Virus record (IMG/VR): IMGVR_UViG_3300009506_000005
Location: 1-64,000 of that record
Length of the DNA stretch: 64,000 nt
Origin: a virus
Strand: one strand, 5' to 3'
In this document: piece by piece, positions 1 to 64,000 of the stretch
Layout of the letters: each line of letters begins with the position of its first letter
Position numbering within the stretch: position 1 is the stretch's first letter
The notes under the pieces: generated by a model
Seen by the model: the letters and a program-made list of their open reading frames with translations, nothing else
Told to the model about the DNA's origin: nothing
The model's database searches: none
Translations under genes and position numbers: made by a program

Positions 1-1307
1 CGGCAGCTACGGCAGACACGGTGATCAGCCTGGTCAACGGTCCGCTGCCAGGGGACGTGAACATCCCCATCTTCTCTGAGATTCGTACCGAGGAGGTGAC
101 GGACCCGATCAGGGGGCAGATCCAGGAGGCCGCCACCATCCCAGCGGGAAACCTCAGCTCAAGCGATGTGACGTGGGAGCACTCGATCAAGAGGCAGTCC
201 ATCTTCTCCTCGAACGGTCTTGCGGACCAGGAGTTCTTCCTCCCGTTCTCGCCGTACCTCGATGGCTCGCTGGAAATCTCCACCACGAGCTTCCCCACGG
301 GCTGGGAGGAGGTGGACAACTTCCTGGAGAGCGGCCCGAACGATCTCCACTTCACGGTGGAAGTGGACCAGAACGACCACGCCACGGTCACGTTCGGTGA
401 CAACGTGAACGGGAAGATCCCGCCGAACGGAGACACGGTGACCGGGGACCACAAGACCGGAGGTGGAACTGAGGGGAACGTGGAGGCCGGGACGCTCAAG
501 CGCATCATCGGCACCTTCCAGGACACGCTTGGGAACCCGGCATACCTCGTGGCCTCGAACGAGTTCCGGGCGAGCGGAGGCGAGCCACGCGAGACGGTGG
601 CTGCGGCCCGGCTCCAGGCGCCGGCGTCCCTCCGGGTGCTGAACAGGACGGTGGCGCGCGAGGACTTCGAGATCAACGCCCTGCGCGTCGGTGGCGTGGG
701 CCGGGCGCTCATGCTGTCGAGCAACGAGGACACCGGTATCGAGGAGAACAGGGGGCGCCTCTACATCATTCCCTCGTCCGGAAGCGTGCCGAGCTCGGCG
801 CTCAAGTCCGCTGTCCTCACGATGGTGACGGACACCTATCCGAAGACCATCACCTTCCAGGTAGAGGTCTTGGACCCGGCATACCTGGACATCGACGTCA
901 CGGCATCCATCTGGATCCGGGAAGGCTACACGGCTGCCCAGGTGAAGGCCGACATCCAGACGGCTCTGGTCTACTACTTCGAGCCGATCATCACCGATGG
1001 CTCCCCGCTGATCGGCAGGGAGGTCGTGGTGAACGGCGCCACTCTCAAGCTCGCCGCTGGCATGCCGAACCCGAACGTGGACTTCGGATACAACTACAAG
1101 GACGAGGACGGAAACCCAGCTGGGGAGATCGCCTGGTCCGACATCTTCAACGAGGTGCGTGACATCGCCGGCGTCCGGAAGATCGGTGCTGGTCCAGACG
1201 ACTTCTTGCTCAACAACGTGAGTGACGATGTGCCCATAGCCGTCCATCAATTTCCTCAGCTCGGAGACGTGGTGATCAAGGACGGCGAGACCGGGAACCA
1301 GATTTAG
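1..1307 (+). CDS. Baseplate J-like protein, 5' end outside window
   Basis: The frame is already open at base 3, so the start lies upstream of the window; about 428 residues are visible from the first GTG (21). It belongs to the phage baseplate assembly J / Mu gp47 (JayE) family: the motif GDNVNGKIPPNGD is followed by KTGGGTEGNV and then by GGEPRETVAAARLQAPASL and RTVAREDFE, the usual order in that family. Such proteins form the wedge of contractile-tail baseplates. The next gene starts 8 bases after the stop behind a GGAGAGA ribosome-binding site, so this is the first visible member of a tail operon. Family assignment is firm; exact wedge position is inferred. Confidence 0.9.
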   Translation, partial: AATADTVISLVNGPLPGDVNIPIFSEIRTEEVTDPIRGQIQEAATIPAGNLSSSDVTWEHSIKRQSIFSSNGLADQEFFLPFSPYLDGSLEISTTSFPTGWEEVDNFLESGPNDLHFTVEVDQNDHATVTFGDNVNGKIPPNGDTVTGDHKTGGGTEGNVEAGTLKRIIGTFQDTLGNPAYLVASNEFRASGGEPRETVAAARLQAPASLRVLNRTVAREDFEINALRVGGVGRALMLSSNEDTGIEENRGRLYIIPSSGSVPSSALKSAVLTMVTDTYPKTITFQVEVLDPAYLDIDVTASIWIREGYTAAQVKADIQTALVYYFEPIITDGSPLIGREVVVNGATLKLAAGMPNPNVDFGYNYKDEDGNPAGEIAWSDIFNEVRDIAGVRKIGAGPDDFLLNNVSDDVPIAVHQFPQLGDVVIKDGETGNQI

Positions 1308-1315
1308 GAGAGAGA

Positions 1316-4300
1316 GTGCCCTACCCTTCGCATTGGTGGATGCCAGCTGACAACGCGGACCTCTTCGTGGCGGCCTCCGATCCGAATATCGTCCTTGACT
1401 CGTCAGATCTGGAGAAGTTCAGGCAGGCTCTTTTTGCCTACGGGGCGTTCGACCCGGCCTTGGACCCATCTGTTCAGATGTGCAGGCGCCTCACGTTCGA
1501 GAACCGAGGAGGTGTGCAGCAAGGGGCGAGGCTGGAAGTCCCGGAGAATATGATCCAGGGTTACGCCTACACCGGAGCAGGTCCAAGCGGTCAGCCGGAG
1601 AGTCCTGACTACAGATCCGACGCGCAGAACCGGTTCTATAACTCGTTCGCCTACGGCCTGACCACAAGGGGGTGGATCGGTGGCCCGGCCCTTGGGTTCT
1701 TCCCAGGAATGCGCGTTGCCTGGGCAGATGAGATAGTGAGAGCGGCAAGCGATGCGAGAGGTGGATGGGACGGCGTGGCGATGGCCCTGGTCGACGTATT
1801 CTCCGGGAACGCAGCTCGCTCGTTCTCCACACTTCATGGGAAAGCTTCCACGGACCCGAACTGGATCTACTCCGCCGTAGCCATCGAGAACGTGCAGGAC
1901 ATCGGCGGACCTGCGGTTGTCACGAAGGCGCAGACGAACTGGAACGGAGTTCAGGCCGGGCAGGTGTGGGCCGTGTTGAGTGGAACGTGGCCTGGATCCG
2001 TGCTCGCCATCCTACAGTACTGGGACGGGTTCTCATTTCAGAACCTTGTCATCACACCGAACTTCGATGCGTCCCTCCACTTCCTGGCGCTGCCACCTCC
2101 GCTGGATGGCGGCGTCCTGAACGCCGGGATGCTGGGCCGCGCGTTCGCCGGAGGTACGGAGATCTTCGGATCTGGAGACATCTACACGCACTGGGTGAAT
2201 GAGGTGGAGCTCTCCCAGTTCGAGCCATGGGTGATCGACAGGATGGCCTCTCGGAACGTCATCCCCGTACCGGCAGGAGCGGTGTCTGGATCTGCGGCTG
2301 GAAACATCTGGATCAACCCCTGGGACTTGGCTCACGTGCCGCAGAACGCGAACTTCGGGTCGCCGGTCAACCTGCGGGAGAATGACCTGTTCTGGGGTGC
2401 GTCCGTTGAGCTGGACGAGAACTCTCTGCTCTCTGCCTCCTCGGCCTGGGAGCAGTTCGAGTGGGAGGACTCGCTGAGCAACTCGCGAGCTCGTCTCCGT
2501 ATCGACGGCGACTGGGATGGCTCCGATTCCCCGCTGACAGTGGCCATCCGTGTGAAGATGCGCGATCTGCTCTACTTCCAGGGCCTCGCCCCGGCCGATC
2601 GCTACTGCATGATCTGGGCTCTCGGCACTCAGTACGTTCCCGGTGACCCAGGTGGCGGATCTGGAGTAGACGAGGGAATCGGCTTCTGGTTCGATGCCGA
2701 TACCGAGGAGCTCGTGGCCACCATGTACTCGCCGACGGCCGGTGACTGGGTGGAGGTCCGGGCCCCGTTCTCCATCGGCGAGTTCAACGACCAACGCACT
2801 GAGCTCGCCGTCTCGTGGACTGGGGCAGATGGGACGGACGCCGGGGAGCCGGACTACTCGCTCTCCATCTACGTGAACGGCACGCAGATGGCGCAGACCG
2901 TGATCTCCGATGGCTACGTTGGGGCACAGTCCACGGCTGTCTTGTCTGTAGGATTTTGTAGGCATCAACCTACATTCCCAGGGCGCCAAGGGTTCAGGGG
3001 CCTGTTCTCTGGGCTGGTCATGTACGAGGAGGCGATGACAGCCGAGGATATCGCTTCGGCATTCTCCCCGGATGAGATCGGCGCGCCGTTCTCGAACCCC
3101 TCCTTCGAGGACGCCGGAGAAGGGCCTGGAAACGCCGCGTACTGGGATTGGGTGTCTGAGCAGAAGGTGGCAGCCTGGGCAGAGTTCACGGCGTTTGTAG
3201 GGCGTCTCAGCGCGCCCTGGGAGTCATTCGAGCACCTGGGCTCGCATGCACGGGTGATTTCTCCCGGATCCGAGCCATACGACTTCTCCGTGAGCAAGAC
3301 CCTGACCCTATCCATCGATGACGGTGTGATCCAGAATGTTGTGATCGACCCGGGTGCCTTCACCTTTCAGGACCCGGCGAACGCCACGGCAGAGGAAGCG
3401 GCGGCGGCCATCACCGAGCTGCTCACGGGTGGCAGCGCGGTGGCGTGGCTCGGGACGCATGTCTCGATTGTCTCAGATCGCGACGGCGAGGCGTCCCTGG
3501 TTCAGATCAACATCGCATCTACGGCGGCAATCGAGCTCGGATTCACCGCGGATACCGCCAGCTCGCAAGGTGTCAACGATGTCGGCTGGTACGCACTCCT
3601 CACGGAATACGCCGATGTTGTGGCCGCCATCTTTAACAGTGGTGAGGACCTAGAGGAATCGTTCGAGATCTGGAACGGGCAGCCTTGGAAGGACGCTTTC
3701 ACCTACGTCTCGGCCGAGTGGACGAGCGCGATCGACTACAACGAGGGTTGGGCTCAGGACTGGAAGCTCTCTGCGGACGGGTTCGATGAGGCGTGGAAGG
3801 TGGACCCCTTCTACCAGGGTGGCGGCGGCGACCTCCAATATGTTCCGGGGAATGCCTTGGATGGCTTCCTTCGCTCGCGGCCCCTGACCTTCCCCGTCGT
3901 CGTGCCGGCCACGCGATCCAAGTTCTCGATCTACTGGGTGCGTTCTGGCGGCGCGCCCATCGTCCGCAAGTTCATGGACATGGCACTCACCCCGGGCCAG
4001 TACGATACGCCGGCGGACCTCGTGACCGAGCTCCAGAGCGCCTGGACGACGGCGCTTGCCGGGGAGACAACGTTCCTGGAGTGGGGCTACACGGAGATCG
4101 ACGGCGTGATCCAGCTCTATTTGGGCTGGGACCAGGCCACGGGCAACGGGAAGCGCGAGACTGTGCGCCTCTCCAGCCAGCGCTCTGACGTTTCTTTCGA
4201 GGACGTGAGACAGGATCTCGCGTTTCGCGGTCTTGGCCCGGGTGAACTGGACCAGGACCTCAAGGTGCCGAAGGCGTATGCAGAAGACGAGCAGACCATC

Positions 4301-4645
4301 GGCCCCTGGGACCAGGACCAGCCGTACTACCTCTTCGATGCGTGGTCCTGGTTCACTGTCCAGGTCGAGGAGTTCACGGATGTCCTGCTCCACGTAGTGC
4401 CGTGGGGATGGGACAACGCCCTCTTCGATACATCGGTTGGAAGCGGGTTCAAGTACGACGGGTTCTTCCTCAAGGGATGGACAGATGACGCTGCGGCCGA
4501 GTGGAAGGACAACCTCGGGCTCTACCTGACTACCCAGGCGGAGTTCGATGAGGTGCCACCGAACGATCCGCCGGCTCCGCCCGGCCCGGGCTATCGTTTG
4601 CATGAGGACTTCTATGACGACAAGTGGGCCGAGGAGCTCTACTAG
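1316..4645 (+). CDS. Large tail-associated protein with LamG-like domain
   Basis: 1109 residues from a GTG start (SD GGAGAGA). Residues about 360-590 read like a concanavalin A/LamG-type jelly roll (alternating beta pattern, LTVAIRVKMRDLLY, later LSIYVNGTQMAQTV). Around residues 650-750 is a module (YDFSVSKTLTLSIDDG ... FQDPANATAEEAAAAI) that recurs in the 901-residue tail protein at 6977-9682. The C-terminal part is very rich in tryptophan spaced by short acidic segments (about residues 780-870 and 1000-1080). Position between baseplate J and other tail genes suggests a virion surface or tail-decoration protein that may bind glycans; that role is inferred from the fold type only. Confidence 0.7.
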   Translation: MPYPSHWWMPADNADLFVAASDPNIVLDSSDLEKFRQALFAYGAFDPALDPSVQMCRRLTFENRGGVQQGARLEVPENMIQGYAYTGAGPSGQPESPDYRSDAQNRFYNSFAYGLTTRGWIGGPALGFFPGMRVAWADEIVRAASDARGGWDGVAMALVDVFSGNAARSFSTLHGKASTDPNWIYSAVAIENVQDIGGPAVVTKAQTNWNGVQAGQVWAVLSGTWPGSVLAILQYWDGFSFQNLVITPNFDASLHFLALPPPLDGGVLNAGMLGRAFAGGTEIFGSGDIYTHWVNEVELSQFEPWVIDRMASRNVIPVPAGAVSGSAAGNIWINPWDLAHVPQNANFGSPVNLRENDLFWGASVELDENSLLSASSAWEQFEWEDSLSNSRARLRIDGDWDGSDSPLTVAIRVKMRDLLYFQGLAPADRYCMIWALGTQYVPGDPGGGSGVDEGIGFWFDADTEELVATMYSPTAGDWVEVRAPFSIGEFNDQRTELAVSWTGADGTDAGEPDYSLSIYVNGTQMAQTVISDGYVGAQSTAVLSVGFCRHQPTFPGRQGFRGLFSGLVMYEEAMTAEDIASAFSPDEIGAPFSNPSFEDAGEGPGNAAYWDWVSEQKVAAWAEFTAFVGRLSAPWESFEHLGSHARVISPGSEPYDFSVSKTLTLSIDDGVIQNVVIDPGAFTFQDPANATAEEAAAAITELLTGGSAVAWLGTHVSIVSDRDGEASLVQINIASTAAIELGFTADTASSQGVNDVGWYALLTEYADVVAAIFNSGEDLEESFEIWNGQPWKDAFTYVSAEWTSAIDYNEGWAQDWKLSADGFDEAWKVDPFYQGGGGDLQYVPGNALDGFLRSRPLTFPVVVPATRSKFSIYWVRSGGAPIVRKFMDMALTPGQYDTPADLVTELQSAWTTALAGETTFLEWGYTEIDGVIQLYLGWDQATGNGKRETVRLSSQRSDVSFEDVRQDLAFRGLGPGELDQDLKVPKAYAEDEQTIGPWDQDQPYYLFDAWSWFTVQVEEFTDVLLHVVPWGWDNALFDTSVGSGFKYDGFFLKGWTDDAAAEWKDNLGLYLTTQAEFDEVPPNDPPAPPGPGYRLHEDFYDDKWAEELY

Positions 4646-4659
4646 GAAAGGGAAGAAAG

Positions 4660-5379
4660 ATGGGAATCGCAGACTGGGCCAACCTTGGGAACGAACTGAC
4701 CTCGGCGGACGTGCGCCGTGGAGTGATCAACGGCGCAGTGGTGACGCCCCCGAACGGAGGCGGCTCGTTTGTCTACGGGTGGAACTCGCTGACGGACGCC
4801 GCAGGCTGCACCGGAAAGTACTGCATCCTGCCGGACTTCGATCCAACGGCGGCTGGCGGCTCGATACGCGCGGCGATCAAGCGCTTGTCGTCCGTCGGGA
4901 ACACAGGCTTCTCACCCCTCTTGTTCTTCGGTGCTCAGGGCGGACCGCCATCTGTGAACGATGAGGCATACATCCTGGGGTTGGAGAACGCTGACCCGTT
5001 CCGGATCGTCCTGAGGAAGGGATCCATCGTGAGCGGGATCCCGCCGACGGACGAGGAGGGATCTACGTACCTGAGACGGTCATCCGGCCAGTTCACGATC
5101 GCCGAGGACAACTGGTTCCATCTCCGGCTCGACGTCTTGGTGCAGCCGAACGGAGACGTCCTGCTCAAGGTGTTCAGAAACGATCTGGACGTCAACCCAG
5201 TCACAGCACCGAACTGGGAGGCGATTACCGGCATGAGTGACTTCGTGGATGATTCGCTGGCCATCGCCTCGGGGAGCGCTCCGCTCCTCGCCGGCAGGAC
5301 GGGCTACGCGTTCGTCACGCAGGAGGCCATCAACAGGCGCGCGGCCGTGGACTTCATCGAGCTGTTCGCCGCGAGCTAG
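4660..5379 (+). CDS. Tail-module protein, LamG-like
   Basis: 239 residues. ATG 4660 is preferred over the upstream in-frame GTG (4624) because it lies just behind AGGAAAGGGAAGAAAG and clear of the previous gene's stop (4645). The sequence is beta-rich with a pattern seen in jelly-roll lectin folds (WFHLRLDVLVQPNGDVLLKV; GYAFVTQEAINRRAAVDFIE), with no catalytic motif and no membrane segment. It sits between two LamG-type proteins and is followed after three bases by the next one, so it is probably a co-produced virion component. No named family recognised beyond fold resemblance. Confidence 0.6.
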   Translation: MGIADWANLGNELTSADVRRGVINGAVVTPPNGGGSFVYGWNSLTDAAGCTGKYCILPDFDPTAAGGSIRAAIKRLSSVGNTGFSPLLFFGAQGGPPSVNDEAYILGLENADPFRIVLRKGSIVSGIPPTDEEGSTYLRRSSGQFTIAEDNWFHLRLDVLVQPNGDVLLKVFRNDLDVNPVTAPNWEAITGMSDFVDDSLAIASGSAPLLAGRTGYAFVTQEAINRRAAVDFIELFAAS

Positions 5380-5382
5380 GAG

Positions 5383-6510
5383 ATGAACGTGAGGGCCACC
5401 GACTTCGATCACTATCGCGGAACCTGGCAGGGGAGGATCTCCCCGTCTCTTGTCACGGCACCGGACGGGTCGAAGGTCTTCCTGCTCGGCAGCGAGAACG
5501 ACAGGGAGCGCGCCATCCTCTCTGCGGGAGACTACACGGAGATCTCCCAGGTGGTGGACCTCGATGGGATCGACTTGGTAGGCGCTACCATGGACACCAT
5601 CGGCAGGGTGCTCGATTCGAAGCTTGTAGCGGCTCAGCTCCCAACTGTGGCAGACACGCTCCTCAACTACCCGATGAACCAGCCGCGGTCCGGGGCCCTG
5701 GACGATGCGCTTGGCGAGCACCATCTCCAGGCCCAGGGGGACCTGACGTTTGGCGACTCTTCATACGGCGCCGGAGACGGCCTCTGCCGGGTGATCCCCG
5801 TCAACTCGACGACGGCCAAGCTCATTGGCAGCAACGCTCCGCAGATCCTTCCTCCAACTGGGCTTGGTTCCTACACGCTCGATTTCTGGCTCACGTTCGA
5901 TGCAAATGCTCATCCGGACTCGGCTGGAATCGATCCCATCATCTTCGATCTCTCTGACGGAAACGACGGGCTGAGAGTGTGGCTGTCGGGGGCAACTCCA
6001 TCTCCGGCACATTCCTGGTTCATCGCCATCACCCACTACAACGGAGGCGCGTCAGAGACACGCCTGTTCCCCATACCGCTGACCGTATCGATACCGTGGA
6101 CATTCGTCACCATCGTCTTCCCGGCTGCGGGTGGCGTGGCTGACGGTTACATCAATGGGGCGTTCGTGGCGCCCACCACGGCAATCTTCACGATCGCCCC
6201 GGGACAGCCTTCCGCTGGTACTCCAATCCAAGTTGCGGATCCGGACCTGTGGGGGGAGATTGACTCCGTGCGCCTTTCGAGCTCGGCACACCTGTCAGGT
6301 CAGATTTCTACTGACTACAACACGACTCTGGCGGCGGCAGCCACGAAGGACTACGAGTGGATCATGGAGATATTGGTCGATGACCAGACGTTTGCACGTA
6401 GGATCATCGGCGAGAGCGAGCGCCGCAGATGGACAGAGTTCTTGGCACCTGTTCGCAGGGTGTCAGGCATCCATCGAGTAACTTTCAGGCTCCAGATAAG
6501 AGAGGCATGA
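5383..6510 (+). CDS. Tail-module protein with LamG/concanavalin-like domain
   Basis: 375 residues, ATG three bases after the preceding stop. Residues about 85-310 form a recognisable LamG-type domain: LLNYPMNQPRSGALDDALG, then YTLDFWLTFDANAHPDSAG, WFIAITHYNGG and a typical DGYINGAF strand, ending LWGEIDSVRLSS. The last 60 residues (EWIMEILVDDQTFARR...) are charged and may contact the next protein. Third LamG-like product in a row in this tail module. Probable role: carbohydrate or surface binding on the virion; inference from the fold. Confidence 0.65.
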   Translation: MNVRATDFDHYRGTWQGRISPSLVTAPDGSKVFLLGSENDRERAILSAGDYTEISQVVDLDGIDLVGATMDTIGRVLDSKLVAAQLPTVADTLLNYPMNQPRSGALDDALGEHHLQAQGDLTFGDSSYGAGDGLCRVIPVNSTTAKLIGSNAPQILPPTGLGSYTLDFWLTFDANAHPDSAGIDPIIFDLSDGNDGLRVWLSGATPSPAHSWFIAITHYNGGASETRLFPIPLTVSIPWTFVTIVFPAAGGVADGYINGAFVAPTTAIFTIAPGQPSAGTPIQVADPDLWGEIDSVRLSSSAHLSGQISTDYNTTLAAAATKDYEWIMEILVDDQTFARRIIGESERRRWTEFLAPVRRVSGIHRVTFRLQIREA

Positions 6511-6511
6511 C

Positions 6512-6967
6512 ATGGCCGATCCAGACATCGTAACCACCGCGATACTCGGGCTCAGAAGCCCCAAGGAAAACCTCGATCCTTGGTGGGACAAGTACATCAA
6601 CGCGCAGATGGCCGACCTGGACAAGTGGATCAACAGGGCACTTACGCTCGGCCAGCTGATCGTGGATCTGGACACCGGGGCGCCCTCGATCGTCTGGAAC
6701 GGGTCGTCTGTCACCTTCGATAACTTCTACATCATCTCCCCGGCGTGGGGACAGGGGCGTCTCCGTGTGACGGCGAACTCCCAGGCCATCTCGGACGGCT
6801 ACTCGTTCGTCGGGTCGCTTCCGCAGGAGAAGATCGATGGTGACGTTGACATAACCGGGTACTCGACAACTCAATCGTACCAGGCTGGTCAGATTCCCAT
6901 CTGGAGGCGCTCGGGTTCCATCCTCCACTGGATGCTTCCGATAGCGCAGTCGGTACCGGGAGTGTAG
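6512..6967 (+). CDS. Small tail-module protein, unknown
   Basis: 151 residues, start ATG immediately after the preceding TGA. No family recognised. The N-terminal half carries tryptophans in an amphipathic setting (DPWWDKYINAQMADLDKW), the C-terminal half is beta-rich (GRLRVTANSQAISDGYSFVG). It lies in a tight run of tail genes with no gap, so it is most likely a small structural or assembly protein of the tail tip. Confidence 0.5.
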   Translation: MADPDIVTTAILGLRSPKENLDPWWDKYINAQMADLDKWINRALTLGQLIVDLDTGAPSIVWNGSSVTFDNFYIISPAWGQGRLRVTANSQAISDGYSFVGSLPQEKIDGDVDITGYSTTQSYQAGQIPIWRRSGSILHWMLPIAQSVPGV

Positions 6968-6976
6968 GAGCAGCGC

Positions 6977-9682
6977 ATGGGATTCGGTAGCGGGCCATTC
7001 GGACACGGACCTTTCGGGCATGCGTATCCGTCCGTTGGTGCGGCTTCCTCGCTGGATCAGCTACTCGCTGCTCTTGGGATTGACCAGGCGCAGGGCATTG
7101 CTGTCAGCGGGCGCCTGGCACTTATCTTCCGCGACCCGCAGCCGGACGAGACCGGGATCGCCATCGATTCCCTCGTGTCACTCAGGATCGTGGATCTAGA
7201 CGGCGACCCGTCATCGCCTCTTCCGATGGACATCACCGTGGAGATCGACCTCGGGAAGGGGCTCGGCTTCCAGGTAGCGTACGATGGCTCGTCTTTCCAG
7301 GCACCGTGGAACGGTCCTGGCAGCGCGGTCACTTCCAGTGGGGGCAGCTCTCCATACGTCTTCCAGGAGATCGACTGTGACCAGTCACCAGAGGTCTTCT
7401 CCTCGGAGCAGGTTGTCGCTGTACGCGTGCAGGTGGCGTTCGCTGGTTCGCCGCCGCCGTCTTCGGATACGCTGGCCGAGACCTACCAGTTCACTGCCCA
7501 GGACCTCACGGCCCCGCGGCTAGTCTCGGCAGAGCCGATCGATCAGGCAACGCTTCGCATCCGGTTCAACGAGGCGATGGAAGAAGACCCGGCTGGAGAG
7601 AACGCCACGGTGATCAGCGCGAACTCCGAGGCCTACGTCTTCTCCGGCGGGGAGACACTGGACGTCCGTATCGATGGCGCCTCTGCTCAGGTGGTCACAT
7701 TCCTCGCCACAAATTTCCTCGATCTCGCCAACGTCAGTGCCGAGGAGGTGGCCAGCGCCATCAACGCCGGGCTCATCGGAGCCCAGGCGGCTGTCTACGA
7801 CGACGGTGGATCGCAGTACGTGGCGATCGCCAGTCTGACGGAGGGAGATGCCTCAAGCATCCAGGTCACCGGAGGCACCGCGAATGTGATCCTCGGCTTT
7901 CCCACCACGGTGGAGATCGGCGAGTCCAAGTCCGTGCTAGCCCCAGAGAACTTCACCGTCGAGCGCCAGAACATCGCCCCGGATGTGGCCGTCAACCTCG
8001 CGGTGGAGAGCGTTGCAGCGTTTGGCACAGATGGCGACACGTTCGATCTCACGTTCAACTGGGAGATGACGCCGAACGCGCCCTACCTCCTGACGGTGGA
8101 TGGAGATGTGGAGGACGTGAGCGGAAACGCGATTGACCCCGCCTGGTCATCTGTCTCCTTCGTTGGATTCCAGCCCCCCGTACCAGCGAACCGCCGCTTT
8201 GATCTGTGGCGCTTCATCCCGCTCATCAACAGGGAGCAGGACAACGCGGGGACCGGGGACCTGCGCAAGTTCATCAACATGCTGCAAGAGGTGCTGAATC
8301 TCCTGCTCTACGATCTGGACACGTTCGCAGATCAATATGATCCAGATCGCGCATCTGACTCGCTCATCCCACTGATCCTCTACGATCAGGGCAACCCGTT
8401 CGCCACGTGGGACGACCTTGATCTGACAGCTCTCCAGCGGAGGAAGCTGAGCAGGATCCTTGTGGCCATCTACAAACTCAAGGGCACCGCCGTAGGCATC
8501 GAGTCCGTCGTCCGCTTCCTCCTTGGCAAGGAGGTGGAGGTGGTGGACTACATCTCAGATGGCTGGATCCTGGGCGAGGACGAGCTCGGTGAGGGCAGCC
8601 AGGCGGAGGTGATCAGCGGCGAGGCAGAGACCTACGACTTCTCTGGCGTGGACCGAGACCTGTGGGTGGCCATCGATGGGGCGAAGCTCATCTCTGACGT
8701 GGACACCGGTGATGACGAATTTGAGATCTACGGGGAGCTCGCCTCGCGGTTCGTTGCGGGCTACGTCTTCCAGGTGGTGGGATCCACGGGGAACGATGGG
8801 ACCTACACCGTCGCGGCGCCTGGCGCCATCGAGGGCGGTGGCCTGACGCGGATTCCCGTGACCACGGCGATCCCCGATGCCACGGTGGACGGCCGTATCG
8901 TGCAGCGCGTCCTGTTCTCGTCCACTGCGGGCGTTGACTTCTCCGATCCAGCAAACGCCACGGCCGAGGAGGTGGCGGATGCTATCGAGGCCCAGCTCAT
9001 CGATGGCGGCGCCTACCACCCGTCCATCGGGACGCGGGCAACCGTCCTGGGAACGATTCCGCAGCCGTTCGTCATCAACCCCGGGGACCAGCTGTTCGTC
9101 GAGGTCAACACGGCGCTGCATACCGTGACGTTCGATGGTACGGAGACGAGTTCCGCGGACGTAGCGGCGGAGATCTCCGATCAGCTACTGTCTCACGGCG
9201 CCGAGGGCTTCGTGGGCCCGGGCAACGAGGTGGGCATCCGCACCCTGGTCTACGGCTCTACGCAGTCGGTGAAGGTGAACGCCGGCGGTATCGAGGCCAC
9301 GTTCGGCCTGTCCACGACGATCCAGTGGGGCACGGATGCAGCCCGTGTGGCGATCACCTCGGACACCGTTGGCATCGGATCGGAGATCGAGATCCTGGGT
9401 GGCACCGCGAACAACGTCCTGGACTACTCGCAGGATTCAACTGGCGGCGCGGGAGGAGCCATCCTCGGGCCTTCGGACTCGTACACGCTCTACAGCTTTG
9501 ACGTGGTGAGCGAGGATCCCCTATCATCTACGGAAGAGGAGATCATCCGGAGGATCGCCAACTACATGCGTTGCTCACATGAACATCTTCGATCCGTAAG
9601 AGGGCCCACGCAGCCCACTCCGATCGAAGGCTGGCAGCTGGGAATCTCGGAACTCGGAATCGATTCGGAGCTCATGGAGTGA
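6977..9682 (+). CDS. Tail protein, P2 gpI-like, with inserted repeated modules
   Basis: 901 residues, start ATG 6977. Residues about 400-525 match the phage tail protein (P2 gpI / TIGR02242) plan: FDLWRFIPLINREQ, a leucine-rich helix, FADQYDPDRASDSLIPLIL, then RRKLSRILVAIYKLKGT and a LLGKEVEVVDY tail. Before it (about residue 178) is a bacterial Ig-like/SbsA-type strand set (LVSAEPIDQATLRIRFNEAM). Three or four copies of a roughly 90-residue module (S-x-x-Y-x-F-S ... ANATAEEVADAI ... GGTAN) flank the gpI part, about residues 210-320, 540-675 and 690-820, and resemble the module in the 1109-residue protein. Typical gpI is about 200 residues, so this is a heavily expanded version. Confidence 0.7.
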   Translation: MGFGSGPFGHGPFGHAYPSVGAASSLDQLLAALGIDQAQGIAVSGRLALIFRDPQPDETGIAIDSLVSLRIVDLDGDPSSPLPMDITVEIDLGKGLGFQVAYDGSSFQAPWNGPGSAVTSSGGSSPYVFQEIDCDQSPEVFSSEQVVAVRVQVAFAGSPPPSSDTLAETYQFTAQDLTAPRLVSAEPIDQATLRIRFNEAMEEDPAGENATVISANSEAYVFSGGETLDVRIDGASAQVVTFLATNFLDLANVSAEEVASAINAGLIGAQAAVYDDGGSQYVAIASLTEGDASSIQVTGGTANVILGFPTTVEIGESKSVLAPENFTVERQNIAPDVAVNLAVESVAAFGTDGDTFDLTFNWEMTPNAPYLLTVDGDVEDVSGNAIDPAWSSVSFVGFQPPVPANRRFDLWRFIPLINREQDNAGTGDLRKFINMLQEVLNLLLYDLDTFADQYDPDRASDSLIPLILYDQGNPFATWDDLDLTALQRRKLSRILVAIYKLKGTAVGIESVVRFLLGKEVEVVDYISDGWILGEDELGEGSQAEVISGEAETYDFSGVDRDLWVAIDGAKLISDVDTGDDEFEIYGELASRFVAGYVFQVVGSTGNDGTYTVAAPGAIEGGGLTRIPVTTAIPDATVDGRIVQRVLFSSTAGVDFSDPANATAEEVADAIEAQLIDGGAYHPSIGTRATVLGTIPQPFVINPGDQLFVEVNTALHTVTFDGTETSSADVAAEISDQLLSHGAEGFVGPGNEVGIRTLVYGSTQSVKVNAGGIEATFGLSTTIQWGTDAARVAITSDTVGIGSEIEILGGTANNVLDYSQDSTGGAGGAILGPSDSYTLYSFDVVSEDPLSSTEEEIIRRIANYMRCSHEHLRSVRGPTQPTPIEGWQLGISELGIDSELME

Positions 9683-9707
9683 GCTCTGTGAACAAGGGAG
9701 AAGTATC

Positions 9708-12164
9708 GTGAACCTAAAGGATTGGTTTTACAAAGAAGTGGTTTCCGAAGGGTCTATGGATCTCGCCTTCTCCTGGGTCGAGGATGCCGACTGGAACATC
9801 GCCCTGGACAACGTGTTTGAGGGTGTGCACTCCCAGTCAGAGCCACAGCAACACGGCGTTGGAGATCTGACGGTAGATATCCCGGGCCCGATCGTTGCCG
9901 GCGGGAAGGACGGGGAGCGCATCTACCTGTCGGACACGCTGGCGAACCTCGATTGTTCCGAGGACGAGTTCAACGTGTCCACGGCCGTCGTGAACCCGGG
10001 GAACTCAAAGATCTTGTCGCTGTTCATCCGATTCAAGCGCCGCCTGGAAGATCCCCGCACGGACGGTAACGGGCAGACGGTCTACACCAAGCAGTACGAG
10101 GACGCAGAGCTCTTCGTGCGCCAGGGGACAGAGGCAGTGTCACCGACGCCACCGGCCGTGCTGACTGACGCCATCCTCCTCGGTGACGTGACTCTGAGCT
10201 TCGGGCAGACGCAGATCCTGAACACGGATATCGACGTGACCCGGGCGGAGACCTGGCTGCGCTACGTCTCGCCGAACTTCGGGACGATCGCCTACGGGAA
10301 TGCGCGGGACGTGATGCTGGCGGCCCTGGCAATCGTGGACATCTTGTGGAACGCCTTTCCTTTCTCGTTCACCGACACGTGGTACGGCGGCGAGACGGTG
10401 GATGGCAGCGCGCCGCCGGTCACCTCGATCCAGGAGGCGCTCGACGCGATCGTCTATGACCTGGCCCTGGCCACGCTGGACACGGGCTCGGCCGTGCGCG
10501 TGGGCTCCAACTTCATCGGGACCCACGGCCACCAAACGCCGAACACGGCGATCACGTGGGGCACGGCCACCGCGCGATCGGTGCAGTACGTCCTGGAGGT
10601 GATCGCCGACGCCGTGGACGCCCACGTCTTCGGAGCACCCCCCGCGCACCCCGCCAGCGCGATCACGTTCTCGCCCTACTCCTACATCGCGGCCACGGAC
10701 GTGCAGGCGGCGATGCAGGAGCTGATCGATGATCTCGCTGAGAACAGCACGACTCCGGACGGCGCGGAGCGGATCGGCTTCGAGCCCCTCACCTCGGGCC
10801 CCCCCAACTACCGCGAGTACTTCGGGGTCGGCGACACGAACGCGAGGGCGGCGTTCCTCAAGCTCCTGGCCCTGCTCGATGACAAGACGGGCTACGACCA
10901 GAAGGAGGACATCCAGGAGGACTGGTTGCACCATGACAAGGCGCTCATGGTGAAGAACCTCATGGGCGGGGGGAACGCCTACGAGCTCGACATGCCGGAC
11001 GTGGCGGCCGTACCCCAGTTCAAGGCGGGTGCGTCCGAGACCCACATGTACATCCCGAACAAGACCTGGTTCAACTGGGGTGGCGCGCAGTCCTTCCGCG
11101 ACTCGGCGATGGTCTACATCAAGCCCGCGCGTCCGGCGAACCACGTCTGGGCCATGGCCTTCATCGATGACGTTGGCCTGGACGTCTACTTCGTCGATTG
11201 CCGGAACCCCTCGATCGGTGGCGCGGTTGTGCGCTCGATCGACCCGGGTGGTGGCGAGGTCCCGCGGGCCATCTGTTCGAGCGGCTCGCGGATCTACGTG
11301 GTCTACAACTCGGATGACGTCTATGCCTGGGACGTGGACGAGAATTTGAACGTCTCGCTGGCGTGGGGCGGCTCCCCGGCCGTCCTCCCCGCCGGCGCCG
11401 TCGGGCTCACCCCCGGCATCATCATGGCGGACGCCTCCACGCTCTGCACGGCGAACGACGGCATCGCCGGGCCGAACAACTACACCCTGATCAACGCGGG
11501 CACCGGCGCGGTCATCGGCTCGTTCAGTGGCTCGGCGTCGCCGGGCGCGACGGCCACGGGCGCCATCTGCTCGGCCAGGCACCCGGTCACGGGCGCGGCC
11601 ATCATCTACGCGGTCTCGGACAACGCGGGATCGGACGAGCTCAACGAGATGGACATCACCGGGGCGAACCCCGGGTACTTCGGTGGCGCCAACCCCACCC
11701 TGGGCCCGGGGGCGAGCTGGAACCACATCGCCTGCGACGGGCTCTACGTCTACCTCCCCGACCAGTCATCGAACGGCTCGATGTCCCGGTACGGCGTGGC
11801 GAACGCCTCGGCCGCGCCACCTGCCGGTGGGTTCGAGGCAGCGATGTGGGCGTTTGGCGTGGACTACTGGCTGCATGATGTGGTCTTCGATGGGATCCGC
11901 GTCTGGTACGACGTCTACAACCCGGCGGCCGCGCCCCTGGTCAGGAACACGAAGCTGCATGGCTTCGACCCCACGGCGATCCCCACGCTGGGATGGGGCC
12001 TCGGGCTTCCTCCAGAGAAGCTGGCCTACTACTTCTACCCCTACGCTGAGATCGCCAACCCGAACGAACCCGGGCCACTCGCCTTCGATGGTTCGAGTGT
12101 CTGGGCCATCCGTCTCGCTGGGCAGGACGAGATAACACGGCTTACGAACTCTCACCTCAGATAG
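9708..12164 (+). CDS. Tail fibre-like protein with propeller-like C-terminus
   Basis: 818 residues from GTG 9708 behind AAGGGAGAAG. The N-terminal 130 residues are charged, with a putative virion-attachment character. Around residues 320-345 is SPYSYIAATDVQAAMQELID, a helix motif common in phage tail fibres and side-fibre stems. The C-terminal half (about residues 440-818) has repeated short blade-like units ending in D-x-Y/W-D patterns (YVVYNSDDVYAWDVDENLNV; HIACDGLYVYLPD; DVVFDGIRVWYDVYN), suggesting a beta-propeller host-recognition domain. Coding sequence is unusually GC-rich here. Role as receptor-binding fibre is inferred. Confidence 0.6.
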   Translation: MNLKDWFYKEVVSEGSMDLAFSWVEDADWNIALDNVFEGVHSQSEPQQHGVGDLTVDIPGPIVAGGKDGERIYLSDTLANLDCSEDEFNVSTAVVNPGNSKILSLFIRFKRRLEDPRTDGNGQTVYTKQYEDAELFVRQGTEAVSPTPPAVLTDAILLGDVTLSFGQTQILNTDIDVTRAETWLRYVSPNFGTIAYGNARDVMLAALAIVDILWNAFPFSFTDTWYGGETVDGSAPPVTSIQEALDAIVYDLALATLDTGSAVRVGSNFIGTHGHQTPNTAITWGTATARSVQYVLEVIADAVDAHVFGAPPAHPASAITFSPYSYIAATDVQAAMQELIDDLAENSTTPDGAERIGFEPLTSGPPNYREYFGVGDTNARAAFLKLLALLDDKTGYDQKEDIQEDWLHHDKALMVKNLMGGGNAYELDMPDVAAVPQFKAGASETHMYIPNKTWFNWGGAQSFRDSAMVYIKPARPANHVWAMAFIDDVGLDVYFVDCRNPSIGGAVVRSIDPGGGEVPRAICSSGSRIYVVYNSDDVYAWDVDENLNVSLAWGGSPAVLPAGAVGLTPGIIMADASTLCTANDGIAGPNNYTLINAGTGAVIGSFSGSASPGATATGAICSARHPVTGAAIIYAVSDNAGSDELNEMDITGANPGYFGGANPTLGPGASWNHIACDGLYVYLPDQSSNGSMSRYGVANASAAPPAGGFEAAMWAFGVDYWLHDVVFDGIRVWYDVYNPAAAPLVRNTKLHGFDPTAIPTLGWGLGLPPEKLAYYFYPYAEIANPNEPGPLAFDGSSVWAIRLAGQDEITRLTNSHLR

Positions 12165-12178
12165 TATAATTGCCGAAG

Positions 12179-12703
12179 ATGTCTACCACCACTGGCGAGA
12201 GGTTGAGGATGGCACCGAGGAATGGCGATGGATCTCCAGACTATGAGGAAGCGTTCAAGCAGATCGGTGACAGGATGTCGGGGTTCAACGAGACCGTGAG
12301 CGGGCTTGCTGGAGACGTGCGCGGTATCGGTGAACGCCTGGCTCGATCTGAGGAGAGCACGAAAGGCCTGTGGAAGGAGATGCGGAGCACGGGTGAGAAG
12401 GTCGATGGGCTCCCGGACAAGATGCGGGAGATCGTCCGCGAGCACAAGACTGACTGCCCCGCAGCCGTCCGCGCGGATGAGAAGATCCGCAGGCGCACGG
12501 ACTCCAGGATCCCGATGCCGGAGCGTGACCCGTTCCGCGAGAGCTCGCAGCTCTTCCCCATAGATGCTGGAACAGGGCGCATGATCCGCAGCGATGGGAA
12601 CGGTGGCTATGTGATACCGAAGGCTGTCCTGTGGATCGGCTGCATCATCGGAATCGCCATCGCCGCCGGCGGCTGGCTACTCGCCACTCTCGGCGTCTTT
12701 TAG
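12179..12703 (+). CDS. Coiled-coil protein with C-terminal membrane anchor (XhlA-like)
   Basis: 174 residues from ATG 12179; ATG 12209 behind GAGAGG is an alternative. The first 90 residues are a heptad-rich coiled coil (QIGDRMSGFNETVSGLAGDV), then a charged linker and one C-terminal transmembrane helix (VLWIGCIIGIAIAAGGWLLA). This plan resembles haemolysin XhlA/phage lysis-associated membrane proteins that pair with a holin. The next gene, 14 bases on, is a small multi-span membrane protein, which supports a lysis pair. No direct sequence family match. Confidence 0.5.
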   Translation: MSTTTGERLRMAPRNGDGSPDYEEAFKQIGDRMSGFNETVSGLAGDVRGIGERLARSEESTKGLWKEMRSTGEKVDGLPDKMREIVREHKTDCPAAVRADEKIRRRTDSRIPMPERDPFRESSQLFPIDAGTGRMIRSDGNGGYVIPKAVLWIGCIIGIAIAAGGWLLATLGVF

Positions 12704-12717
12704 AAAGGACTGGAACC

Positions 12718-13029
12718 ATGGAAGCGATGTTGTCCCCCGAGCTCTACACCCGCGTGGCCATCTGCGCGTTCGCCGTGTGGGCGGTCATGGCCGCGGCCAG
12801 GTCCGCGTTCGGTCTCACGCTGAACAGCCCCGCAGCTCGCCGCATCTTCCCCCTGGCCTCGCTCATTCTCGGCGTTCTCCTCATGATGATCCCCGCTGCG
12901 CTGCCAGAAGCATTCGAGGGCGGCTGGTACCATCGCGTGGTGCTCGGTATCATCTCCGGCGCCCTGGCCTCTCACGGCCGCACTTCATTCCGCCGTATCG
13001 CCGGCAAGGGCATCTCAAAGGAAGACTGA
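12718..13029 (+). CDS. Small multi-span membrane protein, candidate holin
   Basis: 103 residues, ATG 12718 behind AGAAAGGA. Three hydrophobic segments: VAICAFAVWAVMAAA, FPLASLILGVLLMMIPAAL and VVLGIISGALAS, with a short charged C-terminal tail (RRIAGKGISKED). Size, three helices and charged tail fit a class I type holin. It directly follows a coiled-coil membrane protein and is the last gene before a 770-base intergenic region. The endolysin candidate lies far away (35775-36608), which is unusual for a lysis cassette, so the call is an inference. Confidence 0.5.
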   Translation: MEAMLSPELYTRVAICAFAVWAVMAAARSAFGLTLNSPAARRIFPLASLILGVLLMMIPAALPEAFEGGWYHRVVLGIISGALASHGRTSFRRIAGKGISKED

Positions 13030-13208
13030 CCGCAGCCAGGTACAGTTGCGCTGCCAGACGCTTTCGCAAAAGTGGCAATGCGTCCTGGAACCGTCACTTC
13101 GCGGTACAGGCCGATCAAGTGTTCGCCATAAATTCGCCATAAATTCGCCAGCTGTTCATCTGTCGCTAGGCTCTCGACCAACAATGGCGAGGGTTTCCTT
13201 GACACCAT
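12972..13208 (-). CDS. Possible small leftward gene, unknown
   Basis: 78 residues on the minus strand, ATG at 13208 preceded by a good ribosome-binding site (GAGGAG, 9 bases upstream). The first 60 residues look protein-like (SLATDEQLANLWRIYGEHL), but the 3' end overlaps the holin-like gene on the other strand and the middle is encoded by an 11-bp tandem repeat. It would be the only leftward gene for 60 kb. Kept only because of the ribosome-binding site; may be chance. Confidence 0.22.
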   Translation of the reverse strand: MVSRKPSPLLVESLATDEQLANLWRIYGEHLIGLYREVTVPGRIATFAKASGSATVPGCGQSSFEMPLPAIRRNEVRP

Positions 13209-13795
13209 CTCAATTCTCCTCGCTCACGTCCGACGTTTGTTGCCATGCATCTTTTGATATTTCTTATCGGCACCAACTAGCAACAAGACCCTGAGAGCCG
13301 CGTGGTTGCTGGCTCGCAGAGTCATGTGCGCCTTAGATGGACGAGAATGCGATCTGAGGGGTTCCTGTCAGCGAACATAGTCTGAATAGGTGGATAACGC
13401 TCGCGACGACTGAGGGCCATTCTCCGTGCGCTCAGGAGCATCCGATGAACGAGTGGTGAACTTATGGCGAAACCATGGCAAGAGTATGTCAACGCGTGAC
13501 AGGGTATGTCCGACTGATCGGGACACGGACCCAGGATCGGGTGGTGAATCGCTCGTTTTTCACGAAGTGTGATCGCGCGTTTTGACCCGGAAGAAACCGC
13601 CGAAATGTCGTGTACCTGGGTGGCTGCACGCGCCGCTATTCTAGAGAGGTGGTCATTTGTCTATTGTAAACGACGTGTTAGGGCGCCGTGCTCGCTGTGC
13701 CTGTTTTCAGATCGCGTGTTTTTTTGTTGACACGCCCGGCCACAAATGGCAGTGTGATGTTGTTAGCGGTTCGCGCGATTCTGAAAGGAGACCAC
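13030..13795. other. Long intergenic region between tail and MoxR modules
   Basis: 766 bases with no convincing rightward gene. It holds the 11-bp tandem repeat at 13124-13150 and several TGGC(G/A)A motifs (13071 AGTGGCAA, 13184, 13464, 13475). AGTATGTC and GGTATGTC occur at about 13493 and 13503. A seven-T run lies at about 13720, followed by TTGACA (13726) without a good -10 box at 16-18 bp. SD AAAGGAG precedes the next ATG (13796). Composition is less GC-rich than the flanks. Probably a regulatory boundary between late and early/middle transcription. Confidence 0.6.
13124..13150. repeat. 11-bp tandem repeat, 2.5 copies
   Basis: Two perfect copies of CGCCATAAATT (13124-13134, 13135-13145) followed by CGCCA. 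Located in the intergenic region downstream of the holin-like gene. Unit length near one helical turn would place identical sites on one DNA face, as in iterons or operator arrays. Confidence 0.8.
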
Positions 13796-14788
13796 ATGGC
13801 TGAGGCAAGCGAGACGATCAGAGACAGGCTCCGCAGGGATCTGAACCAGGCCGATGGTCGGGTCATTGGAGACGTTGTCATGTGGAACAGCCGCGCTATC
13901 CACGCCATGCGCGCGGACGTGGACAAGCTGCTCCACGACCTCGGCCTTGCCGATGACATCAAGCTCAAGAGCCCGGCGCCCGTCACCTGCTTTCGCAGGG
14001 CTGTGATCAGTGCGCGCCGAGGCCCGGAGGCGCGGGACTACGTGCTGGAGAAGCTGGGCGAGGACGATGATGAGATCGCCGTGGCAGTGCTCTCCAAGGA
14101 GACCATCGACAGGATCGAGGGGACCGAGAACTGCGAGAGTGAGCTGGCCCGGACCAAGGACCTCAAGTTCCAGTCCGAGTTCGTGGCCACGTTCAAGAGG
14201 GCCGTGGCCGAGGCCCATCCCCTCGCGTTCTCCAGCGAGCTCCTGGTCATCGACCCGCCCACCGTCCGGCATCCCATCGCGGACAAGATGGTGATGGAGT
14301 TCAGGCGGCTGCGAGACAGGTACACGGCTGTGGACATCTCCCGCGCCTTCATCGAGACGTTCGACAAGAAGTGGAGCGGCATCCGCCTCAAGCTCGATGG
14401 CGGGGCCTGGTTCATTCCCGCGGACCTCTCGGACAAGGTGGCGGCCTGGCGCTATCTCATGGCGAAGATCAAGGCGCATCCCGTGGTGCTCCCGCAGTTC
14501 GATGCTGGCGACACGGTGAGCGGCATCGCCGAGGCTGCGGCCGATGACCTCCTCTCGCAGGTGGACGAGATGCGGCAGGAGATCGAGGAGATGACGGACA
14601 AGACAAGGATCGGCACGATGGAGTCCCTGGCAGAGGTGCACTCCAGGATCAAGGCGAAGGCGAACATGGTCAAGCGGATACTCGGCAAGGAGATCGGCTC
14701 GATCGACAAGCTTCTGGACGAGGCGGACGACGCGCTCATGGAGCGCATGAACGCGAGGCGCAAGCCGGAAAGGAAGGGGACGAAATGA
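13796..14788 (+). CDS. Unrecognised partner of MoxR-VWA operon
   Basis: 330 residues from ATG 13796 (SD AAAGGAG, 6 bases). Mostly helical, charged, soluble; the N-terminal 130 residues have a compact alternating pattern (IGDVVMWNSRAIHAMRADVD; CFRRAVISARRG) and the C-terminal 100 are coiled coil (VDEMRQEIEEMTDKTRIG). No catalytic motif seen. It overlaps the downstream AAA ATPase by four bases, so the two are translationally coupled. It may be a DUF6744-type protein, which is my recollection of the gene usually found beside phage MoxR ATPases; not confirmed. Likely adaptor or substrate receptor for the ATPase. Confidence 0.65.
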   Translation: MAEASETIRDRLRRDLNQADGRVIGDVVMWNSRAIHAMRADVDKLLHDLGLADDIKLKSPAPVTCFRRAVISARRGPEARDYVLEKLGEDDDEIAVAVLSKETIDRIEGTENCESELARTKDLKFQSEFVATFKRAVAEAHPLAFSSELLVIDPPTVRHPIADKMVMEFRRLRDRYTAVDISRAFIETFDKKWSGIRLKLDGGAWFIPADLSDKVAAWRYLMAKIKAHPVVLPQFDAGDTVSGIAEAAADDLLSQVDEMRQEIEEMTDKTRIGTMESLAEVHSRIKAKANMVKRILGKEIGSIDKLLDEADDALMERMNARRKPERKGTK

Positions 14789-16044
14789 GCACCGCAGTGA
14801 AAATGGCTGAGGCAGCGGCGAACATGGCGCAGGCGGCGAAGGCGGGCGGCGTGAGCATGGATGAGATCCACGAGAACCAGCTTCTTGGAAAGGCGCGCAA
14901 GTCCATGCGCCAGCTCAGCGATGAGCTGAACGGAGCCTTCTTCGAGAGAGCGGCCCTGGTCCACGCCCTGATCCTGGGGCTGATCGCGAAGGTCAACGTC
15001 TTCTGCCTGGGGGAGCCTGGCGTGGCGAAGAGCGACCTCATCAACAAGTTCTCCCAGGCCCTCGGGCTCAAGTGCTTCGACATGGTGATCAACGGGGACA
15101 CCACGCCGGCCACCCTCTTCGGACAGCCGAACACGAAGCACCTGGAGGAGACCGGCCGCATCGCGAGGGAGGTGGAGAACACAGTCCTCGACGCGGAGGT
15201 AGTGAACCTGGACGAGTTCTGGAAAGGGAACAAGACCCTCCAGAACTCGTGCCTCCAGGTGTTCAACGAGCGGAAGTACACGGAGGGGTCGTTCCGCGTG
15301 GACTGCCCCATTCAGCTCGGGGTCATCGCCGGCAACGAATACCCGAAGGACCAGGACCTGGACGCCATCTTCGATCGGTTCCCGCTCAGGGTGCGGGTGA
15401 CGGATATCGAGGATGACGACGCCTTCGAGAAGCTGGCCTACATGCGGGGCTCCGGTACCATTGGTATCAATGTTCCCAAGCAGGAGATCGCCGCGTTGCA
15501 GCGCGCGGTGGATGACTTCACCTGGAAGAAGGAGAACGCCGCGAAGCTCCGGGTTATCCGCGCGGCGTGCCGGGAGGAGGGCTTCCACGCGAGCCCCCGC
15601 CGGTGGATGGCGGGGATCCGGCTCGTCATCGCGTCGGCCATCTTCCGGGGTAAGGACACCATCGGCGACGATGACTACCTGATCCTCGCCGCGTCTCTGT
15701 GGGACAACCACAACGACCGGTCCAAGCTCTACGGCCTGATCGGCCAGGCGGTGAACCCGCACGGCGCCCGGATGCGCGAGATCATGGACGGAGCCACGGA
15801 GAGCGTGCGCCGGCTCCCGGACCTCAGCTCGTTGAAGAACGGATCGATCACGAAGGCCGTGGCACAGGAGCAGGTCCTCACCGTGCAGACGGAGCTGGAC
15901 GAGTTCGAGAAGATCCTCCAGGAGATTTCACAGACCGCGGACGAGGGCGAGATGGGCGAGGCTTGGAGCAAGTTCAACGAGCTGCGGGATGTCGCCGACA
16001 ACGTGGCCACCGAGGTGACGAGGCACGGGCGCAGGAGCAGGTGA
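14785..16044 (+). CDS. MoxR/RavA-type AAA+ ATPase
   Basis: 419 residues, ATG overlapping the previous stop. Walker A GEPGVAKS at about residues 76-83, Walker B VVNLDEFW at about 139-146, sensor-1 region GVIAGNEYP at about 178 and an arginine-finger candidate DRFPLRVRV near 195. The order and the helix insert before Walker B fit the MoxR/RavA clade of hexameric AAA+ chaperones. Such ATPases act with a VWA-domain partner, which is encoded immediately downstream with a one-base overlap. Cytoplasmic remodelling factor; the substrate is unknown. Coupling on both sides indicates a three-gene operon. Confidence 0.88.
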   Translation: MSTAVKMAEAAANMAQAAKAGGVSMDEIHENQLLGKARKSMRQLSDELNGAFFERAALVHALILGLIAKVNVFCLGEPGVAKSDLINKFSQALGLKCFDMVINGDTTPATLFGQPNTKHLEETGRIAREVENTVLDAEVVNLDEFWKGNKTLQNSCLQVFNERKYTEGSFRVDCPIQLGVIAGNEYPKDQDLDAIFDRFPLRVRVTDIEDDDAFEKLAYMRGSGTIGINVPKQEIAALQRAVDDFTWKKENAAKLRVIRAACREEGFHASPRRWMAGIRLVIASAIFRGKDTIGDDDYLILAASLWDNHNDRSKLYGLIGQAVNPHGARMREIMDGATESVRRLPDLSSLKNGSITKAVAQEQVLTVQTELDEFEKILQEISQTADEGEMGEAWSKFNELRDVADNVATEVTRHGRRSR

Positions 16045-17627
16045 TGATCAAGGACGTCCCGATAGACTTGCATGTGGACTACAGCGGCCAGGTGCGAGAG
16101 GTGACCGTCACGGAGGAGATCTCCAACCGGGCCCGCATCCTCGGCTCGTCAGTTGCCGCGGGTGCCGTGCAGAACGACAGGATCGACCTCTGCTACGAGG
16201 TTGGCTCGTTCGATCGCGCGCTGTGGAACGACCTCCTCGTTGGAGATTCCGTGGCCCGGGAATCGATGCGCGCCGGCCGCCAGCACTACGAGGCGTTCTC
16301 CTCCTTCGGGCGCGAGGTCTTCCACCGGCTCCGGGCCCATGCCCCGCAGAAGCTGGAGGAGCCCAACCCAGGAAGCGGTTGGGCGCAGCGCCTCCATGCA
16401 TCGGGGGAAGAGGACGTCGAGCGCCTGCGACAGAGGACCATGGGCGACAGGATCCGGTCTACCCACGCCACCATCGCCGTCTGCGACACGCTCATCGATC
16501 ACGTGGAGCACCCGAAAGAGCAGGTGCCGGACGCGCGCAAGGAGCAGGAAGCGGAGGAGATGATCCGGCGCATGGTGGAGCGGGCGAAGGATCCGGAGCG
16601 GAAGGAGGAGCTGGAGCAGGAGGCCGAGGCCATGGCCCAGCTTGCCGCTGAGACGGCCCAGAGTGCCGATGAGGCGGCGGAAGACATGGACGGGGTATCC
16701 ATGAGGGGGGCCATGCGGCGCGCCGTCCAGGCGGCGAATGAGAGGCTCGACGACATCGATGCGGTAGAGGACTGCTTCGGATTCGGCACCGGGATAGGAG
16801 ATCGCTCCATCCTCTCGGATCCATCCACCGCGGCGACGCTCGCCAACCTCCTCAAGCAGAACCGTGGCAAGCTGCGCAAGGTCATCGAGCTCGCCGGGCG
16901 CATGAAGCGGGACGCAGCGAACGAGCAGCGCAAGCAGCCGAGGTACGGCGTGGGAGAGCCCGTGGACGTCACGAAGGGAGACGATCTCCTGGACTTGATG
17001 CCGGAGGAGTACGTGAACCGCGCCATGCACCGGCCGCTCTTCTACGCGCGGTATCTGGATCGCGCGCTTCTCGTACGGAAGAGGACGGTGGACGAGCCCA
17101 AGAAGAAGGGGCCGATCGTCATGGCCATCGACTGTTCGGGGAGCATGGGCGGGGATCGGCATGCCTGGGCCATGGCCACGGCCATCGCCTACTTGCAGGT
17201 GGCCAGAGAGCAGCGCCGCTCGTTCGCCGTCTTCTTCTTCGACAGGCAGCTGTACGGCGAACAGCGTTTTCCGGCGAGCTCACCTGTTGATCCCGATAAG
17301 CTGATCGAGCTGCTCTCGTTCTCGCAGCCTGGGGGTGGCACGGACTTCGAGGAGCCTCTGAGCCGGTGCCGTCTGATCATCGATGAGGAGCCGGACTTCG
17401 AGCTGGCCGACATCATCATGATCACGGACGGCGAGTGCGTGGTTGGAGAGGACTGGCTCCAGGACTTCAACCGATGGCGCGAGGACAAGGGCGTGCGTGT
17501 CTTCTCCATCCTCATCGGCGTGAGGGCGGAGGGCAGCACGAACCAGGAATTCAGCAACGAGGTGGTCTCGCTGGACAGAGAACTGCGCAACGACAAGGAG
17601 GCGCTAGGCCTTTTCGGGAAGGTGTGA
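16044..17627 (+). CDS. VWA-domain protein (ViaA-like), partner of MoxR ATPase
   Basis: 527 residues; ATG 16044 overlaps the ATPase TGA by one base. The N-terminal 330 residues are helical and highly charged (acidic/lysine segment 170-230). The C-terminal VWA domain carries a complete metal-ion adhesion site: DCSGSMGG (about residue 363), threonine in GGGTDFEEP (about 430) and ITDGECV (about 458). In RavA-ViaA and cobalt chelatase ChlD/CobT pairs the VWA protein presents substrates to the AAA ring. MIDAS completeness suggests metal-dependent binding is intact. Phage function unknown. Confidence 0.88.
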   Translation: MIKDVPIDLHVDYSGQVREVTVTEEISNRARILGSSVAAGAVQNDRIDLCYEVGSFDRALWNDLLVGDSVARESMRAGRQHYEAFSSFGREVFHRLRAHAPQKLEEPNPGSGWAQRLHASGEEDVERLRQRTMGDRIRSTHATIAVCDTLIDHVEHPKEQVPDARKEQEAEEMIRRMVERAKDPERKEELEQEAEAMAQLAAETAQSADEAAEDMDGVSMRGAMRRAVQAANERLDDIDAVEDCFGFGTGIGDRSILSDPSTAATLANLLKQNRGKLRKVIELAGRMKRDAANEQRKQPRYGVGEPVDVTKGDDLLDLMPEEYVNRAMHRPLFYARYLDRALLVRKRTVDEPKKKGPIVMAIDCSGSMGGDRHAWAMATAIAYLQVAREQRRSFAVFFFDRQLYGEQRFPASSPVDPDKLIELLSFSQPGGGTDFEEPLSRCRLIIDEEPDFELADIIMITDGECVVGEDWLQDFNRWREDKGVRVFSILIGVRAEGSTNQEFSNEVVSLDRELRNDKEALGLFGKV

Positions 17628-17695
17628 TTACCGTCGTGTGCGAACAGAGGAAACCCACGCCACGACTGGGCCACACTGATCCGCTCGGAAAAAAC

Positions 17696-17724
17696 TTGCC
17701 AAGCGGTTTTGGTGGGCGTACTGT
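17696..17724 (+). promoter_or_regulatory. Sigma70-type promoter for nuclease gene
   Basis: TTGCCA (17696-17701), 17-base spacer, TACTGT (17719-17724), in the 129-base gap after the VWA gene; predicted start about 17731, giving a leader of about 26 bases. The ribosome-binding site before ATG 17757 is weak (GCGGGG). Confidence 0.55.
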
Positions 17725-17756
17725 GGATGAATTGAGCTAAGGCTCGCGGGGAAAAA

Positions 17757-18989
17757 ATGAAAGAGAATCGCATCATCACCACCCGGTCAGCCGGCCGTTT
17801 TCTGACTTGCCGCCGGCGCTATCGCATGGAAATACTAGGCAAGCTCTCAAGGAACTCTCGTCCGTTCCGCCGTTCCCGCGACATGGACGATGCCATCCGA
17901 GACATGCTCACCGCTGGGCACCTGGCCGTCTTCCATGGGGACAACCACGAGGTCCGGATGGAGCAGGCGCTCCACCACTGGCTGGAGGGCGTGGCCGGCG
18001 ATGACGAGGAGGCGCGCGAGGCGTTCAAGATCGCGGCCAATATCGCGAAGCGCTACTTCCTCACCATCAACACCGGTGCGATCGTATCGGACTCTGACGG
18101 CCAGCCGGTGATTGCCCGCCAGGTGAGTGCCCCCATCTCTGTGCCGTGCCTCAAGTGCGGCGGCCTGGGCTGTGAGAGCTGCCAGAAGATGTCCGAGCCC
18201 GGCTGGAGACGCGCGTCTCGCTGGGCGTTCGCCACCACCCTGGATCTGGCCGTCGAGAACCGTGGCGAGGCGTGGCTCATTGTGCGGCGCATGACAAGTG
18301 ATTCGGACCGCCGGAAGATCGCCGATGGCCTGGAGCTGCGCTTCAACGACAACGGTCTTGTCTGGGCGCTCTCCGCTATTCTCGGGCGCCCCGTGGCCGG
18401 TATCATGTACGAGGTGATTCGGCGCGCCATACCAAAGGATCCGGCGACTGTCAAGTGCCGCAAATGCGGGGGCAGCGGTACCGTCAAGAAGGGCTGGCAG
18501 GACACCGGTGGTGGCTGGCATGAGATGGAGTGCGATGCCTGCAACGAGTCCGGCGTGGGCGGCATCTCGAAGGCTCCTTGTGATACGGATCTGGAGACGT
18601 GGTGGGCCACGGCCAATAGGTACCCCCACCTCAATCAGGAGAAGCTCAAGGCCGATCACGCCAAGCAGCTCGAAGACCTGCGGAGCAACGGCGAGACCTT
18701 CATCTGGAGGTACGCCCGCCGCGTCTCCACCGAGGATATGGCCAGCTGGAGGAACGAAATCTACCAGGTGGCAAAGGACATCGAGCACGCGCAGCGAGAC
18801 GTCCGGTGGCCGCGGAATCCTGGAGCTTGCAACGCTCCGGGACGCCCGTGCCCCTACCGGATGATCTGCGCGAAGAAGAACCCATCGCAGATGGAGTACT
18901 TCTCCGAGGTCCCGGTGCCCGAGGCCCTTCAACCCTGGCGCCCGGCGTTCGCGCGGCAGGTAGCTGACGTAGCGAAGGCAGCGCCATGA
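17757..18989 (+). CDS. PD-(D/E)XK nuclease with Fe-S-type cysteines and zinc knuckles
   Basis: 410 residues. N-terminus ITTRSAGRFLTCRRRYRMEI resembles the Cas4/AddB start in which one cysteine joins three C-terminal ones; here the latter are in CNAPGRPCPYRMIC near residue 360-375, so a 4Fe-4S cluster is plausible. A central LDLAVENRGEAWLIV strand could supply the D and E of the nuclease core. Two CxxCxGxG-like knuckles, CLKCGGLGCESC (about 138) and CRKCGGSG with CDAC (about 235-265), resemble DnaJ zinc fingers and are an unusual insertion. Likely DNA end-processing nuclease working with the recombination genes downstream. Motif-based call. Confidence 0.65.
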   Translation: MKENRIITTRSAGRFLTCRRRYRMEILGKLSRNSRPFRRSRDMDDAIRDMLTAGHLAVFHGDNHEVRMEQALHHWLEGVAGDDEEAREAFKIAANIAKRYFLTINTGAIVSDSDGQPVIARQVSAPISVPCLKCGGLGCESCQKMSEPGWRRASRWAFATTLDLAVENRGEAWLIVRRMTSDSDRRKIADGLELRFNDNGLVWALSAILGRPVAGIMYEVIRRAIPKDPATVKCRKCGGSGTVKKGWQDTGGGWHEMECDACNESGVGGISKAPCDTDLETWWATANRYPHLNQEKLKADHAKQLEDLRSNGETFIWRYARRVSTEDMASWRNEIYQVAKDIEHAQRDVRWPRNPGACNAPGRPCPYRMICAKKNPSQMEYFSEVPVPEALQPWRPAFARQVADVAKAAP

Positions 18990-19168
18990 GCGACTTCATC
19001 CAGTGCCCGCCGAAGTTCACTGACCTGTGCTGCAAGGTGTGCCGCGTGCGCCTGCGTGAGAACGAGCTTTCTGCGTCAAGGGCGAAGAGAATTCCGCCGC
19101 AGTGTCCGTACTGTGGATCGGTCCTGTTCAAGATCAAGGAACACGCGAGGAGGAATCATGCCGGATAG
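18986..19168 (+). CDS. Small zinc-ribbon protein
   Basis: 60 residues, ATG overlapping the nuclease stop by four bases. Cysteine pairs CKVC (about 16-19) and CPYC (about 40-43) form a zinc ribbon; the tail is basic with H-x-x-x-x-H. Coupled to the nuclease, so it may be an accessory DNA- or protein-binding subunit. Function unknown. Confidence 0.6.
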   Translation: MSDFIQCPPKFTDLCCKVCRVRLRENELSASRAKRIPPQCPYCGSVLFKIKEHARRNHAG

Positions 19169-19826
19169 CAAGCCAGCGATCGGGAATCTCGTCAGGTTTA
19201 TCTATCTCAGTGGAGGAGAGAAACAGGAGCACTCCGGGGACATCTTCAAGATCACAAGCAAGCGGCGCGTCATCGCCGAGGCCTCCGGGATCGGCGTCTA
19301 CCAGGGGATATCGTTGAAGCGGATCTTAGAGATGCACTTCACGCCAATCGGCGGGATGGATGGCTGGGTCCTCTTCTGCTTCGAGGAGCAGAGGGCGATC
19401 GGAAAGCGCCTCTTTGACAAGCGGGTGAAGAAGCTGGAGCGGACGTTGGAGAGGAAGAGAGGCATTCGCATCCGCATGGTCAAGCAGCCCCCGGTGACGA
19501 TCGAGGAGATGGCTCCAACATGCAACATCGGGATTGTGGGCAACGCGGAGAAAGGCTCTGTGCAGACGCCCATCCTGTTCCCGGCGCCGAAGATGAGGGT
19601 CAGGATCGGGCGCCTGGGATTCCATACTTCGAAGGATCTGGACCTCCGGGCCTATCGCCAGTTGTGGTGGAGGTTCTACTGGCGGCGCGGTGACTACGAT
19701 CCGGCCGCTGAATTTCGCGAGACCTTCGGAGACAGTCCATGTCTCTGCGAGAAGTCCATGGAGCTGTTCCGCAAGACGGGGAAGCCACTCCATCTCGTCC
19801 CGATGTCAGATGGTGAGACGAAATGA
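19158..19826 (+). CDS. Conserved-looking protein, unknown function
   Basis: 222 residues; ATG 19158 chosen for the strong AGGAGGAA ribosome-binding site, giving a short overlap with the previous gene. Basic central part (RLFDKRVKKLERTLERKRG) and an aromatic C-terminal segment (YRQLWWRFYWRRGDYDPAAEF) with a later CLC. No membrane segment, no recognised family. Ends in an ATGA overlap with the coiled-coil gene. Confidence 0.55.
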   Translation: MPDSKPAIGNLVRFIYLSGGEKQEHSGDIFKITSKRRVIAEASGIGVYQGISLKRILEMHFTPIGGMDGWVLFCFEEQRAIGKRLFDKRVKKLERTLERKRGIRIRMVKQPPVTIEEMAPTCNIGIVGNAEKGSVQTPILFPAPKMRVRIGRLGFHTSKDLDLRAYRQLWWRFYWRRGDYDPAAEFRETFGDSPCLCEKSMELFRKTGKPLHLVPMSDGETK

Positions 19827-20542
19827 ACGAAGAGAAGCTGTCTACATTTCGAGATCCAATAGAGGCTGTGCGCAACGAGGCAATCGACGCGCTGTGCGCC
19901 CGCAATGCAGAACTCCAATTCCAGCTTGACCAGGTGAGCGCACGCCGCGCCGAGGCAGTGGAGAAGATCGAGGAGTACCGCGGGAAGCTCGCAGAGTTGA
20001 GGGAGGAATGCGAGTGTAATAGAGACTACGCCGATGGAGTGCAGGAGGAGCGCCACATCCTATATGATGATCTGAGGGCGCTCAATCGACTCATGGACGG
20101 CGAAGAACTAGATGATGACGTCGATCCGGTTGATGGACTCAGGGAATCCATTGAAGCATGGCAGGCCGATCATCTTGATCTGCGGCGTGAAATAACGTCA
20201 TTGAGCAATCAGCTCGCCACTGCTCGTGGCCATTTGGCTGCGAGAAATTTGAAGATAGCCGCTGTCACAAAACGTGTAGATAAAGCGGAGGCTGAGGCAG
20301 ATCGATTGCTGAAAAACGAGCGGGATGTGTCTTGCGTGATCGATCTGATCAGGGACAGCAAATATGTGGAGCTAGAGGTTGAGGACTGTGGCTACAAAGA
20401 TCATGTAGAGCGCACATACGAGACGGCTGGCCAGGGATCGGAAATGTTCGTCAGATGCCCTGACGGAGGGAACCTGCCCCTCTCCTCATTTCTCTCGAAG
20501 ATCGTTTGCATTCTGCAAGCTGACAAGGAAGGCGCGTTTTGA
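19823..20542 (+). CDS. Coiled-coil protein, unknown
   Basis: 239 residues, ATGA overlap with the gene before. Continuous heptads over most of the length (AELQFQLDQVSARRAEAVEK; REITSLSNQLATARGHLAAR), then a short folded C-terminus. Base composition is visibly less GC-rich than the neighbours, suggesting different origin. Such phage coiled-coil proteins often are scaffolds or Ead/DUF-type accessory proteins; no specific role can be read. Confidence 0.55.
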   Translation: MNEEKLSTFRDPIEAVRNEAIDALCARNAELQFQLDQVSARRAEAVEKIEEYRGKLAELREECECNRDYADGVQEERHILYDDLRALNRLMDGEELDDDVDPVDGLRESIEAWQADHLDLRREITSLSNQLATARGHLAARNLKIAAVTKRVDKAEAEADRLLKNERDVSCVIDLIRDSKYVELEVEDCGYKDHVERTYETAGQGSEMFVRCPDGGNLPLSSFLSKIVCILQADKEGAF

Positions 20543-21402
20543 ACCACGAGAACATGACAGCCGAAGAGCGGGCGCGGGAGATGCGCCGCCAATCCCACGA
20601 GCGTCTGGCAGAGATCCTCAAGGAGGCGCAGCGCGAGGCGATCCGTGTCCAGGCGTTTGACGAGGTGCTGGGGGAGGACACGCTGGAGGGGTCCATCGCG
20701 CGCCCTTTCTTGGCCTTCTCGGAATCGCACCCAGCGAGGGCGCTGCCCCCTCCGTCCGAGGACTCGGCGGAACCATCGAGCCCATCACCATCGACATCAC
20801 CGCCGCCTCGAACGAAGAAGACGGTGGCGGGATCGGAGCGCCTGAAAGAGCTGGCGTCAGCGCTCAAGAACTTGGGCTTCAAGACGGGCCAGGTGGCGAA
20901 GGCCATCCGCGAGATCCCGGAGGAGGACATCGAGGACGAGCCCTTCGAGGATCTGGTCAAGAAGGCCCTGTCTCTACTGGGGAAGAAGAATGGGAAGAGC
21001 ACACCGCCTACCAAGAAGAGGCGGGTGGTGGCGCGGAAGAAGGTGGCCGTCAAGAAGAAGAAGGTGGCGGCGAAGAAGAAGCCGGAGAAGAAGGCGAAAC
21101 GACAGCGGACATCCTCCTCCGGCGTCTCCGTAAAAGAGCGCATAAAGATGGTGCTCGAACGCCACGGCGCCGCGTGGCTGACATCGCGCGATATTATCGA
21201 CCTCGCGATGCAGGAGTTCAAAGACCGGATCGCCTACCAGAACGTGGTCAACGCGATCGCCCTGGAAAAGAAGCGGCCGGACACGTGGCTGCGGGTCTAC
21301 TCCCAGGGGCGCGGGAAGCGGGCGTGGTACTCGTTACACCCGAGGAGCGGAGGAACCGCACCGAGCGTGCCGGAAGGCGCGCTGGCCCGGAACAAAGGAT
21401 AG
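20539..21402 (+). CDS. Histone-H1-like protein: RuvA-C-like, lysine-rich, winged-helix
   Basis: 287 residues if started at TTG 20539, which overlaps the previous TGA and has AAGGAAGG six bases upstream; ATG 20554 is the alternative. Residues about 95-130 (KELASALKNLGFKTGQVAKA) match the pattern of the RuvA C-terminal three-helix domain. Residues about 155-190 are almost all lysine, alanine, arginine and valine, as in bacterial H1-like histones. Residues about 197-255 (VKERIKMVLERHGAAWLTSR) look like a HARE/winged-helix DNA-binding domain. Probable nucleoid-type DNA-binding protein of the phage, perhaps guiding recombination; the domain combination is unusual. Confidence 0.6.
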   Translation: MNHENMTAEERAREMRRQSHERLAEILKEAQREAIRVQAFDEVLGEDTLEGSIARPFLAFSESHPARALPPPSEDSAEPSSPSPSTSPPPRTKKTVAGSERLKELASALKNLGFKTGQVAKAIREIPEEDIEDEPFEDLVKKALSLLGKKNGKSTPPTKKRRVVARKKVAVKKKKVAAKKKPEKKAKRQRTSSSGVSVKERIKMVLERHGAAWLTSRDIIDLAMQEFKDRIAYQNVVNAIALEKKRPDTWLRVYSQGRGKRAWYSLHPRSGGTAPSVPEGALARNKG

Positions 21403-21420
21403 TCGGGAGGAACTGTTCAC

Positions 21421-21830
21421 GTGGAGTCACGGAGCCGAGCAAGAAGATCACGAAGGCGAAGCTCGAACCAGGGCGTCTTGCCTACCCAGAGAAGATCAGG
21501 CGCCCGCGGTCTCGCGCTGAGTGCGGCCTCGTCCCGCGCCCTTGTGTATTCGTTGGCTGCCCTTTCAACCTGTACCTCGATGTCAACGAAGCCACCGGCG
21601 GTATCAAGTACAACTTCCCGGAGGTCGAGCCTGACGAGATGCAGGATTCCTGCGCCTTGGATCTGGCCGAGGAGGGCGGCCTCACTCTCGAAGATGTGGG
21701 GGCCGTCATGAACCTGACGCGGGAGAGGATCAGGCAGATAGAGATGAGCGGGCTGGCGAAGCTCGCCGAAGACACCGTGATGGAAAAGATGGCTGGAGAG
21801 GCGGCCGAGGAAAGGGGAAAGAAAGAATGA
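21421..21830 (+). CDS. Sigma-70 region 4-like regulator, start unclear
   Basis: The C-terminal part reads GLTLEDVGAVMNLTRERIRQ followed by IEMSGLAKL, a clear sigma region 4.2 helix-turn-helix; upstream is a cysteine segment (AECGLVPRPCVFVGCPF) and NLYLDVN. No ATG, GTG or TTG opens this frame between the previous stop (21402) and the conserved part. A GGGAGG site sits ten bases before GTG 21421, but that GTG is in another frame by one base: a missing base, a frameshift or a rare start codon must be invoked. Coordinates begin at the GTG. It lacks regions 2 and 3 and so is probably a DNA-binding regulator. Confidence 0.6.
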
Positions 21831-22561
21831 TCAAGCTCAGTGAATACAACACCGGCGACCGGGTGTGGGGGATGGAGCTTCCCCCCGTTTCCGAGGCTCC
21901 GAATCTTGACATCAAGGAAGTCTCGGCCCTGTGCAATCTGAGGCCGCAGGAGTTTATTTTCCTCTCGCCAAACAAGAGCGGCTTCGAAGCGCTCTTGGCG
22001 CACGCAGAAACAGGCGTGGTGAGTTCATGGCCACCGGAGAAGCTCTTCCTTGATCGCCCGAAAGCCATCTCCTCAGTGCAGGAAGAGATCCGCGAGAAGA
22101 TCACCCAGCTGGAGACGGCTCTCGCCCGGAACAGCAAGCTGCTCGGGGAGAAGGAGGATGGTGCCGAGGCAGGCGGCCACAACACGGCGGCCGACATCCA
22201 GGATCTGGAGAAGCGTCTGTCCCACGCCAACGGCGCGCTCGAAGACATCCGGACTCTCGCCACGTCCTGCGTGGGTAAGGACGACCCCGAGCAGTTGCAC
22301 AAGTTCGCCCAGGCTATCCTGGAGCGGATTCTCACGAGCGCCTCATCCGAGTGGTCGGAGCCCGGCTGGTATCGACACGAGTGGGAGGAGGAGCTCTGGG
22401 AGCGCTACCTTTCCGGCGACCTCAAGGCGTGCGCCACTGACGCGCCCTCGATCGAGGTGTCCCGCTCACTGTTCAGCAAGAAGGGTGATCCCGCCGACCT
22501 GCCCAGGAACCAGATCCTGGAGGGGATGGAGAAGGCCGAGCAAGAGAAGGCGTCCGAGTAG
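21827..22561 (+). CDS. Unknown protein with central coiled coil
   Basis: 244 residues, ATGA overlap with the sigma-like gene. The N-terminal 80 residues look folded (LCNLRPQEFIFLSPNKSGFE), the middle is coiled coil (EEIREKITQLETALARNSKL), and the C-terminus is rich in tryptophan and acidic residues (WYRHEWEEELWERYLSGDLK). No family recognised. Translational coupling suggests joint production with the regulator. Confidence 0.5.
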   Translation: MIKLSEYNTGDRVWGMELPPVSEAPNLDIKEVSALCNLRPQEFIFLSPNKSGFEALLAHAETGVVSSWPPEKLFLDRPKAISSVQEEIREKITQLETALARNSKLLGEKEDGAEAGGHNTAADIQDLEKRLSHANGALEDIRTLATSCVGKDDPEQLHKFAQAILERILTSASSEWSEPGWYRHEWEEELWERYLSGDLKACATDAPSIEVSRSLFSKKGDPADLPRNQILEGMEKAEQEKASE

Positions 22562-22963
22562 ATGGGCTACGCTGGAGCAAATTGGATCGAGCGCCAGCCG
22601 GATTGTGGTGGCCTGTCCGAGCTTGGGCGCGAGGCAGCTGACCTTCTCGGTGACGTGTTCCTCGGGATCTACCATCTCAACCACCGCTCACTCTCCCGCG
22701 TAGAGTGGGGTGATTCCCGCTGTATCAGGGTGACAATCGGCCGCGAGCTGGCGACGTTTGATGGAGACGAACTCACGCGTCTCGTAGTTCTTGGTCACCA
22801 CCGGATGCTTCGGGTTGCTGTCGATGGCCGGGCCCCTGGTTTTCTCCGGGTGACGATCACGAAGAGGACTGGCCGCACCGGGAGCATGTTCGAGCGCATG
22901 CCCACGCTCGAAGACCACGCCAAGGAACTAGAGAAGCACTACCGGCGCGAGGGTGCGTGGTAA
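22562..22963 (+). CDS. Small protein, unknown
   Basis: 133 residues, ATG directly after the preceding TAG. Mixed alpha/beta character with beta segments CIRVTIGRELATFDGDEL and FLRVTITKRTGRTG. No motifs, no signal peptide. Member of the operon running to the recombinase genes. Confidence 0.45.
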   Translation: MGYAGANWIERQPDCGGLSELGREAADLLGDVFLGIYHLNHRSLSRVEWGDSRCIRVTIGRELATFDGDELTRLVVLGHHRMLRVAVDGRAPGFLRVTITKRTGRTGSMFERMPTLEDHAKELEKHYRREGAW

Positions 22964-22972
22964 GGAGGTGCG

Positions 22973-23194
22973 ATGAGCGATCTCATAGCTTTCGCCATGA
23001 AGCAGGCAGCGAGGGATTTCGGAGGCGACGATGGCGTATTTAACGCGGCCGGTTTCTCCGATGCATTCACTCGCCTTTCAAGAACCAAATCCCCACTTGA
23101 TGGGCGCGTCGTCGAGGTGATGTTGTGGGGGCGGCCTGACGTGGATCAGCTTTCTGGCGGCTCACACTACAAGCTAAGGCAGAACGGAGGCTGA
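22973..23194 (+). CDS. Small protein, unknown
   Basis: 73 residues, ATG behind AAGGAGGTG, a near-consensus ribosome-binding site. N-terminal helix (LIAFAMKQAARDFGGDDG) then a short loop-rich tail. No family recognised. Confidence 0.45.
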   Translation: MSDLIAFAMKQAARDFGGDDGVFNAAGFSDAFTRLSRTKSPLDGRVVEVMLWGRPDVDQLSGGSHYKLRQNGG

Positions 23195-23197
23195 CCC

Positions 23198-23650
23198 ATG
23201 TCAGAGATCAAGCCGAAGATGATAAATGGCAAGGCGGTGTGCGATCGCAGCTGCCCTTCATGCGAAGAGAAGTCCAACTGGACGACCGTATTCTTGTGCA
23301 GCCACACCGATCAACAGGTTTTGCAGTACGTAGACTATGATGATCCATGCGTGCCCTACTACCACGAACGGTGCGCCGAACTCGAAGCAGGGCGCGACAA
23401 GGCGATAGAGTTGGCAGTGCGCTTTGGCGGGATCGATGGCGACCACCACAAGGCATGGGTGATCGACCAGATGGTTCGAGCACTGACCGGGTGTCCGATG
23501 GTGAAGAAGACGGCGAAAGATTTTGAGGGCAAAGAGTACGAGTACGAGTGCCAGGGAGAGTCAGAAGAGTATGTGGAGCTCGTGCGCGAAGCGAAGAATG
23601 GGGAGGACGGTCCCGAAACGTACAGTTGGAATGAAGGGATAGCGCCATGA
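23198..23650 (+). CDS. Cysteine-rich accessory protein, paralog of next gene
   Basis: 150 residues. Begins MSEIKPKMINGKAVCDRSCP, followed by CEEK and further cysteines (metal-binding look), and contains DGDHHKAWVIDQMVRAL, a motif I associate with small accessory proteins of many phages. The first 17 residues align with those of the next gene (IKPRMEDGIPICDSDCP), so the pair probably arose by duplication of the N-terminal part. Confidence 0.5.
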   Translation: MSEIKPKMINGKAVCDRSCPSCEEKSNWTTVFLCSHTDQQVLQYVDYDDPCVPYYHERCAELEAGRDKAIELAVRFGGIDGDHHKAWVIDQMVRALTGCPMVKKTAKDFEGKEYEYECQGESEEYVELVREAKNGEDGPETYSWNEGIAP

Positions 23651-24345
23651 ATGACAACATCAAGCCGAGAATGGAAGATGGTATCCCGATTTGTGACAGC
23701 GATTGCCCGCCGGAGATTGGCTATTATCAGTGCGCGGTAGCCCAGGACGAGTGCCCTGCCTACTACCGATCCGCCTTAGCCGATGAGCGCAAGAAGCGGA
23801 TCGCTCTCAACAAGGGTCTGAATCAGATCCTGAATCTGTTCCCGGAATCGAAGGCAAAGCTGGGACTCAGCGGGGCACCGGCATCGTGCCATCGCGAAGA
23901 AGACTGGATGGATGAGCACGTCCAGGCCGTTGTTGCCGAAGTGGAAGACAATGTGTCCGATGCTCAGGCCGAGATTGAGCGGCTGAAACAAGAGGCATTG
24001 AATGACGCCTCTAGCATAGGTGCATACCAGGGTCGCGGAGATGGGTGGAAGCACCGCGCCGAGGAAGCGGAAGCCTCCCCGGCTAAGGTGCCGCTCATCA
24101 AGGAGATGGCAGGCGAGGAGCTGAATCGGGTTCTCGATGTCTGCGCAAAGATGGCCGAGGAGATATTGGATCGCCGCCACAAGATGCGCGACCTGGATCC
24201 GCGATGGTACATCTCTCAGGACATTGCCGAGGAATACGGTGTCGGCGTTGCCTGTGATCCAGATCGTCTCGGCAGGACGGAAGACTCCCCCGATCTGATT
24301 GATACCCTCCTCGCTACGCCATCCACCAAGAAGGAGAGCGAATGA
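23647..24345 (+). CDS. Cysteine-motif accessory protein with coiled coil
   Basis: 232 residues, ATGA overlap. N-terminal C-x3-C and CAVAQDEC cluster shared in outline with the previous gene, then a coiled-coil (DNVSDAQAEIERLKQEALND) and a helical C-terminal part. It overlaps the exonuclease gene by four bases. Function unknown; possibly an early accessory protein. Confidence 0.5.
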   Translation: MNDNIKPRMEDGIPICDSDCPPEIGYYQCAVAQDECPAYYRSALADERKKRIALNKGLNQILNLFPESKAKLGLSGAPASCHREEDWMDEHVQAVVAEVEDNVSDAQAEIERLKQEALNDASSIGAYQGRGDGWKHRAEEAEASPAKVPLIKEMAGEELNRVLDVCAKMAEEILDRRHKMRDLDPRWYISQDIAEEYGVGVACDPDRLGRTEDSPDLIDTLLATPSTKKESE

Positions 24346-25319
24346 TCACCTCCCGCGAAGACTGGTTGGAGGCGCGCCTCAACGGCATCGGCGGCAGCGA
24401 GGCACCCGTCATCTACAACGGCTCCGTCTACGATCGCACGATCATGGACCTGTACCTGGAGAAGCGCCGCATCGTCGAGCCCCCAGATATCAGCCACAAG
24501 CCGGACATCCAGCGAGGCAACTGGTTGGAGTCCATCGTCGCCAAGATCTATGCCAAGGAGCATGGCGTGGACGTGGACGCGCCCTTGGACAAGGTGGACC
24601 AGTGGAACCGCTTCTTCCACTGGAGTGACGAGCACCCATTCATGTTCGCGAACATCGACTTCCGGATCCGGGGCGCGAAGGTCATGGGGGAGATCAAGTG
24701 CCCGCGCGTCCGTGGCTTCATGAAGGTCTCGCGCGAGGGGCTCCACGAGCACTACCTGCTCCAGGTCATGCACGATATGGCAGTGACCGGGGACGAGCGC
24801 TGCGTCTTCCTCGTGTTCTCGGCGGAGATGTGGAAGCTCCACGTGGAGATCATCGAGCGGGACGAAGCCCTCATCTCCAAGATCATCGACGCGAATCGCG
24901 CGTTCTGGGACTGCGTGGAGCGGGGCCAGCCACCGGTGCATGAGGCGCCGGGCTCCAAGGAGAAGGTGACGGCCAAGAGCGAGAAGATGCCGGACGCCGG
25001 CGACTCGGAGATCGTGCGGCTGGAGACCCCGGACTTCTCGTCTGCCGTGAAGCAGTACCAGGAGGCCCAGGATCTGATCGCCGAGGTCACCGAGATCAAG
25101 AACGAGGCCAAGAAGCAGGCCATCGACCTCATGGGGAAAGCGGAGATCGCCGAGGGCGGCGGGTGCCGGGTCTTCCACAAGGAGGTCCCCGGGAGGAAGA
25201 CGCTGGACAAGAAGGCGCTCCAGGCCAACCACCCGGACATCGACCTCAAGAAGTTCGAGAAAGTGGGCAAGCCGTTCCGGCAGTTCAGGATATTCAACAC
25301 CTCGGCCGACGCCGAGTAA
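24342..25319 (+). CDS. YqaJ-family (lambda Exo-like) exonuclease
   Basis: 325 residues. GIGGSEA (residues 15-21) opens the YqaJ domain, then RGNWLESIVAKIY (about 60), aspartate in ANIDFRI (about 106) and GEIKCPR with E117 and K119, the PD-(D/E)XK catalytic set. Downstream helices (LHEHYLLQVMHDMAVTG) match the family. The C-terminal 100 residues are an extra charged region. A 5'-3' exonuclease generating single strands for the RecT protein encoded 24 bases downstream; together a Red/RecET-type system. Confidence 0.9.
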   Translation: MITSREDWLEARLNGIGGSEAPVIYNGSVYDRTIMDLYLEKRRIVEPPDISHKPDIQRGNWLESIVAKIYAKEHGVDVDAPLDKVDQWNRFFHWSDEHPFMFANIDFRIRGAKVMGEIKCPRVRGFMKVSREGLHEHYLLQVMHDMAVTGDERCVFLVFSAEMWKLHVEIIERDEALISKIIDANRAFWDCVERGQPPVHEAPGSKEKVTAKSEKMPDAGDSEIVRLETPDFSSAVKQYQEAQDLIAEVTEIKNEAKKQAIDLMGKAEIAEGGGCRVFHKEVPGRKTLDKKALQANHPDIDLKKFEKVGKPFRQFRIFNTSADAE

Positions 25320-25343
25320 CAACGAGAGAAGGAGAGAGATACG

Positions 25344-26309
25344 ATGCCGAAGAAGAAAGACGAACAGGACAAACAGAACCAGGCGCAAGGGAACCAGGGG
25401 CAGGAGCAGGGCCAGAACACGCAGCTCGCCAAGCCGTCTCCCCTCGCGACCATCCGTGACATGATGGTCGCGAAGAAGAACCAGTTCGCTGTGGCGCTGC
25501 CCAAGCTGATCGACCCCGCCCGCTTTATGCGCGTGGTGATGACCACCATCAAGGCCGACGGTAACCTCCTGGACTGCACCCCGGACTCCCTGTTCCGCGC
25601 GGTGCTGGCCTCGGCACAGGTGGGACTGGAGCCGGACCCCGTGCTCGGTCACGCCTACCTCATCCCGTTCTGGAACAACAAACGTGGCGTGCGCGAGGCC
25701 CAGTTCCTGATCGGCTACAAGGGGCTCATCGAGCTCGCCCGCCGCAGCGGCCAGGTCATCTCCATCTCGGCGCAGGTGGTCTACGATGCGGACGAGTTCG
25801 AGTTCAACTACGGCCTGGAGTCCGATACCCTCTCCCACAAGCCGAAGCTCGGGAACGAGGACCGGGGTGCCCCCAAGGCCGTCTGGGCGAAGGCCGTGCT
25901 CAAGGATGGCGGCCGGGCATTCGAGGTCATGTCCGTCGCCGATGTGGAGAAGATCCGCAAGATGTCCAAGGCCGGGGACTTCGGGCCTTGGAAGGACCAC
26001 TGGGATGAGATGGCCAGGAAGACCGCCGTCCGCAAGCTGGCAAAGTACCTGCCCCTCTCGCCCGAGTTCCAGCGGGCGGCCGCCATCGACGAGGCCCTGG
26101 AGCTCGGCCACTCGGCGGACCAGATCTTCGCCGAGCTCGAAGTCCTGGATGATGAGCAATCCGATCAGACCGAGCAAGGCGCTGTCGAGAGCACTGGCAC
26201 CCAGGGCAAGCTCGATGACCTCAAGAACAAGGCCGCGGCCGTGAAGGGCTCTCAGACGCCCGAGGATGGCGCCACGCCCGAGACCGGGCCCGAGGCAGCC
26301 AAGGAGTAG
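25344..26309 (+). CDS. recT: RecT-family single-strand annealing protein
   Basis: 321 residues behind GAAGGAGAGAG. Characteristic RecT sequence: MTTIKADGNLLDCTPDSLFR, AVLASAQVGLEPD, GHAYLIPFWNNKRG, FLIGYKGLIELARRSGQV and MARKTAVRKLAKYLPLSP. The N-terminal 35 residues are glutamine-rich and the last 60 acidic, both outside the core. It anneals complementary strands produced by the adjacent YqaJ exonuclease. A hairpin terminator follows the stop. Confidence 0.93.
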   Translation: MPKKKDEQDKQNQAQGNQGQEQGQNTQLAKPSPLATIRDMMVAKKNQFAVALPKLIDPARFMRVVMTTIKADGNLLDCTPDSLFRAVLASAQVGLEPDPVLGHAYLIPFWNNKRGVREAQFLIGYKGLIELARRSGQVISISAQVVYDADEFEFNYGLESDTLSHKPKLGNEDRGAPKAVWAKAVLKDGGRAFEVMSVADVEKIRKMSKAGDFGPWKDHWDEMARKTAVRKLAKYLPLSPEFQRAAAIDEALELGHSADQIFAELEVLDDEQSDQTEQGAVESTGTQGKLDDLKNKAAAVKGSQTPEDGATPETGPEAAKE

Positions 26310-26311
26310 GA

Positions 26312-26352
26312 GCGCCGGCTGAGCGGCGCGTGGGAAGCTCCCAGCGGGTTTT
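26312..26352 (+). terminator. Probable terminator after recT
   Basis: Two stems follow the recT stop: GCGCCG (26312) with CGGCGC (26324) and TGGGA (26331) with TCCCA (26339), then GCGGGTTTT ending at 26352. The T run is short, so efficiency is uncertain. It sits directly before a promoter, marking an operon boundary. Confidence 0.5.
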
Positions 26353-26362
26353 CGCGCGCCGC

Positions 26363-26392
26363 TTGACTCCGGCCACCGAGCGACGGTATGGT
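26363..26392 (+). promoter_or_regulatory. Sigma70-type promoter of replication initiator
   Basis: TTGACT (26363-26368), 18-base spacer, TATGGT (26387-26392). Predicted start about 26398-26400, which coincides with the first base of a long stem. Drives the initiator gene through a leader of about 136 bases. Confidence 0.65.
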
Positions 26393-26397
26393 CGGGG

Positions 26398-26490
26398 TGC
26401 AAGTCTGAGAAAGAGGAGTTGATGACACACGCGAGCAGGAAGCGGGAGCCGAGTGGGATTGTGGCCTACCAGCCTCTTTCTCGACTTGCA
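26398..26490 (+). ncRNA. Structured leader of initiator mRNA (long stem)
   Basis: TGCAAGTCTGAGAAAGAGG (26398-26416) is complementary to CCTCTTTCTCGACTTGCA (26473-26490) except for one unpaired base, closing a 56-base loop. The left arm begins at the predicted transcription start. Inside and beside it, GGGAGCCGAG and CTCGGCCCCC can form a competing stem. The 44 bases between the stem and ATG 26535 contain no strong ribosome-binding site. Could be a replication-control leader or a processed small RNA; function is inferred. Confidence 0.55.
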
Positions 26491-26534
26491 GCTCGGCCCC
26501 CGCTTCGTGTCCGTGTGTGTGACGAGGATATCCG

Positions 26535-27734
26535 ATGAGAGCTCCGTACACCTGTCTCTATCGAGAAATATGGAACGACGATAAATTCACGTCCATGACA
26601 GAGATCGGGAAACTCGTATTCCTCTATGTTCTCTCTTCCCCACTTGGCAACGGCCTCGGCTGCTTCAAGGCTGGCAAGGCTGCAATGGCTGAGGATATGG
26701 AATCATTCCCGGAACGATTCGAGGAAGGATTCGAGGAAGGATTGCGGAAAGGATTGTTCGAATACAACAGCCAACGTCGAGTGCTATTGATCACGAAATA
26801 CTTCGATCGGAACCCACCGATCAATCCAAATGGCATCAAGGCGCTGGCGAAAGACTACTTGACCGTTCCTGAGTGTGATCTTAAATTCAAGTGTTATCAC
26901 ATTGTTAGGGAGTTTTGCGAAAGCAGAAAGGAATCATTCGTTGAAACATTCCTTGAATCATTCCAGGAACCATTAAGCGAATCATTGCCGGAACAACCAG
27001 GATCGATCTCCCCTTCCCCTTCCCCTTCCCCTTCCGTTTCCCCTTCCGGTACTATCTCCGATAGTACGCAGAGGGGAAGGGAACCGCGCGCAAGCGCGCC
27101 CGTCTATTCTAATAATCAAAATGATGGGGAGCAGAGGGAGGATGTTGAGCAATCTTCTCCCCCATCCTTTTCGTTGGCCTTCCCAGGGATGGAGCCTACG
27201 AAGGACCCGAAGAAAATGGGGATGCCGAACCTGGATGAGTACGACCCCGAGAGCAAGGAGTACCTCTTCCTCTTGGAGGTCAAAATCCAGTTCGGTGAAC
27301 GAGTGAACGAGTGCACGACCAGGACCTTGCAACGCTTGGCTCAAGAGTTGTGCGGTGAGCGATACAACCTTATCGATGCCCATGACATCGCCATCGAGGC
27401 GAAGAGCTGGGAGGATGACCACCCGGAAAAGAAGAAGACGGGGCGAGGAATCCCGGCGTTTTTGCGCAGGTGGTGCAAGACCGAGCAGTTCAAGAAAGAG
27501 AAGGAGGAGGCCGAGAAGGAGGCTGCCAGAGAGGGGAGGGCCTCCGAAAAGGAGAAGCCAAAGCCCAAGGGCCCCAGTAGGCACCCGGATCTCCCCTACC
27601 TCGATGAGCTCCCCGAGATGCAGGAGATAGAGCGAGACCGACAGATGCTGCGGAAGAGGGCGCGCGAGGAGGAGGCGAGGAAGCAGGCCGAGGCAGAGGC
27701 CTCGTCTGGCGGGAAGGAGGTGGCCGATGCCTGA
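26535..27734 (+). CDS. Replication initiator (phage replisome organiser-like)
   Basis: 399 residues. The first 110 residues have the winged-helix plan of phage replisome organisers/DnaD-like initiators (YREIWNDDKFTSMTEIGKLV, FLYVLSSPLGNGLGCF). Residues 56-75 and 133-152 are tetrapeptide repeats E-x-F-x, encoded by 12-bp DNA repeats. A serine-proline tract follows (about 157-170), then a helical domain and a lysine/glutamate-rich C-terminus (about 300-399) that may contact the helicase. The DnaB gene lies 5 kb downstream. The lambda O gene likewise carries its origin inside an initiator, which this layout mimics. Confidence 0.7.
   Translation: MRAPYTCLYREIWNDDKFTSMTEIGKLVFLYVLSSPLGNGLGCFKAGKAAMAEDMESFPERFEEGFEEGLRKGLFEYNSQRRVLLITKYFDRNPPINPNGIKALAKDYLTVPECDLKFKCYHIVREFCESRKESFVETFLESFQEPLSESLPEQPGSISPSPSPSPSVSPSGTISDSTQRGREPRASAPVYSNNQNDGEQREDVEQSSPPSFSLAFPGMEPTKDPKKMGMPNLDEYDPESKEYLFLLEVKIQFGERVNECTTRTLQRLAQELCGERYNLIDAHDIAIEAKSWEDDHPEKKKTGRGIPAFLRRWCKTEQFKKEKEEAEKEAAREGRASEKEKPKPKGPSRHPDLPYLDELPEMQEIERDRQMLRKRAREEEARKQAEAEASSGGKEVADA
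26700..26759. repeat. 12-bp iteron-like array 1 (five units)
   Basis: Five consecutive 12-base units beginning at 26700, 26712, 26724, 26736 and 26748, consensus GAAnGATTCnnG (first unit GAATCATTCCCG). All lie in one coding phase of the initiator gene and use GAA where the surrounding genes mostly use GAG, arguing for selection on DNA. Confidence 0.7.
26931..26990. repeat. 12-bp iteron-like array 2 (five units)
   Basis: Units at 26931, 26943, 26955, 26967 and 26979 (GAATCATTCGTT, GAAACATTCCTT, GAATCATTCCAG, GAACCATTAAGC, GAATCATTGCCG), with a decayed sixth at 26991. Same consensus and period as array 1, 171 bases away with a relatively AT-rich stretch between. Candidate initiator-binding sites. 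Confidence 0.75.
27049..27067. repeat. Perfect inverted repeat next to pyrimidine tract
   Basis: GTACTATC, loop TCC, GATAGTAC: eight paired bases, three-base loop, directly after a C/T tract encoding serine-proline repeats. Could be a single-strand origin hairpin or a protein site within the candidate origin. Confidence 0.75.
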
Positions 27735-28152
27735 GAGGTTGATGGAGAGGGGTCATGCCACCGGACTCCGCGACTTGTTCGGCAAGATGATCTGCTTCGG
27801 CGATCGCTTGCGCTTCCGTGGTAATGGTGGAGAGGTCTGGTCCTCGATAGTAATCTTCGAGGACGGCATGTTCACCGTGTCCTACCTGAGCAAGGACGTG
27901 ATCTGCGAGCAGAATCCGCGTGGCTGGGATCGTGAGCATGACTGGACGTCTTGCAGAATGTGGAGCACGAAGGTCGGCTACCCGGAGTACGGTACGGCGA
28001 ACAGCCCGCGCCGTCCGCTGACGCAGATCGCGGACTACTGGCTGGACGGCGAGTGGGAGGACTTCTACCAGAGGTACGGCTACTCTGGTGGCCGCATCAT
28101 CAAGGCTGAGATCGTGGACGAGAACGAGATGAAAGGAGAGGCAAATGGCTGA
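27727..28152 (+). CDS. Unknown protein downstream of initiator
   Basis: 141 residues, ATG overlapping the initiator stop. Beta-rich start (FGDRLRFRGNGGEVWSSIVI) and aromatic C-terminal half (YWLDGEWEDFYQRYGYSGG). No family recognised with confidence. Confidence 0.5.
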   Translation: MPERLMERGHATGLRDLFGKMICFGDRLRFRGNGGEVWSSIVIFEDGMFTVSYLSKDVICEQNPRGWDREHDWTSCRMWSTKVGYPEYGTANSPRRPLTQIADYWLDGEWEDFYQRYGYSGGRIIKAEIVDENEMKGEANG

Positions 28153-29140
28153 GAGCGAGAAGGTTCAGAAGTTGGTGCGCCCGGTTCTGGTCACGCCGGA
28201 GAACCACGCCGAGTACGATGCGATCGGACCGGATGACAGGTTCTCGATGCAGTTCCGCGAGGCACTGGACGCGATGTTCAGCTTGAACAAGCATCTGGAT
28301 GATCGCCTGGCGCAGTTCACCAAGGCTCCGAGGGACTGGGGCGGTGGGTACGCCACGTGGCTGGAGTCGTTCGGCATCGCGCACGAGACGGAGAACGGGT
28401 GGTGGTCTCTGGCGGCGATCGACCCGGACAACATCGACGCCTTCGTGGAGATGCGCGAGGACGCGGTGTGGGGGCATCGCTGCGATCTGGCGCAGGACAT
28501 CCTCTCCGATGTGGCGAGGATGGGCGATTTCCGTGCGCGGGTGGATTCGGTGCGGGAGATCGTGAACCGTCTGTGCCCGATGATGAAGGCCGTGAATCCT
28601 GAGGACGTTCGCGAGGAGGACTTCCTGGAGGACGAGGATGACGGCGTCGTTGACGTGCGGCTTGGCCCACGCGAGGAAGACATTGTCGCGATGATTCCGT
28701 TCAAGGGAAACTCCGTGGGCTACATCCACTCCAAGATGGTCTGCTACAAGGACCAAGTCGGCATGGCGTTCGATGCGCTGCGCGATCTCGGGTTCGACAC
28801 GAGCAAGGGCCGTGACAACAACGAGCTGCGCGAGCTGCTCAAGAAGTTCGTGGCGAAGAAGTGCGAGGAGCTACAGGATCTCGACAATGAGGTTCTCAGG
28901 CTCAAGAGGCACAGCGCGTTTCTGGAGCGGCACGGCAAGAACATGTCCATCCTCTGCGACAGGGCCATGGAGTGGTGGGAGAGGATGACCGGAGGATCGC
29001 TAGTTGGGGTGACGTTGGATCCCCACAATCCAGGCGCTTTCCTCTCATGGGAAGCTATCCAGGAGAATGACCAGTTTCCCATCACCGACAAGGCGATCGG
29101 CGAGTGGGATGTGGAGAAGGCGTTGGAGGGACCGGAGTGA
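28145..29140 (+). CDS. Unknown protein coupled to RtcB
   Basis: 331 residues, ATG behind AAGGAGAGG and overlapping the previous gene. Helical, acidic centre (EEDFLEDEDDGVVDVRLGP), a long helix (ELLKKFVAKKCEELQDLDNE). Its TGA overlaps the GTG of rtcB, so it is translated with the RNA ligase and could be a partner. No known domain identified. Confidence 0.5.
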   Translation: MAESEKVQKLVRPVLVTPENHAEYDAIGPDDRFSMQFREALDAMFSLNKHLDDRLAQFTKAPRDWGGGYATWLESFGIAHETENGWWSLAAIDPDNIDAFVEMREDAVWGHRCDLAQDILSDVARMGDFRARVDSVREIVNRLCPMMKAVNPEDVREEDFLEDEDDGVVDVRLGPREEDIVAMIPFKGNSVGYIHSKMVCYKDQVGMAFDALRDLGFDTSKGRDNNELRELLKKFVAKKCEELQDLDNEVLRLKRHSAFLERHGKNMSILCDRAMEWWERMTGGSLVGVTLDPHNPGAFLSWEAIQENDQFPITDKAIGEWDVEKALEGPE

Positions 29141-30300
29141 AGTGGGTCAACACAGATCAGTGGGTACCCATCAAGTCATGGTGCGAGGACATCGAAGACG
29201 GCGCGATGGAGCAAGCGAAGGATATGGCCAACCACCCGGCCGCGTTTCGGCATGTGGCAATCATGGCTGACGGACATCGGGGATACGGCGTACCGATCGG
29301 TGGGGTGATGGCCTGCACCGACGCCATCATTCCCTTCGCGGTTGGCTCTGACATCGGCTGCGGGATGGCCGCGGTGAAGACCACGGCCCGGGCCAGCGAT
29401 CTGACACCCGATCGGCTGCGTGAGATCATGGGCCACATCCGGGCGGCTGTGCCGATGGGCGTTGGCAATGCGCACACAGAGGATCAGCCATGGGTTGGGT
29501 TCGAGCGATTCCCGAAGAGTGTCGAGCACCTGATCCCGAACGCGCGCAAGCAGCTTGGCACCCTGGGCGCCGGCAACCACTTCATCGAGATCCAGGCTGA
29601 CGAGGATGATGGAGTGTGGTTGATGCTGCACTCCGGGTCGAGGAACCTTGGCTACAAGATCGCCGAGAGCTGGCACAAGAAGGCGGTCCAGCTCTGCGAG
29701 GCATGGCACTCAAACATCCCCTGCAAGGAGCTTACCTTCTTCCCGCTCCACTCCATAGAGGGTCACGGCTACAAAGAGGCGATGGACTTCGCGCTTGAGT
29801 ACGCCAAGGCAAACCGGCAGCTCATGCTCGGCAGGGTGATGATCGCCACAAGCCGCGTTCTCGACTGCACGTTCGAGGAGGAGATCAATATCCACCACAA
29901 CTACGCCGCGGTGGAGAACCACTATGGCAAGAACGTGGTGGTGCATCGGAAGGGCGCCACGTCCGCACGCAAGGGCGAGCTCGGGATCATCCCCGGCTCG
30001 ATGGGGACGGCGAGCTACATCGTGACCGGCCTCGGGAACCGGGAGTCGTTCGAGTCCTGTTCCCATGGAGCTGGCCGCGTCATGGGCCGGGCGCAGGCGT
30101 GCCGAGAACTCACCATGGAGGAATGCAACAAGACGATGGAGGGCATCATCTTCGGGCGCTGGGGCCAGGACAGGAGGGGGCGTGTGGACCTGTCTGAGGC
30201 GCCACAGGCCTACAAGAACATCGACCAGGTCATCGCCTCCCAGGACGATCTCGTTGAGGTGGTGGTGAAGCTGCGGCCGTTGGCTGCGATGAAGGGGTGA
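29137..30300 (+). CDS. rtcB: RtcB-type RNA ligase
   Basis: 387 residues from GTG 29137 overlapping the preceding stop. Signature segments: MADGHRGYGVPIGGV, AVGSDIGCGM (metal cysteine), TLGAGNHFIEI, HSGSRNLG, IHHNYA, RKGATSA, PGSMGTASYIV and SHGAGR, where the histidine of SHGAGR is the guanylated residue in RtcB. RtcB joins 2',3'-cyclic-phosphate or 3'-phosphate ends to 5'-OH ends using GTP and manganese, as in tRNA repair. Slightly shorter than cellular RtcB but all active-site segments are present. An RlaP-like nucleotidyltransferase at 42785-43792 may belong to the same repair activity. Confidence 0.95.
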   Translation: MKWVNTDQWVPIKSWCEDIEDGAMEQAKDMANHPAAFRHVAIMADGHRGYGVPIGGVMACTDAIIPFAVGSDIGCGMAAVKTTARASDLTPDRLREIMGHIRAAVPMGVGNAHTEDQPWVGFERFPKSVEHLIPNARKQLGTLGAGNHFIEIQADEDDGVWLMLHSGSRNLGYKIAESWHKKAVQLCEAWHSNIPCKELTFFPLHSIEGHGYKEAMDFALEYAKANRQLMLGRVMIATSRVLDCTFEEEINIHHNYAAVENHYGKNVVVHRKGATSARKGELGIIPGSMGTASYIVTGLGNRESFESCSHGAGRVMGRAQACRELTMEECNKTMEGIIFGRWGQDRRGRVDLSEAPQAYKNIDQVIASQDDLVEVVVKLRPLAAMKG

Positions 30301-30303
30301 CCA

Positions 30304-30513
30304 ATGGCTGAGAAGGAAAATAAGCAGCGCCTCCAGTTCGACTTCACGGATGAAATGGTGGAGCGCATTGACCGGTGCAAGGACAGGATGGAGGATGGTT
30401 CCAGGGCAGAGGTCGTGCGCCGAGCACTTGCTCTCATGCAGCTCTGTCTCGATGAGGAACTGCTCACCAAGGACCCGGAGGATGGGGTGATCCGCAAGGT
30501 GAAGATGATTTAG
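30304..30513 (+). CDS. Ribbon-helix-helix protein
   Basis: 69 residues. RLQFDFTDEMVERIDRCKDR then SRAEVVRRALALMQL gives the beta strand plus two helices of a ribbon-helix-helix DNA-binding dimer, in the order used by CopG/Arc types. Three bases after rtcB. Likely transcriptional regulator; the target is unknown. Confidence 0.65.
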   Translation: MAEKENKQRLQFDFTDEMVERIDRCKDRMEDGSRAEVVRRALALMQLCLDEELLTKDPEDGVIRKVKMI

Positions 30514-30526
30514 AGTGGAGGGTGGC

Positions 30527-30724
30527 ATGATCAAGAAGCTGATCCCATGGATATTCACTGCCAGCCTCGCCGCCCTGGCGTCGTACCCGGCCAGCTACTC
30601 AGAGTCGTTCTTCCGGTGGGTTGCCCTGTGGTGCCTCGTGGTGATCGCCTGGGACACCACCCTGGCCAAGCGCGTTTCCGAGCACGGGAAGAAGGACAGA
30701 ACGGAAGCGGGATCCGGTGGCTAA
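30527..30724 (+). CDS. Small membrane protein, two helices
   Basis: 65 residues; ATG 30527 preferred over GTG 30515 because GGAGGGTGG sits just upstream. Two hydrophobic helices (IPWIFTASLAALASYPA; WVALWCLVVIAWDTTLA) and a charged tail. Function unknown; could be a superinfection or lysis modulator. Confidence 0.5.
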   Translation: MIKKLIPWIFTASLAALASYPASYSESFFRWVALWCLVVIAWDTTLAKRVSEHGKKDRTEAGSGG

Positions 30725-31592
30725 ACCTCTTTCACATGGCGAGCTCAAGGCCTCGCTCCACAACCGCTACAAGGAATCGCACTGGATTCTTCTGGAGGAG
30801 GTGCGGGATGCGTCCGGCTTCGATGGGCTTCGCTCGATCGATGCCGTGGCCTTCGGGCTCTACTCTAGCCGCGGCTATGAGGTTCACGCCTTCGAGTGCA
30901 AGGCGCAGCGCTCGGACTGGTTGAAGGAGCTGCGCTCTCCGCAGAAGGCTGACGAGTTCGCGCGAATCGTGGACAAGTTCTGGATCGTCGCCAACAAGGG
31001 CGTGGTGAAGAAAAAGGAGGTGCCGAGCGAGTGGGGCTTGATCATAGCATCTCGCCATGGCGACGGGTATCGCCTGCATATCAGCGTCCAGGCCATCGCG
31101 CCCCGGGGTGAACGTCCGCTGCCCCGCGCCTTCGTCGCCTCGATGCTCACCCGCATGAAAAAGAAGCTGGAGCTGTATCGCCGCGATGCCATCATGAGAT
31201 CGGAGCTACAAGCGGAGTTCAAGGAGAGGTACGACCGTGGCTACCGTGCCGCCGAGTTGGAGTCTGGCCGCTATGTTGAGCGGTACGAGAAGCTGGAGCA
31301 AGTCGTACAGGAATTCCAGGAGGCGAGCGGAGTCCACATCTCTCAGTACACGGACGGTAAGAAGCTCGGGGCGTTCGTCGCGCTGTGCAAGCGGCTGGAA
31401 TCAGAGAAGGGATGGGACGGATTTCTCGACAGGGTGAAGAAGATGTCAACCGGACTGCGCGAGATCACGGACAAGTATCTTTCCATGGTGAGGGAACTCG
31501 ATGCAGAGAGGGCGGCGTTGCTTCGGCAATTAGAGCCGGACAGTCAGCTGAAAGGAGATTCCGATGAGCAAGCTACTGGGATGGAAGACTGA
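30717..31592 (+). CDS. MmcB-like PD-(D/E)XK nuclease with helical tail
   Basis: 291 residues from GTG 30717. The N-terminal 150 residues resemble the MmcB/DNA-repair nuclease family: SIDAVAFGLYSSRGYEVHAF followed by ECKAQRSDW (the E-x-K) and DKFWIVANKGVV, VPSEWGLIIA. The C-terminal 130 residues are helical coiled coil, an extension beyond the usual roughly 150-residue family. Likely DNA repair or host-DNA degradation enzyme. Confidence 0.65.
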   Translation: MAKPLSHGELKASLHNRYKESHWILLEEVRDASGFDGLRSIDAVAFGLYSSRGYEVHAFECKAQRSDWLKELRSPQKADEFARIVDKFWIVANKGVVKKKEVPSEWGLIIASRHGDGYRLHISVQAIAPRGERPLPRAFVASMLTRMKKKLELYRRDAIMRSELQAEFKERYDRGYRAAELESGRYVERYEKLEQVVQEFQEASGVHISQYTDGKKLGAFVALCKRLESEKGWDGFLDRVKKMSTGLREITDKYLSMVRELDAERAALLRQLEPDSQLKGDSDEQATGMED

Positions 31593-31824
31593 GGGATCCG
31601 CGAAGAAGAAGATCCCGTTCTTCGTCGATGTCTACCCGCTGAACAACAGCGAGGACGAGCCGGTGATCTCAGCGTGGCCAATAACGACGCTCACGCAGCA
31701 CGTGCCGGAGTTGAGCAAGGGATGTATCCGCTACAGGGTGGAACTGGAGTTGGACATCCCCCTCGCCACGGAGGAGATCTACGCAGGCGTGGTGGATGGC
31801 AAGCCGGTGGAGGTTGGCGAGTGA
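31564..31824 (+). CDS. Small protein, unknown
   Basis: 86 residues, ATG behind AAAGGAG inside the end of the nuclease gene. Beta-rich (FFVDVYPLNNSEDEP; CIRYRVELELDIPL). Overlaps the next GTG by four bases. No family recognised. Confidence 0.45.
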   Translation: MSKLLGWKTEGSAKKKIPFFVDVYPLNNSEDEPVISAWPITTLTQHVPELSKGCIRYRVELELDIPLATEEIYAGVVDGKPVEVGE

Positions 31825-32408
31825 AGGACCCCAACGCTGGCCGCTACTCCAAGATCTACGGCGAGGAATTCCGCCTCGCTGCGGACGTCCTGAAGGACGA
31901 GGGTGGTGAGCTTGCTTGGTCCGAGCACGACTGGCAAGCGTTCACCTATAAGGCCGATGATGTGTGCCTCATCTTCTATCCGCACAAGACGAGCGCCGGG
32001 AACTACCACCTTCGGATCAGGGATCAGCACTCCAAGAACAGGGAGCGCGCGATGGCGCTCATCAACAAGCTGGAGACGGCGGCGGGAAACAACTGCACCT
32101 TCCAGGCGAAGCACCACATCGCGAAGGTGGGGCAGCTTCGTCACCAACACGGACGCGGCGAGTATCCGCGTGTTCGCAGGAACGTGCTTGAGCGATTTCG
32201 TGGCGGGCGGCGCCGGCGCGGCAGAAAGACATGCTCTCGATGCGGCGAGAGGACCGAACGCTGGATTCGGATCGAGTTCGGTTGGAGCCGCGGTGATGAC
32301 AAGCGCTTGAAGGTGTGCGGTCCCTGCCAGGACGAGCTCGACGACCCCGAACTGCTCGCGCTCTATGAGGAGGACCGCGAGCGGATACGAGAGGAGCAGG
32401 TGAGATGA
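31821..32408 (+). CDS. Basic zinc-ribbon protein, unknown
   Basis: 195 residues from GTG 31821 (overlap with the preceding TGA). The N-terminal 100 residues are mixed alpha/beta (YGEEFRLAADVLKDEGGELA), then a strongly basic stretch (RFRGGRRRRGRKT) and a zinc ribbon CSRCG ... CGPC. Probably nucleic-acid binding. Confidence 0.5.
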   Translation: MKDPNAGRYSKIYGEEFRLAADVLKDEGGELAWSEHDWQAFTYKADDVCLIFYPHKTSAGNYHLRIRDQHSKNRERAMALINKLETAAGNNCTFQAKHHIAKVGQLRHQHGRGEYPRVRRNVLERFRGGRRRRGRKTCSRCGERTERWIRIEFGWSRGDDKRLKVCGPCQDELDDPELLALYEEDRERIREEQVR

Positions 32409-32602
32409 GCGATCGGTGGATCAACGACTGGGAGGAGGGCACTCCCTACGGGTCGCCGAAGGACCAGGCGCTCTGGTTTCTCGGCGCCCTGTTCGCCGTG
32501 ATCTTCGGCGTCCTCGTGATCGGCGGCTCGTTCCTGATCGAGTCCTGCGTTTTCTACAACGTGGGAAAGGCCGTCTCTGAATTCGGCAGCACGGAGGAGT
32601 GA
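32405..32602 (+). CDS. Single-span membrane protein
   Basis: 65 residues, ATGA overlap. One transmembrane helix (LWFLGALFAVIFGVLVIGGS) between short hydrophilic ends. Function unknown. Last gene before a 98-base gap with paired palindromes. Confidence 0.45.
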   Translation: MSDRWINDWEEGTPYGSPKDQALWFLGALFAVIFGVLVIGGSFLIESCVFYNVGKAVSEFGSTEE

Positions 32603-32616
32603 CAGCTACAACTTGA

Positions 32617-32676
32617 GGGCGCCCTTCGACATTGGGTCGAGCTGCGGGAAATAACGTAACGCAACCATGGGCGCCC
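32617..32676. repeat. Paired GGGCGCCC palindromes upstream of dnaB
   Basis: GGGCGCCC at 32617-32624 and 32669-32676, centre spacing 52 bases, in the gap before the helicase gene; between them TCGAC ATTGG GTCGA forms a small hairpin. Could be a dimer-binding operator pair. No convincing promoter boxes seen. Confidence 0.45.
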
Positions 32677-32700
32677 ACCTACTGAACCGGCGGTGATAGA

Positions 32701-34095
32701 GTGGGGCAGAGACAACGAGAGGAACGCATCCCTCCGCACAACATGGAAGCCGAGACCGCTGTGCTCGGTGCCGTGCTACTGAGCGAGGATGCCCTTGCGC
32801 AGATCGAGCACTGGATTGGACCAGGTGATTTCTACACCGGTCAGCATCGCGCGATCTTCAAAGCAATGATCGCCGTGCGTGACTCCGGTGCGGCAATCGA
32901 CGTGGTGACTGTGGGGAACCGTCTTCAGTCTGACGGGCAACTGGAGAAGATCGGTGGCGCGATCGCGCTCTCAAAGCTGCTCGACAGCGTGGCCACGATT
33001 GCGAACGCTGAGCACTACGCGAAGATCGTGGCCGAGCTCTCGGCTACGCGCCGTGTCATCTACGCCGCCATGGAGATAGCCGCCCAGGGATTCGCGCAGA
33101 CCTGGGATGCCGAGGACTTCGTCATCGAGGCGCAGAACCAGATCGTCTCGGCGGCCTCGGCGTTTGAGCAACGCGGCGATGGCGTGCAGATGATCGGTGA
33201 CAATATCGATCGCACGGTGGAGATCGCGGTCAATGGCAAAGAGCCAAGAGGGGTTGTGCGCTCGCATATCGCGGCAATCGACCGTCAGTTCGGTGGCCTG
33301 TACCCAGGGGAGCTAACGGTTCTTGGGGCGAGGCCGAGTGTTGGCAAGAGCTGCCTCGCGCTCAACATATCCCTCAACGCTGCGCGGAACGGGAAGCGCG
33401 TGCTCTACTTCACGCTAGAGGATGGGACTGAGAACTTCCGGCAGCGCGCCCTTGCGGCATATTCTCAAATCTCATTTTCCCGGATCAGACACAACGCCGT
33501 TGGCCAGGCGGACAGATTAAAACGCGCGGCAGACAGCCTTCGAAATCTTCCATTCGGGATCGTTGAGACTGCGGGACTGTCGTCATCTCAGATACACGCC
33601 AAGGCCGTCGCCCATCGCGCGAAGATGGGTGGGCTCGACCTGGTTGTCATCGATCACCTGCGCCGCGTGAAGGACAAGGGCCGCGATCGGTATGACAAGA
33701 CCAGTAACGCGGTGGAGCGGTTTGCGGACATGGCGAAGGACATGTGGATACCAGTCCTCCTCCTGGCCCAGTTGAACCGCGGAGTGGAGAACCGCGATGA
33801 CAAGCGTCCGCGCATGTCGGACTTCCGGGAGTCTGGAACCATCGAGGAGGATGCTCGGGCGGTGTGGTTCCTGTACCGAGAGCACTTCTACGACAAGGGT
33901 GCGAACAAGAACGAGGCCGAACTCATCGCATCCAAGGTGAGCCAGGGAGCGCCAGGGGTCGTCCGAATTTGGTGCGAGCTGGAGACCATGCGCTTCGCAG
34001 ACTGGGGAGGCGACGGACAGGCCGATCCATACCACGGAGAAACCCGCGAGCTGTTCGAAAACGAGCAGGGCGATGGGAAAGGGGAAGTATATTGA
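32701..34095 (+). CDS. dnaB: Replicative DnaB-type helicase
   Basis: 464 residues from GTG 32701 (GGTGA five bases upstream). N-terminal domain PPHNMEAETAVLGAVLLSED (about 10-30) is the classic DnaB start; Walker A GARPSVGKS at about 209-217; then YFTLEDG, VVIDHLRRV (Walker B) and LLAQLNRGVENRDDKRPRMS. The hexameric motor of the phage replisome, probably loaded by the initiator encoded at 26535. Full length for the family and apparently intact. Confidence 0.93.
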   Translation: MGQRQREERIPPHNMEAETAVLGAVLLSEDALAQIEHWIGPGDFYTGQHRAIFKAMIAVRDSGAAIDVVTVGNRLQSDGQLEKIGGAIALSKLLDSVATIANAEHYAKIVAELSATRRVIYAAMEIAAQGFAQTWDAEDFVIEAQNQIVSAASAFEQRGDGVQMIGDNIDRTVEIAVNGKEPRGVVRSHIAAIDRQFGGLYPGELTVLGARPSVGKSCLALNISLNAARNGKRVLYFTLEDGTENFRQRALAAYSQISFSRIRHNAVGQADRLKRAADSLRNLPFGIVETAGLSSSQIHAKAVAHRAKMGGLDLVVIDHLRRVKDKGRDRYDKTSNAVERFADMAKDMWIPVLLLAQLNRGVENRDDKRPRMSDFRESGTIEEDARAVWFLYREHFYDKGANKNEAELIASKVSQGAPGVVRIWCELETMRFADWGGDGQADPYHGETRELFENEQGDGKGEVY

Positions 34096-35372
34096 GCGCT
34101 CAAAAGAAGGTGAAGGAAGGTGAAGACCGGGCCACAGTCCTGGTCTGCCAGTGCAGATCACTGGAGTTCGAGGTTGCGAAGGTTCGAAAGAAGTCCATCG
34201 ACCTCAAGTGCTCGCAGTGTGGACTACCTGCCAGCGTGAAGGCGGCCGGGGTCAACTCCGCTCCATTCCCTCGCGAGAGTGTGACGGTGACGTCCAGGCG
34301 AGGAGTCACAACCCCAGGGGACCAGAAGGCAGCTACCAAGTCGAAGGCGAAGAAGAGGAAGAATGGTGGCGCTGAGCCGGAGAAGAAGACGCTGGCCGAG
34401 CGCGGCATGAAGACCTTCCGCTTCCTCGTGACAGAGGAGCAGGCCGAGACGGTGAACCGAGCCTTTGAGGCGATCCGCTTGCTGAACCTGCGCGATGAGC
34501 GCTTCCGCGCGCAGACCTACCAGGCTCACGCCATCGAGTACATGGCTGCGGACTTCCTCGGTGGTGTGCCGCCGATCATCCTCTCCATGATTGATGCTTC
34601 CGATGAGCTGATCCAAGAGCAGATCGCGCAAGCGGAGAAGGAGGGCAAGCCGTTCTCCGTCTGGAAGATCCGCAGGCTGCGATCCGAGGCGCGTGACGAT
34701 ATGTTCGAAAAGATCGCCGAGTACAACGAGACCGGGGAGATCGGCGAGGAAGAGGAGCAGGAAGTAGAAGAGACCGAGCCGGTTCAAGACGCAGAGCCGG
34801 ACGAGGATCCTGGCGAGGAGGAAGGTGGGGAAGAGGAAGAGGACGAGGACGACGATGGCACGTTTGCCAGGCCGGTAGAGATAGAGCTGGAGGATGACGC
34901 AGAGGATGATGCCGGCGCCGAAGAGGAGCCAGATGGCGAAAGTGAAGAGGTAGCGCCTGTTGACATCGAAGAATTCGATGGGGTTGCGCAAGTCGATGAG
35001 AAGGACGATGAGGACAGCGGATACATCGACGATGATGGGCGTCTCTACGATGCTGTGGTCTCTGCCTTCCAGGCCGGAGCCATTGGTGGCTACTACGTGC
35101 TCGCTGGGGAGGACGCCTTTGTCAAGGTGCGCGAGCGATGGAACAAGGCCGGTGGGCACTTCCTGAAAGTGATCGGAGATCCATCGACGCTGGACCAGGA
35201 CGGTGAGCGCCCAATCGTTTTCGTCTGGATGGAGGGGGACGAGGACGTGAGTGTTGAGGACAACTACAGGGAGAGGTTCCCTGGACTTGAGGTGACGGTG
35301 ATAGAATTGGTGGACCAGGGAGATCCACCGTGGGAACCGCCGACAATCTCAGACACGAGGATGAAGATATGA
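34092..35372 (+). CDS. Unknown protein with long acidic region
   Basis: 426 residues from TTG 34092, overlapping the dnaB TGA. Near the N-terminus CQCR and CSQCG suggest a zinc site; residues about 90-115 are lysine-rich; then a helical part, followed by about 100 residues dominated by Glu/Asp (about 215-320), and a folded C-terminal domain (LYDAVVSAFQAGAIGGYYVL). The acidic segment may mimic DNA or hold a basic partner. No family recognised. Confidence 0.5.
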   Translation: MSAQKKVKEGEDRATVLVCQCRSLEFEVAKVRKKSIDLKCSQCGLPASVKAAGVNSAPFPRESVTVTSRRGVTTPGDQKAATKSKAKKRKNGGAEPEKKTLAERGMKTFRFLVTEEQAETVNRAFEAIRLLNLRDERFRAQTYQAHAIEYMAADFLGGVPPIILSMIDASDELIQEQIAQAEKEGKPFSVWKIRRLRSEARDDMFEKIAEYNETGEIGEEEEQEVEETEPVQDAEPDEDPGEEEGGEEEEDEDDDGTFARPVEIELEDDAEDDAGAEEEPDGESEEVAPVDIEEFDGVAQVDEKDDEDSGYIDDDGRLYDAVVSAFQAGAIGGYYVLAGEDAFVKVRERWNKAGGHFLKVIGDPSTLDQDGERPIVFVWMEGDEDVSVEDNYRERFPGLEVTVIELVDQGDPPWEPPTISDTRMKI

Positions 35373-35743
35373 ACAAGGCCAAAGCAGCGAATCCCGAGCA
35401 GGAGCGGAAGACAGACGGAATCGGCGGTGAGCCGATGCCGATGCCGGAGACTGACAAGATCATCGCCAAGGCCACGCAGAGGGAGCTGGACCGCCTGGAG
35501 AACATGGCCATGGTATCGGATGACCCGCGTGTATCGGCCGCCTGCATCGAGTCCGCAGGGCGTCTCAAGGCGTACTGCGCCGCGCTCGCGGCAGAGACGG
35601 ACATCCGGATCATCGGTGCGATGCGGTCCGTCATGGCCATCGACGCCATGAAGCTGCGTGCCGGGGCTCAGGCCGCACAGACAGTGGCCAAGGCCCGGGC
35701 CGAGCTCGGGCTCGATCAGCCGCCTGAGCCGAGCTCGAAGTAG
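35369..35743 (+). CDS. Small helical protein, unknown
   Basis: 124 residues, ATG overlapping the previous stop. Alanine-rich helices (DPRVSAACIESAGRLKAYCA; AMKLRAGAQAAQTVAKARA). No motif. Ends the dnaB transcription unit just before a promoter. Confidence 0.45.
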   Translation: MNKAKAANPEQERKTDGIGGEPMPMPETDKIIAKATQRELDRLENMAMVSDDPRVSAACIESAGRLKAYCAALAAETDIRIIGAMRSVMAIDAMKLRAGAQAAQTVAKARAELGLDQPPEPSSK

Positions 35744-35748
35744 CCCTG

Positions 35749-35757
35749 TGATACAAT
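35749..35757 (+). promoter_or_regulatory. Extended -10 promoter for endolysin gene
   Basis: TGATACAAT: a TG dinucleotide, one base and TACAAT (35752-35757), an extended -10 element with no clear -35 box. Predicted start about 35764, only about 11 bases before ATG 35775, with GGAGGTG between. Confidence 0.55.
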
Positions 35758-35774
35758 CTGCGCGGAGGTGAAAC

Positions 35775-36608
35775 ATGGAAGACAGAGTTTCTCTGACCGG
35801 GAATCCGTTCGAGCAGGACAACGCATTCGTGCTCAACGGAGTTCTCTACGACATCGGGGCCAGATGCGTGAAGTGGAAAGAGGACATCGGGATGAACGCC
35901 TATGACCGCTCGCGCAAAGTGATCGAGGACGAAGACCGCAGGACGGGGAGCGTCTCGAAGCGGGTGATCAAGGGAACCAGGTACTCCAAGAGGCGCGGCG
36001 GGATCTCGGCGATTACCCAGCTCTTCATCCACCATACCGGAGGACCGCTGCCTCGCCGTGCCTTCGATACGCTGCACAACCAGCGCGGGCTCTCCGTGCA
36101 CTTCATCCTCTCGGACAAGGGCGTGCTCTTCCAGACGCTGGACGCGATCGAGAAGGCGTGGCACGCCGGGCGCCACAACAACTGCTCCATCGGCGTGGAG
36201 TGCTGCCTGTACCCCGATGCCGAGCGTCGCCCGAATTACTACTCGCCGGAGAGGTGTGATCGGCTTGACCTCACCCCGCACGTCAAGATGGTGGATGAGA
36301 TCCACGGACGGAAGTGGGAGGTGTACGCGATCACAGAGGTGCAGCTCGATGCATTGTCTCGCCTCTTCGCCGGGCTGTGGCGCGCGCTCAAGTTGCAGGG
36401 GGTAGATGTGCCCCCAGGTCCACCGAAGTTTTTCAGGGGAATCGATGACGCGATTCCACACACCGTGATCGACAACCCGCGCGGCTATGTGGGAATGATC
36501 GGACACCTCCAGGCAACGCGCAGGAAGGTGGACCCCGCAGGCTTCCCGTGGGACGCGTTCGAGGAGCAGGTGGCGGATCGCTTCGCCGAGTTCTTGAGGG
36601 CTGCGTGA
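35775..36608 (+). CDS. N-acetylmuramoyl-L-alanine amidase (endolysin)
   Basis: 277 residues. Residues about 83-250 are an Amidase_2/PGRP-type domain: LFIHHTGG with the first zinc histidine (about 87), SVHFILSDKGVLFQ, AWHAG, NNCSIGVE, and GHLQATRRKVDPAGFPWDAF carrying the distal histidine and aspartate. It cleaves the amide between muramic acid and L-Ala in peptidoglycan. No signal peptide, so release needs a holin. The 80-residue N-terminal part is not recognised. The next gene overlaps by one base and is exported. Confidence 0.85.
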   Translation: MEDRVSLTGNPFEQDNAFVLNGVLYDIGARCVKWKEDIGMNAYDRSRKVIEDEDRRTGSVSKRVIKGTRYSKRRGGISAITQLFIHHTGGPLPRRAFDTLHNQRGLSVHFILSDKGVLFQTLDAIEKAWHAGRHNNCSIGVECCLYPDAERRPNYYSPERCDRLDLTPHVKMVDEIHGRKWEVYAITEVQLDALSRLFAGLWRALKLQGVDVPPGPPKFFRGIDDAIPHTVIDNPRGYVGMIGHLQATRRKVDPAGFPWDAFEEQVADRFAEFLRAA

Positions 36609-37525
36609 TGCGACGCCTGCCTTTCTTCGTGCTCGCGGCCGGCATCCTGATCTTCGCGCTGGGAAGTTCCATGTCCCGCGTGCTCATTGACGAAGGGTCA
36701 GAGCAGGATTTTCCCATCTGCGAGTACGCAGAGCCGCTTGACATCGATCCGCTTCCGGTGACGGAGTTGGACGACTCGGAACTACACGCCAGTGCGCCGA
36801 GGCAAGATGGGTTCCCCAGCATCGAGCAGCTCAAGCTCATCGGCCGCATGGCTCGGGGGGTGATCCGAGTTGCGCACCACAAGGGCGGCGGGAAGTGGTG
36901 GGAGTGCGGAACGGCATACTCCGAGGAAGAGGAGCAGGACGCTGCACTGGATTGGGCGTACAGGATTGTCTTCCTATCCTGGGAGTACTCGGACGTCGGA
37001 ACTGACGGTGGATTCATCATGGAGCCGTGGGGTGTCTTCGGTACCGCGGCGAATGAGTGTGGCTTCGATCGCTGCGCTCTCGGGCTCTACCCGAGGAAGT
37101 GGGCGTACCAGGAGGGCATCATCAAGAAGCGGCGCCGTTGCATATCGCACACGGCTGAGGAGATTTCTCGTGCGGTGATGTCGGAGGATGGTCTTGAGCA
37201 GTGGAGAAGTACGGGAATCGATTCTGGCCCGCTTCATGAGCTCTGGCTGTGCCGGGACTCTGGATGCAAGCCGAAGTACAACATCTCTCTTCCGCGCATC
37301 CCGTTCTCCGAGGTCATGTCGCTAGGAAAGGGATTCGAGTACAACGTGCGCCAGATGCGAAAGCGCGCTGATAGGAATAGTACGAACAGGCCGTGGCGAT
37401 GGTGGAGGGGGAGCGAGACCCATTGGTACGATGAGAAGATCGTCCGCTGGGCGCGCATGGGTGGCGCGTCCCTAGAGGAGATAGGTCCGGCTGGCCCGGG
37501 CCAGAGAAAGGACGGAAGACGATGA
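36608..37525 (+). CDS. Exported protein next to endolysin, possible muralytic
   Basis: 305 residues, ATG 36608 overlapping the amidase TGA. N-terminal hydrophobic segment FFVLAAGILIFALGSSMS acts as signal or anchor. Around residues 150-160 AANECGFDRCALGLYPRKWA resembles the region round the catalytic glutamate of SLT-type transglycosylases (E-S/C-G-F). C-terminus basic. Proximity to the amidase supports a cell-wall role, but the similarity is short and the call is tentative. Confidence 0.45.
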   Translation: MRRLPFFVLAAGILIFALGSSMSRVLIDEGSEQDFPICEYAEPLDIDPLPVTELDDSELHASAPRQDGFPSIEQLKLIGRMARGVIRVAHHKGGGKWWECGTAYSEEEEQDAALDWAYRIVFLSWEYSDVGTDGGFIMEPWGVFGTAANECGFDRCALGLYPRKWAYQEGIIKKRRRCISHTAEEISRAVMSEDGLEQWRSTGIDSGPLHELWLCRDSGCKPKYNISLPRIPFSEVMSLGKGFEYNVRQMRKRADRNSTNRPWRWWRGSETHWYDEKIVRWARMGGASLEEIGPAGPGQRKDGRR

Positions 37526-37908
37526 CGGACTGGACGAAGCAAGAGCAGCTGGTAGTTGGTGTCTACCTCGCGCCGAAGCGCGGGGCGAAGGCGAGGGGCG
37601 GCGCACCGCTCATCGACACGTTCGTGCTGGACCCCAAGGTCAAGGCGCGCAAGAGGTGGGACGATGTGAAGGCCGCGGTGAAAGCCGAGGTAGAGGCGAG
37701 GGGCTATGAGCTCAGGACGGTTTCCATCATCGCGGAGCAGAAGTCCGATATCCACGTCTCGGCCTACGTCCACGATCGCGGCCAGGGCATGAACGCCCTG
37801 CTCCAGAGGTCGAAGCCCGTGCGCAGGGATGGTCCGCACGGTGGCCCGCTCGGGCGCCACGTGAAGAAGAAGACCGCGCAGACCATCGCCCGCAACCGAG
37901 GTCGTTGA
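37522..37908 (+). CDS. Small basic protein, unknown
   Basis: 128 residues, ATGA overlap. Middle part alternates (WDDVKAAVKAEVEARGYELR; VSIIAEQKSDIHVSAYVHD), C-terminus strongly basic (HVKKKTAQTIARNRGR). Probably nucleic-acid associated; no family recognised. Confidence 0.45.
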   Translation: MTDWTKQEQLVVGVYLAPKRGAKARGGAPLIDTFVLDPKVKARKRWDDVKAAVKAEVEARGYELRTVSIIAEQKSDIHVSAYVHDRGQGMNALLQRSKPVRRDGPHGGPLGRHVKKKTAQTIARNRGR

Positions 37909-38318
37909 TGGGCGATCGGAAGTGGGAGGAGCTGATCGCCGATCGCTCTGGTCCATGGCAGATGAGGATCGGCGATGGAGATGCTGGCGCAGTTCTGCCT
38001 GGCAAGGCTCCGTACCCAGATCTCACGGTGCGGAAGGAACTGTTGAGCGAGGTCGATCGCCTCGTCTACCACACGATGGAGGTGGAGGCCTCGGCGGATT
38101 TCACCGAGCGGCGCGAGCGCTACATGATCGGCCGGCTTGTGGCCATCCTCAAGAGTGGCCATGAGGTTGAGTTCGAGCGAGAGGTGCTCCCATCCGCGGC
38201 GATCGAGGGGAACGTAGACACCCGCAGATGCGCTGCTTGTTCCAGGCAGATACCGGCTGGCGAGGCCAAGGTAGTTGACGGCGATGCCTACCACGCCGCC
38301 TGCATCGAGGAGGAGTAG
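37908..38318 (+). CDS. Small protein with LIM-like zinc motif
   Basis: 136 residues; ATG 37908 shares its A with the preceding TGA. The C-terminal 35 residues hold CAACSRQIPAGEA then DAYHAACIEEE, the C-x2-C ... H-x2-C half of a LIM/treble-clef zinc finger. The N-terminal part is unrecognised. Confidence 0.5.
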   Translation: MGDRKWEELIADRSGPWQMRIGDGDAGAVLPGKAPYPDLTVRKELLSEVDRLVYHTMEVEASADFTERRERYMIGRLVAILKSGHEVEFEREVLPSAAIEGNVDTRRCAACSRQIPAGEAKVVDGDAYHAACIEEE

Positions 38319-38320
38319 CC

Positions 38321-38680
38321 GTGTCAGGCAACATCCGCCACGAGGGTGCGATTGTCAGGGCTCATTACCCGGATTCCGGTGACATCAACGGACGTGCTCC
38401 TCGGCATCGCGTGATCATCGTCCAGGTCAGTGGTGCGCAGCGGGAGATCGTCACGCTCCAGGTACACAACGGGGTTCGCTGGGAGTCCGGCACCTGCGTG
38501 GGACGGTGGCCCGAGGGCTTGGTCAGGAGAGACATCCCGGCGCGTGACCGGATCAACTACCTGCGGGAGAAGTTCGGGGCCATGGTCTGCGTGGGCCCGG
38601 CGGACTTCCGCATCCTCGATCAGCTGTATCGAGATGCACTCAGCGCGATAACAGGAGGGAACTGTGTCAACCAAGACTGA
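38321..38680 (+). CDS. Small protein, unknown
   Basis: 119 residues from GTG 38321, two bases after the previous stop. Beta-rich (HRVIIVQVSGAQREIVTLQV). No family recognised; overlaps the next GTG start. Confidence 0.45.
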   Translation: MSGNIRHEGAIVRAHYPDSGDINGRAPRHRVIIVQVSGAQREIVTLQVHNGVRWESGTCVGRWPEGLVRRDIPARDRINYLREKFGAMVCVGPADFRILDQLYRDALSAITGGNCVNQD

Positions 38681-38990
38681 GATCATCGAGGCCATCCAGG
38701 CTGCGGCAGACGCCACCGAGAACGACGGGATACGCTCTGCTCTTGGAGAACCTGGCGAGGTGGTGACGATCGAGGGCCTCAAGCGGCGCACTGGCGCTGC
38801 CTGGGAGGACACGCCTACCTCGCTGGAGATCCAGTACGAGGGCCTCGCAAACTGGCTGGACTCCCAGGGCATCGGTGGGTCCTTGAAGAGCAAGATCAAC
38901 GAGCTGATCAGTGGCTATACGCAGCTGAAATCCGATTACAACAACGGGGTTGTTCCAACCACCGCACCGGATATCAGCCCTCTTCCATGA
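38664..38990 (+). CDS. Small protein, unknown
   Basis: 108 residues from GTG 38664 behind GGAGGGAACT. Helical start (EIIEAIQAAADATENDGI) and a second helix pair. Sixteen-base overlap with the gene before and ATGA-type overlap with the gene after. No family recognised. Confidence 0.45.
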   Translation: MSTKTEIIEAIQAAADATENDGIRSALGEPGEVVTIEGLKRRTGAAWEDTPTSLEIQYEGLANWLDSQGIGGSLKSKINELISGYTQLKSDYNNGVVPTTAPDISPLP

Positions 38991-39370
38991 CGGCATTCCC
39001 CAAGAACAAGCCGCACCGCTCCCGCGAGTTCCTGGCCTTCGCCAAGGGCTTGCCCGGGCCGTGCTGCATTTGCTGGCGGGTGAACGGCAGGAAGCGCCCG
39101 GCAGAGGAGCTCCACCACTACGGGGAGAAGGGTGCTGGCCAGAAGTGTTCGGACCATGAGGTGGCCCGGATCTGCGCGGAGCACCACCGCCGCTACCAGG
39201 GGAAGCGGAGGATCGGCTTCATGCGCGCCGGCGAGATCGAAGTGTTGGAGGCGCTGGAGTCGGACAACGTGAAGCTCCTCTCGGCGTGGGCCACGAAGCT
39301 GGAGGGCGATCTCGACTTGCTACGCTCGGCCAATCGTGGCACAATATCCGGCGCGAGAGGGGAACAGTGA
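38987..39370 (+). CDS. HNH-like / DUF968-type zinc protein
   Basis: 127 residues. CCICW ... ELHHYGEKGAGQKCSD ... RICAEHHRRYQG has the Cys-pair, His-His and C-x2-H-H pattern of the treble-clef HNH-like proteins found in phage recombination clusters (DUF968 type). Possibly a nicking endonuclease. RuvC-like resolvase lies 1.1 kb downstream. Confidence 0.55.
   Translation: MTAFPKNKPHRSREFLAFAKGLPGPCCICWRVNGRKRPAEELHHYGEKGAGQKCSDHEVARICAEHHRRYQGKRRIGFMRAGEIEVLEALESDNVKLLSAWATKLEGDLDLLRSANRGTISGARGEQ
39317..39345 (+). promoter_or_regulatory. Promoter of membrane peptidase unit
   Basis: TTGCTA (39317-39322), 17-base spacer ending in TGG, CACAAT (39340-39345), so both a -35 and an extended -10 are present. 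It lies inside the end of the preceding gene; predicted start about 39352, leader about 164 bases. Confidence 0.55.
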
Positions 39371-39498
39371 AATTAAAACGAGCGGGGAAGGCCAAGGACA
39401 GCTGAGAAAGCCCTGGGAGGCGCGAGAATCGCCTCCAGGCGAAACCGAGGGGGATGCTCACGGAAAGACGAGAAAGCCGCTCAGAAGCTATTCTCGTC
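39367..39498 (+). promoter_or_regulatory. Structured leader with possible 12-codon peptide
   Basis: GTG 39367 opens a 12-codon frame (VKLKRAGKAKDS) ending at 39405, with GAGGGG upstream. Two hairpins follow: CCT(G)GGAGGCG with CGCCTCC AGG (39412-39439, ten pairs with one bulge) and GACGAGAA (39467-39474) with TTCTCGTC (39491-39498). The second ends just before the AGGAGGG ribosome-binding site of the peptidase gene. Layout resembles an attenuator; unproven. Confidence 0.4.
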
Positions 39499-39515
39499 AA
39501 CCTCAGGAGGGTCCC

Positions 39516-40175
39516 ATGGCGAGCCTGACATGGTTACAGAGATTCAACGAGCTCCGGCGTGTGCTGGTCCAGGTTGTTCCGGGGCTCGAAATAAAATACA
39601 AAACGGACTCGGTTTTCTGGAGGATTCTTCCCAGGATGTGGAGCCGGGAGACCACCACAACGATGGGGGCGACCATCTGGTTCCCGACCAGGGAGTACGT
39701 AGTGCAGAACCCGCGGGCCGCGTTCTACACCCTGGCCCACGAAGGGGTGCACGTGTTCTCGTTCTACGCGGGGCCGGTGGCTCACGTCCTGGGCTACGCC
39801 TTCCCCCAGATCCTGATCGCTCCACTCGGCGTGGCGGCCATCGTGCTCGGTGCGAGCGGATCGTTGTGGTGGATCCTGCTCGCCGTGCTCGCCCTCACAG
39901 CCTTGGCCCCGTGGCCGGCTCCATTCCGAGCGAACGAGGAGGCGAAGGCCTACACCATGGGCATCGCCATCCAGTACTGGAGAGGGCAGCCGAAGATCGA
40001 CAGATACCGCAGGGCGATGGCCGCCAAGCTCAGAACCTGGATCTACTGGCGCTCGGTATGGAGCAAGCGCCATTCGTTGAAGCTGATCGATTCCTATGCA
40101 GACCGGATCGAAGGCGGTGGGATCTTCCGTGTCTCGCAGGCGTTCCGGTTGGTGCAGTCTATTCTCATGGAGTGA
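39516..40175 (+). CDS. Membrane-bound HExxH metallopeptidase-like protein
   Basis: 219 residues, ATG 39516 chosen for AGGAGGG. TLAHEGVHVFSFYAG contains HEGVH (residues 75-79), a HExxH zinc motif, followed by two transmembrane helices (LIAPLGVAAIVLGASGSLWW; ILLAVLALTALAPW) and then ANEEAKAYTMG (about 140-149), which could give the third zinc ligand as in gluzincins. C-terminal part basic and helical. Expected to sit in the inner membrane. Could process host membrane or envelope proteins; substrate unknown. Confidence 0.6.
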   Translation: MASLTWLQRFNELRRVLVQVVPGLEIKYKTDSVFWRILPRMWSRETTTTMGATIWFPTREYVVQNPRAAFYTLAHEGVHVFSFYAGPVAHVLGYAFPQILIAPLGVAAIVLGASGSLWWILLAVLALTALAPWPAPFRANEEAKAYTMGIAIQYWRGQPKIDRYRRAMAAKLRTWIYWRSVWSKRHSLKLIDSYADRIEGGGIFRVSQAFRLVQSILME

Positions 40176-40179
40176 GTTG

Positions 40180-40434
40180 ATGGCAAAGAGGAAGAAGAAG
40201 CGCAAGAAGAAGAGCACGATGTGGCAGGACCGGCTGAGAGCCGAGCGCATCCGATCCGTGCGAGAGGCCATGGAAAAGAGCGAAGGTCTCGTGCCGGAGG
40301 CGGCTGTGATCCTCGGCATCGGAGAGCGCACCCTGCGCCGCTGGCTGAACGAGCTCAAGCTCGGTCACCTCTCGCGCTTTCGGAGAGGTGGTGAGTACTC
40401 GAAGAGATCCAGGATCGAGGAGGCCGCTTCATGA
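40180..40434 (+). CDS. Fis-type helix-turn-helix protein
   Basis: 84 residues. Very basic start (AKRKKKRKKKS), then GLVPEAAVILGIGERTLRRW with the Fis/NtrC-type helix-turn-helix pattern. Likely DNA-binding regulator. Overlaps the resolvase gene by four bases. Confidence 0.6.
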   Translation: MAKRKKKRKKKSTMWQDRLRAERIRSVREAMEKSEGLVPEAAVILGIGERTLRRWLNELKLGHLSRFRRGGEYSKRSRIEEAAS

Positions 40435-41024
40435 GCAAGCGTCCGCCCCCCGCCATCTTCGCCGTGGACCCCGGGGCCAAGTCCGGCTACGCCGTGGTCA
40501 CGTGCGAGCTCTCACCGCGGCTGCTCTACTTCGGGGTGGTGAAGGCCAAAGAGACCAGCGTCACAGGGCTCGTGGAGGGCGTGCTCAAGTGCATGGCCAA
40601 AGACTTCCCCGGGGTGGAGATCGAGCGCGGCGTCATCGAGGATCAGTACCTCGGGGTGGTGAAGCGCAGGAAGAAGGGGGCGAAGGCCGGTGAGGAAGAA
40701 CGGACGATGATCCCTCAGTCCATGAAGAAGGTCGCCCGGGTTGCCGGCCGCTGGCAGGAGGCGTTCCTCCGCAACGGGATCCCCTACCGCGAGGATGATG
40801 ACGACATCCACCCGCAGTCCTGGCAGTCCAAGGAGCTCGGCACTGGATCTCGCAAGGGGCGCGATGTGCTGCGGCAGCAATGCGCCGCGAAGGTGGCCGG
40901 GCTGTATGGTGGTGGGCGGGTGAAGATTCCGGAGAACGCCGACTCCGCAGTCCTCATCGCCCGGTATCGCGCGATCGAGGTAGGCCGCAAGCTCTCGCAG
41001 GGGGTCCTGTTTGGGAGCGCCTGA
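40431..41024 (+). CDS. RuvC-like Holliday junction resolvase
   Basis: 197 residues. RNase H fold motifs in order: FAVDPGAKSGYAVV with the first aspartate (D13), RGVIEDQYLG with the glutamate (about 70), a basic lysine patch, VARVAGRWQEAFLRNG, and NADSAVLIARYRA with the last aspartate. Resolves branched DNA from the YqaJ/RecT recombination or before packaging. Length is normal for the family. Confidence 0.75.
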   Translation: MSKRPPPAIFAVDPGAKSGYAVVTCELSPRLLYFGVVKAKETSVTGLVEGVLKCMAKDFPGVEIERGVIEDQYLGVVKRRKKGAKAGEEERTMIPQSMKKVARVAGRWQEAFLRNGIPYREDDDDIHPQSWQSKELGTGSRKGRDVLRQQCAAKVAGLYGGGRVKIPENADSAVLIARYRAIEVGRKLSQGVLFGSA

Positions 41025-41049
41025 TCAACCGAGCGAGATTGAGGAGTGG

Positions 41050-41490
41050 ATGGTGAGCGAGCGAGTCATTCCAGTCGAGCGCGATCATGACCTGGCCCAG
41101 GCCAAGGCGATCCAAGACTACTGGGCGATGCGCACGGTGCGCGAGATGGAGAAGGGGCTCATTCCATCGCGGACGTTGAAGCTGAACGTGGGCGGCGTGG
41201 ACTTCTACGTGCACGTGGGCTACCTGGACGGCGTTCCTGTACACATCATGGTCGATGGCTTCAAGGAGGATGACAACCGGCAGAGGGCTCCGCTGGAGCT
41301 GCTCTGCGAGCAGGTGAGCGACGGCATGCGCCGAGGTCTCTTCGGGCTGGAAGAGGTTCTCGCCACGTGGAGGGGGACGAGCTTCGCCCCGTGTGGCCGC
41401 TGCCCTCAGCTTGGCGATCGCTTCGTGGGCTCACCGCTCGATGCGATTGGATGGTACTTGATGAAAGGAGAAGGAGATGGCAGAGGCTGA
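41050..41490 (+). CDS. Stand-alone TSCPD-domain-like protein
   Basis: 146 residues; ATG 41050 chosen for TTGAGGAG upstream, TTG 41011 is an alternative. LKLNVGGVDFYVHVGYLDGV, the helix ELLCEQVSDGMRRGLFGLEE and VLATWRGTSFAPCGRC follow the TSCPD domain found at the end of B12-dependent ribonucleotide reductases. No reductase is in the window. May regulate or accompany a host or distant phage reductase. Family match by pattern. Confidence 0.55.
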   Translation: MVSERVIPVERDHDLAQAKAIQDYWAMRTVREMEKGLIPSRTLKLNVGGVDFYVHVGYLDGVPVHIMVDGFKEDDNRQRAPLELLCEQVSDGMRRGLFGLEEVLATWRGTSFAPCGRCPQLGDRFVGSPLDAIGWYLMKGEGDGRG

Positions 41491-41971
41491 TCAGCGAATC
41501 ACTGATACCGAGATCGCGGAAGCGGAAAGGCTGTGCAAAAGGCTAAAACAGCCATATGGCTTCCTGGAATCTCACGTTGCGCTTTTTATTCGAACAATGC
41601 TCACGCTAGTCCCTCGCCTCTGTGCGCGGGCGCGGGAGCAGGCGGGGGAGATTGCGTTGCAGGAAATTGCAACCAATGAGGCAGAGGCCAGAGCCACCGT
41701 GCAAAGGGAGCGCGCCGAGGCCGCCGAGTCCGCGCTGGAGGCGGTGAGGGAAGCAAGCGAGTTCGTGGTTGCTACGGCATGGGGAAATACATACGGGTTG
41801 GACATAGAGGATGTGGTCGCCGCCGGACGCCTTGCTGCAAAGGAGATAATCTCAGTGCTCGGAGAAGATTGGGCTCGGAAGCTTCTTGCGAAACAAGGGC
41901 ACTCTGAGGATAAAATTCGCGACATCCTGGCTGGCAAATGGACCGCCATCATGCCGATGACAGGTGGCTGA
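41477..41971 (+). CDS. Helical accessory protein, unknown
   Basis: 164 residues, ATG behind GAAAGGAGAAGG. Long alanine/glutamate helix (EAEARATVQRERAEAAESAL) flanked by short folded ends. Less GC-rich than neighbours. No family recognised. Confidence 0.45.
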   Translation: MAEADQRITDTEIAEAERLCKRLKQPYGFLESHVALFIRTMLTLVPRLCARAREQAGEIALQEIATNEAEARATVQRERAEAAESALEAVREASEFVVATAWGNTYGLDIEDVVAAGRLAAKEIISVLGEDWARKLLAKQGHSEDKIRDILAGKWTAIMPMTGG

Positions 41972-42785
41972 GGTGCAGAATACCAAGATCGACTGGGCTG
42001 ACATGAGCGCGAACCCTACGACGGGATGCAGCACAGGAGGCTGCAAGTTCTGCTACGCTCGCCGCTTTGCCAAGCGCCTCGCGGGCAAGGAGGGCACGGT
42101 CTATCACCGGCTCAGGGAGAAGGGCTTCGACCCGTTCACGCCAGCCATTCATCAAGATGTCCTGCGGAAGCTGGACGCGGACCTGGCCAAGAAGCGGAAG
42201 CCGCAGACCATCTTCCTCGGGAGCATGTCCGACCTTGGCTCGAAGCGATGGCGGGTGACGGACGTCCAGGACGGGGAGCCCATCGTGATGGAGGCGCTGT
42301 CCCGGGCCCTCGTCCAGAGCAAGATCAAGAAGCTGATCCGCAACCACCCGCGCCACACCTTCCTCATCCTGACAAAGAACACCGAGGGGCTCGCCGGCTC
42401 GTGGCCGAAGAACGCCTGGATCGGGGTGAGCACACCGACGTCTGCCGAGGCGCGCGAGCGGGTGCCCGTACTCTTCGAGGAGGTGGAGGAAGCGGGCGGT
42501 CACTTCGTCTCCATCGAGCCCCTCCTTGACACCGGGTTCCAGCCACGCACCCTCGTGCTTCCGATGCGCTCGGGCGGTTTCATCTACACCAAGGAGCCGG
42601 ACTGGGTTGTGATTGGAGCGGAGACAGGAGCAGGGAAGAGGCCGTCCACAGAGGTGCGGGATGCGGCGATCAAGATCTGCGATTGGTGTGCGAACCACAA
42701 TGTACCTGTTTTTGTCAAGGACAACCTTCGCAGTGAATACGAGGACATAGCGTGGCCAATGGCGTTCCCCGAGTGGAGGAGATAA
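41964..42785 (+). CDS. Phage gp37/Gp68-type protein (DUF5131)
   Basis: 273 residues from GTG 41964. IDWADMSANPTTGCSTGGCK then FCYARRFAKR gives a C-x4-C-x2-C cluster like the radical-SAM-related gp37/Gp68 (DUF5131) family; further matches: IFLGSMSDLG, TFLILTKN, WIGVSTPT, FVSIEPLLD, WVVIGAETG and VFVKDNL. Conserved in many phages and mobile elements; the reaction is not established to my knowledge. The cluster suggests iron-sulfur chemistry. Confidence 0.85.
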   Translation: MAEVQNTKIDWADMSANPTTGCSTGGCKFCYARRFAKRLAGKEGTVYHRLREKGFDPFTPAIHQDVLRKLDADLAKKRKPQTIFLGSMSDLGSKRWRVTDVQDGEPIVMEALSRALVQSKIKKLIRNHPRHTFLILTKNTEGLAGSWPKNAWIGVSTPTSAEARERVPVLFEEVEEAGGHFVSIEPLLDTGFQPRTLVLPMRSGGFIYTKEPDWVVIGAETGAGKRPSTEVRDAAIKICDWCANHNVPVFVKDNLRSEYEDIAWPMAFPEWRR

Positions 42786-43792
42786 TGGACTTCAAAAAAA
42801 TGGCTGAGGAGAACAGGATTCTGGAAGTCCGAATAGGCTCCCATCTCTTTGGAACAAATACGCCGGACAGCGATCTCGATCTCTTCGGGGTCTTCATGCC
42901 GTGTGACGAGACCTTGTTCGGATTCCAGAGGTGCGAAGAGGTTGATCTTGGAACGGCGTGCAAGGACGACACGGGGCGCAACACGAAGGACGCCGTTGAT
43001 CGGAAGCTCCACGATTTTAGAAAATTCGTGCGCCTGTTGATGCAGAACAATCCGAACATCCTCCATGTCATCATGGCCGATGAGCGTAATATCGTATTCA
43101 AGGATGAGCATGGCTTCGCCGAGAGACTGTTCGAGATGGGGCCGAAGTTCCCGCACAAGGGAGCGCACCACCGGTTCGTTAAATATGCCGAGGCGCAGGG
43201 CCACAAGATGAGGATCAAGCCTCAGAACTACAGGGCGCTGGAGGAGGGGCTGGAGGTGCTGGAGCAGCTGGACAACAATCAGGTGCTCGCCGATGTGGTT
43301 CGGTTCTGCGATGAGGCTCAGAAGCGGGGGATAGGAGTTGGCGTGCCGTTCAAAGACAGCGGGAAGGGGAAGCACATCCAGTGCGGCGACCTGCACTTTG
43401 AGCGCGGGGTGTTCGTGAAGAAGGCCAAGAAGATGATCCGTGAGCGGCTGTCGAAAGCGACGGGGCGGCACGTGCTATTCACCAAGTTCGGATACGATGT
43501 GAAGTTCGCGTCCAACTTGATCCAGCTACTCAATGAGGGGATTGAGTTGATGGAGACAGGATGGATCCAGATGCCGCTTGCCTATGCCCAGGACATCCTC
43601 GATGTGAAGGCTGGGAAATATACGGCTGAGCAGATCGCTGAGTGGTCAGAGCAGCTGGTTGAGGAAGCTCGGCGCGCCTACGAGCGCACGGATCTCCCGG
43701 CGCACCCTCCGGCTGCGGAGATAGAAGAGTTCTTGATGCTTGAGGTTTGGCGGTGGGCGAGTGATAGGACTCGCTTCTGGGGGAAGGTATGA
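42785..43792 (+). CDS. RlaP-like nucleotidyltransferase (Pol beta superfamily)
   Basis: 335 residues, ATG sharing a base with the preceding TAA. GSHLFGTNTPDSDLDLFGVF (about 18-37) is the G-S-x(n)-D-x-D motif of minimal nucleotidyltransferases, in the arrangement of the PF10127/RlaP family, named for co-occurrence with RNA ligases in RNA repair. The long C-terminal helical part (LNEGIELMETGWIQMPL) also fits. With RtcB at 29137 it may repair or heal RNA ends, although the two genes are 12 kb apart. Confidence 0.7.
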   Translation: MDFKKMAEENRILEVRIGSHLFGTNTPDSDLDLFGVFMPCDETLFGFQRCEEVDLGTACKDDTGRNTKDAVDRKLHDFRKFVRLLMQNNPNILHVIMADERNIVFKDEHGFAERLFEMGPKFPHKGAHHRFVKYAEAQGHKMRIKPQNYRALEEGLEVLEQLDNNQVLADVVRFCDEAQKRGIGVGVPFKDSGKGKHIQCGDLHFERGVFVKKAKKMIRERLSKATGRHVLFTKFGYDVKFASNLIQLLNEGIELMETGWIQMPLAYAQDILDVKAGKYTAEQIAEWSEQLVEEARRAYERTDLPAHPPAAEIEEFLMLEVWRWASDRTRFWGKV

Positions 43793-44013
43793 CCCGTGAG
43801 GACCGGATCCACTGGGAGATCGAGCAGTGGGAGGCGAACCTCCGTGGTGTCCGGGAGATGGCCGTGGAGATGGGTGACCCCATGCTTGGCGCGCTGACAA
43901 TCGGCGGCCAGGAGGAGCGCGCGATCGAGAGCCTGCGCGATGAGCTGAAACAGATCGAACTGCAACGACTGCGAGAGGAAGCGTGGGAAGACCACTGGCT
44001 TCTGGAGCTGTGA
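43789..44013 (+). CDS. Small helical protein, unknown
   Basis: 74 residues, ATGA overlap. Two amphipathic helices (EDRIHWEIEQWEANLRGVRE; SLRDELKQIELQRLREEAWE). No family recognised; likely cotranslated with the nucleotidyltransferase. Confidence 0.45.
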   Translation: MTREDRIHWEIEQWEANLRGVREMAVEMGDPMLGALTIGGQEERAIESLRDELKQIELQRLREEAWEDHWLLEL

Positions 44014-44014
44014 T

Positions 44015-44539
44015 ATGACTGGATCTGGACAACTTTCTCTCCAGATAGATTCCGTAATAGGGAGCAGTTCAGGCGCTGTGTTATCAGATTGTGAGAGCTA
44101 TCGATATCTTCTCTGGCGCAGGTGGAACGATAGCTTTCCAATAATTTCATGGATTATGCTGAACCCATCTACCGCAGATGCGAGCATCGATGATCCTACC
44201 ATTCGTAGAGTCATCAACTTCTCGAAACGGTGGGGATTCGGATCGTGCTACATCGCCAATCTCTTTGCATTGCGGGCGACGGATCCACGTGAATTACTCA
44301 AGCATTCGGATCCTATTGGACCGGAATGCAATAAGCATATAGTCGAAGCGGTTCGCATTAGCAGCAAATTGATTTGTGGGTGGGGGGTTCACGGGTCCCT
44401 TCAAGGCAGGGATTCCGACGTCCTTTCGATCTTGGAATGCGGGGCGGTACCTTACCATCTTGGTCTCACAAAGGGAGGGTATCCAAGGCATCCGCTGTAT
44501 CTGGCGTCTGATACGGAACCAGTCGCATGGGAGAGATAG
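44015..44539 (+). CDS. DUF1643 protein
   Basis: 174 residues. SYRYLLWRRWNDSFPIISWI then MLNPSTADASIDDPTIRRVI, FGSCYIANLFALRATDP and LICGWG follow the DUF1643 family closely. The gene is noticeably less GC-rich than those around it, suggesting separate acquisition. Molecular function unknown; family common in phages and bacterial islands. Confidence 0.85.
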   Translation: MTGSGQLSLQIDSVIGSSSGAVLSDCESYRYLLWRRWNDSFPIISWIMLNPSTADASIDDPTIRRVINFSKRWGFGSCYIANLFALRATDPRELLKHSDPIGPECNKHIVEAVRISSKLICGWGVHGSLQGRDSDVLSILECGAVPYHLGLTKGGYPRHPLYLASDTEPVAWER

Positions 44540-44541
44540 CT

Positions 44542-44739
44542 ATGGAAGACGGCATCGCGACAACAGATGAGAAGATCGAGTGGCTCGCCGAGCTCCTCGA
44601 TGAGGACCCGTGCCCTTTGTCCGTCAGGGAGCAGGAGTTCATTGCGGACATGAGCGAGAACGTGAGCGAGTTCTGGCACGCCACCGAGAAGCAGGAGGCG
44701 TGGATCGACAGGCTGTACGAGAAACACATTGAAGGTTGA
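44542..44739 (+). CDS. Small acidic protein, unknown
   Basis: 65 residues; ATG 44542 preferred over 44527 because GGAGAGA lies upstream. Acidic and helical (EKIEWLAELLDEDPCPLSVR; EFWHATEKQEAWIDRLYEKH). No family recognised. Confidence 0.4.
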   Translation: MEDGIATTDEKIEWLAELLDEDPCPLSVREQEFIADMSENVSEFWHATEKQEAWIDRLYEKHIEG

Positions 44740-45349
44740 GGACATCAAGCATTCGATCGAGCTGAGCGGAGCGGAGGCCTGGGCCATCGTCACGGGGGTC
44801 CCCTCGTTCCCGCTCTGCGCCTCGGAGGATGAGCCATTCATCGTGACTGCCGAGGGCGTCAAGGTCTGCATCGCCACCATCCGCGAGGGGAGCGCTGCCC
44901 TCTTGGCGTTGGCCTGTGCCCATGCTTCTCACGGGGCGCACCCCAAGGTGGCAGGGGTGATGGGGGAATTGCGGGAGCAGGTGAAGGCAGCCGGTCTGGA
45001 CAAGTGGATTCGCTTCCAGGACTCCAGCATCTGTCCCGTGTGCGGGGGTGCCGAGTGGTTGCCGCCAGATAGCGAGCAAGCGCGCGGACTTGTCGTCATG
45101 GCTCATTCCTTTGGGATCTTCCGAGGTATCAAGATTCCGAAGGCCGCAGAAGGTTTGACCGACATAGATCAACTAAGTATGATCAGGGAGCTTTTCGCAG
45201 GTATCACGCTTCCCCGCGAGACCGCCCGCGAAGCTCAAGGCGCCTCGGCTTCTCTGTTCCCCCTCGGAGGAGGCCGGGGCGTCGGTTTCTCTGCACAACA
45301 AAAAGGACAAGGTGAAGAACATGATGGAAGAGACTCCGCAGACGATTGA
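44729..45349 (+). CDS. Unknown protein with zinc-type cysteine pair
   Basis: 206 residues from TTG 44729, overlapping the previous gene. SSICPVCGGAEWLP near residue 103 has one C-x2-C pair. Alanine-rich helix (EGSAALLALACAHASHGAH), unstructured C-terminus. Other starts are possible. Confidence 0.4.
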   Translation: MKVEDIKHSIELSGAEAWAIVTGVPSFPLCASEDEPFIVTAEGVKVCIATIREGSAALLALACAHASHGAHPKVAGVMGELREQVKAAGLDKWIRFQDSSICPVCGGAEWLPPDSEQARGLVVMAHSFGIFRGIKIPKAAEGLTDIDQLSMIRELFAGITLPRETAREAQGASASLFPLGGGRGVGFSAQQKGQGEEHDGRDSADD

Positions 45350-45665
45350 GATCCAGGTGTACTGCGCTCAGGAGCGTGAGGTGGTGGGGACTATCAACGC
45401 CGTGCCGAGCCCAAGGGACGGCCGCGTGGTCATAGACGCTGGCCTGGTCTGGCGCTCGTTCATCCCCACGCAGGAGAAGTTCAAGCTCACCAAGCAGCCG
45501 AACGACGGTGACTTCCTAGCCTGCCCAAACTGCACCGGCCATCTCTCGCTGAGGGGAGAGGTGATGGTGACGAAGCCAAGGCAGCGCGGCGCGGAGAAGG
45601 AGCGTGGATCGATCCCGGAGCAGGTTGTTCCCATCGTCCTCGCGGCCACAGCCGTTGAGGGCTGA
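45321..45665 (+). CDS. Small protein with zinc-type cysteine pair
   Basis: 114 residues; ATG 45321 (second Met) with AAGGTGAAG upstream. DFLACPNCTGHLSLRGEVM holds one C-x2-C pair in a beta hairpin, like half a zinc ribbon. Function unknown. Confidence 0.45.
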   Translation: MMEETPQTIEIQVYCAQEREVVGTINAVPSPRDGRVVIDAGLVWRSFIPTQEKFKLTKQPNDGDFLACPNCTGHLSLRGEVMVTKPRQRGAEKERGSIPEQVVPIVLAATAVEG

Positions 45666-45666
45666 C

Positions 45667-46062
45667 ATGCTGGACACGCTCAAGAGCCTGACCGGCCAGT
45701 GGAGCGGGGCGCCGATCTGGAAGAAGGTGCTCCTGGCCATCGGCATCGTGCTCGTGGCCGTGCTCGTGGCAGTGACCTTCTGGCTGTACCTCAGGCCGAA
45801 GGATGACGATGACTCACCGGCCTTCAAGGTGGCCGAGGACCGGGGCGAGGTGATCGATGGGATCGTCGCCCGGAACGAGGAGCGTGATCGGGAGCTCGCC
45901 GCGGATGGCGAGAAGTTGCGCACCGAGCGCGAGGACATCGAGAAAGAAATCGCCGAGTCAGGCGAGGGAAGGGAGGCGTTCCATGAGGAAGTGGATCGCG
46001 CCGCTGCTCGTGGTGACATCGCTGGCATTGACGCTGCCCGCGATCGCAGACGACAACGATAG
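45667..46062 (+). CDS. Membrane-anchored coiled coil, i-spanin-like
   Basis: 131 residues. One N-terminal transmembrane helix (VLLAIGIVLVAVLVAVTFWL, about 20-42) then a charged coiled coil (ERDRELAADGEKLRTEREDI). This is the plan of an inner-membrane spanin (Rz). The next gene starts inside it in another frame and is exported, as with Rz/Rz1. No sequence family match; lysis role inferred. Confidence 0.45.
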   Translation: MLDTLKSLTGQWSGAPIWKKVLLAIGIVLVAVLVAVTFWLYLRPKDDDDSPAFKVAEDRGEVIDGIVARNEERDRELAADGEKLRTEREDIEKEIAESGEGREAFHEEVDRAAARGDIAGIDAARDRRRQR

Positions 46063-46459
46063 CGGACCACCATCCACCCGCAGGCAGCTTCCTGCGGGGA
46101 GGGAGGTGGAGGTGGACGGCGTGAAGCTCAAGGCGTTCACCGCCGAAGAATACGCCGAGATCGTGAAGCTTGAGGATGACTACCTCTGGTTCTTCGGGAA
46201 CTGGCCCAAGCTCCAGCTCGCCCTGGAGAAGAGCAAGGGCGAGACGCTTGTGGGGCAGGAGCGCTTGCACCTATGCCGCGAGGACCTCGGCCTGGTCAGG
46301 ACGGACAGGGAGATCCTGCGCAAGGCATGGAAGGAAGAGCGGCGCCTGCGCCTGGATGAGAGGAACGCAACGAAGGCCCGGGAGTGGATCCCCTGGGGAC
46401 TTGTAATCGTGCAGTCGATAGGATTCGGCGTCGTTGGCATCTACGCCGCGAGCCAGTAA
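45983..46459 (+). CDS. Exported protein overlapping i-spanin-like gene
   Basis: 158 residues, ATG 45983 behind GGGAGG, 80 bases inside the previous gene in another frame. Signal peptide (KWIAPLLVVTSLALTLPAIA) with no lipobox cysteine, a helical middle and a C-terminal transmembrane helix (WIPWGLVIVQSIGFGVVGIY). Unlike Rz1 it is not a lipoprotein, so if it works in lysis it does so differently. Confidence 0.45.
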   Translation: MRKWIAPLLVVTSLALTLPAIADDNDSGPPSTRRQLPAGREVEVDGVKLKAFTAEEYAEIVKLEDDYLWFFGNWPKLQLALEKSKGETLVGQERLHLCREDLGLVRTDREILRKAWKEERRLRLDERNATKAREWIPWGLVIVQSIGFGVVGIYAASQ

Positions 46460-46486
46460 CGCGCGATAGCGCAGACGAGGTAAAGA

Positions 46487-46972
46487 ATGTTCAGAGAGAA
46501 GTTCCAAAGTAAGGTGAAGAAGCTCAACCTCAAGCGGGGAGAAGACGAGCCCGGCATCCTCACGGAGATGACCCTCCAGGGGGAGATCACGGACTCGCAG
46601 CTCGTGGACCTGGGCTCCGAGGTCCTGGCCATGGTGGAAGCGCGGAGCGCGGGAGACACCCGGGTGCTGCCCTTCAAGACGGCGGAACTCGACCAGGACT
46701 ACTCGGACCTCTCGCTCTATGTCTACGCCACGCCGGGCATGGACCCCGAGCCTCGGGGCAAGTTCCAGACGGAGGGTGTGAGCGTCAACAAGATCAAGCT
46801 CGTGAAGAGCGAGGAACAACCCACCCGTCCAGACCTCCAGATGTGCGTGAAGATCCCTCCGCTCAAGGCGGACGATCTGATCTGGCTCATCCAGCAACTG
46901 GGCCACTCGATCTCGCTCAAGCTGACCAGCTCGCAGACCGAGCTCCCTCTCGATGGGGACGACGACGATTGA
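46487..46972 (+). CDS. Unknown protein
   Basis: 161 residues behind GAGGTAAAGA. Mixed fold: EITDSQLVDLGSEVLAMVEA and CVKIPPLKADDLIWLIQQLG with acidic C-terminus. No motif. Coupled to the next small gene through TTGA. Confidence 0.45.
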   Translation: MFREKFQSKVKKLNLKRGEDEPGILTEMTLQGEITDSQLVDLGSEVLAMVEARSAGDTRVLPFKTAELDQDYSDLSLYVYATPGMDPEPRGKFQTEGVSVNKIKLVKSEEQPTRPDLQMCVKIPPLKADDLIWLIQQLGHSISLKLTSSQTELPLDGDDDD

Positions 46973-47124
46973 GCAAGAAGAGCCACAGGAAGAAGCGCCG
47001 TCGCAAGGAACGGAAGCGGGTTGAGCAAGAGGAGCGCGAAACACGATCGCGCGATCAGGCTGAGGAGCCGGAAACCCGCACCACGACTGGCGATTCCCTT
47101 GACTCGCGTGATCGTAGATCGTAA
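46969..47124 (+). CDS. Very small basic protein
   Basis: 51 residues from TTG 46969 (overlaps the previous TGA). N-terminus almost all Lys/Arg (SKKSHRKKRRRKERKRVEQE), remainder charged and disordered. Probably nucleic-acid binding if real; its end contains the next promoter. Confidence 0.4.
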   Translation: MSKKSHRKKRRRKERKRVEQEERETRSRDQAEEPETRTTTGDSLDSRDRRS

Positions 47125-47127
47125 GAT
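47099..47127 (+). promoter_or_regulatory. Strong sigma70-type promoter
   Basis: TTGACT (47099-47104), 17-base spacer, TAAGAT (47122-47127), near consensus in both boxes. Predicted start about 47134; ATG 47155 follows behind GAGAGGGGG. Heads the accessory gene block. Confidence 0.7.
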
Positions 47128-47154
47128 CTAAAGACGTTCTTGAGAGGGGGAACG

Positions 47155-47364
47155 ATGCCTGAAAAACCGATCCGTCTGGAGCTGCCAAGCTGGAAGATTT
47201 CTGTCTTCGTCCCATCCGATTACCGCCAGGATCTGACCGCCTACTACCGCACCGGTGGGGAGATCGCCGTGGGGTTCGAGCAGGATGTGGCCCGGCCACT
47301 TCCAGTTCCAGAGCAGTCTCCTGATTTCGCTGGTTCGCAGCTTGTTCGAGGACGCCCGCGATGA
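47155..47364 (+). CDS. Small protein, unknown
   Basis: 69 residues, first gene behind the 47099 promoter, ATG 47155 with a strong purine-rich site. IRLELPSWKISVFVPSDYRQ suggests a small beta fold. No family recognised. Confidence 0.45.
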   Translation: MPEKPIRLELPSWKISVFVPSDYRQDLTAYYRTGGEIAVGFEQDVARPLPVPEQSPDFAGSQLVRGRPR

Positions 47365-47939
47365 GCAGGAAGCTCCCGGAGAAGATGCGGGCGATCACGC
47401 TGTATCCAGAATGGTGTGAGGCAATTCTCACCATGGGCAAACGCGTCGAGAACCGCACCTGGGTTCCACCCTTCGAGAAGCGCGAGCTCATTGCCATCCA
47501 CGCCGGAAAGCGGAAGCCGAGCGCCCGGGACATGCGGCTCATGATCGAGACAGCGCAGGCCATGGGATGCAACGTGGCCACCCGCGGCTCGAAGGTCCCC
47601 ACATGGAGCGAGAAAGACATGGGCATGACCCGGTGGATCTCGCCGTCTGAGATTGTGCGCGGTGCGATCGTATCAGTCGCCGAGTACGGCGGCTGCTACA
47701 CGAACAACGAGTGGCCCTGGGCAGCCGATGGAATGAGGCACTGGAGGCTCTCGCTCGTGGTGCCGCTGCCCACGCCGGTCCCATGCCGCGGGCGCCAGGG
47801 CGTCTGGCACGTGCCGTCGGAAATTCTGTGTCAGATGGAGGAGCAGTTTCCCGAGCCCCCCTACAGGGACATCCACTCGCTCAAGGTGCTGACGGAGCAG
47901 GAGCGGCAGTACCTACGAGGAAAGGCGGCGCAGCCATGA
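47361..47939 (+). CDS. ASCH-domain protein
   Basis: 192 residues, ATGA overlap. RAITLYPEWCEAILTMGKRV followed by ENRTW and RELIAIHAGKRKP is the ASCH/PUA-like signature common in phages; later IVRGAIVSVAEYGGC and a C-terminal tail. ASCH domains bind RNA or act on modified cytidine; which applies here cannot be read. Confidence 0.75.
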   Translation: MSRKLPEKMRAITLYPEWCEAILTMGKRVENRTWVPPFEKRELIAIHAGKRKPSARDMRLMIETAQAMGCNVATRGSKVPTWSEKDMGMTRWISPSEIVRGAIVSVAEYGGCYTNNEWPWAADGMRHWRLSLVVPLPTPVPCRGRQGVWHVPSEILCQMEEQFPEPPYRDIHSLKVLTEQERQYLRGKAAQP

Positions 47940-48448
47940 ACAATAGCGGACGCGAGACACGGACGAAGGTGGGCAAGGGCGCGGCGTGGGTCGGCGGTGT
48001 ACTCGGTGCGCTCGCGACCGTCATCGTCGCGGTCACCGGGCTCATCAAGGCGATGGACACCGAGACGAAGCATGGCGCCAGCTATGAGGCCACGGCGATC
48101 CGTGTTGAGTTCCTGGCGGCCGAGCTGGAGGATCACGGCGAGCAGATCGAGAAGAACCGCGAGAAGCTCGGGGACGCGACCACGGCTGCGAAAGTACTGG
48201 CCGAGCGCCTTGAGTACCTGATCCGGGAATCACGGCGAGCAGATCGGCGCGCTGCTATGTCTCACGGAGGTGGAGCGGGTGGCGGTGCAACCGCTGGGAC
48301 GGAGTCCGGCGATGTTGCCAAGGAGATTGACGAGCTTCTCGATGAGGGTCGGCCCAAACCAGCGGCGATGCCGAGGCCCAAGGCGAAGGCGCGTGGCGAG
48401 GAGAAGCTGCCTGCGAGCCTCGATGCTCTCGTTCAGAAGGCGCTGTGA
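47936..48448 (+). CDS. Membrane-anchored coiled-coil protein
   Basis: 170 residues, ATGA overlap. Transmembrane helix AAWVGGVLGALATVIVAVTG near the N-terminus, then coiled coil (EFLAAELEDHGEQIEKNREK) and a basic, disordered C-terminal third. Topology like a second i-spanin or a membrane tether; no family match. Confidence 0.45.
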   Translation: MNNSGRETRTKVGKGAAWVGGVLGALATVIVAVTGLIKAMDTETKHGASYEATAIRVEFLAAELEDHGEQIEKNREKLGDATTAAKVLAERLEYLIRESRRADRRAAMSHGGGAGGGATAGTESGDVAKEIDELLDEGRPKPAAMPRPKAKARGEEKLPASLDALVQKAL

Positions 48449-48630
48449 TGGAGATGGAGCGGCCAATGCCTGAGTACTCCGTCGGGACGTGGGTCACGGT
48501 GAAGGCCGTGAGTAACAAGTTCCAGAACCGCAAGCGCATCCGTGGTGTGCGATGGATAGAGGAGCGTGACCGCTGGGAGTACGATGTGGGTCTGCTCTCC
48601 ACTGTCCCGGCCGAGGCGCTGGAAAGGTAA
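48448..48630 (+). CDS. Small basic protein, unknown
   Basis: 60 residues; ATG 48448 shares a base with the preceding TGA. Beta pattern GTWVTVKAVSNKFQNRKRIR may be an SH3-like fold. Unknown. Confidence 0.4.
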   Translation: MEMERPMPEYSVGTWVTVKAVSNKFQNRKRIRGVRWIEERDRWEYDVGLLSTVPAEALER

Positions 48631-48634
48631 AGAG

Positions 48635-49156
48635 ATGGAGAAGCAATTGGTCTACCTGGCATGTCCCTACTCCCATGACGAGGCGCGTGTTCGCCTCCAG
48701 CGCTTTCGCGCTGTGAACGTGGCCGCGGCGACGTTGATGGCTGAGGGTGTCTACGTCTACTCCCCTATCTCGCACACTCATCCAATCGCCGAGGCAGGCG
48801 GCTTGCCCCTCGGTTTCGACTTCTGGGAAGGGTATGACCGCGCCATTATCTCTGCGTGCAGAGCGCTCGTCGTCCTCAAGCTCGATGGATGGGAGGAGTC
48901 GACTGGCGTGCAGTCTGAGATTGAGATCGCCGGCGAGCTAGGAATCCCTGTCGAATACATGGAGCCGCTCCCCGTGGAGGGCGAGCAGGGGCTGTCTTTC
49001 TCCTACACCCCGGAGACGGACGTGATAATGATCGAGGGGATCAAGTACTCTGGCGTCCTGTTCCGCATGTTCAGTAGCAGTACCTTTGCGCCGGGGACCA
49101 AGCTGGAGATCGTGAAGCGGGAGAACGACTTGGTGACCGTGAGGAGGTTACGATGA
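48635..49156 (+). CDS. DUF1937 (deoxyribosyltransferase-like) protein
   Basis: 173 residues behind AGGTAAAGAG. VYLACPYSH, VYVYSPISHTHPIAEAGGLP, FWEGYDRAIISACRALVVLK and SEIEIAGELGIPVEY follow DUF1937, a relative of nucleoside 2-deoxyribosyltransferases. About 60 extra residues form a small beta domain at the C-terminus. May act on nucleotides or nucleobases; activity not shown. Confidence 0.75.
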   Translation: MEKQLVYLACPYSHDEARVRLQRFRAVNVAAATLMAEGVYVYSPISHTHPIAEAGGLPLGFDFWEGYDRAIISACRALVVLKLDGWEESTGVQSEIEIAGELGIPVEYMEPLPVEGEQGLSFSYTPETDVIMIEGIKYSGVLFRMFSSSTFAPGTKLEIVKRENDLVTVRRLR

Positions 49157-49296
49157 AGACACCTGGAACTTATGATGGTGAGCGCGCCATCCTCGTAGAG
49201 GAAGGCGGTGGCACCTGGATCGTCGCGCTGCGTGGCGTGGCCTACGTGGTGCTGAGCAACGACCCTGACGACCCGCTGTGGACTCCTGACGAGTAG
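49153..49296 (+). CDS. 47-residue protein, unknown
   Basis: ATG 49153 behind GAGGAGG, overlapping the DUF1937 stop; ends TAG 49294-49296. Reads MKTPGTYDGERAILVEEGGG, then TWIVALRGVAYVVLSNDPDD, an alternating beta hairpin. Strong ribosome-binding site and tight packing support it as real. Confidence 0.55.
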   Translation: MKTPGTYDGERAILVEEGGGTWIVALRGVAYVVLSNDPDDPLWTPDE

Positions 49297-49303
49297 GACG
49301 ACG

Positions 49304-49936
49304 ATGGCTGGACTCTCTGACAGGGTGGACAAGCTGAGCAAGGCGAACCGCAGGCTCTCCGAGGTGGAGCTTGGCGCTGCCACGGAAATCCAGGAGGGAC
49401 TGGAGCGCATCGAGGCTGGATTGGAGGACGTGAAGGTCCAGCCCGCCATCGACCAGGAGGTCTCGTGGTGGGATGACGAGGACCTGTTCCGCTCGGAGGT
49501 TGCCCAGGGCCATGCCTGGGAACGGTGGGTGGCCACGTGGCTCAAGCTCAACGGCCTGTCCGTGGAGGTCCAGGAGCAGACGGTGCGCGATGGGATCGAG
49601 GACCGAGATCGCTACAGCGGGACCACGGACCTGATCGTTGAGGGCAAGCACATCGAGGTGAAGAGCAGGCGCTTCGCTTTCTCCAGTGCCCCCGACCCCG
49701 TGTTCGTGATGCCGGTTCGCGACTGGGAACTGTACCGGGAGAAGCCCTGGGCGGTGGTGATCGTCTTCCGCTTCTGCGGGACGATGAAGGCGGTGCCCGG
49801 CGTGGAGGTTCCGAGGCTGGAGACGAGGACGGCCTTCGACAAGATAGTCCGCCAGGAGCGCGATAGCTACGCGGTGAGGAAGGCGCACATGCGCTCGATG
49901 AACACCCTGGCCGACGCCCTGAGGAACCCGAGGTGA
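49304..49936 (+). CDS. PD-(D/E)XK nuclease-like protein
   Basis: 210 residues. N-terminal coiled coil (DRVDKLSKANRRLSEVELGA), then GTTDLIVEGKHIEVKSRR with D109, E118 and K120 spaced as in restriction-endonuclease-fold enzymes; flanking GHAWERWVATWLKLNGL supplies the first helix. Could cut host or competitor DNA. Motif-level evidence only. Confidence 0.6.
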   Translation: MAGLSDRVDKLSKANRRLSEVELGAATEIQEGLERIEAGLEDVKVQPAIDQEVSWWDDEDLFRSEVAQGHAWERWVATWLKLNGLSVEVQEQTVRDGIEDRDRYSGTTDLIVEGKHIEVKSRRFAFSSAPDPVFVMPVRDWELYREKPWAVVIVFRFCGTMKAVPGVEVPRLETRTAFDKIVRQERDSYAVRKAHMRSMNTLADALRNPR

Positions 49937-49943
49937 TGGAGCG

Positions 49944-50234
49944 ATGGAGGAGAGTCAGGCAGCGGTTCGAGAAGGTGGTGAGGGCGATGCTCTCCGTGGC
50001 CCTTGGCCATGTCCGAATTGTGGTGACGAACTGGGCATCTCGACTGTGGAAAAACGCGCGAAGGTGCTTCGCCCTGGGGACAAGGACTTCGTCACTGTCG
50101 TTTATGCTTTCGCCCGGTGCACCGCGTGCAGGACGCGGATTGACGCAGCGGGAATCGGCCGCGAGGATGCGGCGCAAGACCTCGCGCGAATCATACGTGC
50201 GAGGGGAGAGGTAAGGAACGATGGCAAAGGATAA
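49944..50234 (+). CDS. Zinc-ribbon protein
   Basis: 96 residues, ATG 49944. CPNCG (about 23) and CTACRTR (about 60) make a zinc ribbon; the tail is helical and basic. An alternative frame starting at 49933 lacks any protein-like pattern. Unknown role. Confidence 0.5.
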   Translation: MEESQAAVREGGEGDALRGPWPCPNCGDELGISTVEKRAKVLRPGDKDFVTVVYAFARCTACRTRIDAAGIGREDAAQDLARIIRARGEVRNDGKG

Positions 50235-50448
50235 GAAGAAGACCGCGAAGGGAAAGACCGTTGAGACGCCGAAGACTCCGGCGCGCTGGTTCAACGCCAT
50301 GCAGCGAGACAAGGCGCTCGCGCACGGGAAGGACAACTCGCTCGACGTCTACGAGGTCACGCACGGGAAGCACAAGGCCGGCTTCTTCGTTGGCGACAAG
50401 CTCCCGAAGACGGCTACGGGTTCCACTGTCAAGAAGATCACCGAGTAA
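50221..50448 (+). CDS. Small basic protein, unknown
   Basis: 75 residues. Lysine/threonine-rich start (MAKDKKKTAKGKTVETPKTP), then a short folded part (YEVTHGKHKAGFFVGDKLP). From about here to 55.6 kb codon use appears to shift toward CGC/GCG. Unknown function. Confidence 0.45.
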   Translation: MAKDKKKTAKGKTVETPKTPARWFNAMQRDKALAHGKDNSLDVYEVTHGKHKAGFFVGDKLPKTATGSTVKKITE

Positions 50449-50482
50449 GGTGCTCGGCAAAGGTAAAGAAAAGAGGTAAAGG

Positions 50483-50914
50483 ATGAGACTCGAATTCACG
50501 GGACACAGTGACGACGCCGTCCAGATCGAGCGCTACCGCTCGGGGAATGTGGACGAGGAGCCGGAGACGGACGAGGCTTCGGCAATGGGCGAGGGCGCGT
50601 TCCAAGCGTCCTTCAACGTGCTCGGTCCGGGGAAGGTGTGCGGCGAGTGCGGACACGAGAGCGACGCGGAGACGCTCGCGATCGTCTTCGCCCACTTCCT
50701 CCCGACCGGGTGTTGGTCTTTCTCGATCTCGCCCGTCGAGGAAGACAAGGCGCTTCCCGCGGACTGGAAGGTCACGACGATCCAGGGTCACGGCTACTCG
50801 ACCGCGCTTGTGATCAACTCGGAGCACGCGCTCGGAGTGAGCAGCGGCAAGGGAGGGAAGAAGATCTTCTCGGTGCCGACCCCGAAAAGCGAGGCCGAAG
50901 AGGTGACCGAATGA
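50483..50914 (+). CDS. Unknown protein with one cysteine pair
   Basis: 143 residues behind GAGGTAAAGG. CGECGHESDAETLAIVFAHF contains C-x2-C. Ends EEVTE, where the codons double as the GAGGTGA ribosome-binding site of the next gene. No family recognised. Confidence 0.45.
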   Translation: MRLEFTGHSDDAVQIERYRSGNVDEEPETDEASAMGEGAFQASFNVLGPGKVCGECGHESDAETLAIVFAHFLPTGCWSFSISPVEEDKALPADWKVTTIQGHGYSTALVINSEHALGVSSGKGGKKIFSVPTPKSEAEEVTE

Positions 50915-51363
50915 AGGCCGCCGAATTCCTCCGCTCGTTCAAGTTCCGCGTGACCATTGACGGGCGCTTCGTCGGGATCTCTCGCGTCTCCGAAATCGAA
51001 TATCTGATCGCGCGCAGCGGGAACGGCTACTGCAAACCGATCACGATCGAGTCCGCGCCGAAGGCGGGGACGGGTGGACTCGCGGAGGCGCTCGGCTCTC
51101 GGCCGTGGGCGCGGCGTGACGTGACGCTCACCGAGAGCACGCGAGAGGGCGAGACCGGCCGCGTGATCCGTCTCCGCTCTTGCAAGCTCAAGGGCTACAC
51201 GATCGCGGAGCATGACGCGATGGCGGACGGCGTGGTGATCGATCGCGTGAAGCTCCACCCGAAGCGGATCGATATCGTGGCGGGGCCGGCGAAGTCCTAC
51301 GTGAAGCCGCGGCCCGTCGCGAAGATCGAGCCGGGCCTCCCGCCTTCGGAGGTGTCGCCATGA
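50911..51363 (+). CDS. Unknown protein, weakly tail-tube (gp19)-like
   Basis: 150 residues, ATG overlapping the preceding stop. FKFRVTIDGRFVGISRVSEI at the start and RLRSCKLKGYTIAEHDAMAD then VVIDRVKLHPKRIDIV at the end recall T4 gp19-type tail-tube proteins in strand order. It lies among accessory genes, not tail genes, so this may be chance. Ends in a GAGGTGTCGCC junction with the next gene. Confidence 0.35.
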   Translation: MKAAEFLRSFKFRVTIDGRFVGISRVSEIEYLIARSGNGYCKPITIESAPKAGTGGLAEALGSRPWARRDVTLTESTREGETGRVIRLRSCKLKGYTIAEHDAMADGVVIDRVKLHPKRIDIVAGPAKSYVKPRPVAKIEPGLPPSEVSP

Positions 51364-51656
51364 ACCCGGAGACCAATCGGTTCGAGCAGCTCCGCGAGTC
51401 AACCGAGGAAGAGACGGCGGAGATCAACAAGCGCATGGTGGAGAGCCTCAAGAACTTGGCGAAGGTTGCGTCCGGCTCCTTCCTCTTGCGCCCGGACGGC
51501 TCGCCCGTCCCCGGCCACTGGCCGATCCTTTCGGTGGGAACGAAGGTTGAGATCGAGGGGTACACGTTCCGGGTCGGCTACATCGGGGAGAGCGTGGTTC
51601 TCTTGGAGCCGATCGGGATCGTGGAGATCGGGAAGGGCGAAGAGGTGACGCCGTGA
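51360..51656 (+). CDS. Small protein, unknown
   Basis: 98 residues. Helical start (EQLRESTEEETAEINKRMVE), beta C-terminus (VGTKVEIEGYTFRVGYIGES). Ends EEVTP over a GAGGTGACGCC junction. Unknown. Confidence 0.45.
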   Translation: MNPETNRFEQLRESTEEETAEINKRMVESLKNLAKVASGSFLLRPDGSPVPGHWPILSVGTKVEIEGYTFRVGYIGESVVLLEPIGIVEIGKGEEVTP

Positions 51657-51862
51657 TCGATCACGATTGCAGCGGAGAGGGTTGTCTCGTGTGCGCGTGG
51701 GTCGAAATGTTCAAGTGCATCCGAGACTCCGTCTTCGATTTCGTGGACTGGTTTTTCGAGGCGCTCGGAGGCTCGAACGGTTGCCGGTGTCTCTATGCCG
51801 CGGCGATGGACGAGCGCGCGGAGGGCGTGGACGTGCGGCCGATCGTGGAGGTGCGCGAGTGA
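51653..51862 (+). CDS. Small cysteine-containing protein
   Basis: 69 residues from GTG 51653. DCSGEGCLVC near the start and CRCLY later could bind a metal; aromatic middle (FDFVDWFFEALGG). Unknown. Confidence 0.4.
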   Translation: MIDHDCSGEGCLVCAWVEMFKCIRDSVFDFVDWFFEALGGSNGCRCLYAAAMDERAEGVDVRPIVEVRE

Positions 51863-52230
51863 GCGGCGTTCACATCGAAGAGGCGCGCCCGGTGCGCTCG
51901 TGGGGATCGCGCATGGTCTACCGCGTCTCGTGGTCTTGCTCTTGGTGCGAGAGGCCGGTTGAGATCGAACTCGACACGGAGATCGGATCGCGCGAAGCCT
52001 ACCGCCGGGCGGAGGCCGTCAAGGATCTCCCGTGCCTCTTCTGTCTCGTTGGCGTTCCCCATCGGACCTACTCGGAGACCGAGGGAGGCGAGACGGTTTG
52101 CACGGAGCACCGCGCCGCGCCGCTCGTGACCGTCGAGGAGTCCTACCTCGAAGCGCTCGAAGAGTACCAGCGGAGCAAGGGAGAGAGCGGCGGCGTGCTC
52201 ACCTTGCGAGACGAAGGGGGGATCGAGTGA
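51859..52230 (+). CDS. Zinc-motif protein, unknown
   Basis: 123 residues from GTG 51859, placed behind GAGGTGCGCGA. CSWCERPVEIEL and LPCLFCLVGVPHR give two C-x2-C pairs of a zinc ribbon. Unknown. Confidence 0.45.
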   Translation: MSGVHIEEARPVRSWGSRMVYRVSWSCSWCERPVEIELDTEIGSREAYRRAEAVKDLPCLFCLVGVPHRTYSETEGGETVCTEHRAAPLVTVEESYLEALEEYQRSKGESGGVLTLRDEGGIE

Positions 52231-53345
52231 GCGCACGCGAGCCGGCCTTTGACGCGGGAGCAACCGCGGCCGATTACGCGCGAGCTGCTCACGCTTTGAT
52301 CCGTGGTCACTTCACGACGCGCGAGGCTTGGGTCGAGATGCTGGACAAGGTGAGCGGCCCGGAGATTTCCGCGGACGTGGACGCCATGCTTCGCGAGTGC
52401 CTCGATCGGTTCGGCTACGTTCCCACGCTGGCGGCCCTCGTTCGCGAGAGCGCGAAGAGGGAGGCGGCGAGGAACCATCCGACCGTCAAGGACTTCGCCC
52501 CCTCGGATCTCAAGGCCCTCTACCCCGCGAAGGTGATCGAGGTGGAAGCCTACGAGATCGGAGCGGCGCAGATCAACGCACCGCGGATCGCCTACGAGAT
52601 CCCGTCCAGCATTGCGGATCGCGTCTCCGGCCCGTTGACGGGATGGGCCGACCCGCTCTACCAGTGTTACGCGCCGGACGTCCAGATCCCGATGGCGGGG
52701 GACGCGGTGTTGATCTCGTTCGTTGAGGGCCTCTCATACGGACGCGCGATCTGGCACCTCGGGCTGCCGGTCTCCGTATCGAGCGCGCTCACGAAGGACA
52801 TGATCGAGCAAGCGATCGAGGACTTCCAACAAGTCCCCCCGCCGGCCGGTGGCGATCGCTACTCCGAGGCCATGCTCCGAAGAGAGGCGAAGCGGTTCTC
52901 CGATCGCGCGCTCAAGGACTACACGGACGATATCGCGAGCATGACGATCGCGGTCAACGGCGTTCCGCATCCAGCTCTCGCCGGCTCCGGCTCGGACGCC
53001 AACTACGCGACGGCGAAGGCGCAGCTCGATCAGTTCGAGAACAATTTCTACGAGTGGGCAATGGGGAGAGAGACCTCCGCTATCGCGAAACAAGTGGACG
53101 CGGAGATCATGGCGCACTATGAGGGCGACGCCTCGCGCGTGACCGCGCAAGAGGTCGCGGACTCGATCTCAAAGGTTCCCGGGGTTGCGGCTGTGGTGAC
53201 GCCGGATGGCGGCGAGGTGAGGGTGAGCAGCTCGAAGGAAGAGGCGAGGACGGAGATCGAGATCATGGCGCGCGCGGTGTGCGAGGACATCGATTCCTCG
53301 GAGGTTGGCCGCGAGTGGGACGCGGCGAAGAAAGGGGGCGCATGA
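52227..53345 (+). CDS. Unknown 372-residue protein
   Basis: GTG 52227 overlaps the preceding TGA. Helical N-terminus (YARAAHALIRGHFTTREAWV), central mixed region (LYPAKVIEVEAYEIGAAQIN), C-terminal helices with EVADSISKVPGVAAVVTPDG. No signal, no membrane segment, no catalytic motif identified. Largest gene of the 50-55 kb block. Confidence 0.5.
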   Translation: MSAREPAFDAGATAADYARAAHALIRGHFTTREAWVEMLDKVSGPEISADVDAMLRECLDRFGYVPTLAALVRESAKREAARNHPTVKDFAPSDLKALYPAKVIEVEAYEIGAAQINAPRIAYEIPSSIADRVSGPLTGWADPLYQCYAPDVQIPMAGDAVLISFVEGLSYGRAIWHLGLPVSVSSALTKDMIEQAIEDFQQVPPPAGGDRYSEAMLRREAKRFSDRALKDYTDDIASMTIAVNGVPHPALAGSGSDANYATAKAQLDQFENNFYEWAMGRETSAIAKQVDAEIMAHYEGDASRVTAQEVADSISKVPGVAAVVTPDGGEVRVSSSKEEARTEIEIMARAVCEDIDSSEVGREWDAAKKGGA

Positions 53346-53560
53346 TGGCGAAGCTCGACTTCTCGCTACCGATCGAGATCGTCGTCTCCGCGGAGGTTCC
53401 CGAGGACGGGATCTATCTCGCGAGCGGGTTGAAGTTCGAGCCGAACCCGGAGGGGCCGGACACTCCGCCAGCGTTCGAGGTGCGGACCGAGGGCGAGCGC
53501 GTCGAGCTGATCAGCCGTGGCCGCGTGCGCTTCACTGGCGCGGCGAAGGTGAAGCTATGA
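53342..53560 (+). CDS. Small beta-rich protein
   Basis: 72 residues; ATG 53342 or 53345. LPIEIVVSAEVPEDGIYLAS and FEVRTEGERVELISRGRVRF alternate as a beta sandwich or barrel. Unknown; overlaps the YkgJ-like gene. Confidence 0.45.
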   Translation: MMAKLDFSLPIEIVVSAEVPEDGIYLASGLKFEPNPEGPDTPPAFEVRTEGERVELISRGRVRFTGAAKVKL

Positions 53561-54108
53561 AGATGGCGATCCCCGAGCCGGGCCACTTCACGGCCAAGCA
53601 ACGCGAGCGCCGCCTCGACGGTTGCCGCCGGTGCGGGTTGTGTTGTGTCCTCTTCGCGATCTCGAAGTGCTCACGCGCCGACCGGGATCGACTCGGCCCG
53701 GAGTTCTTCGTCGAGCGCGAGGACGGCGGGATCGAGTTGCGGAGCGCGCCGCGTTCGTTCGTCCCGTCCGAGGTAGGCGGGACCGCTTGCGTCTTCTTGG
53801 AGTTCGACGGGGAGCGCGCGCGCTGCGCGGTCAACGAAGAGAAGCCGGGACTCTGCGCGCGTTGGAGTTGCGGCAAGCCGCAAGCCGCGGCGCTGATCGA
53901 TTGGGCGCTCGCGAACCGTCTCGGCCGCCTCTCCGCGGAGGCCGAGCGCACGCACGATCTAACGTGCCGATGGATCGACGCATGGGAAGAAGACCGGCGG
54001 AGCCGGACGCCAGCTCGACACGAGCGAGAGCGCCAGCTATGCGCGGATCTTTGGGAGAGCTATCGCGCGTTGCCGGGACATCCCGAGCACGCGGAAGGGA
54101 GAGCATGA
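53557..54108 (+). CDS. YkgJ-like metal-cluster protein
   Basis: 183 residues. CRRCGLCC near residue 23, then CSRADR, TACVFLEFDGERARCAVNEE and PGLCARWSCG follow the CxxCxxCC (YkgJ/UPF0153) family, which binds zinc or iron-sulfur. C-terminal 60 residues are an extra helical part. Role unknown. Confidence 0.7.
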   Translation: MKMAIPEPGHFTAKQRERRLDGCRRCGLCCVLFAISKCSRADRDRLGPEFFVEREDGGIELRSAPRSFVPSEVGGTACVFLEFDGERARCAVNEEKPGLCARWSCGKPQAAALIDWALANRLGRLSAEAERTHDLTCRWIDAWEEDRRSRTPARHERERQLCADLWESYRALPGHPEHAEGRA

Positions 54109-54524
54109 TGGGCGAGTCAAGTTTCTCGGTTGAGATTTTCGACAAGGACGGGAACTACCGGAGGACGCTCCGGGTCGTCATGGCCGGCGCGGTGATCTAC
54201 GTCTTCGCGGACGGGGACAACGATCGCGAGCTGGCGCGCGGAGAGTTGAAGGCCGCCGGGTTCGTGAAGTGGGAGCACCAAAACGGGATCTACAATTCCG
54301 AGGTTCAGACGATCGAAGAGGCGGCCCTCGCGTTCGATCCCGAGGCGGAGCCGGAGGTCACCGAGGAAGAGCCGAAGCCTTCGACGATCCGCGAGACCGG
54401 CTACACGCTCGAAGACATGGCCGCCGCGTGGAGCGCTGGCCGCGCGAACTTCAAGAGCTACGGCGAGGCGACGGGAGACGCGCCGGACTTCCTATCGTGG
54501 ATCAAGGAGCGCAACGACGGATGA
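54105..54524 (+). CDS. Unknown protein
   Basis: 139 residues, ATG 54105 or 54108. Beta start (FSVEIFDKDGNYRRTLRVVM), acidic linker, helical end (LEDMAAAWSAGRANFKSYGE). No family recognised. Confidence 0.45.
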   Translation: MMGESSFSVEIFDKDGNYRRTLRVVMAGAVIYVFADGDNDRELARGELKAAGFVKWEHQNGIYNSEVQTIEEAALAFDPEAEPEVTEEEPKPSTIRETGYTLEDMAAAWSAGRANFKSYGEATGDAPDFLSWIKERNDG

Positions 54525-54733
54525 GCCGCGCTCGTGATCACCTCGCCGGTCCCTTCGTTGTGGACCGTGCCGCGCTCGACTTCTTGACGCCGGAGAGCGT
54601 CCGGTCTATTATGGCCGTCCGGGGGAAAAGGCCCCCGCAAGGTGAAGAACAAGAGGAGCCGCGCAAGGCTCCAACGCTGCGAGCTTCGATCGCTGATCAG
54701 CTCGCGGCCAAGGTAAAGAGAGGGGAACCATGA
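54521..54733 (+). CDS. Small protein, unknown, with internal promoter
   Basis: 70 residues, ATGA overlap. ALDFLTPESVRSIMAVRGKR is encoded over a near-consensus promoter (54584-54612), then a basic tail. Unknown. Confidence 0.4.
   Translation: MSRARDHLAGPFVVDRAALDFLTPESVRSIMAVRGKRPPQGEEQEEPRKAPTLRASIADQLAAKVKRGEP
54584..54612 (+). promoter_or_regulatory. Near-consensus promoter inside a small gene, with 5' hairpin
   Basis: TTGACG (54584-54589), 17-base spacer, TATTAT (54607-54612). Predicted start about 54619, where CGGGGG (54620-54625) and CCCCCG (54632-54637) form a six-pair hairpin at the very 5' end. Would transcribe the genes from 54730. Confidence 0.6.
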
Positions 54734-55161
54734 ACGAGTCGAGAGTGGAGGACGCGGCGCAAGTGATCCGCGATTTGCGCCGCGAGTTGAGGGAGGCGAG
54801 GAAGGTGATCAAGCTACAGGGCGAGATCACGGATAACCTCCGATCTTCCTCGATTGTGCGCGCGGAGTGTGAACTCTTCCGCGAGCTGCTACGCGCGCTC
54901 GTGGATGAGTGCTCGCCAAAGAGGATACCGGGGGACAAGAAGTTCCACGGGACCAAGGCACCGTCGAAGCACTTGCTCGAACTAGCGCGCAAGCAGATCG
55001 GCCAGCCGCTAGAGAAAGTAGACGCGGGAATCCCGGTCCAGTGTTCCGATTGTGGGCGCGAGGGGTTCGTCCGCTTCCGTCCCGACTTGCTACAGATCCC
55101 ACAACTTGCGGAGGGGCCGTTCGTCACCATCGAAGAGCTGGATCGAGAGGTGACGCCGTGA
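54730..55161 (+). CDS. Coiled-coil protein with cysteine pair
   Basis: 143 residues behind AGGTAAAGAGAGGGG. Helical N-terminus (VIRDLRRELREARKVIKLQG) then CSDCGREGFVRFRPDLLQIP. Ends DREVTP over the GAGGTGACGCC junction. Unknown. Confidence 0.45.
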   Translation: MNESRVEDAAQVIRDLRRELREARKVIKLQGEITDNLRSSSIVRAECELFRELLRALVDECSPKRIPGDKKFHGTKAPSKHLLELARKQIGQPLEKVDAGIPVQCSDCGREGFVRFRPDLLQIPQLAEGPFVTIEELDREVTP

Positions 55162-55565
55162 GCGCGCGCGTAGAGATCACCGAGAGACTCGGGGCGCTGC
55201 GCGCGGTGGCGCTCGACGCGACGCCCGGACCGTGGACGATTTCCTCGGACGGGAACGGGAATGTCTCCGGCGTGATGCCGGAGCCGGAGGTTCTACACGA
55301 CGGGGAGATCTTCTTCGCGCACAACCGAGAGCGCGAGAACTTCGAGGCGGACGCGGAGTTCATCGCGGCGCTCGATCCGCCAACGGTGATCGGCTTACTC
55401 GACGCGCTCGACGAAGTGATCGCAGCGCTTCACCCGGAAGAGGGATCGAAGTCAGTGGGTCACGCTTCGTTGATCTCGGTCGGCAAGGCGCGCCACGCTC
55501 TCGCGATTCACGGGATCGCCTTCATGGACGGTCTACCGCCGGATCCGGAAGAGGTGACGCCATGA
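55158..55565 (+). CDS. Ead-like accessory protein
   Basis: 135 residues from GTG 55158. RVEITERLGALRAVALDATP then AEFIAALDPPTVIGLLDALD is the pattern of Ead/Ea22-type phage accessory proteins. The same two segments begin the next, much larger protein, so the genes are paralogous there. Ends EEVTP. Function unknown. Confidence 0.6.
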   Translation: MSARVEITERLGALRAVALDATPGPWTISSDGNGNVSGVMPEPEVLHDGEIFFAHNRERENFEADAEFIAALDPPTVIGLLDALDEVIAALHPEEGSKSVGHASLISVGKARHALAIHGIAFMDGLPPDPEEVTP

Positions 55566-58021
55566 GCGAGCGAATTCCTATCACCGAGAGGCTCCACGCC
55601 TTGCGCGCCGTCGCCATCGGCGCGAACGCCGGCATAGTGTGGGAAACATTCCTCGCGGACAAGGAAGTCTTCCGCGTCGTGACGGAAGAGATCTCCCACC
55701 ATCCGAGCGTGACTGTCGCGGAGTGCAAATGGGGCAGTTCACCGAAGGAGAATGCGCGGCACATTGCCACGTTCGATCCCCCCACCTGCATCGAACTGCT
55801 CGACCTGATCATATCGTTGCAGCGGCGCATAGAGGATCCGGACACGGAGCTTTGTGACAAGAAGGCGCCTGAGTACGAGGTGGTCACTCTCGATGATCGT
55901 CTTGAATCCGCCATCGGGCATCTCTCGTCGCATCTCGGGGTCATCAACGTAGACCTCGCCGCGCTGATCGATGCGGCAATCGCCGAGCTCGTTCGCCAGC
56001 GTGAGCGCGGTGATGCCCTCGTCCTCACCGTGGAGATCCTGTCCAAGGCCGTCGAGTCCGCGCGATCGGAGTTTGTGAAGAGCGCCTCCGAGGGTGCTGC
56101 GATTCGTAAGCTCATGGACAAGGTCGGCGAGCTGGAGTCCGAACTGGATTCCGCCAAGGATCCCATCCCAATGGACAACGCCGAGCGCGAGATCAGGCGA
56201 GCGCGCGAGCAGCGGGACAGCATCTCCGATCAGTACGCACGCCTCTTGGCCGAGCTCAACCCGGGGCGCGAGGACCCGATCCTGGTTGTGAAGAAGCTCA
56301 AGGAGGCGTCCTCCGGTCCGGGCGAGAAGCAGCTTGAGCACATGAAGGACAAGGCGCGCATTCAGGCGAGTTCCCTCCAGCGCTTCAAGCGGGACGTCAC
56401 TGCCGAGCTCGGGCTTGGGGAGGACGCCAGCGTGCCCGTCATCCTCTCCGCGATCGGCCGACTCGATGGAGATGGTGGTGCCGCGGCAAAGCTCTACTCC
56501 GAGCTGTGCGAGCGCATCAAGCGGTCCCACAAGGAGAACGGCGGCCGCGAGGACGAGGGCTTCTTCTCGTTCGTCGACCGCATCTGTGGCGAACTCACAC
56601 TCACAAACGAGACCCTGGGGCGTGTGCGGCGGGAGAGGGACACAGCCCGGGCGAGGCGAGACGAGCTGCGCTCTCAGCTCATCAACTCCAAGGCCGAGCG
56701 AGGCGCCGAGGCCGAGGCTCTCCGGGTCGCGTTTGAGCAGATGTCCGAGCGCAGCGACCTGGACAACATCTCCGTCTGCGATGAGATCGTGGCCGTCCTG
56801 GAGCGCGTGGACGCCGAGGAGTCCCTGGCCTACATGGAGAGGCTCAAGTCGATGGGAGCGCAGCGGGACAGTGCCATGTCAGCTCTGGAGGAGTTGGAAG
56901 CCACGGTCAGTCTCATCGGGGACATGATCCAGCGGTATCAGGAGCACGGCATCCCCTCGCCGGCGAAGCTCGTCTCGCAGCTGGCCGAGGTCATGGAGAA
57001 CCCCGAGGAGGGCCCGCCTCTGGACCACGACGCGATGAAGCCAGAGAAGATGCTGGCTGCGGACCTCAACGAGGAGATCGCCGTCGCGGACTTCCTGCGC
57101 CGGAAGGTGGACGCCTTCGGCCGCTGGTTCAAGGCGAACTGCGTGATGACAAAGACAGACGAGAACGGCACGCTGGAGCTGGACGGCATCGCCCCGGGTG
57201 CGGAGCCGGCCGAGGAGTTCGAGCGCCTGCTCTCGGACAACGAGTACTTCGGAGAGGAGCCGCGCAGTGGATACTGGAAGTGCAACAACTGCGGCGACAT
57301 CCAGGACAAGGAAGAGGAGGTCAAGTGCTGGGCCTGCGGCAAGGGAGAGATGATCTATCACGAGGGCGTACCAGGCCACACCGAGAATCCCGATGTCCTG
57401 TACGACAAGTGGATCAAGGACATCATGTCCCAGACCGCAGAGCCCACACCCCATGATGTCTTTGCCTACGCCTTGGGCGCGAACGGATGGGTCGCTGTTG
57501 AGGAGGAGGATGGGAAGTGGTTCTGGGTTCTCGATGAGACCGGGTTCCCAGGGTTCAAGGGGCGTGTGCAAGCCTCGGACGCGGATGTCTTGGACGCCCT
57601 GGACAGGGACGACTACGAACACATGGTCAAGCTCCTCGGCGGAGGATGGAGCGAGGAGGCGCGCCAGTCGATTACCAAGAACATCATCGATCCCGCCAGT
57701 GATGTCTGGGAGCAGTTCGAGAAGTGGGCAGATCCCACCCGCGCCGGCGTCCGTCCCCAGCTCATCGGCGAGCCCAAGGAATGGGAGTGCGTGTACTGCT
57801 CAACCATCAACCAAGGGCGCTTCTCTTGCCGAGTGTGCGGCTCAGGCATGGGCTTCGAGGCGGCCGTTGCCACCAAGGCGAACCGCTGCGGTGACTGTGC
57901 CCTCTTCGATGGCGGTGGTCCGGATGACCGCTACGAGGAGTGTGTGGAGGGCCACGCCGAGGACATCACCGCGGACTCGCCGGCCTGCGATGAGTTCGAG
58001 GAGAGGGAGGTGGAGGAGTGA
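55562..58021 (+). CDS. Ead-like fusion: coiled coil with zinc fingers
   Basis: 819 residues. Residues 1-85 repeat the Ead-like pattern (RIPITERLHALRAVAIGANA; IATFDPPTCIELLDLI). Residues about 130-520 are mostly coiled coil. Then three zinc-type sites: WKCNNCGDI ... KCWACGKG (about 570-595), WECVYCSTINQGRFSCRVCG (about 740-760), which has the exact W-x-C-x2-C-x3-N-x6-C-x2-C spacing of RanBP2-type fingers, and CGDCALF (about 775). Possibly a scaffold recruiting protein or RNA. Codon use returns to that of the main genome after the N-terminus. Confidence 0.55.
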   Translation: MSERIPITERLHALRAVAIGANAGIVWETFLADKEVFRVVTEEISHHPSVTVAECKWGSSPKENARHIATFDPPTCIELLDLIISLQRRIEDPDTELCDKKAPEYEVVTLDDRLESAIGHLSSHLGVINVDLAALIDAAIAELVRQRERGDALVLTVEILSKAVESARSEFVKSASEGAAIRKLMDKVGELESELDSAKDPIPMDNAEREIRRAREQRDSISDQYARLLAELNPGREDPILVVKKLKEASSGPGEKQLEHMKDKARIQASSLQRFKRDVTAELGLGEDASVPVILSAIGRLDGDGGAAAKLYSELCERIKRSHKENGGREDEGFFSFVDRICGELTLTNETLGRVRRERDTARARRDELRSQLINSKAERGAEAEALRVAFEQMSERSDLDNISVCDEIVAVLERVDAEESLAYMERLKSMGAQRDSAMSALEELEATVSLIGDMIQRYQEHGIPSPAKLVSQLAEVMENPEEGPPLDHDAMKPEKMLAADLNEEIAVADFLRRKVDAFGRWFKANCVMTKTDENGTLELDGIAPGAEPAEEFERLLSDNEYFGEEPRSGYWKCNNCGDIQDKEEEVKCWACGKGEMIYHEGVPGHTENPDVLYDKWIKDIMSQTAEPTPHDVFAYALGANGWVAVEEEDGKWFWVLDETGFPGFKGRVQASDADVLDALDRDDYEHMVKLLGGGWSEEARQSITKNIIDPASDVWEQFEKWADPTRAGVRPQLIGEPKEWECVYCSTINQGRFSCRVCGSGMGFEAAVATKANRCGDCALFDGGGPDDRYEECVEGHAEDITADSPACDEFEEREVEE

Positions 58022-59232
58022 CTGATTCCAAATGCGTCACCCATCACCACGCTTGCGATTGCCGAGAGGCAAAGTTCGCGGAGCAGGAGTCCAGGTTGCG
58101 ATCGATTCAGAACGCCATCCGCGCATTCGACCGCATCGGAGAGCCTGCCGGCGAGCAGGTGGCGTCACTTCTTTCCTCCATCCGAGATCTCTCCGGTGCA
58201 AGACCGCCCGGGCCAGTACTGTCTGAGGTGGAGAATCTCCAGGCTCGTTCCCGCACACTGGAGGTAATCGAGACCACGATGCGCATGTCCAGGTCCTGGC
58301 CGGACGGTCTATCGCTATCGGAGGCTATCGCCCAGGGACTGGATGAGCGGGATCGCGCGATCGCAAAACTGGAGAGAGAACGGGAGAGACTGCGCAAGCT
58401 GCTCAGGGACAAGGCCGAGGGAGACCCCACCAACTACGCGGCCAAGGAGGCGGTAGTCCTCGCCGATCCAGACGCCGCCCACGCCGCGGTGATCAACGAC
58501 CTCAGGCGGGAACTGGCCCGGGCCAACGAGGCGAACCGTGAGCTCGTTCAGGCCGCGGTGGACAACGAGACGCTGATCCAGGGGATGAAGGCCGACCTCA
58601 AGCGCCAGGGTGAGTGCATCTCCGAGGTGGTGAAGTGGGGGAGGGGCGTGGATCTCTGGGGCAAGTCCCCGGACGTGCCTGCGGCCGAGGGTCTCAAGGA
58701 CGCTCTTGCCATCGCCCTGACCCTGGACGGTGACCCTGTGGTCATGGCTGCTCTGAGTCCGGCCCGGTCCCTGGTCAATGACATCCTCCTGAGCGAGCGC
58801 AACCACTGGAAGGACCAGGCCGAGGCTCACAAGGACGGCGTGGACATCGAGCTGGATGCGCTCAACGAGCTCGGGCTGCGGACGCGGACCCACCACGTGG
58901 ACGAGAGCGGCGGGTTCGTCTCCATCCTCCTGGACAACGCTGAGGTGGAGATCCGGACGGTGGACGAGAGGGACGCGGACCGGACGCGCTACAACGGGAA
59001 GCGTGAGGTGCTTATCACATGGTGGAACGAAGCGATCGGATCGAACGATGATCCCGAGCAGACCTACTGGTTCGGCGGCGACCCGAGCAACCCGAAGGAT
59101 CACGAGTACAGGAGGGTGCCGCGTGCCGATGGAGACAAGTGCGATCGCTTCGTCTGCATCCACTGCGGGGCCGTGGCCTGGCACCATACCGCGGCGAGGC
59201 CATGTACGCGCCAGATGGAGGCAACACAATAA
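58018..59232 (+). CDS. Coiled-coil accessory protein with Cys/His ends
   Basis: 404 residues from GTG 58018. Starts CVTHHHACDCREAKF, a motif recurring in phage accessory proteins; central coiled coils (ERDRAIAKLERERERLRKLL; NDLRRELARANEANRELVQA); C-terminus CDRFVCIHCGAVAWHH ... C suggests a zinc site. Coupled to the previous gene. Function unknown. Confidence 0.5.
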   Translation: MTDSKCVTHHHACDCREAKFAEQESRLRSIQNAIRAFDRIGEPAGEQVASLLSSIRDLSGARPPGPVLSEVENLQARSRTLEVIETTMRMSRSWPDGLSLSEAIAQGLDERDRAIAKLERERERLRKLLRDKAEGDPTNYAAKEAVVLADPDAAHAAVINDLRRELARANEANRELVQAAVDNETLIQGMKADLKRQGECISEVVKWGRGVDLWGKSPDVPAAEGLKDALAIALTLDGDPVVMAALSPARSLVNDILLSERNHWKDQAEAHKDGVDIELDALNELGLRTRTHHVDESGGFVSILLDNAEVEIRTVDERDADRTRYNGKREVLITWWNEAIGSNDDPEQTYWFGGDPSNPKDHEYRRVPRADGDKCDRFVCIHCGAVAWHHTAARPCTRQMEATQ

Positions 59233-59504
59233 TCACGGGTATCATCGTCATCGGAATTCTCTCCGGCGCCATGCTCTTCCTCGTGGCCGAGAGCGAGCTC
59301 AGTATCGGGATGCGCCTCTTTGCCCTTGTCCTCATCGCCTGCTTCGCCTTGGCTGGGTCGTGGCTATCCTGGCGCTTCCTCCGCCCGGGCGCCGCCACCT
59401 ACTCCTCAGCGACCCCCGATACCCCTCCCAGAGTCCCCCCTCCCTCCCAGTGCTGCCCATGCCCTGTCACTGACACTCGCCCGCAGGGCGGGGGTTCCCC
59501 GTGA
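59202..59504 (+). CDS. Small membrane protein
   Basis: 100 residues, ATG 59202 in another frame inside the preceding gene's end. Two helices (IITGIIVIGILSGAMLFLVA; LFALVLIACFALAGSWLSW), then a proline-rich tail with CCPCP. Unknown. Confidence 0.45.
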   Translation: MYAPDGGNTIITGIIVIGILSGAMLFLVAESELSIGMRLFALVLIACFALAGSWLSWRFLRPGAATYSSATPDTPPRVPPPSQCCPCPVTDTRPQGGGSP

Positions 59505-59686
59505 CGCCTTCCCTCATCGCCGCGGTGGTCTTCTGGACCTGCGCCGTCTTCTGTGGCTCGATGGCCCTGGTACGCGGTGGAGAGAAGCTCGCCCCGTTCG
59601 ATCGCGCCCTGATCCCCACGTCCCTCGCCATCCTCAGCGCCGTCCTCTGGTATGTCATCGGGACGAAGGGCATCCCCCTGGAGTAG
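59501..59686 (+). CDS. Small membrane protein
   Basis: 61 residues from GTG 59501 overlapping the previous TGA. Two helices (LIAAVVFWTCAVFCGSMALV; ALIPTSLAILSAVLWYVIG). Pairs with the preceding membrane gene; unknown. Confidence 0.45.
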   Translation: MTPSLIAAVVFWTCAVFCGSMALVRGGEKLAPFDRALIPTSLAILSAVLWYVIGTKGIPLE

Positions 59687-59792
59687 CACGTACCGAATCA
59701 GATTGACGTCCCTACGCTCCCTCACCTTCCCCTCCAATCCCACTCCAACCAACGAACCTGTCGATATTCCTAGCCTTGTCATCCTGTCACCA

Positions 59793-59826
59793 TGTCTTGC
59801 CATCTTGTCGCAGGTGTCTTGCCACT
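59793..59826. repeat. Direct repeats upstream of the HTH gene promoter
   Basis: TGTCTTGCCA occurs at 59793-59802 and 59815-59824, spacing 22 bases (two helical turns), ending ten bases before the -35 box at 59836. The second copy extends to TTGCCACT. Suggests an activator or repressor site. Confidence 0.5.
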
Positions 59827-59835
59827 CTGGCGTCC

Positions 59836-59864
59836 TTGACACGACAGCCCCACATCGCTACCAT
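59836..59864 (+). promoter_or_regulatory. Consensus promoter giving a leaderless transcript
   Basis: TTGACA (59836-59841), 17-base spacer, TACCAT (59859-59864). Expected start 59871-59872, the A of the ATG. No ribosome-binding site precedes the ATG. Confidence 0.7.
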
Positions 59865-59871
59865 CCTTCCC

Positions 59872-60678
59872 ATGGCAGGCAAGCGCAAACCACTGAAAAC
59901 TCAACGCCGTAAGTGCGGACCCAAACCACCCGGCGAGGAGATCAACTACAAGTACATCGACCGACTCATCGTCCATGGCGAAACCAGAGTAGACCCAACT
60001 ACCAAAGAAAAAATGGTCACTTACCCCACATACAGGGAACTCGCCGCACGATTCGGAGTCTCGCATACCACCATCTCCAACTACGCCAGACGACATAACT
60101 GTATAGAAAGACGCAAGAAAGCCATCCAGCGGGAGCACGAGAAGATTGACCAGACACTCGCTGAACTGAGGTCGGATGCCCGCGCCCTCTCGATCGAGGA
60201 TGAGCTTCGCATGGTTGACAGTGCCCTCCTCGATGCCTGGACCCGGATCAAGGAGGGGGGGCTGAGAGTCGACTCCATCTCTGACCTCAACGTTGCGATA
60301 AGACTCAAGAAGTTCCTCATGGGTGACGTGGAGAGCCGCGTCGCCGTCCAGCATGGGATCGCCATCGAGGACATCCAGAAGCGGCACCAAGCTGCGGTGA
60401 AGCTGGCGAACACGGTCGCGGACGAGGCCGAGCAGGAGCGGGCCCGCCTCCTGGCTGGCGAGGTGGATGACGCCCCCATCGACGTGGAGTTCACCGCAGA
60501 GGACAAGAAGCCCGAGGAGAGCTCGCCGGCCGAGGAGCCCGCAGGACCCCAGGAGAGCCACGAGGATGCGCCTGAGGAGCCGAATGAGGACGATCCCTTG
60601 GCCACCATCATGCGGCTGGAGAACGAGAGCACAGAGCAAGAGAGCGGCCCGAGGCCTCCTCTGGTAGCTGGGGCCTGA
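59872..60678 (+). CDS. HTH protein resembling a terminase small subunit
   Basis: 268 residues; ATG 59872 chosen because upstream frame is not protein-like and the promoter ends here. Basic N-terminus, then TYRELAARFGVSHTTISNYA (about 48-67), a helix-turn-helix, RRHNCIERRKKAIQREHEKI, a helical middle (LNVAIRLKKFLMGDVESRVA) and an acidic proline-rich C-terminus. This is the architecture of terminase small subunits, but no large subunit is encoded in the window, so another DNA-binding role is possible. Confidence 0.5.
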   Translation: MAGKRKPLKTQRRKCGPKPPGEEINYKYIDRLIVHGETRVDPTTKEKMVTYPTYRELAARFGVSHTTISNYARRHNCIERRKKAIQREHEKIDQTLAELRSDARALSIEDELRMVDSALLDAWTRIKEGGLRVDSISDLNVAIRLKKFLMGDVESRVAVQHGIAIEDIQKRHQAAVKLANTVADEAEQERARLLAGEVDDAPIDVEFTAEDKKPEESSPAEEPAGPQESHEDAPEEPNEDDPLATIMRLENESTEQESGPRPPLVAGA

Positions 60679-60843
60679 ATTATATTAGGGCTCCTTAGGC
60701 CCTCACACCATCCGGTCATCGCATCAATCTGCCGAACGCTGAACAAGCTGGTCTCATCAAACCGCCGGCTGAGACCTGACCCGCCTGTGGATCGTTCGGC
60801 TGACCCCCCTCGCCAGCCTGGCCGATTGCCTACTTCACGTAAT

Positions 60844-60957
60844 AGTGGCAATGGTTTCGGGGTGTGCTCGTATGATTCCGCGTAGTTACGAGAGAGCGTG
60901 GCCCCTGGATGCCAGGTACCCGTTGCCACTTTCGCTAGCTGGACCAGGGGCCGACGC
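60844..60957 (+). ncRNA. Pseudoknot-capable structured element
   Basis: Stem 1: AGTGGCAATGG (60844-60854) with CCGTTGCCACT (60920-60930), eleven pairs including one G-U. Stem 2: GCGTGGCCCCTGG (60896-60908) with CCAGGGGCC-G-ACGC (60944-60957), thirteen pairs with one bulge. The second strand of stem 1 lies in the loop of stem 2, so the two interlock. A further hairpin CTCGTA/TACGAG (60867-60892) sits between. AGTGGCAAT can instead pair upstream with ATTGCC-T-ACT (60825-60834), a possible switch. No known RNA family recognised. Confidence 0.5.
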
Positions 60958-61075
60958 CTACCGCAGAGGGCGACGACCCGTAAGATCCTGTAACCATTAA
61001 TAAAACCCAAAATTTCAAAAATACTGTAATTCAGGGTAGGCGCATCCCCCTCCACACACTGGGTGGGATCTGGTT

Positions 61076-61175
61076 CCTTTCCAGGGAAAGGCTAATGATA
61101 GTGGGTAGTTAGTGGGTTTACAGGGGGAGTGGGCGGTTTCTGGAACCTTTCCACGTTAGTCTAATGAAAACGTGG
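61076..61175. repeat. Two related hairpin repeats
   Basis: CCTTTCC AG GGAAAGG (61076-61091) followed by CTAATGA, and a second copy CCTTTCC (61146-61152) whose tail CCACGTT pairs with AACGTGG (61151-61157, 61169-61175) around CTAATGA. The shared CCTTTCC...CTAATGA layout marks a diverged direct repeat about 70 bases apart. Confidence 0.5.
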
Positions 61176-61347
61176 AGTTATGAGAATTCGCAAGGTTTCC
61201 AGTGGATTGTTGTTGGATGTGGGAGATGGTAGCGGAGAGTATCGATGTAAAGGAATGGGGCCGATGGAGGCTGTATTGTCAATCGAGGATGGTGTGTGAT
61301 GGCGGTTTGTTGCTCACGTATGAGCGGCGAGGGCGGTTGTTGTTCAT

Positions 61348-61440
61348 GGATCGGGGTTTGATTTCACGAAAGGGCCTTTCTGTTTCACGGATCGGGGTTT
61401 CGTTTCAGGAATGGGGCTAGAATTTCACGGATCGAGGATT
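61348..61440. repeat. Tandem repeat of about 40 bp, three copies
   Basis: GGATCGGGGTTT at 61348 and 61389 and GGATCGAGGATT at 61429, spacing 41 and 40 bases, each preceded by TTCA(T/C) and followed by TTTCA(C/G)GAA in the first two. Non-coding. Candidate binding-site array. Confidence 0.6.
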
Positions 61441-61627
61441 CTGAAAATCCGGGATCTTGGGGGTGGTGGGGATTTGAAGCTTGACGGAAAGAAAGTGGTG
61501 TGGATAGTGTCGGGGGTGAGCCGGTCTCCGGCGGGGTGCTTGGTCTTGGAGCTGCGATGCCCCCCCCCACATCCACGCGAGACCATGTGCTGGAGGCCGG
61601 CGTTTTTTCTTGGTCCTGTTCCTCCTT

Positions 61628-61764
61628 CATTCAGTGGACTAGATCGCGGGATTCTTGGGTGGAGTAGTCCAGGGGCTTCGTGAGGCTGCGGAGAATGGGC
61701 GTGAGGGGGCGTTTGGGAGTGGACTAGTTGATGGGTAGGTAGTGCGTAGGTAGTCCACTGAATG
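61628..61764. repeat. 137-bp element with 14-bp terminal and nested inverted repeats
   Basis: CATTCAGTGGACTA (61628-61641) is the exact reverse complement of TAGTCCACTGAATG (61751-61764). Inside, TAGTCCA (61665-61671) pairs with TGGACTA (61720-61726). Four TGGACTA cores thus alternate in orientation. No coding frame and no clear target-site duplication. Could be a cruciform, a protein-binding cluster or a miniature element. Confidence 0.65.
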
Positions 61765-62023
61765 CGATTGTGGGGAGGCTGGGAGGGGAACGGGGGCCCC
61801 GCCCGCGGGGCGGGCTCCTGGGGCTGGGAGCAGAGGGCTTGGTGGCCGGGCCCGGGGGGAGTGGATCCGCTTGGTGGCGGCGCCCGGAGCATGGGAGATC
61901 ATCTGCTTCCGCTGGTCTTCGATCGCGCGCACGCGACTTGACCCCGCCCAGCTGTCGTGCGAGGATGGATCCAGATGCCGGGATTGAGCATCGAGACAAC
62001 CGAAAGGAGAAGGAGATGAAACG

Positions 62024-62404
62024 ATGAGAATCACTGCAAGGGCCCTCGCTGTGGTTGTGCTCCTGGCCGCGCTCGCGTTCTGCGTCGTGGCCTCCGCCGA
62101 CCAGATCGAGATCACCAACCACGAGACGGAGATCGCCGCGGTGGACACCGACAACGTCAGCACCGCCCCGATCGAGGTCTTCAACGGAGGACATCCCCTC
62201 GTCTCCCACGTGGACGACGCCGGGCTGAGCGTGATCGTCTGCCATACGGACGGCCGAGCCGTGGCCACGGCACACGTAAGCGCGACCACTGAGGATGACT
62301 ACTTGAAGGAACAAACATCAACACGGAAGTGGGTGAACGCTTGCTCTGGCGCTACTCTGCCACCGCGGCGTATCCCATTCATCGCTGGATTCGTGGGTGA
62401 GTGA
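62024..62404 (+). CDS. Secreted protein, unknown
   Basis: 126 residues, ATG 62024 behind AAGGAGAAGGAG. Signal peptide ITARALAVVVLLAALAFCVV with cleavage likely after ASA. Mature part is beta-rich with two cysteines (SVIVCHTDGRAVATAH; WVNACSG), perhaps a disulfide. First gene after the noncoding region and last rightward gene. A weak TTGACC (61938) with GAGGAT 17 bases on may be its promoter. Function unknown. Confidence 0.55.
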   Translation: MRITARALAVVVLLAALAFCVVASADQIEITNHETEIAAVDTDNVSTAPIEVFNGGHPLVSHVDDAGLSVIVCHTDGRAVATAHVSATTEDDYLKEQTSTRKWVNACSGATLPPRRIPFIAGFVGE

Positions 62405-62419
62405 ACTCGTTCTTTCCTA

Positions 62420-62457
62420 GATTGATGCCCTGACCAGTCAGTACGATCCGATCAATC
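62420..62457. terminator. Inverted repeat between convergent genes
   Basis: GATTGAT (62420-62426) pairs with ATCAATC (62451-62457), and CTGAC CA GTCAG lies inside. It spans the gap between convergent genes and overlaps the leftward gene's stop. No strong T run, so termination is uncertain. Confidence 0.35.
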
Positions 62458-63018
62458 CGAAAGACGTTTTTCAATGGCAAGGTCCAAAGTGGACAGGGCC
62501 CGGATCCGGTTGCGGAGAGACCGTTTCTTCTCGCGATCGTCCGTGGCCTCCAGCTCGGTGGAGAGATCGCTGATCACCGCGTTGAGCCAAGTGCACGCCC
62601 GCTCCCACTCCAGGCGGGGCATGGCGACGGAGATCAGCTGGGTGCGGCGCTCCTCGTCGTACACATCATCCGCGCGATCCTTACCAATGTCCTGGCGCAT
62701 GGCGAGTACCTCGCGGCCGAGGTCGGTGATCGCGTAGCCGTCTCCAGCCTGTGGAACGTGAACCAGGTTCCTCGTGATGAGCAGCGTCGAAACAGATGGC
62801 AGCTTGTTCCCCTCGGACATGGTGAGGAGATCCCCAATCATCTTGGCGTTGATCGTCTCGGCGAGCATGGCCACCTCCTGAGCGTGCTCCCCGTAGGCGG
62901 TCAGATTCCCGTCTCTCTTCGCCAGGCCGCGTCGCACGAGCTGAGACACTGCATCCGGGCTCGGCTTGATGGTGGGATCCGTGAGACACTCGCGCTCCTC
63001 CTTCGTGAGCTTGATCAT
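62452..63018 (-). CDS. Leftward protein with winged-helix-like segments
   Basis: 188 residues on the minus strand. KLTKEERECLTDPTIKPSPD, AVSQLVRRGLAKRDGNLTAY and VSTLLITRNLVHVPQAGDGY, then AITDLGREVLAMR look like repeated winged-helix units with a reading wing; C-terminal helices (AIEKRL). Overlaps the upstream gene by four bases. Possibly a DNA-binding regulator; not a recognised family. Confidence 0.5.
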   Translation of the reverse strand: MIKLTKEERECLTDPTIKPSPDAVSQLVRRGLAKRDGNLTAYGEHAQEVAMLAETINAKMIGDLLTMSEGNKLPSVSTLLITRNLVHVPQAGDGYAITDLGREVLAMRQDIGKDRADDVYDEERRTQLISVAMPRLEWERACTWLNAVISDLSTELEATDDREKKRSLRNRIRALSTLDLAIEKRLSD

Positions 63019-63674
63019 CGCCCCACCTTCTCGCGGAAGACGGCGACCTTCTTCCTGAGCTTGGCCTCGTACCGCGAAAGCTGCTCGATGGCCTTGCGAA
63101 TTGGAGCGCGCTCCTCCCGCGGAACCAGCACGAGCTTCTCGGAGAAGAGGACCACGGCGCCGGCAAGCGCATCGGCCAGGGCACCCGCATCATCGATCCT
63201 CGGAGGTTCGAGGAGCTGGACGCGGCCGCGTTCCTCCATCTTTGGAACCTCTCCTGGTTCGTCGACAAGCAGCCCACGATCCACGGCCTCCCAGTACGTG
63301 ACCAGGCCACGATCGCTGATCACGTTGCGCTTCTGGTTCCTGTCATACTTGATCAGCCGGTAGCCGCGGAGGATCATCCAGATGTCCGTCTTGACGAAAC
63401 GCCTGGCCCATGTTTTCTCATCATCTGCGAGTATCTTGATAGCCTCGACAATCTTCTCACGGTTCTTCTTTTTTTCGAGCTCGTCCATGGCGCGGATCGC
63501 CTCGGTGCGCAGTTGCCCGGCAGATGTCCGATTCCATGATCGTCCATCTCCTTCCGGAGCCGATTCGAGCAGACCGAGATCGCGCAATTCGATCGCCGTA
63601 TCCGCGCTTCCGGTGATGTCCCCGCGCAGCATGTCCCGCTGCTCGTCCGTGAGCTTGAGGGGCAGGCCGGTCAT
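63015..63674 (-). CDS. Leftward protein related in layout to its neighbour
   Basis: 219 residues, minus strand. PLKLTDEQRDMLRGDITGSA, DTAIELRDLGLLESAPEGDG and RTSAGQLRTEAIRAMDELEK parallel the start of the next gene (K-L-T-x-E-x-R, then a short helix and a wing), so the two may be distant paralogs. C-terminal helical coiled coil (IEQLSRYEAKLRKKVAVF). Function unknown. Confidence 0.5.
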   Translation of the reverse strand: MTGLPLKLTDEQRDMLRGDITGSADTAIELRDLGLLESAPEGDGRSWNRTSAGQLRTEAIRAMDELEKKKNREKIVEAIKILADDEKTWARRFVKTDIWMILRGYRLIKYDRNQKRNVISDRGLVTYWEAVDRGLLVDEPGEVPKMEERGRVQLLEPPRIDDAGALADALAGAVVLFSEKLVLVPREERAPIRKAIEQLSRYEAKLRKKVAVFREKVGR

Positions 63675-63913
63675 CTGGCCTTCCTCTTGGCCAGGGCCGC
63701 GGAAACTGTCTCCGCGATCCCCAGCGCCGTGAGCAGACGGTAGAGCCGCGGACGGTGGATGCCGAGCTCCTGGGCCAAGGCAACCAAGGTCGGCTGCTCG
63801 ATGGACTCCACGGCTGCGAGAACCTCTTCCAGGGCCCGGGCCGCTACCCGGCGATCGAACTTGCTGCGGTTGTCCGTGAAGACGGAGATGGAGTTGGAGT
63901 TGGGGCCGGTCAT
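63671..63913 (-). CDS. Fis-type helix-turn-helix protein
   Basis: 80 residues, minus strand, ATG 63913 within ATGA overlap. PTLVALAQELGIHRPRLYRL with following LLTALGI is a Fis/NtrC-type helix-turn-helix. Likely a transcription regulator of the leftward unit, which may be an early or control operon. Confidence 0.6.
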   Translation of the reverse strand: MTGPNSNSISVFTDNRSKFDRRVAARALEEVLAAVESIEQPTLVALAQELGIHRPRLYRLLTALGIAETVSAALAKRKAR

Positions 63914-64000
63914 GATGTGCCCTCCTTGTCCAGGTGCTCGCGGAGGAGCTTGTTGATGCGGCGGGCCATCCTGATCTTCCCCGTCTCGTAGGGATCCCGA
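63910..64000 (-). CDS. Partial leftward gene at window edge
   Basis: Only the last 29 codons are present, reading RDPYETGKIRMARRINKLLR then EHLDKEGTS and stop. GGAGGG in it serves the next gene's start. Too short to classify; the basic helix may belong to a DNA-binding protein. Confidence 0.5.
   Translation of the reverse strand, partial: RDPYETGKIRMARRINKLLREHLDKEGTS

Follow-up and report, generated by a model that had tools for sequence, protein, structure and literature searches.

The repeats inside the replication initiator gene of this virus are very likely docking sites for the initiator and part of a phage origin lying within the initiator's own gene. Binding by the initiator and firing of the origin are inferred, as no binding or replication data are available. 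The case rests on the repeats in the gene itself and, more strongly, on related genes in which the DNA word of the repeats differs from lineage to lineage and is the same in both blocks of one gene.

The window is a 64-kb stretch of DNA from a virus record of 113,769 bp, and repeat counts were also run on the whole record. Ten units in exact 12-bp steps, five in each of two blocks, had been described in the first-pass annotation and are present in the sequence (Table 1). In order, block 1 consists of GAATCATTC, GAACGATTC, GAAGGATTC, GAAGGATTG and AAAGGATTG, and block 2 of GAATCATTC, GAAACATTC, GAATCATTC, GAACCATTA and GAATCATTG. The consensus GAAnCATTC proposed at that stage was only partly adequate: GAAnCATT suits block 2, but in block 1 it suits the first unit alone, and the word common to both blocks is GAANNATT. 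GAA, said to open every unit, opens nine of the ten, the tenth beginning AAA; the neighbouring genes do mostly use GAG (197 GAG vs 38 GAA). The two blocks, which had been called in-phase, have a common codon register but not a common 12-bp register, being 231 bp or 77 codons apart.

Table 1. Features of the initiator gene and the helicase gene, in window coordinates
Feature	Position	Strand	Remarks
Initiator gene, 399 aa	26535..27734	+	winged-helix N-terminal domain (predicted), then low-complexity linker and variable C-terminal part
Iteron block 1	26700..26759	+	five 12-bp units; 9-bp core GAANNATTS + 3 bp; encodes residues 56-75
Codons of helix 59-71 (helix 3, recognition-helix position)	26709..26747	+	inside block 1; DSSP on AlphaFold model
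AT-richer spacer	26760..26930		44% GC
Iteron block 2	26931..26990	+	five 12-bp units; encodes residues 133-152
Hexamer tract (TCCCCT)6.5	27009..27047	+	read as SPSPSP; site where most relatives have (CAGGAA)n
Perfect hairpin GTACTATC-TCC-GATAGTAC	27049..27067		8-bp arms
DnaB-like replicative helicase	32701..34095	+	phrog_19, E 5e-91

The tandem pair GAANNATTnnnnGAANNATT, a looser pattern, occurs seven times in the whole record, always in the two blocks, and is absent from the other strand. With S required at position 9, six tandem pairs were counted in the window against 0.00 in shuffles. GAANNATT, a pattern picked after the sequence had been seen, occurs nine times, against a mean of 0.10 and a maximum of 3 in 20,000 draws with the protein fixed and the codons taken from neighbouring genes. 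A pattern-free measure, the 12-bp autocorrelation, gave p = 0.0007, and p = 0.0017 from third codon positions alone. The number of 7-mers common to the two blocks of the window gene was not significant (p = 0.28 with neighbour codons, 0.10 under the family synonymous recoding). Taken alone, the window gene is weaker than the family, and its significance comes from the 12-bp period.

The AT-richer spacer, the pyrimidine tract and the perfect hairpin that had been placed beside the arrays were all found (Table 1), and the 81-bp stretch surrounding the hairpin folds at z = -4.1. The lowest-GC 150-bp stretch of the window, at 26851-27000, covers the spacer end and block 2 (40% vs 62%). Over 62 lineages, the spacer lies 5.5 points above its own locus in AT (p 3e-9); counted on third codon positions alone, block 2 has a clear excess (p 1e-7) and the spacer a modest one (p 0.01). 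GC skew at the window locus showed no switch and no origin signal, and is uninformative here. A hairpin, be it close to the tract or upstream, is not a regular feature of the relatives examined.

The initiator belongs to a known family of phage replication proteins. Its N-terminal part matches the profiles phrog_25711 (E 1e-19), phrog_1701, 'DnaD-like helicase loader' (8e-14), and phrog_6251, 'replisome organizer' (2.5e-4); PHROG 1701 was matched by all 52 of the 52 aligned relatives as well. No Pfam family was reached at the cut-offs, RepA_N included, and a PDB sequence search gave no credible match to a solved structure. The phage collection searched held no close relative of the window protein, and viral contigs scanned with that protein alone yielded no relatives, so that alignment-based scans were needed. 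These returned several hundred relatives, which were clustered into lineages at 70% identity, and 62 lineages were analysed. Only one relative came from 84,980 species genomes, the pattern used in that scan having been too narrow.

Reading the codons of a dozen relatives placed repeats in the same two places, each lineage having its own word: GAAGGGTTT in L006, GAACGTTCC in L008, AAACCGTTT in L009, GATGCCATC in L058/L060 and a GAAGCCTTA-type word in the Chris1 group. Both positions carry repeats in about 50 lineages; block 1 is not recognisable in a few (L119, L116, L196 and L137). Across the 62 lineages, 673 7-mers are common to blocks 1 and 2 of one gene, compared with a mean of 176 and a maximum of 345 in 20,000 shuffles of lineage partners. 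Control region pairs in the same genes showed no 7-mer excess beyond permutation. The set collected by protein homology only (25 lineages) gave 312 common 7-mers against 133 (max 234). A word that differs between lineages and is the same within a gene suits a reader specific to the initiator better than it suits a conserved host factor.

Other arrangements were also seen among the relatives. L119, an exception to the two-block rule, carries in block 2 a CCAATCATT-type unit repeated about nine times in 12-bp steps (minus strand, about 4443-4994; FPQSFPQS...). In both L175 and L008 two tandem frames match the initiator profile and may encode a pair of adjacent winged-helix replication proteins. 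Tandem repeats of other kinds lie between domain and tract in L184, L177 and L207 (VPDTVPDT, HDMPHDMPHGMPYE and GNGSGNGS) and are perhaps further iteron types. Geobacillus phage E2 (L380), a Gram-positive relative, combines CATACGGTATCGATACGGTATCC repeats in block 2 with a (GAAAAA)n tract after them, and the layout may therefore reach beyond Gram-negative hosts.

Residues 1-165 of the initiator were modelled with AlphaFold from a 52-row alignment (pLDDT 90.4). DSSP assigned helices to residues 23-34, 48-54 and 59-71 and strands to 43-45, 75-78 and 83-86, so the N-terminal domain as modelled is a winged helix of the order H1-S1-H2-H3-S2-wing-S3. PDB fold matches were weak (none with E <= 0.001) and comprised wHTH regulators and the RepA_N-type initiator structures 5kbj and 4pt7; the best viral match carries the name replisome organizer (E 6e-10). 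By convention the third helix of a winged helix is the recognition helix. In the model this is helix 59-71, the codons of which fall within block 1, while block 2 encodes the end of the folded domain, with helix 133-142, and the start of the linker. With block 1 on the presumed recognition-helix codons, reader and site would thus be written in the same bases.

Helix 59-71 of the window protein contains several glutamates, unusual in a DNA-reading helix, and direct reading of DNA by this helix is therefore not assured. It remains possible, though doubtful, that the repeats make up an origin read by another protein or by another part of the initiator, the overlap of block 1 with the helix codons being only positional; this differs from the preferred explanation solely in the reader of the sites. 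Such a reader would suit the acidic helix and the example of the DnaD N-terminal domain, which has a similar fold and does not bind DNA, but related RepA_N winged-helix initiators do bind semi-palindromic iterons with the winged-helix domain (PMC7145576). Moreover, the word varies along with the initiator between lineages, which makes a conserved host reader unlikely.

An exact search of viral contigs for (CAGGAA)4 gave at least 120 loci. In 87 of the 120 matches listed, the tract falls within an initiator gene belonging to the window family; these genes represent 53 lineages. It is read, again among the matches listed, as QE in 44 lineages, as GT in nine and on the other strand as VP in one, and the reading changed at least seven times on a tree of few columns with many unresolved forks. 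The tract is 3' of block 2 and starts a median of 51 bp past the profile-matched domain. Selecting genes by (CAGGAA)4 would bias the tract counts, and the homology-only set was therefore analysed apart; in 17 of its 25 lineages a hexamer repeat with three or more units stands at this place, and in 12 of these it is CAGGAA. Counterparts in the same place are (TCCCCT)n in the window, a (GTTCCC) variant in L004 and (GAAAAA) in phage E2, and the hexamer tracts are all purine-rich on one strand. No clear tract was found in the Chris1-like L041 cluster. The pyrimidine tract of the window is one form of this family-wide hexamer element, which co-occurs with the repeat blocks; a role in unwinding or helicase loading is an inference.

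The DnaB-like helicase encoded in the window is likely the downstream partner of the initiator. Among relatives, the neighbouring gene encodes a DnaC-like loader in PhiR5_2 and ST13-OXA48phi12.4, a DnaB-like helicase in E2 and a primase/helicase in Fraca and CharmingMan. These neighbours bear on whether the blocks might instead be operators for self-repression of the initiator gene, or serve handcuffing, with the origin elsewhere, which we regard as improbable. Iteron proteins often autoregulate, the sites are in the gene and a long leader hairpin precedes it. Against this, blocks well inside the coding sequence, an AT-richer spacer, a hexamer tract and helicase or loader neighbours are origin-like.

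The leader hairpin is long and imperfect (26395-26540, just 5' of the initiator gene; z -4.3). It overlaps a possible 38-aa leader frame, the stop of which overlaps the initiator start codon and which had no match in PHROG. Strong upstream folding was also found in L010, L094, L095 and L146 and is absent from most relatives. An Rfam match to MIR1861 at 26425-26520 was below the gathering score and was discarded as a chance match to this hairpin. A RecE/YqaJ exonuclease and a RecT annealing protein are encoded directly 5' of the initiator gene (24342-26309), and an RtcB-type RNA ligase gene lies among the replication genes (29104-30300; phrog_1075, E 3e-122).

Selection at the DNA level had been proposed for the repeats, to be refuted if homologs kept the peptide and varied freely at synonymous positions. 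The comparison was run and upheld the proposal: in most clusters both blocks show less synonymous divergence between near relatives. Synonymous differences in the Chris1-like cluster were 0.467 before the blocks, 0.194 in block 1, 0.327 between and 0.164 in block 2; the corresponding values for the L151 cluster were 0.565, 0.277, 0.477 and 0.113. The L060 cluster has no synonymous differences in either block, and the L004 and L194 clusters show no reduction in block 2. Synonymous recoding of both blocks gave 138 +/- 16 common 7-mers (max 197) against the 673 observed in the 62 lineages; singly, 44 of the 62 reached p <= 0.05 and 18 fell short.

Sharing from block to block is mainly on the opposite strand in 27 of the 62 lineages, so that the two blocks encode different peptides. 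In the E. coli phage PhiR5_2 (L376), block 1 encodes EGASKGL and the inverted block 2 encodes EAPSEPL, while in the E. coli phage Fraca (L377) block 1 encodes EGAKKGL and the direct block 2 encodes EGASKGL. Both use the same GAAGGGGCTTC-type word despite the opposite orientation of block 2, and the pair is a natural inversion experiment. The orientation of block 2 changed at least nine times on a tree from which the block columns were excluded; this tree rests on few columns and leaves many of its forks unresolved. From one site to the next the step is 12 bp in 125 cases and 11 bp in 69, and the 11-bp steps therefore rotate the reading frame along the array (2-1-0, as in L178). Peptides differ between lineages and the DNA match within a gene stays, outliving the peptide change.

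A repeat kept for the protein, as an amphipathic helix (ExF/ExL every four residues) and flexible linker with local codon bias, is scarcely credible: the four-codon unit of the window and other 12-bp lineages suits helix periodicity, but sharing is many-fold above synonymous recoding, 11-bp spacing rotates the frame, opposite-strand sharing yields different peptides, the hexamer occurs in two reading frames and on either strand, and synonymous divergence is reduced. Functionless arrays kept alike by slippage and gene conversion have no better standing; tandem repeats do slip and conversion would change both blocks together, but the same two places are occupied in about 50 lineages, the units have diverged and are not perfect copies, inverted copies exist, and synonymous change is reduced in several clusters. 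Both readings were rejected.

For an origin within the initiator gene, the following sequence of events is proposed. In each block the winged-helix initiator would bind the near-dyad 9-bp cores (GAANNATTS in the window), one every 12 bp. Clusters of bound initiator at either end may then bend or loop the AT-richer spacer between them, about 170 bp long, and assist its melting; the place of melting is inferred. The hexamer tract, which closely follows block 2 on its 3' side, might serve melting or helicase loading. The phage or host helicase machinery would then be loaded, DnaB-like in the window and the adjoining DnaC-like loader, DnaB or primase/helicase in relatives.

A further reading, advanced tentatively and at somewhat less than even confidence for all its parts jointly, is that the recognition helix is encoded by copies of the word it recognises and that lineages drift to private words, the same in both blocks. 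The hexamer would be a second origin element, independent of frame and strand and fairly constant in sequence, and would either be recognised by a factor that many hosts share or act by its physical properties. If this is true, one mutation alters site and reader together, private words are new replicon specificities, and a self-encoded recognition site would be a natural system for joint change of a DNA-binding protein and its site. The origin of many temperate phages could be read from the sequence of one gene; the phages concerned are those of E. coli, Klebsiella, Acinetobacter and Citrobacter relatives, with many unassigned viruses. The (CAGGAA)n tract, which in translation passes for simple QEQEQE or GTGTGT low-complexity sequence, would offer a mark by which origins could be searched for.

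Judged by the open-access literature, three features are new: a block placed on recognition-helix codons, words private to each lineage and kept in both blocks, and a hexamer tract independent of frame and strand. Neither the tract nor recognition-helix iterons were found described there, subscription papers being outside the search. Intragenic phage origins (lambdoid, SPP1), two iteron sets (PICI) and semi-palindromic iterons with a DnaD-like winged helix (RepA_N) are already known.

The first-pass annotation had likened the locus to the lambda O origin, with two blocks and an initiator of a different type. The two-block, origin-like array in a non-O initiator holds, origin activity itself being inferred. 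Lambdoid and Stx-phage origins are intragenic, with iterons in the initiator gene beside an AT-rich part (PMC7466680). As in the window, the iterons of lambda O are in the middle of the initiator gene (the place of window block 2, block 1 being extra), an AT-rich part adjoins and a replication partner gene follows downstream; in both, iteron number varies and lengthens the protein. The window family differs in its 12- or 11-bp units, its two blocks, one of them in the winged-helix coding part, its hexamer tract and its lineage words. Since the window initiator has no Pfam match, it does not match the lambda O model, and the name 'O' in some relatives (e.g. Citrobacter phage Chris1) is annotation only.

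In SPP1 (PMC6316719), oriL lies inside gene 38, the origin-binding protein gp38 acts with direct repeats and an AT-rich unwinding element, and, unlike in the window, there is a distant oriR; the text consulted describes no two-block arrangement on recognition-helix codons. gp38 was absent among the phage matches of the initiator searches, its own sequence not having been compared. PICI/SaPI origins (PMC6092414) resemble the window in having two iteron sets around an AT-rich region; they are outside the gene, 3' of rep, whereas both window blocks are inside the phage initiator gene.

RepA_N plasmid and PLE initiators combine a DnaD-like winged-helix N-terminal domain with semi-palindromic direct-repeat iterons (PMC7145576). 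The window initiator likewise has a predicted winged-helix domain resembling DnaD, with only the weak fold matches to 5kbj and 4pt7, but differs in lacking a Pfam RepA_N match or a sequence match to a solved structure. RepA_N plasmid origins also lie within rep. Dyad symmetry in the present family, though it seems good on inspection, is only in modest excess: all four arm pairs match in 28 of 53 consensus words, and shuffled words often do so too (mean p 0.32). The initiators of PHROG 1701, 25711 and 6251 (Chris1 'O', PhiR5_2, Fraca and Acinetobacter prophages) are of the same protein family as the window protein and have the intragenic layout in common, each lineage with its own iteron words and the window clade with a pyrimidine hexamer in place of CAGGAA.

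Follow-up and report, generated by a model that had tools for sequence, protein, structure and literature searches.

A conserved three-copy DNA element beside the small terminase gene of phages and prophages, mostly from Myxococcota, is a candidate recombination site

Described systems and the locus

The lox site of phage P1 maps near pac, and loxP has a 13-8-13 geometry. The Cre-loxP system serves multimer resolution (PMC10999674). A 208-aa recombinase consisting of the catalytic core, gp143 of phage phiCbK, has been proposed to resolve multimers or replicative intermediates (PMC3556154), and Tyrovirus gp50 is a structural-module recombinase with an inverted-repeat attP just downstream of its gene (PMC9703825). 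Among packaging sites, lambda TerS binds a motif that is repeated three times in cosB, and SPP1 TerS brackets pacC (PMC4856287).

The locus described here was found in a window of 64,000 nt, which is the whole stretch of DNA analysed and corresponds to positions 1-64000 of a 113,769-base IMG/VR virus record. An initial annotation had reported an unusual element directly behind a terminase-small-like gene, and both the element and its position hold up. The two genes to which the element is tied are as follows.

59872-60678, + strand: terminase-small-like gene, 268 aa (match to the TerS of phage TP-84, identity to relatives, synteny)
76906-77541 of the record: short tyrosine recombinase gene, directly before TerL and about 16 kb from TerS

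The first gene encodes a protein with a winged-HTH-like N-terminal part and a helical middle. It matches TP-84 TerS at 1e-4 by tblastn, and a profile of its family matches the same protein at 4.5e-10. Furthermore, it is 29-37% identical to eight relatives that are encoded upstream of TerL (alignment A1). An AlphaFold model has a pLDDT of about 90 across the HTH region. Comparison of this fold with the PDB gave no significant match, the best-ranked entry being 2ao9 (a protein of a Bacillus cereus phage; E = 1.2). Scanning viral contigs for exact back-translations of TerS produced no match. TerL, portal and head genes begin at 78.6 kb in the record. The ends of a 1629-aa frame (L003 6782-11665; record 84782-89668) have matches to methyltransferases, head maturation proteases and RNA ligases, a mosaic typical of head proteins that contain an intein.

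To the right of the element, the stretch at 61000-62000 is gene-poor and has a strong GC skew (0.315). It includes four iteron-like copies of TTTCACGGATCGGGGTTT spaced about 20-40 bp apart (61330-61441), which could be a replication origin, and a perfect 14-bp inverted repeat, CATTCAGTGGACTA at 61628-61641 and TAGTCCACTGAATG at 61751-61764, with its halves 109 bp apart.

A search with TerL recovered 38 viral loci, and a search with TerS recovered 10 viral and 39 genome loci, the latter being mostly Myxococcota prophages. Fragmentary sequences and MAG contigs, with host labels that may be wrong, account for many of these loci. Approximately 40 loci are arranged as TerS(+), intergenic region, short tyrosine recombinase(-), TerL(+). 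More than 35 loci from phages or prophages have the element adjoining a terminase-small-like gene. Most of them are in Myxococcota genomes, and other carriers are MAGs labelled Deinococcota and Pseudomonadota. Wherever element and TerS are both visible they are adjacent, with no recognised gene between them, and the element sometimes overlaps the end of terS (L076, L079 and L087). Two records, those of the window phage and of L012, have the element about 10-145 bp from TerS and the recombinase some 15-16 kb away. TerS separates the element from the recombinase in L075, where the element is upstream of terS, and in L082, where the recombinase occupies the opposite side of terS. The few TerS loci without a visible element are L065 and L089, and L013 has a weak trace of 13.8 bits. 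The degenerate prophages L063, L066 and L089 were excluded from the arguments below.

Several relatives have further features in this region. In Myxococcus and Corallococcus prophages (L019, L020, L021, L023 and L024) the HTH domain of terS is tandemly duplicated, and incomplete copies of terS separate the gene from the element. Because these copies intervene, the distance between element and TerS reaches about 2 kb in the Myxococcus prophages. The gap between terS and the recombinase gene in Myxococcus prophages also contains, besides the element, repeated words AAGTGAAC and GTTCACTT (L019 8380-9310 and relatives) and long conserved inverted repeats.

Three copies of one motif

Alignment of the relatives (alignment A2) and matches to the resulting model, termed R1, define a composite element with the following parts.

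60821-60941, + strand: conserved composite DNA element (model R1), about 121 bp
60822-60834, + strand: copy A, CCGATTGCCTACT, left dyad arm (alignment, covariation); read in the initial annotation as an alternative pairing partner
60835-60842, no strand: A-B centre, 8 bp, varying between lineages (alignment)
60843-60855, - strand: copy B, TAGTGGCAATGGT, inverted copy, right dyad arm and 5′ strand of stem S1 (alignment, covariation)
60876-60890, + strand: conserved middle motif, TTCCGCGTAGTTACG, family consensus TTCGCGnnCTTnCG (A2 columns 68-82)
60919-60932, + strand: copy C, CCCGTTGCCACTTT, consensus GCCGCTTTCC, 3′ strand of stem S1 (alignment, covariation)

The motif common to the three copies reads roughly GAATGGCCGCTTT. 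Copies A and B form a dyad in which 13-bp arms flank the variable 8-bp centre, and their GCC-N16-GGC spacing is invariant in all 30 aligned rows (A2). In about half of the rows, copy A is degenerate at its spacer-proximal end. The middle motif contains CGCG in 27-29 of the 30 rows. Copy C follows B at a distance of 77-79 bp; in L010 alone, this distance is 89 bp and thus longer by about one helical turn. Other spacing is rigid to about 1-2 bp, as would be expected for a protein bound to DNA.

In the element alignment, 10 A:B pairs and seven B:C pairs are altered on both sides, although the cells counted come from related sequences and are not independent events. Sliding the partner by one base abolishes the covariation signal for both pairings. 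Moreover, all three copies change in concert across phages. This behaviour is expected of a repeated protein-binding motif, and alone does not indicate an RNA.

Model R1 matches the window record with E = 8.4e-10 and relatives with values down to 1e-18. The element was detected in 24 of 25 records, at 1-5 matches per record. In the examined loci, all strong copies adjoin the module and nearly all copies adjoin TerS or recombinase homologs, with one element per phage module. An unbiased pattern scan of viral contigs returned 31 matches. The seven that include copy A all adjoin TerS, recombinase or TerL genes, whereas the 24 that lack copy A never do. The same intergenic gaps yielded no further conserved word. 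A direct search for DNA similarity to cultured phages found none, the element is absent from TP-84 and from Brevibacillus phage Emery, and no published description of it was found. Emery, a cultured phage, does have a tyrosine recombinase gene of its own (gp1, L165 36-908) shortly before a related TerL, without the element.

The element does not have a fixed strand. It is inverted relative to terS and terL in L047, in L156 and in L081/L083/L085, and the recombinase tree requires at least two changes of orientation. Comparison of L078 with L081/L083/L085 reveals inversion in place, the flanking sequence to either side being collinear. The inverted segment is at most about 270 bp long and contains the element (L078 6110 versus L081 6613, L083 6553 and L085 4463). 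Inversion in place in at least two lineages argues that the element works as DNA and not as an RNA of the terS strand. The element also lies mostly between the 3′ ends of convergent genes. We conclude that it is very probably a DNA site rather than an RNA.

Recombination and packaging

The linked recombinase is a XerC/XerA-like member of PF00589 that consists of the catalytic core only (about 205 aa). Residues R49, K78, H153, R156 and Y188 are invariant in the recombinase alignment (A3), the window phage included. Prediction of its fold from a single sequence had low confidence (mean pLDDT 37). Tyrosine-recombinase core sites have inverted arms of 9-13 bp around a centre of 6-8 bp. The A-B dyad has this form, and an intact R-K-H-R-Y recombinase is encoded in the same genome.

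Four contigs that bear the module also encode a large serine recombinase. In M. qinghaiensis the serine recombinase is at the prophage edge and the terS-element-recombinase-terL module is central. This separate enzyme and its edge position suggest that the short recombinase is probably not an integrase. The element was also considered as an attP for prophage integration and rejected, since the prophages are unsplit there, with terS and terL on either side, and carry serine recombinases.

The reading that we favour, at a probability of roughly 0.45, is that the element is a recombination site for the linked 205-aa enzyme and serves multimer resolution or cyclisation. The recombinase would act on the A-B dyad, and C, at a distance of about 78 bp and beyond the fixed motif, would be the third copy to be bound. 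By joining one copy of the site to another, whether in concatemers, dimers or terminally redundant DNA, the enzyme would resolve or circularise the phage genome beside the packaging start, much like Cre-lox in P1. We infer both the identity of the binding protein and the type of reaction. The lox-like geometry of A-B with its invariant spacing, the concerted change of the copies, the synteny, the restriction of copy-A-bearing matches to the module, the inversion in place, the intact catalytic residues and the separate serine recombinase are all consistent with this proposal. In contrast, the degeneracy at the spacer-proximal end of copy A argues against it, as do the absence of any observed recombination product and a Mantel test that does not single out the recombinase. 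In this test TerS and the recombinase co-vary equally with the arms; no co-evolving partner is separated because the distances of the two proteins are themselves correlated (r = 0.89).

The resemblance to P1 Cre-loxP extends to a single site per genome, a 13-8-13 dyad, a dedicated tyrosine recombinase and a neighbourhood of packaging genes. The present system differs in that its recombinase is a catalytic core only, its site includes the third copy and the middle motif and is unrelated in sequence, and several of its carriers are integrated prophages with a serine recombinase rather than plasmids. With phiCbK gp143 and Tyrovirus gp50 it shares a short or structural-module tyrosine recombinase that is thought not to be an integrase (PMC3556154), and with Tyrovirus an inverted-repeat site downstream of the recombinase gene (PMC9703825). 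However, gp143 has no known site, the Tyrovirus site has 11-bp repeats around a 6-bp core and no third copy, and neither enzyme has been described as linked to terS via such a site.

The element may instead be a pac/cos site for packaging initiation, at which the winged HTH of TerS would bind the three copies and TerL would cut at the middle motif or nearby. Judging from the sequence comparisons, we regard this as a serious possibility, although one that falls short of even odds. The adjacency and occasional overlap with terS noted above are in its favour. Furthermore, displacement of the recombinase, by about 15 kb (the window, L012) or to the far side of TerS (L075, L082), leaves the element at TerS, an arrangement that fits TerS better as the binder. 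Three repeats with a bend site between them follow the plan of lambda cosB, and sites on both sides of a cut follow that of SPP1 (PMC4856287). Likeness to lambda cosB (R3-I1-R2-R1) and to SPP1 pacL-pacC-pacR also includes three short motif copies with a conserved segment between them, a place beside terS and fixed spacing. Unlike those sites, A and B here form a strict dyad with a variable 8-bp centre, and the element is a putative site only, which usually follows terS on its 3′ side and is linked to a recombinase gene.

Three metagenomic contigs (L006, L009 and L156) end at most about 500 bp from the element on its TerS side, as a packaging site might produce, but such ends are few and fall at different positions. 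A variable A-B centre is also unlike a conserved TerL nick site, and inversion against terS and terL in two lineages would be tolerated but is unneeded by a packaging site. In L065, TerS and TerL are present without the recombinase or a visible element, the upstream side of this locus being outside the available sequence. Finally, the packaging reading leaves the linked recombinase without a recognised site, because no other conserved word was found nearby.

Both activities might also reside in one system. Specifically, we tentatively consider an undescribed, packaging-linked recombination in which the minimal recombinase and the three-copy site by terS would couple processing with circularisation, and in which the copies may be shared with TerS; on balance we doubt this more than we believe it. 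Headful or concatemer processing would then be coupled with circularisation of the genome at one place, mainly in phages of Myxococcota.

Palindromic multi-copy sites are common operators. Binding by a regulator or by a host DNA-bending protein, with control of terS, of the recombinase or of late transcription as the outcome, would make the element an operator or accessory site. Its intergenic location and palindromic multi-copy form would agree with this. We consider this improbable, since the element usually lies between convergent 3′ ends and not upstream of a start, and its orientation and side relative to terS vary.

Predicted folds

Read as RNA, the locus had been interpreted as an H-type pseudoknot with a competing pairing, in which stem S1 is crossed by a stem S2 with the following arms.

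60896-60908, + strand: 5′ arm of S2, GCGTGGCCCCTGG, present in the window, without conservation
60944-60957, + strand: 3′ arm of S2, CCAGGGGCCGACGC, present in the window, without conservation

The pairings exist as drawn. S1 joins 60844-60854 (AGTGGCAATGG) to 60920-60930 (CCGTTGCCACT) through 11 pairs, 10 of them Watson-Crick and one G-U, with a duplex energy of -17.6 kcal/mol. S2 has 13 pairs with one bulge (-26.3 kcal/mol), a 6-bp hairpin spans 60867-60892, and the alternative partner at 60825-60834 pairs with an energy of -9.0. As folding, these stems are unexceptional in this GC-rich window. For 60800-60960 the nested MFE corresponds to z = -1.31, and equal stability is reached by 19 of 200 shuffled sequences. 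Helices of S1 strength number 34 in the window versus about 25 expected; crossing pairs of comparable strength number four, versus 0-2 in simulated sequence, and the + strand of the whole record holds 28 crossing pairs with an equal or higher score. The earlier impression that no known RNA family is present agrees with a search of Rfam covariance models, which gave no match at gathering and relaxed thresholds.

S1 is copy B against copy C, and its competitor is copy A against copy B. Both are genuine relations that are certainly not due to chance, because they are conserved repeats. The idea of two exclusive folds is nevertheless unsupported, as each pairing sets two of the same three motif copies against each other. 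A counterpart of S2 was sought in 24 relatives and is missing from nearly all. Of the compensatory changes in both stems that would have supported the fold, those of S1 are seen, whereas S2 has no counterpart in which they could occur. The H-type pseudoknot RNA is therefore rejected: its crossing stem is unconserved, spacing is rigid, and the element lies on the opposite strand relative to the genes in two lineages. The initial annotation had expected a packaging RNA, a pac/cos site or a riboregulator at such a position, and of these pac/cos is still a live reading.

A structured RNA or riboregulator that is transcribed behind terS and forms an A:B/B:C switch or a pseudoknot is very unlikely: paired changes support both pairings and B:C mismatches are more often G-T than A-C (20 versus 8), but A:B mismatches are about equal (15 versus 13), leaving no clear strand signal, the third copy changes in concert as repeated protein sites also do, and the unconserved S2, the z of -1.3, the lack of an Rfam match, the opposite strand in two lineages, the rigid spacing and the location mostly between convergent genes all speak against it. 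Like phi29-type pRNA or other phage pseudoknot RNAs, the element is next to packaging genes and can be drawn as a pseudoknot; unlike them, it has no conserved pseudoknot, no fixed strand and no Rfam match. Three repeated protein sites can mimic a switching pseudoknot RNA when one sequence alone is read.

The element, terS and the recombinase constitute a conserved module in poorly studied phages and prophages, mostly of Myxococcota. In these phages the element is a ready-made site for studying circularisation or packaging. As a putative recombination site, it is furthermore a candidate for the kind of site used by the catalytic-core-only tyrosine recombinases of lytic phages such as phiCbK.
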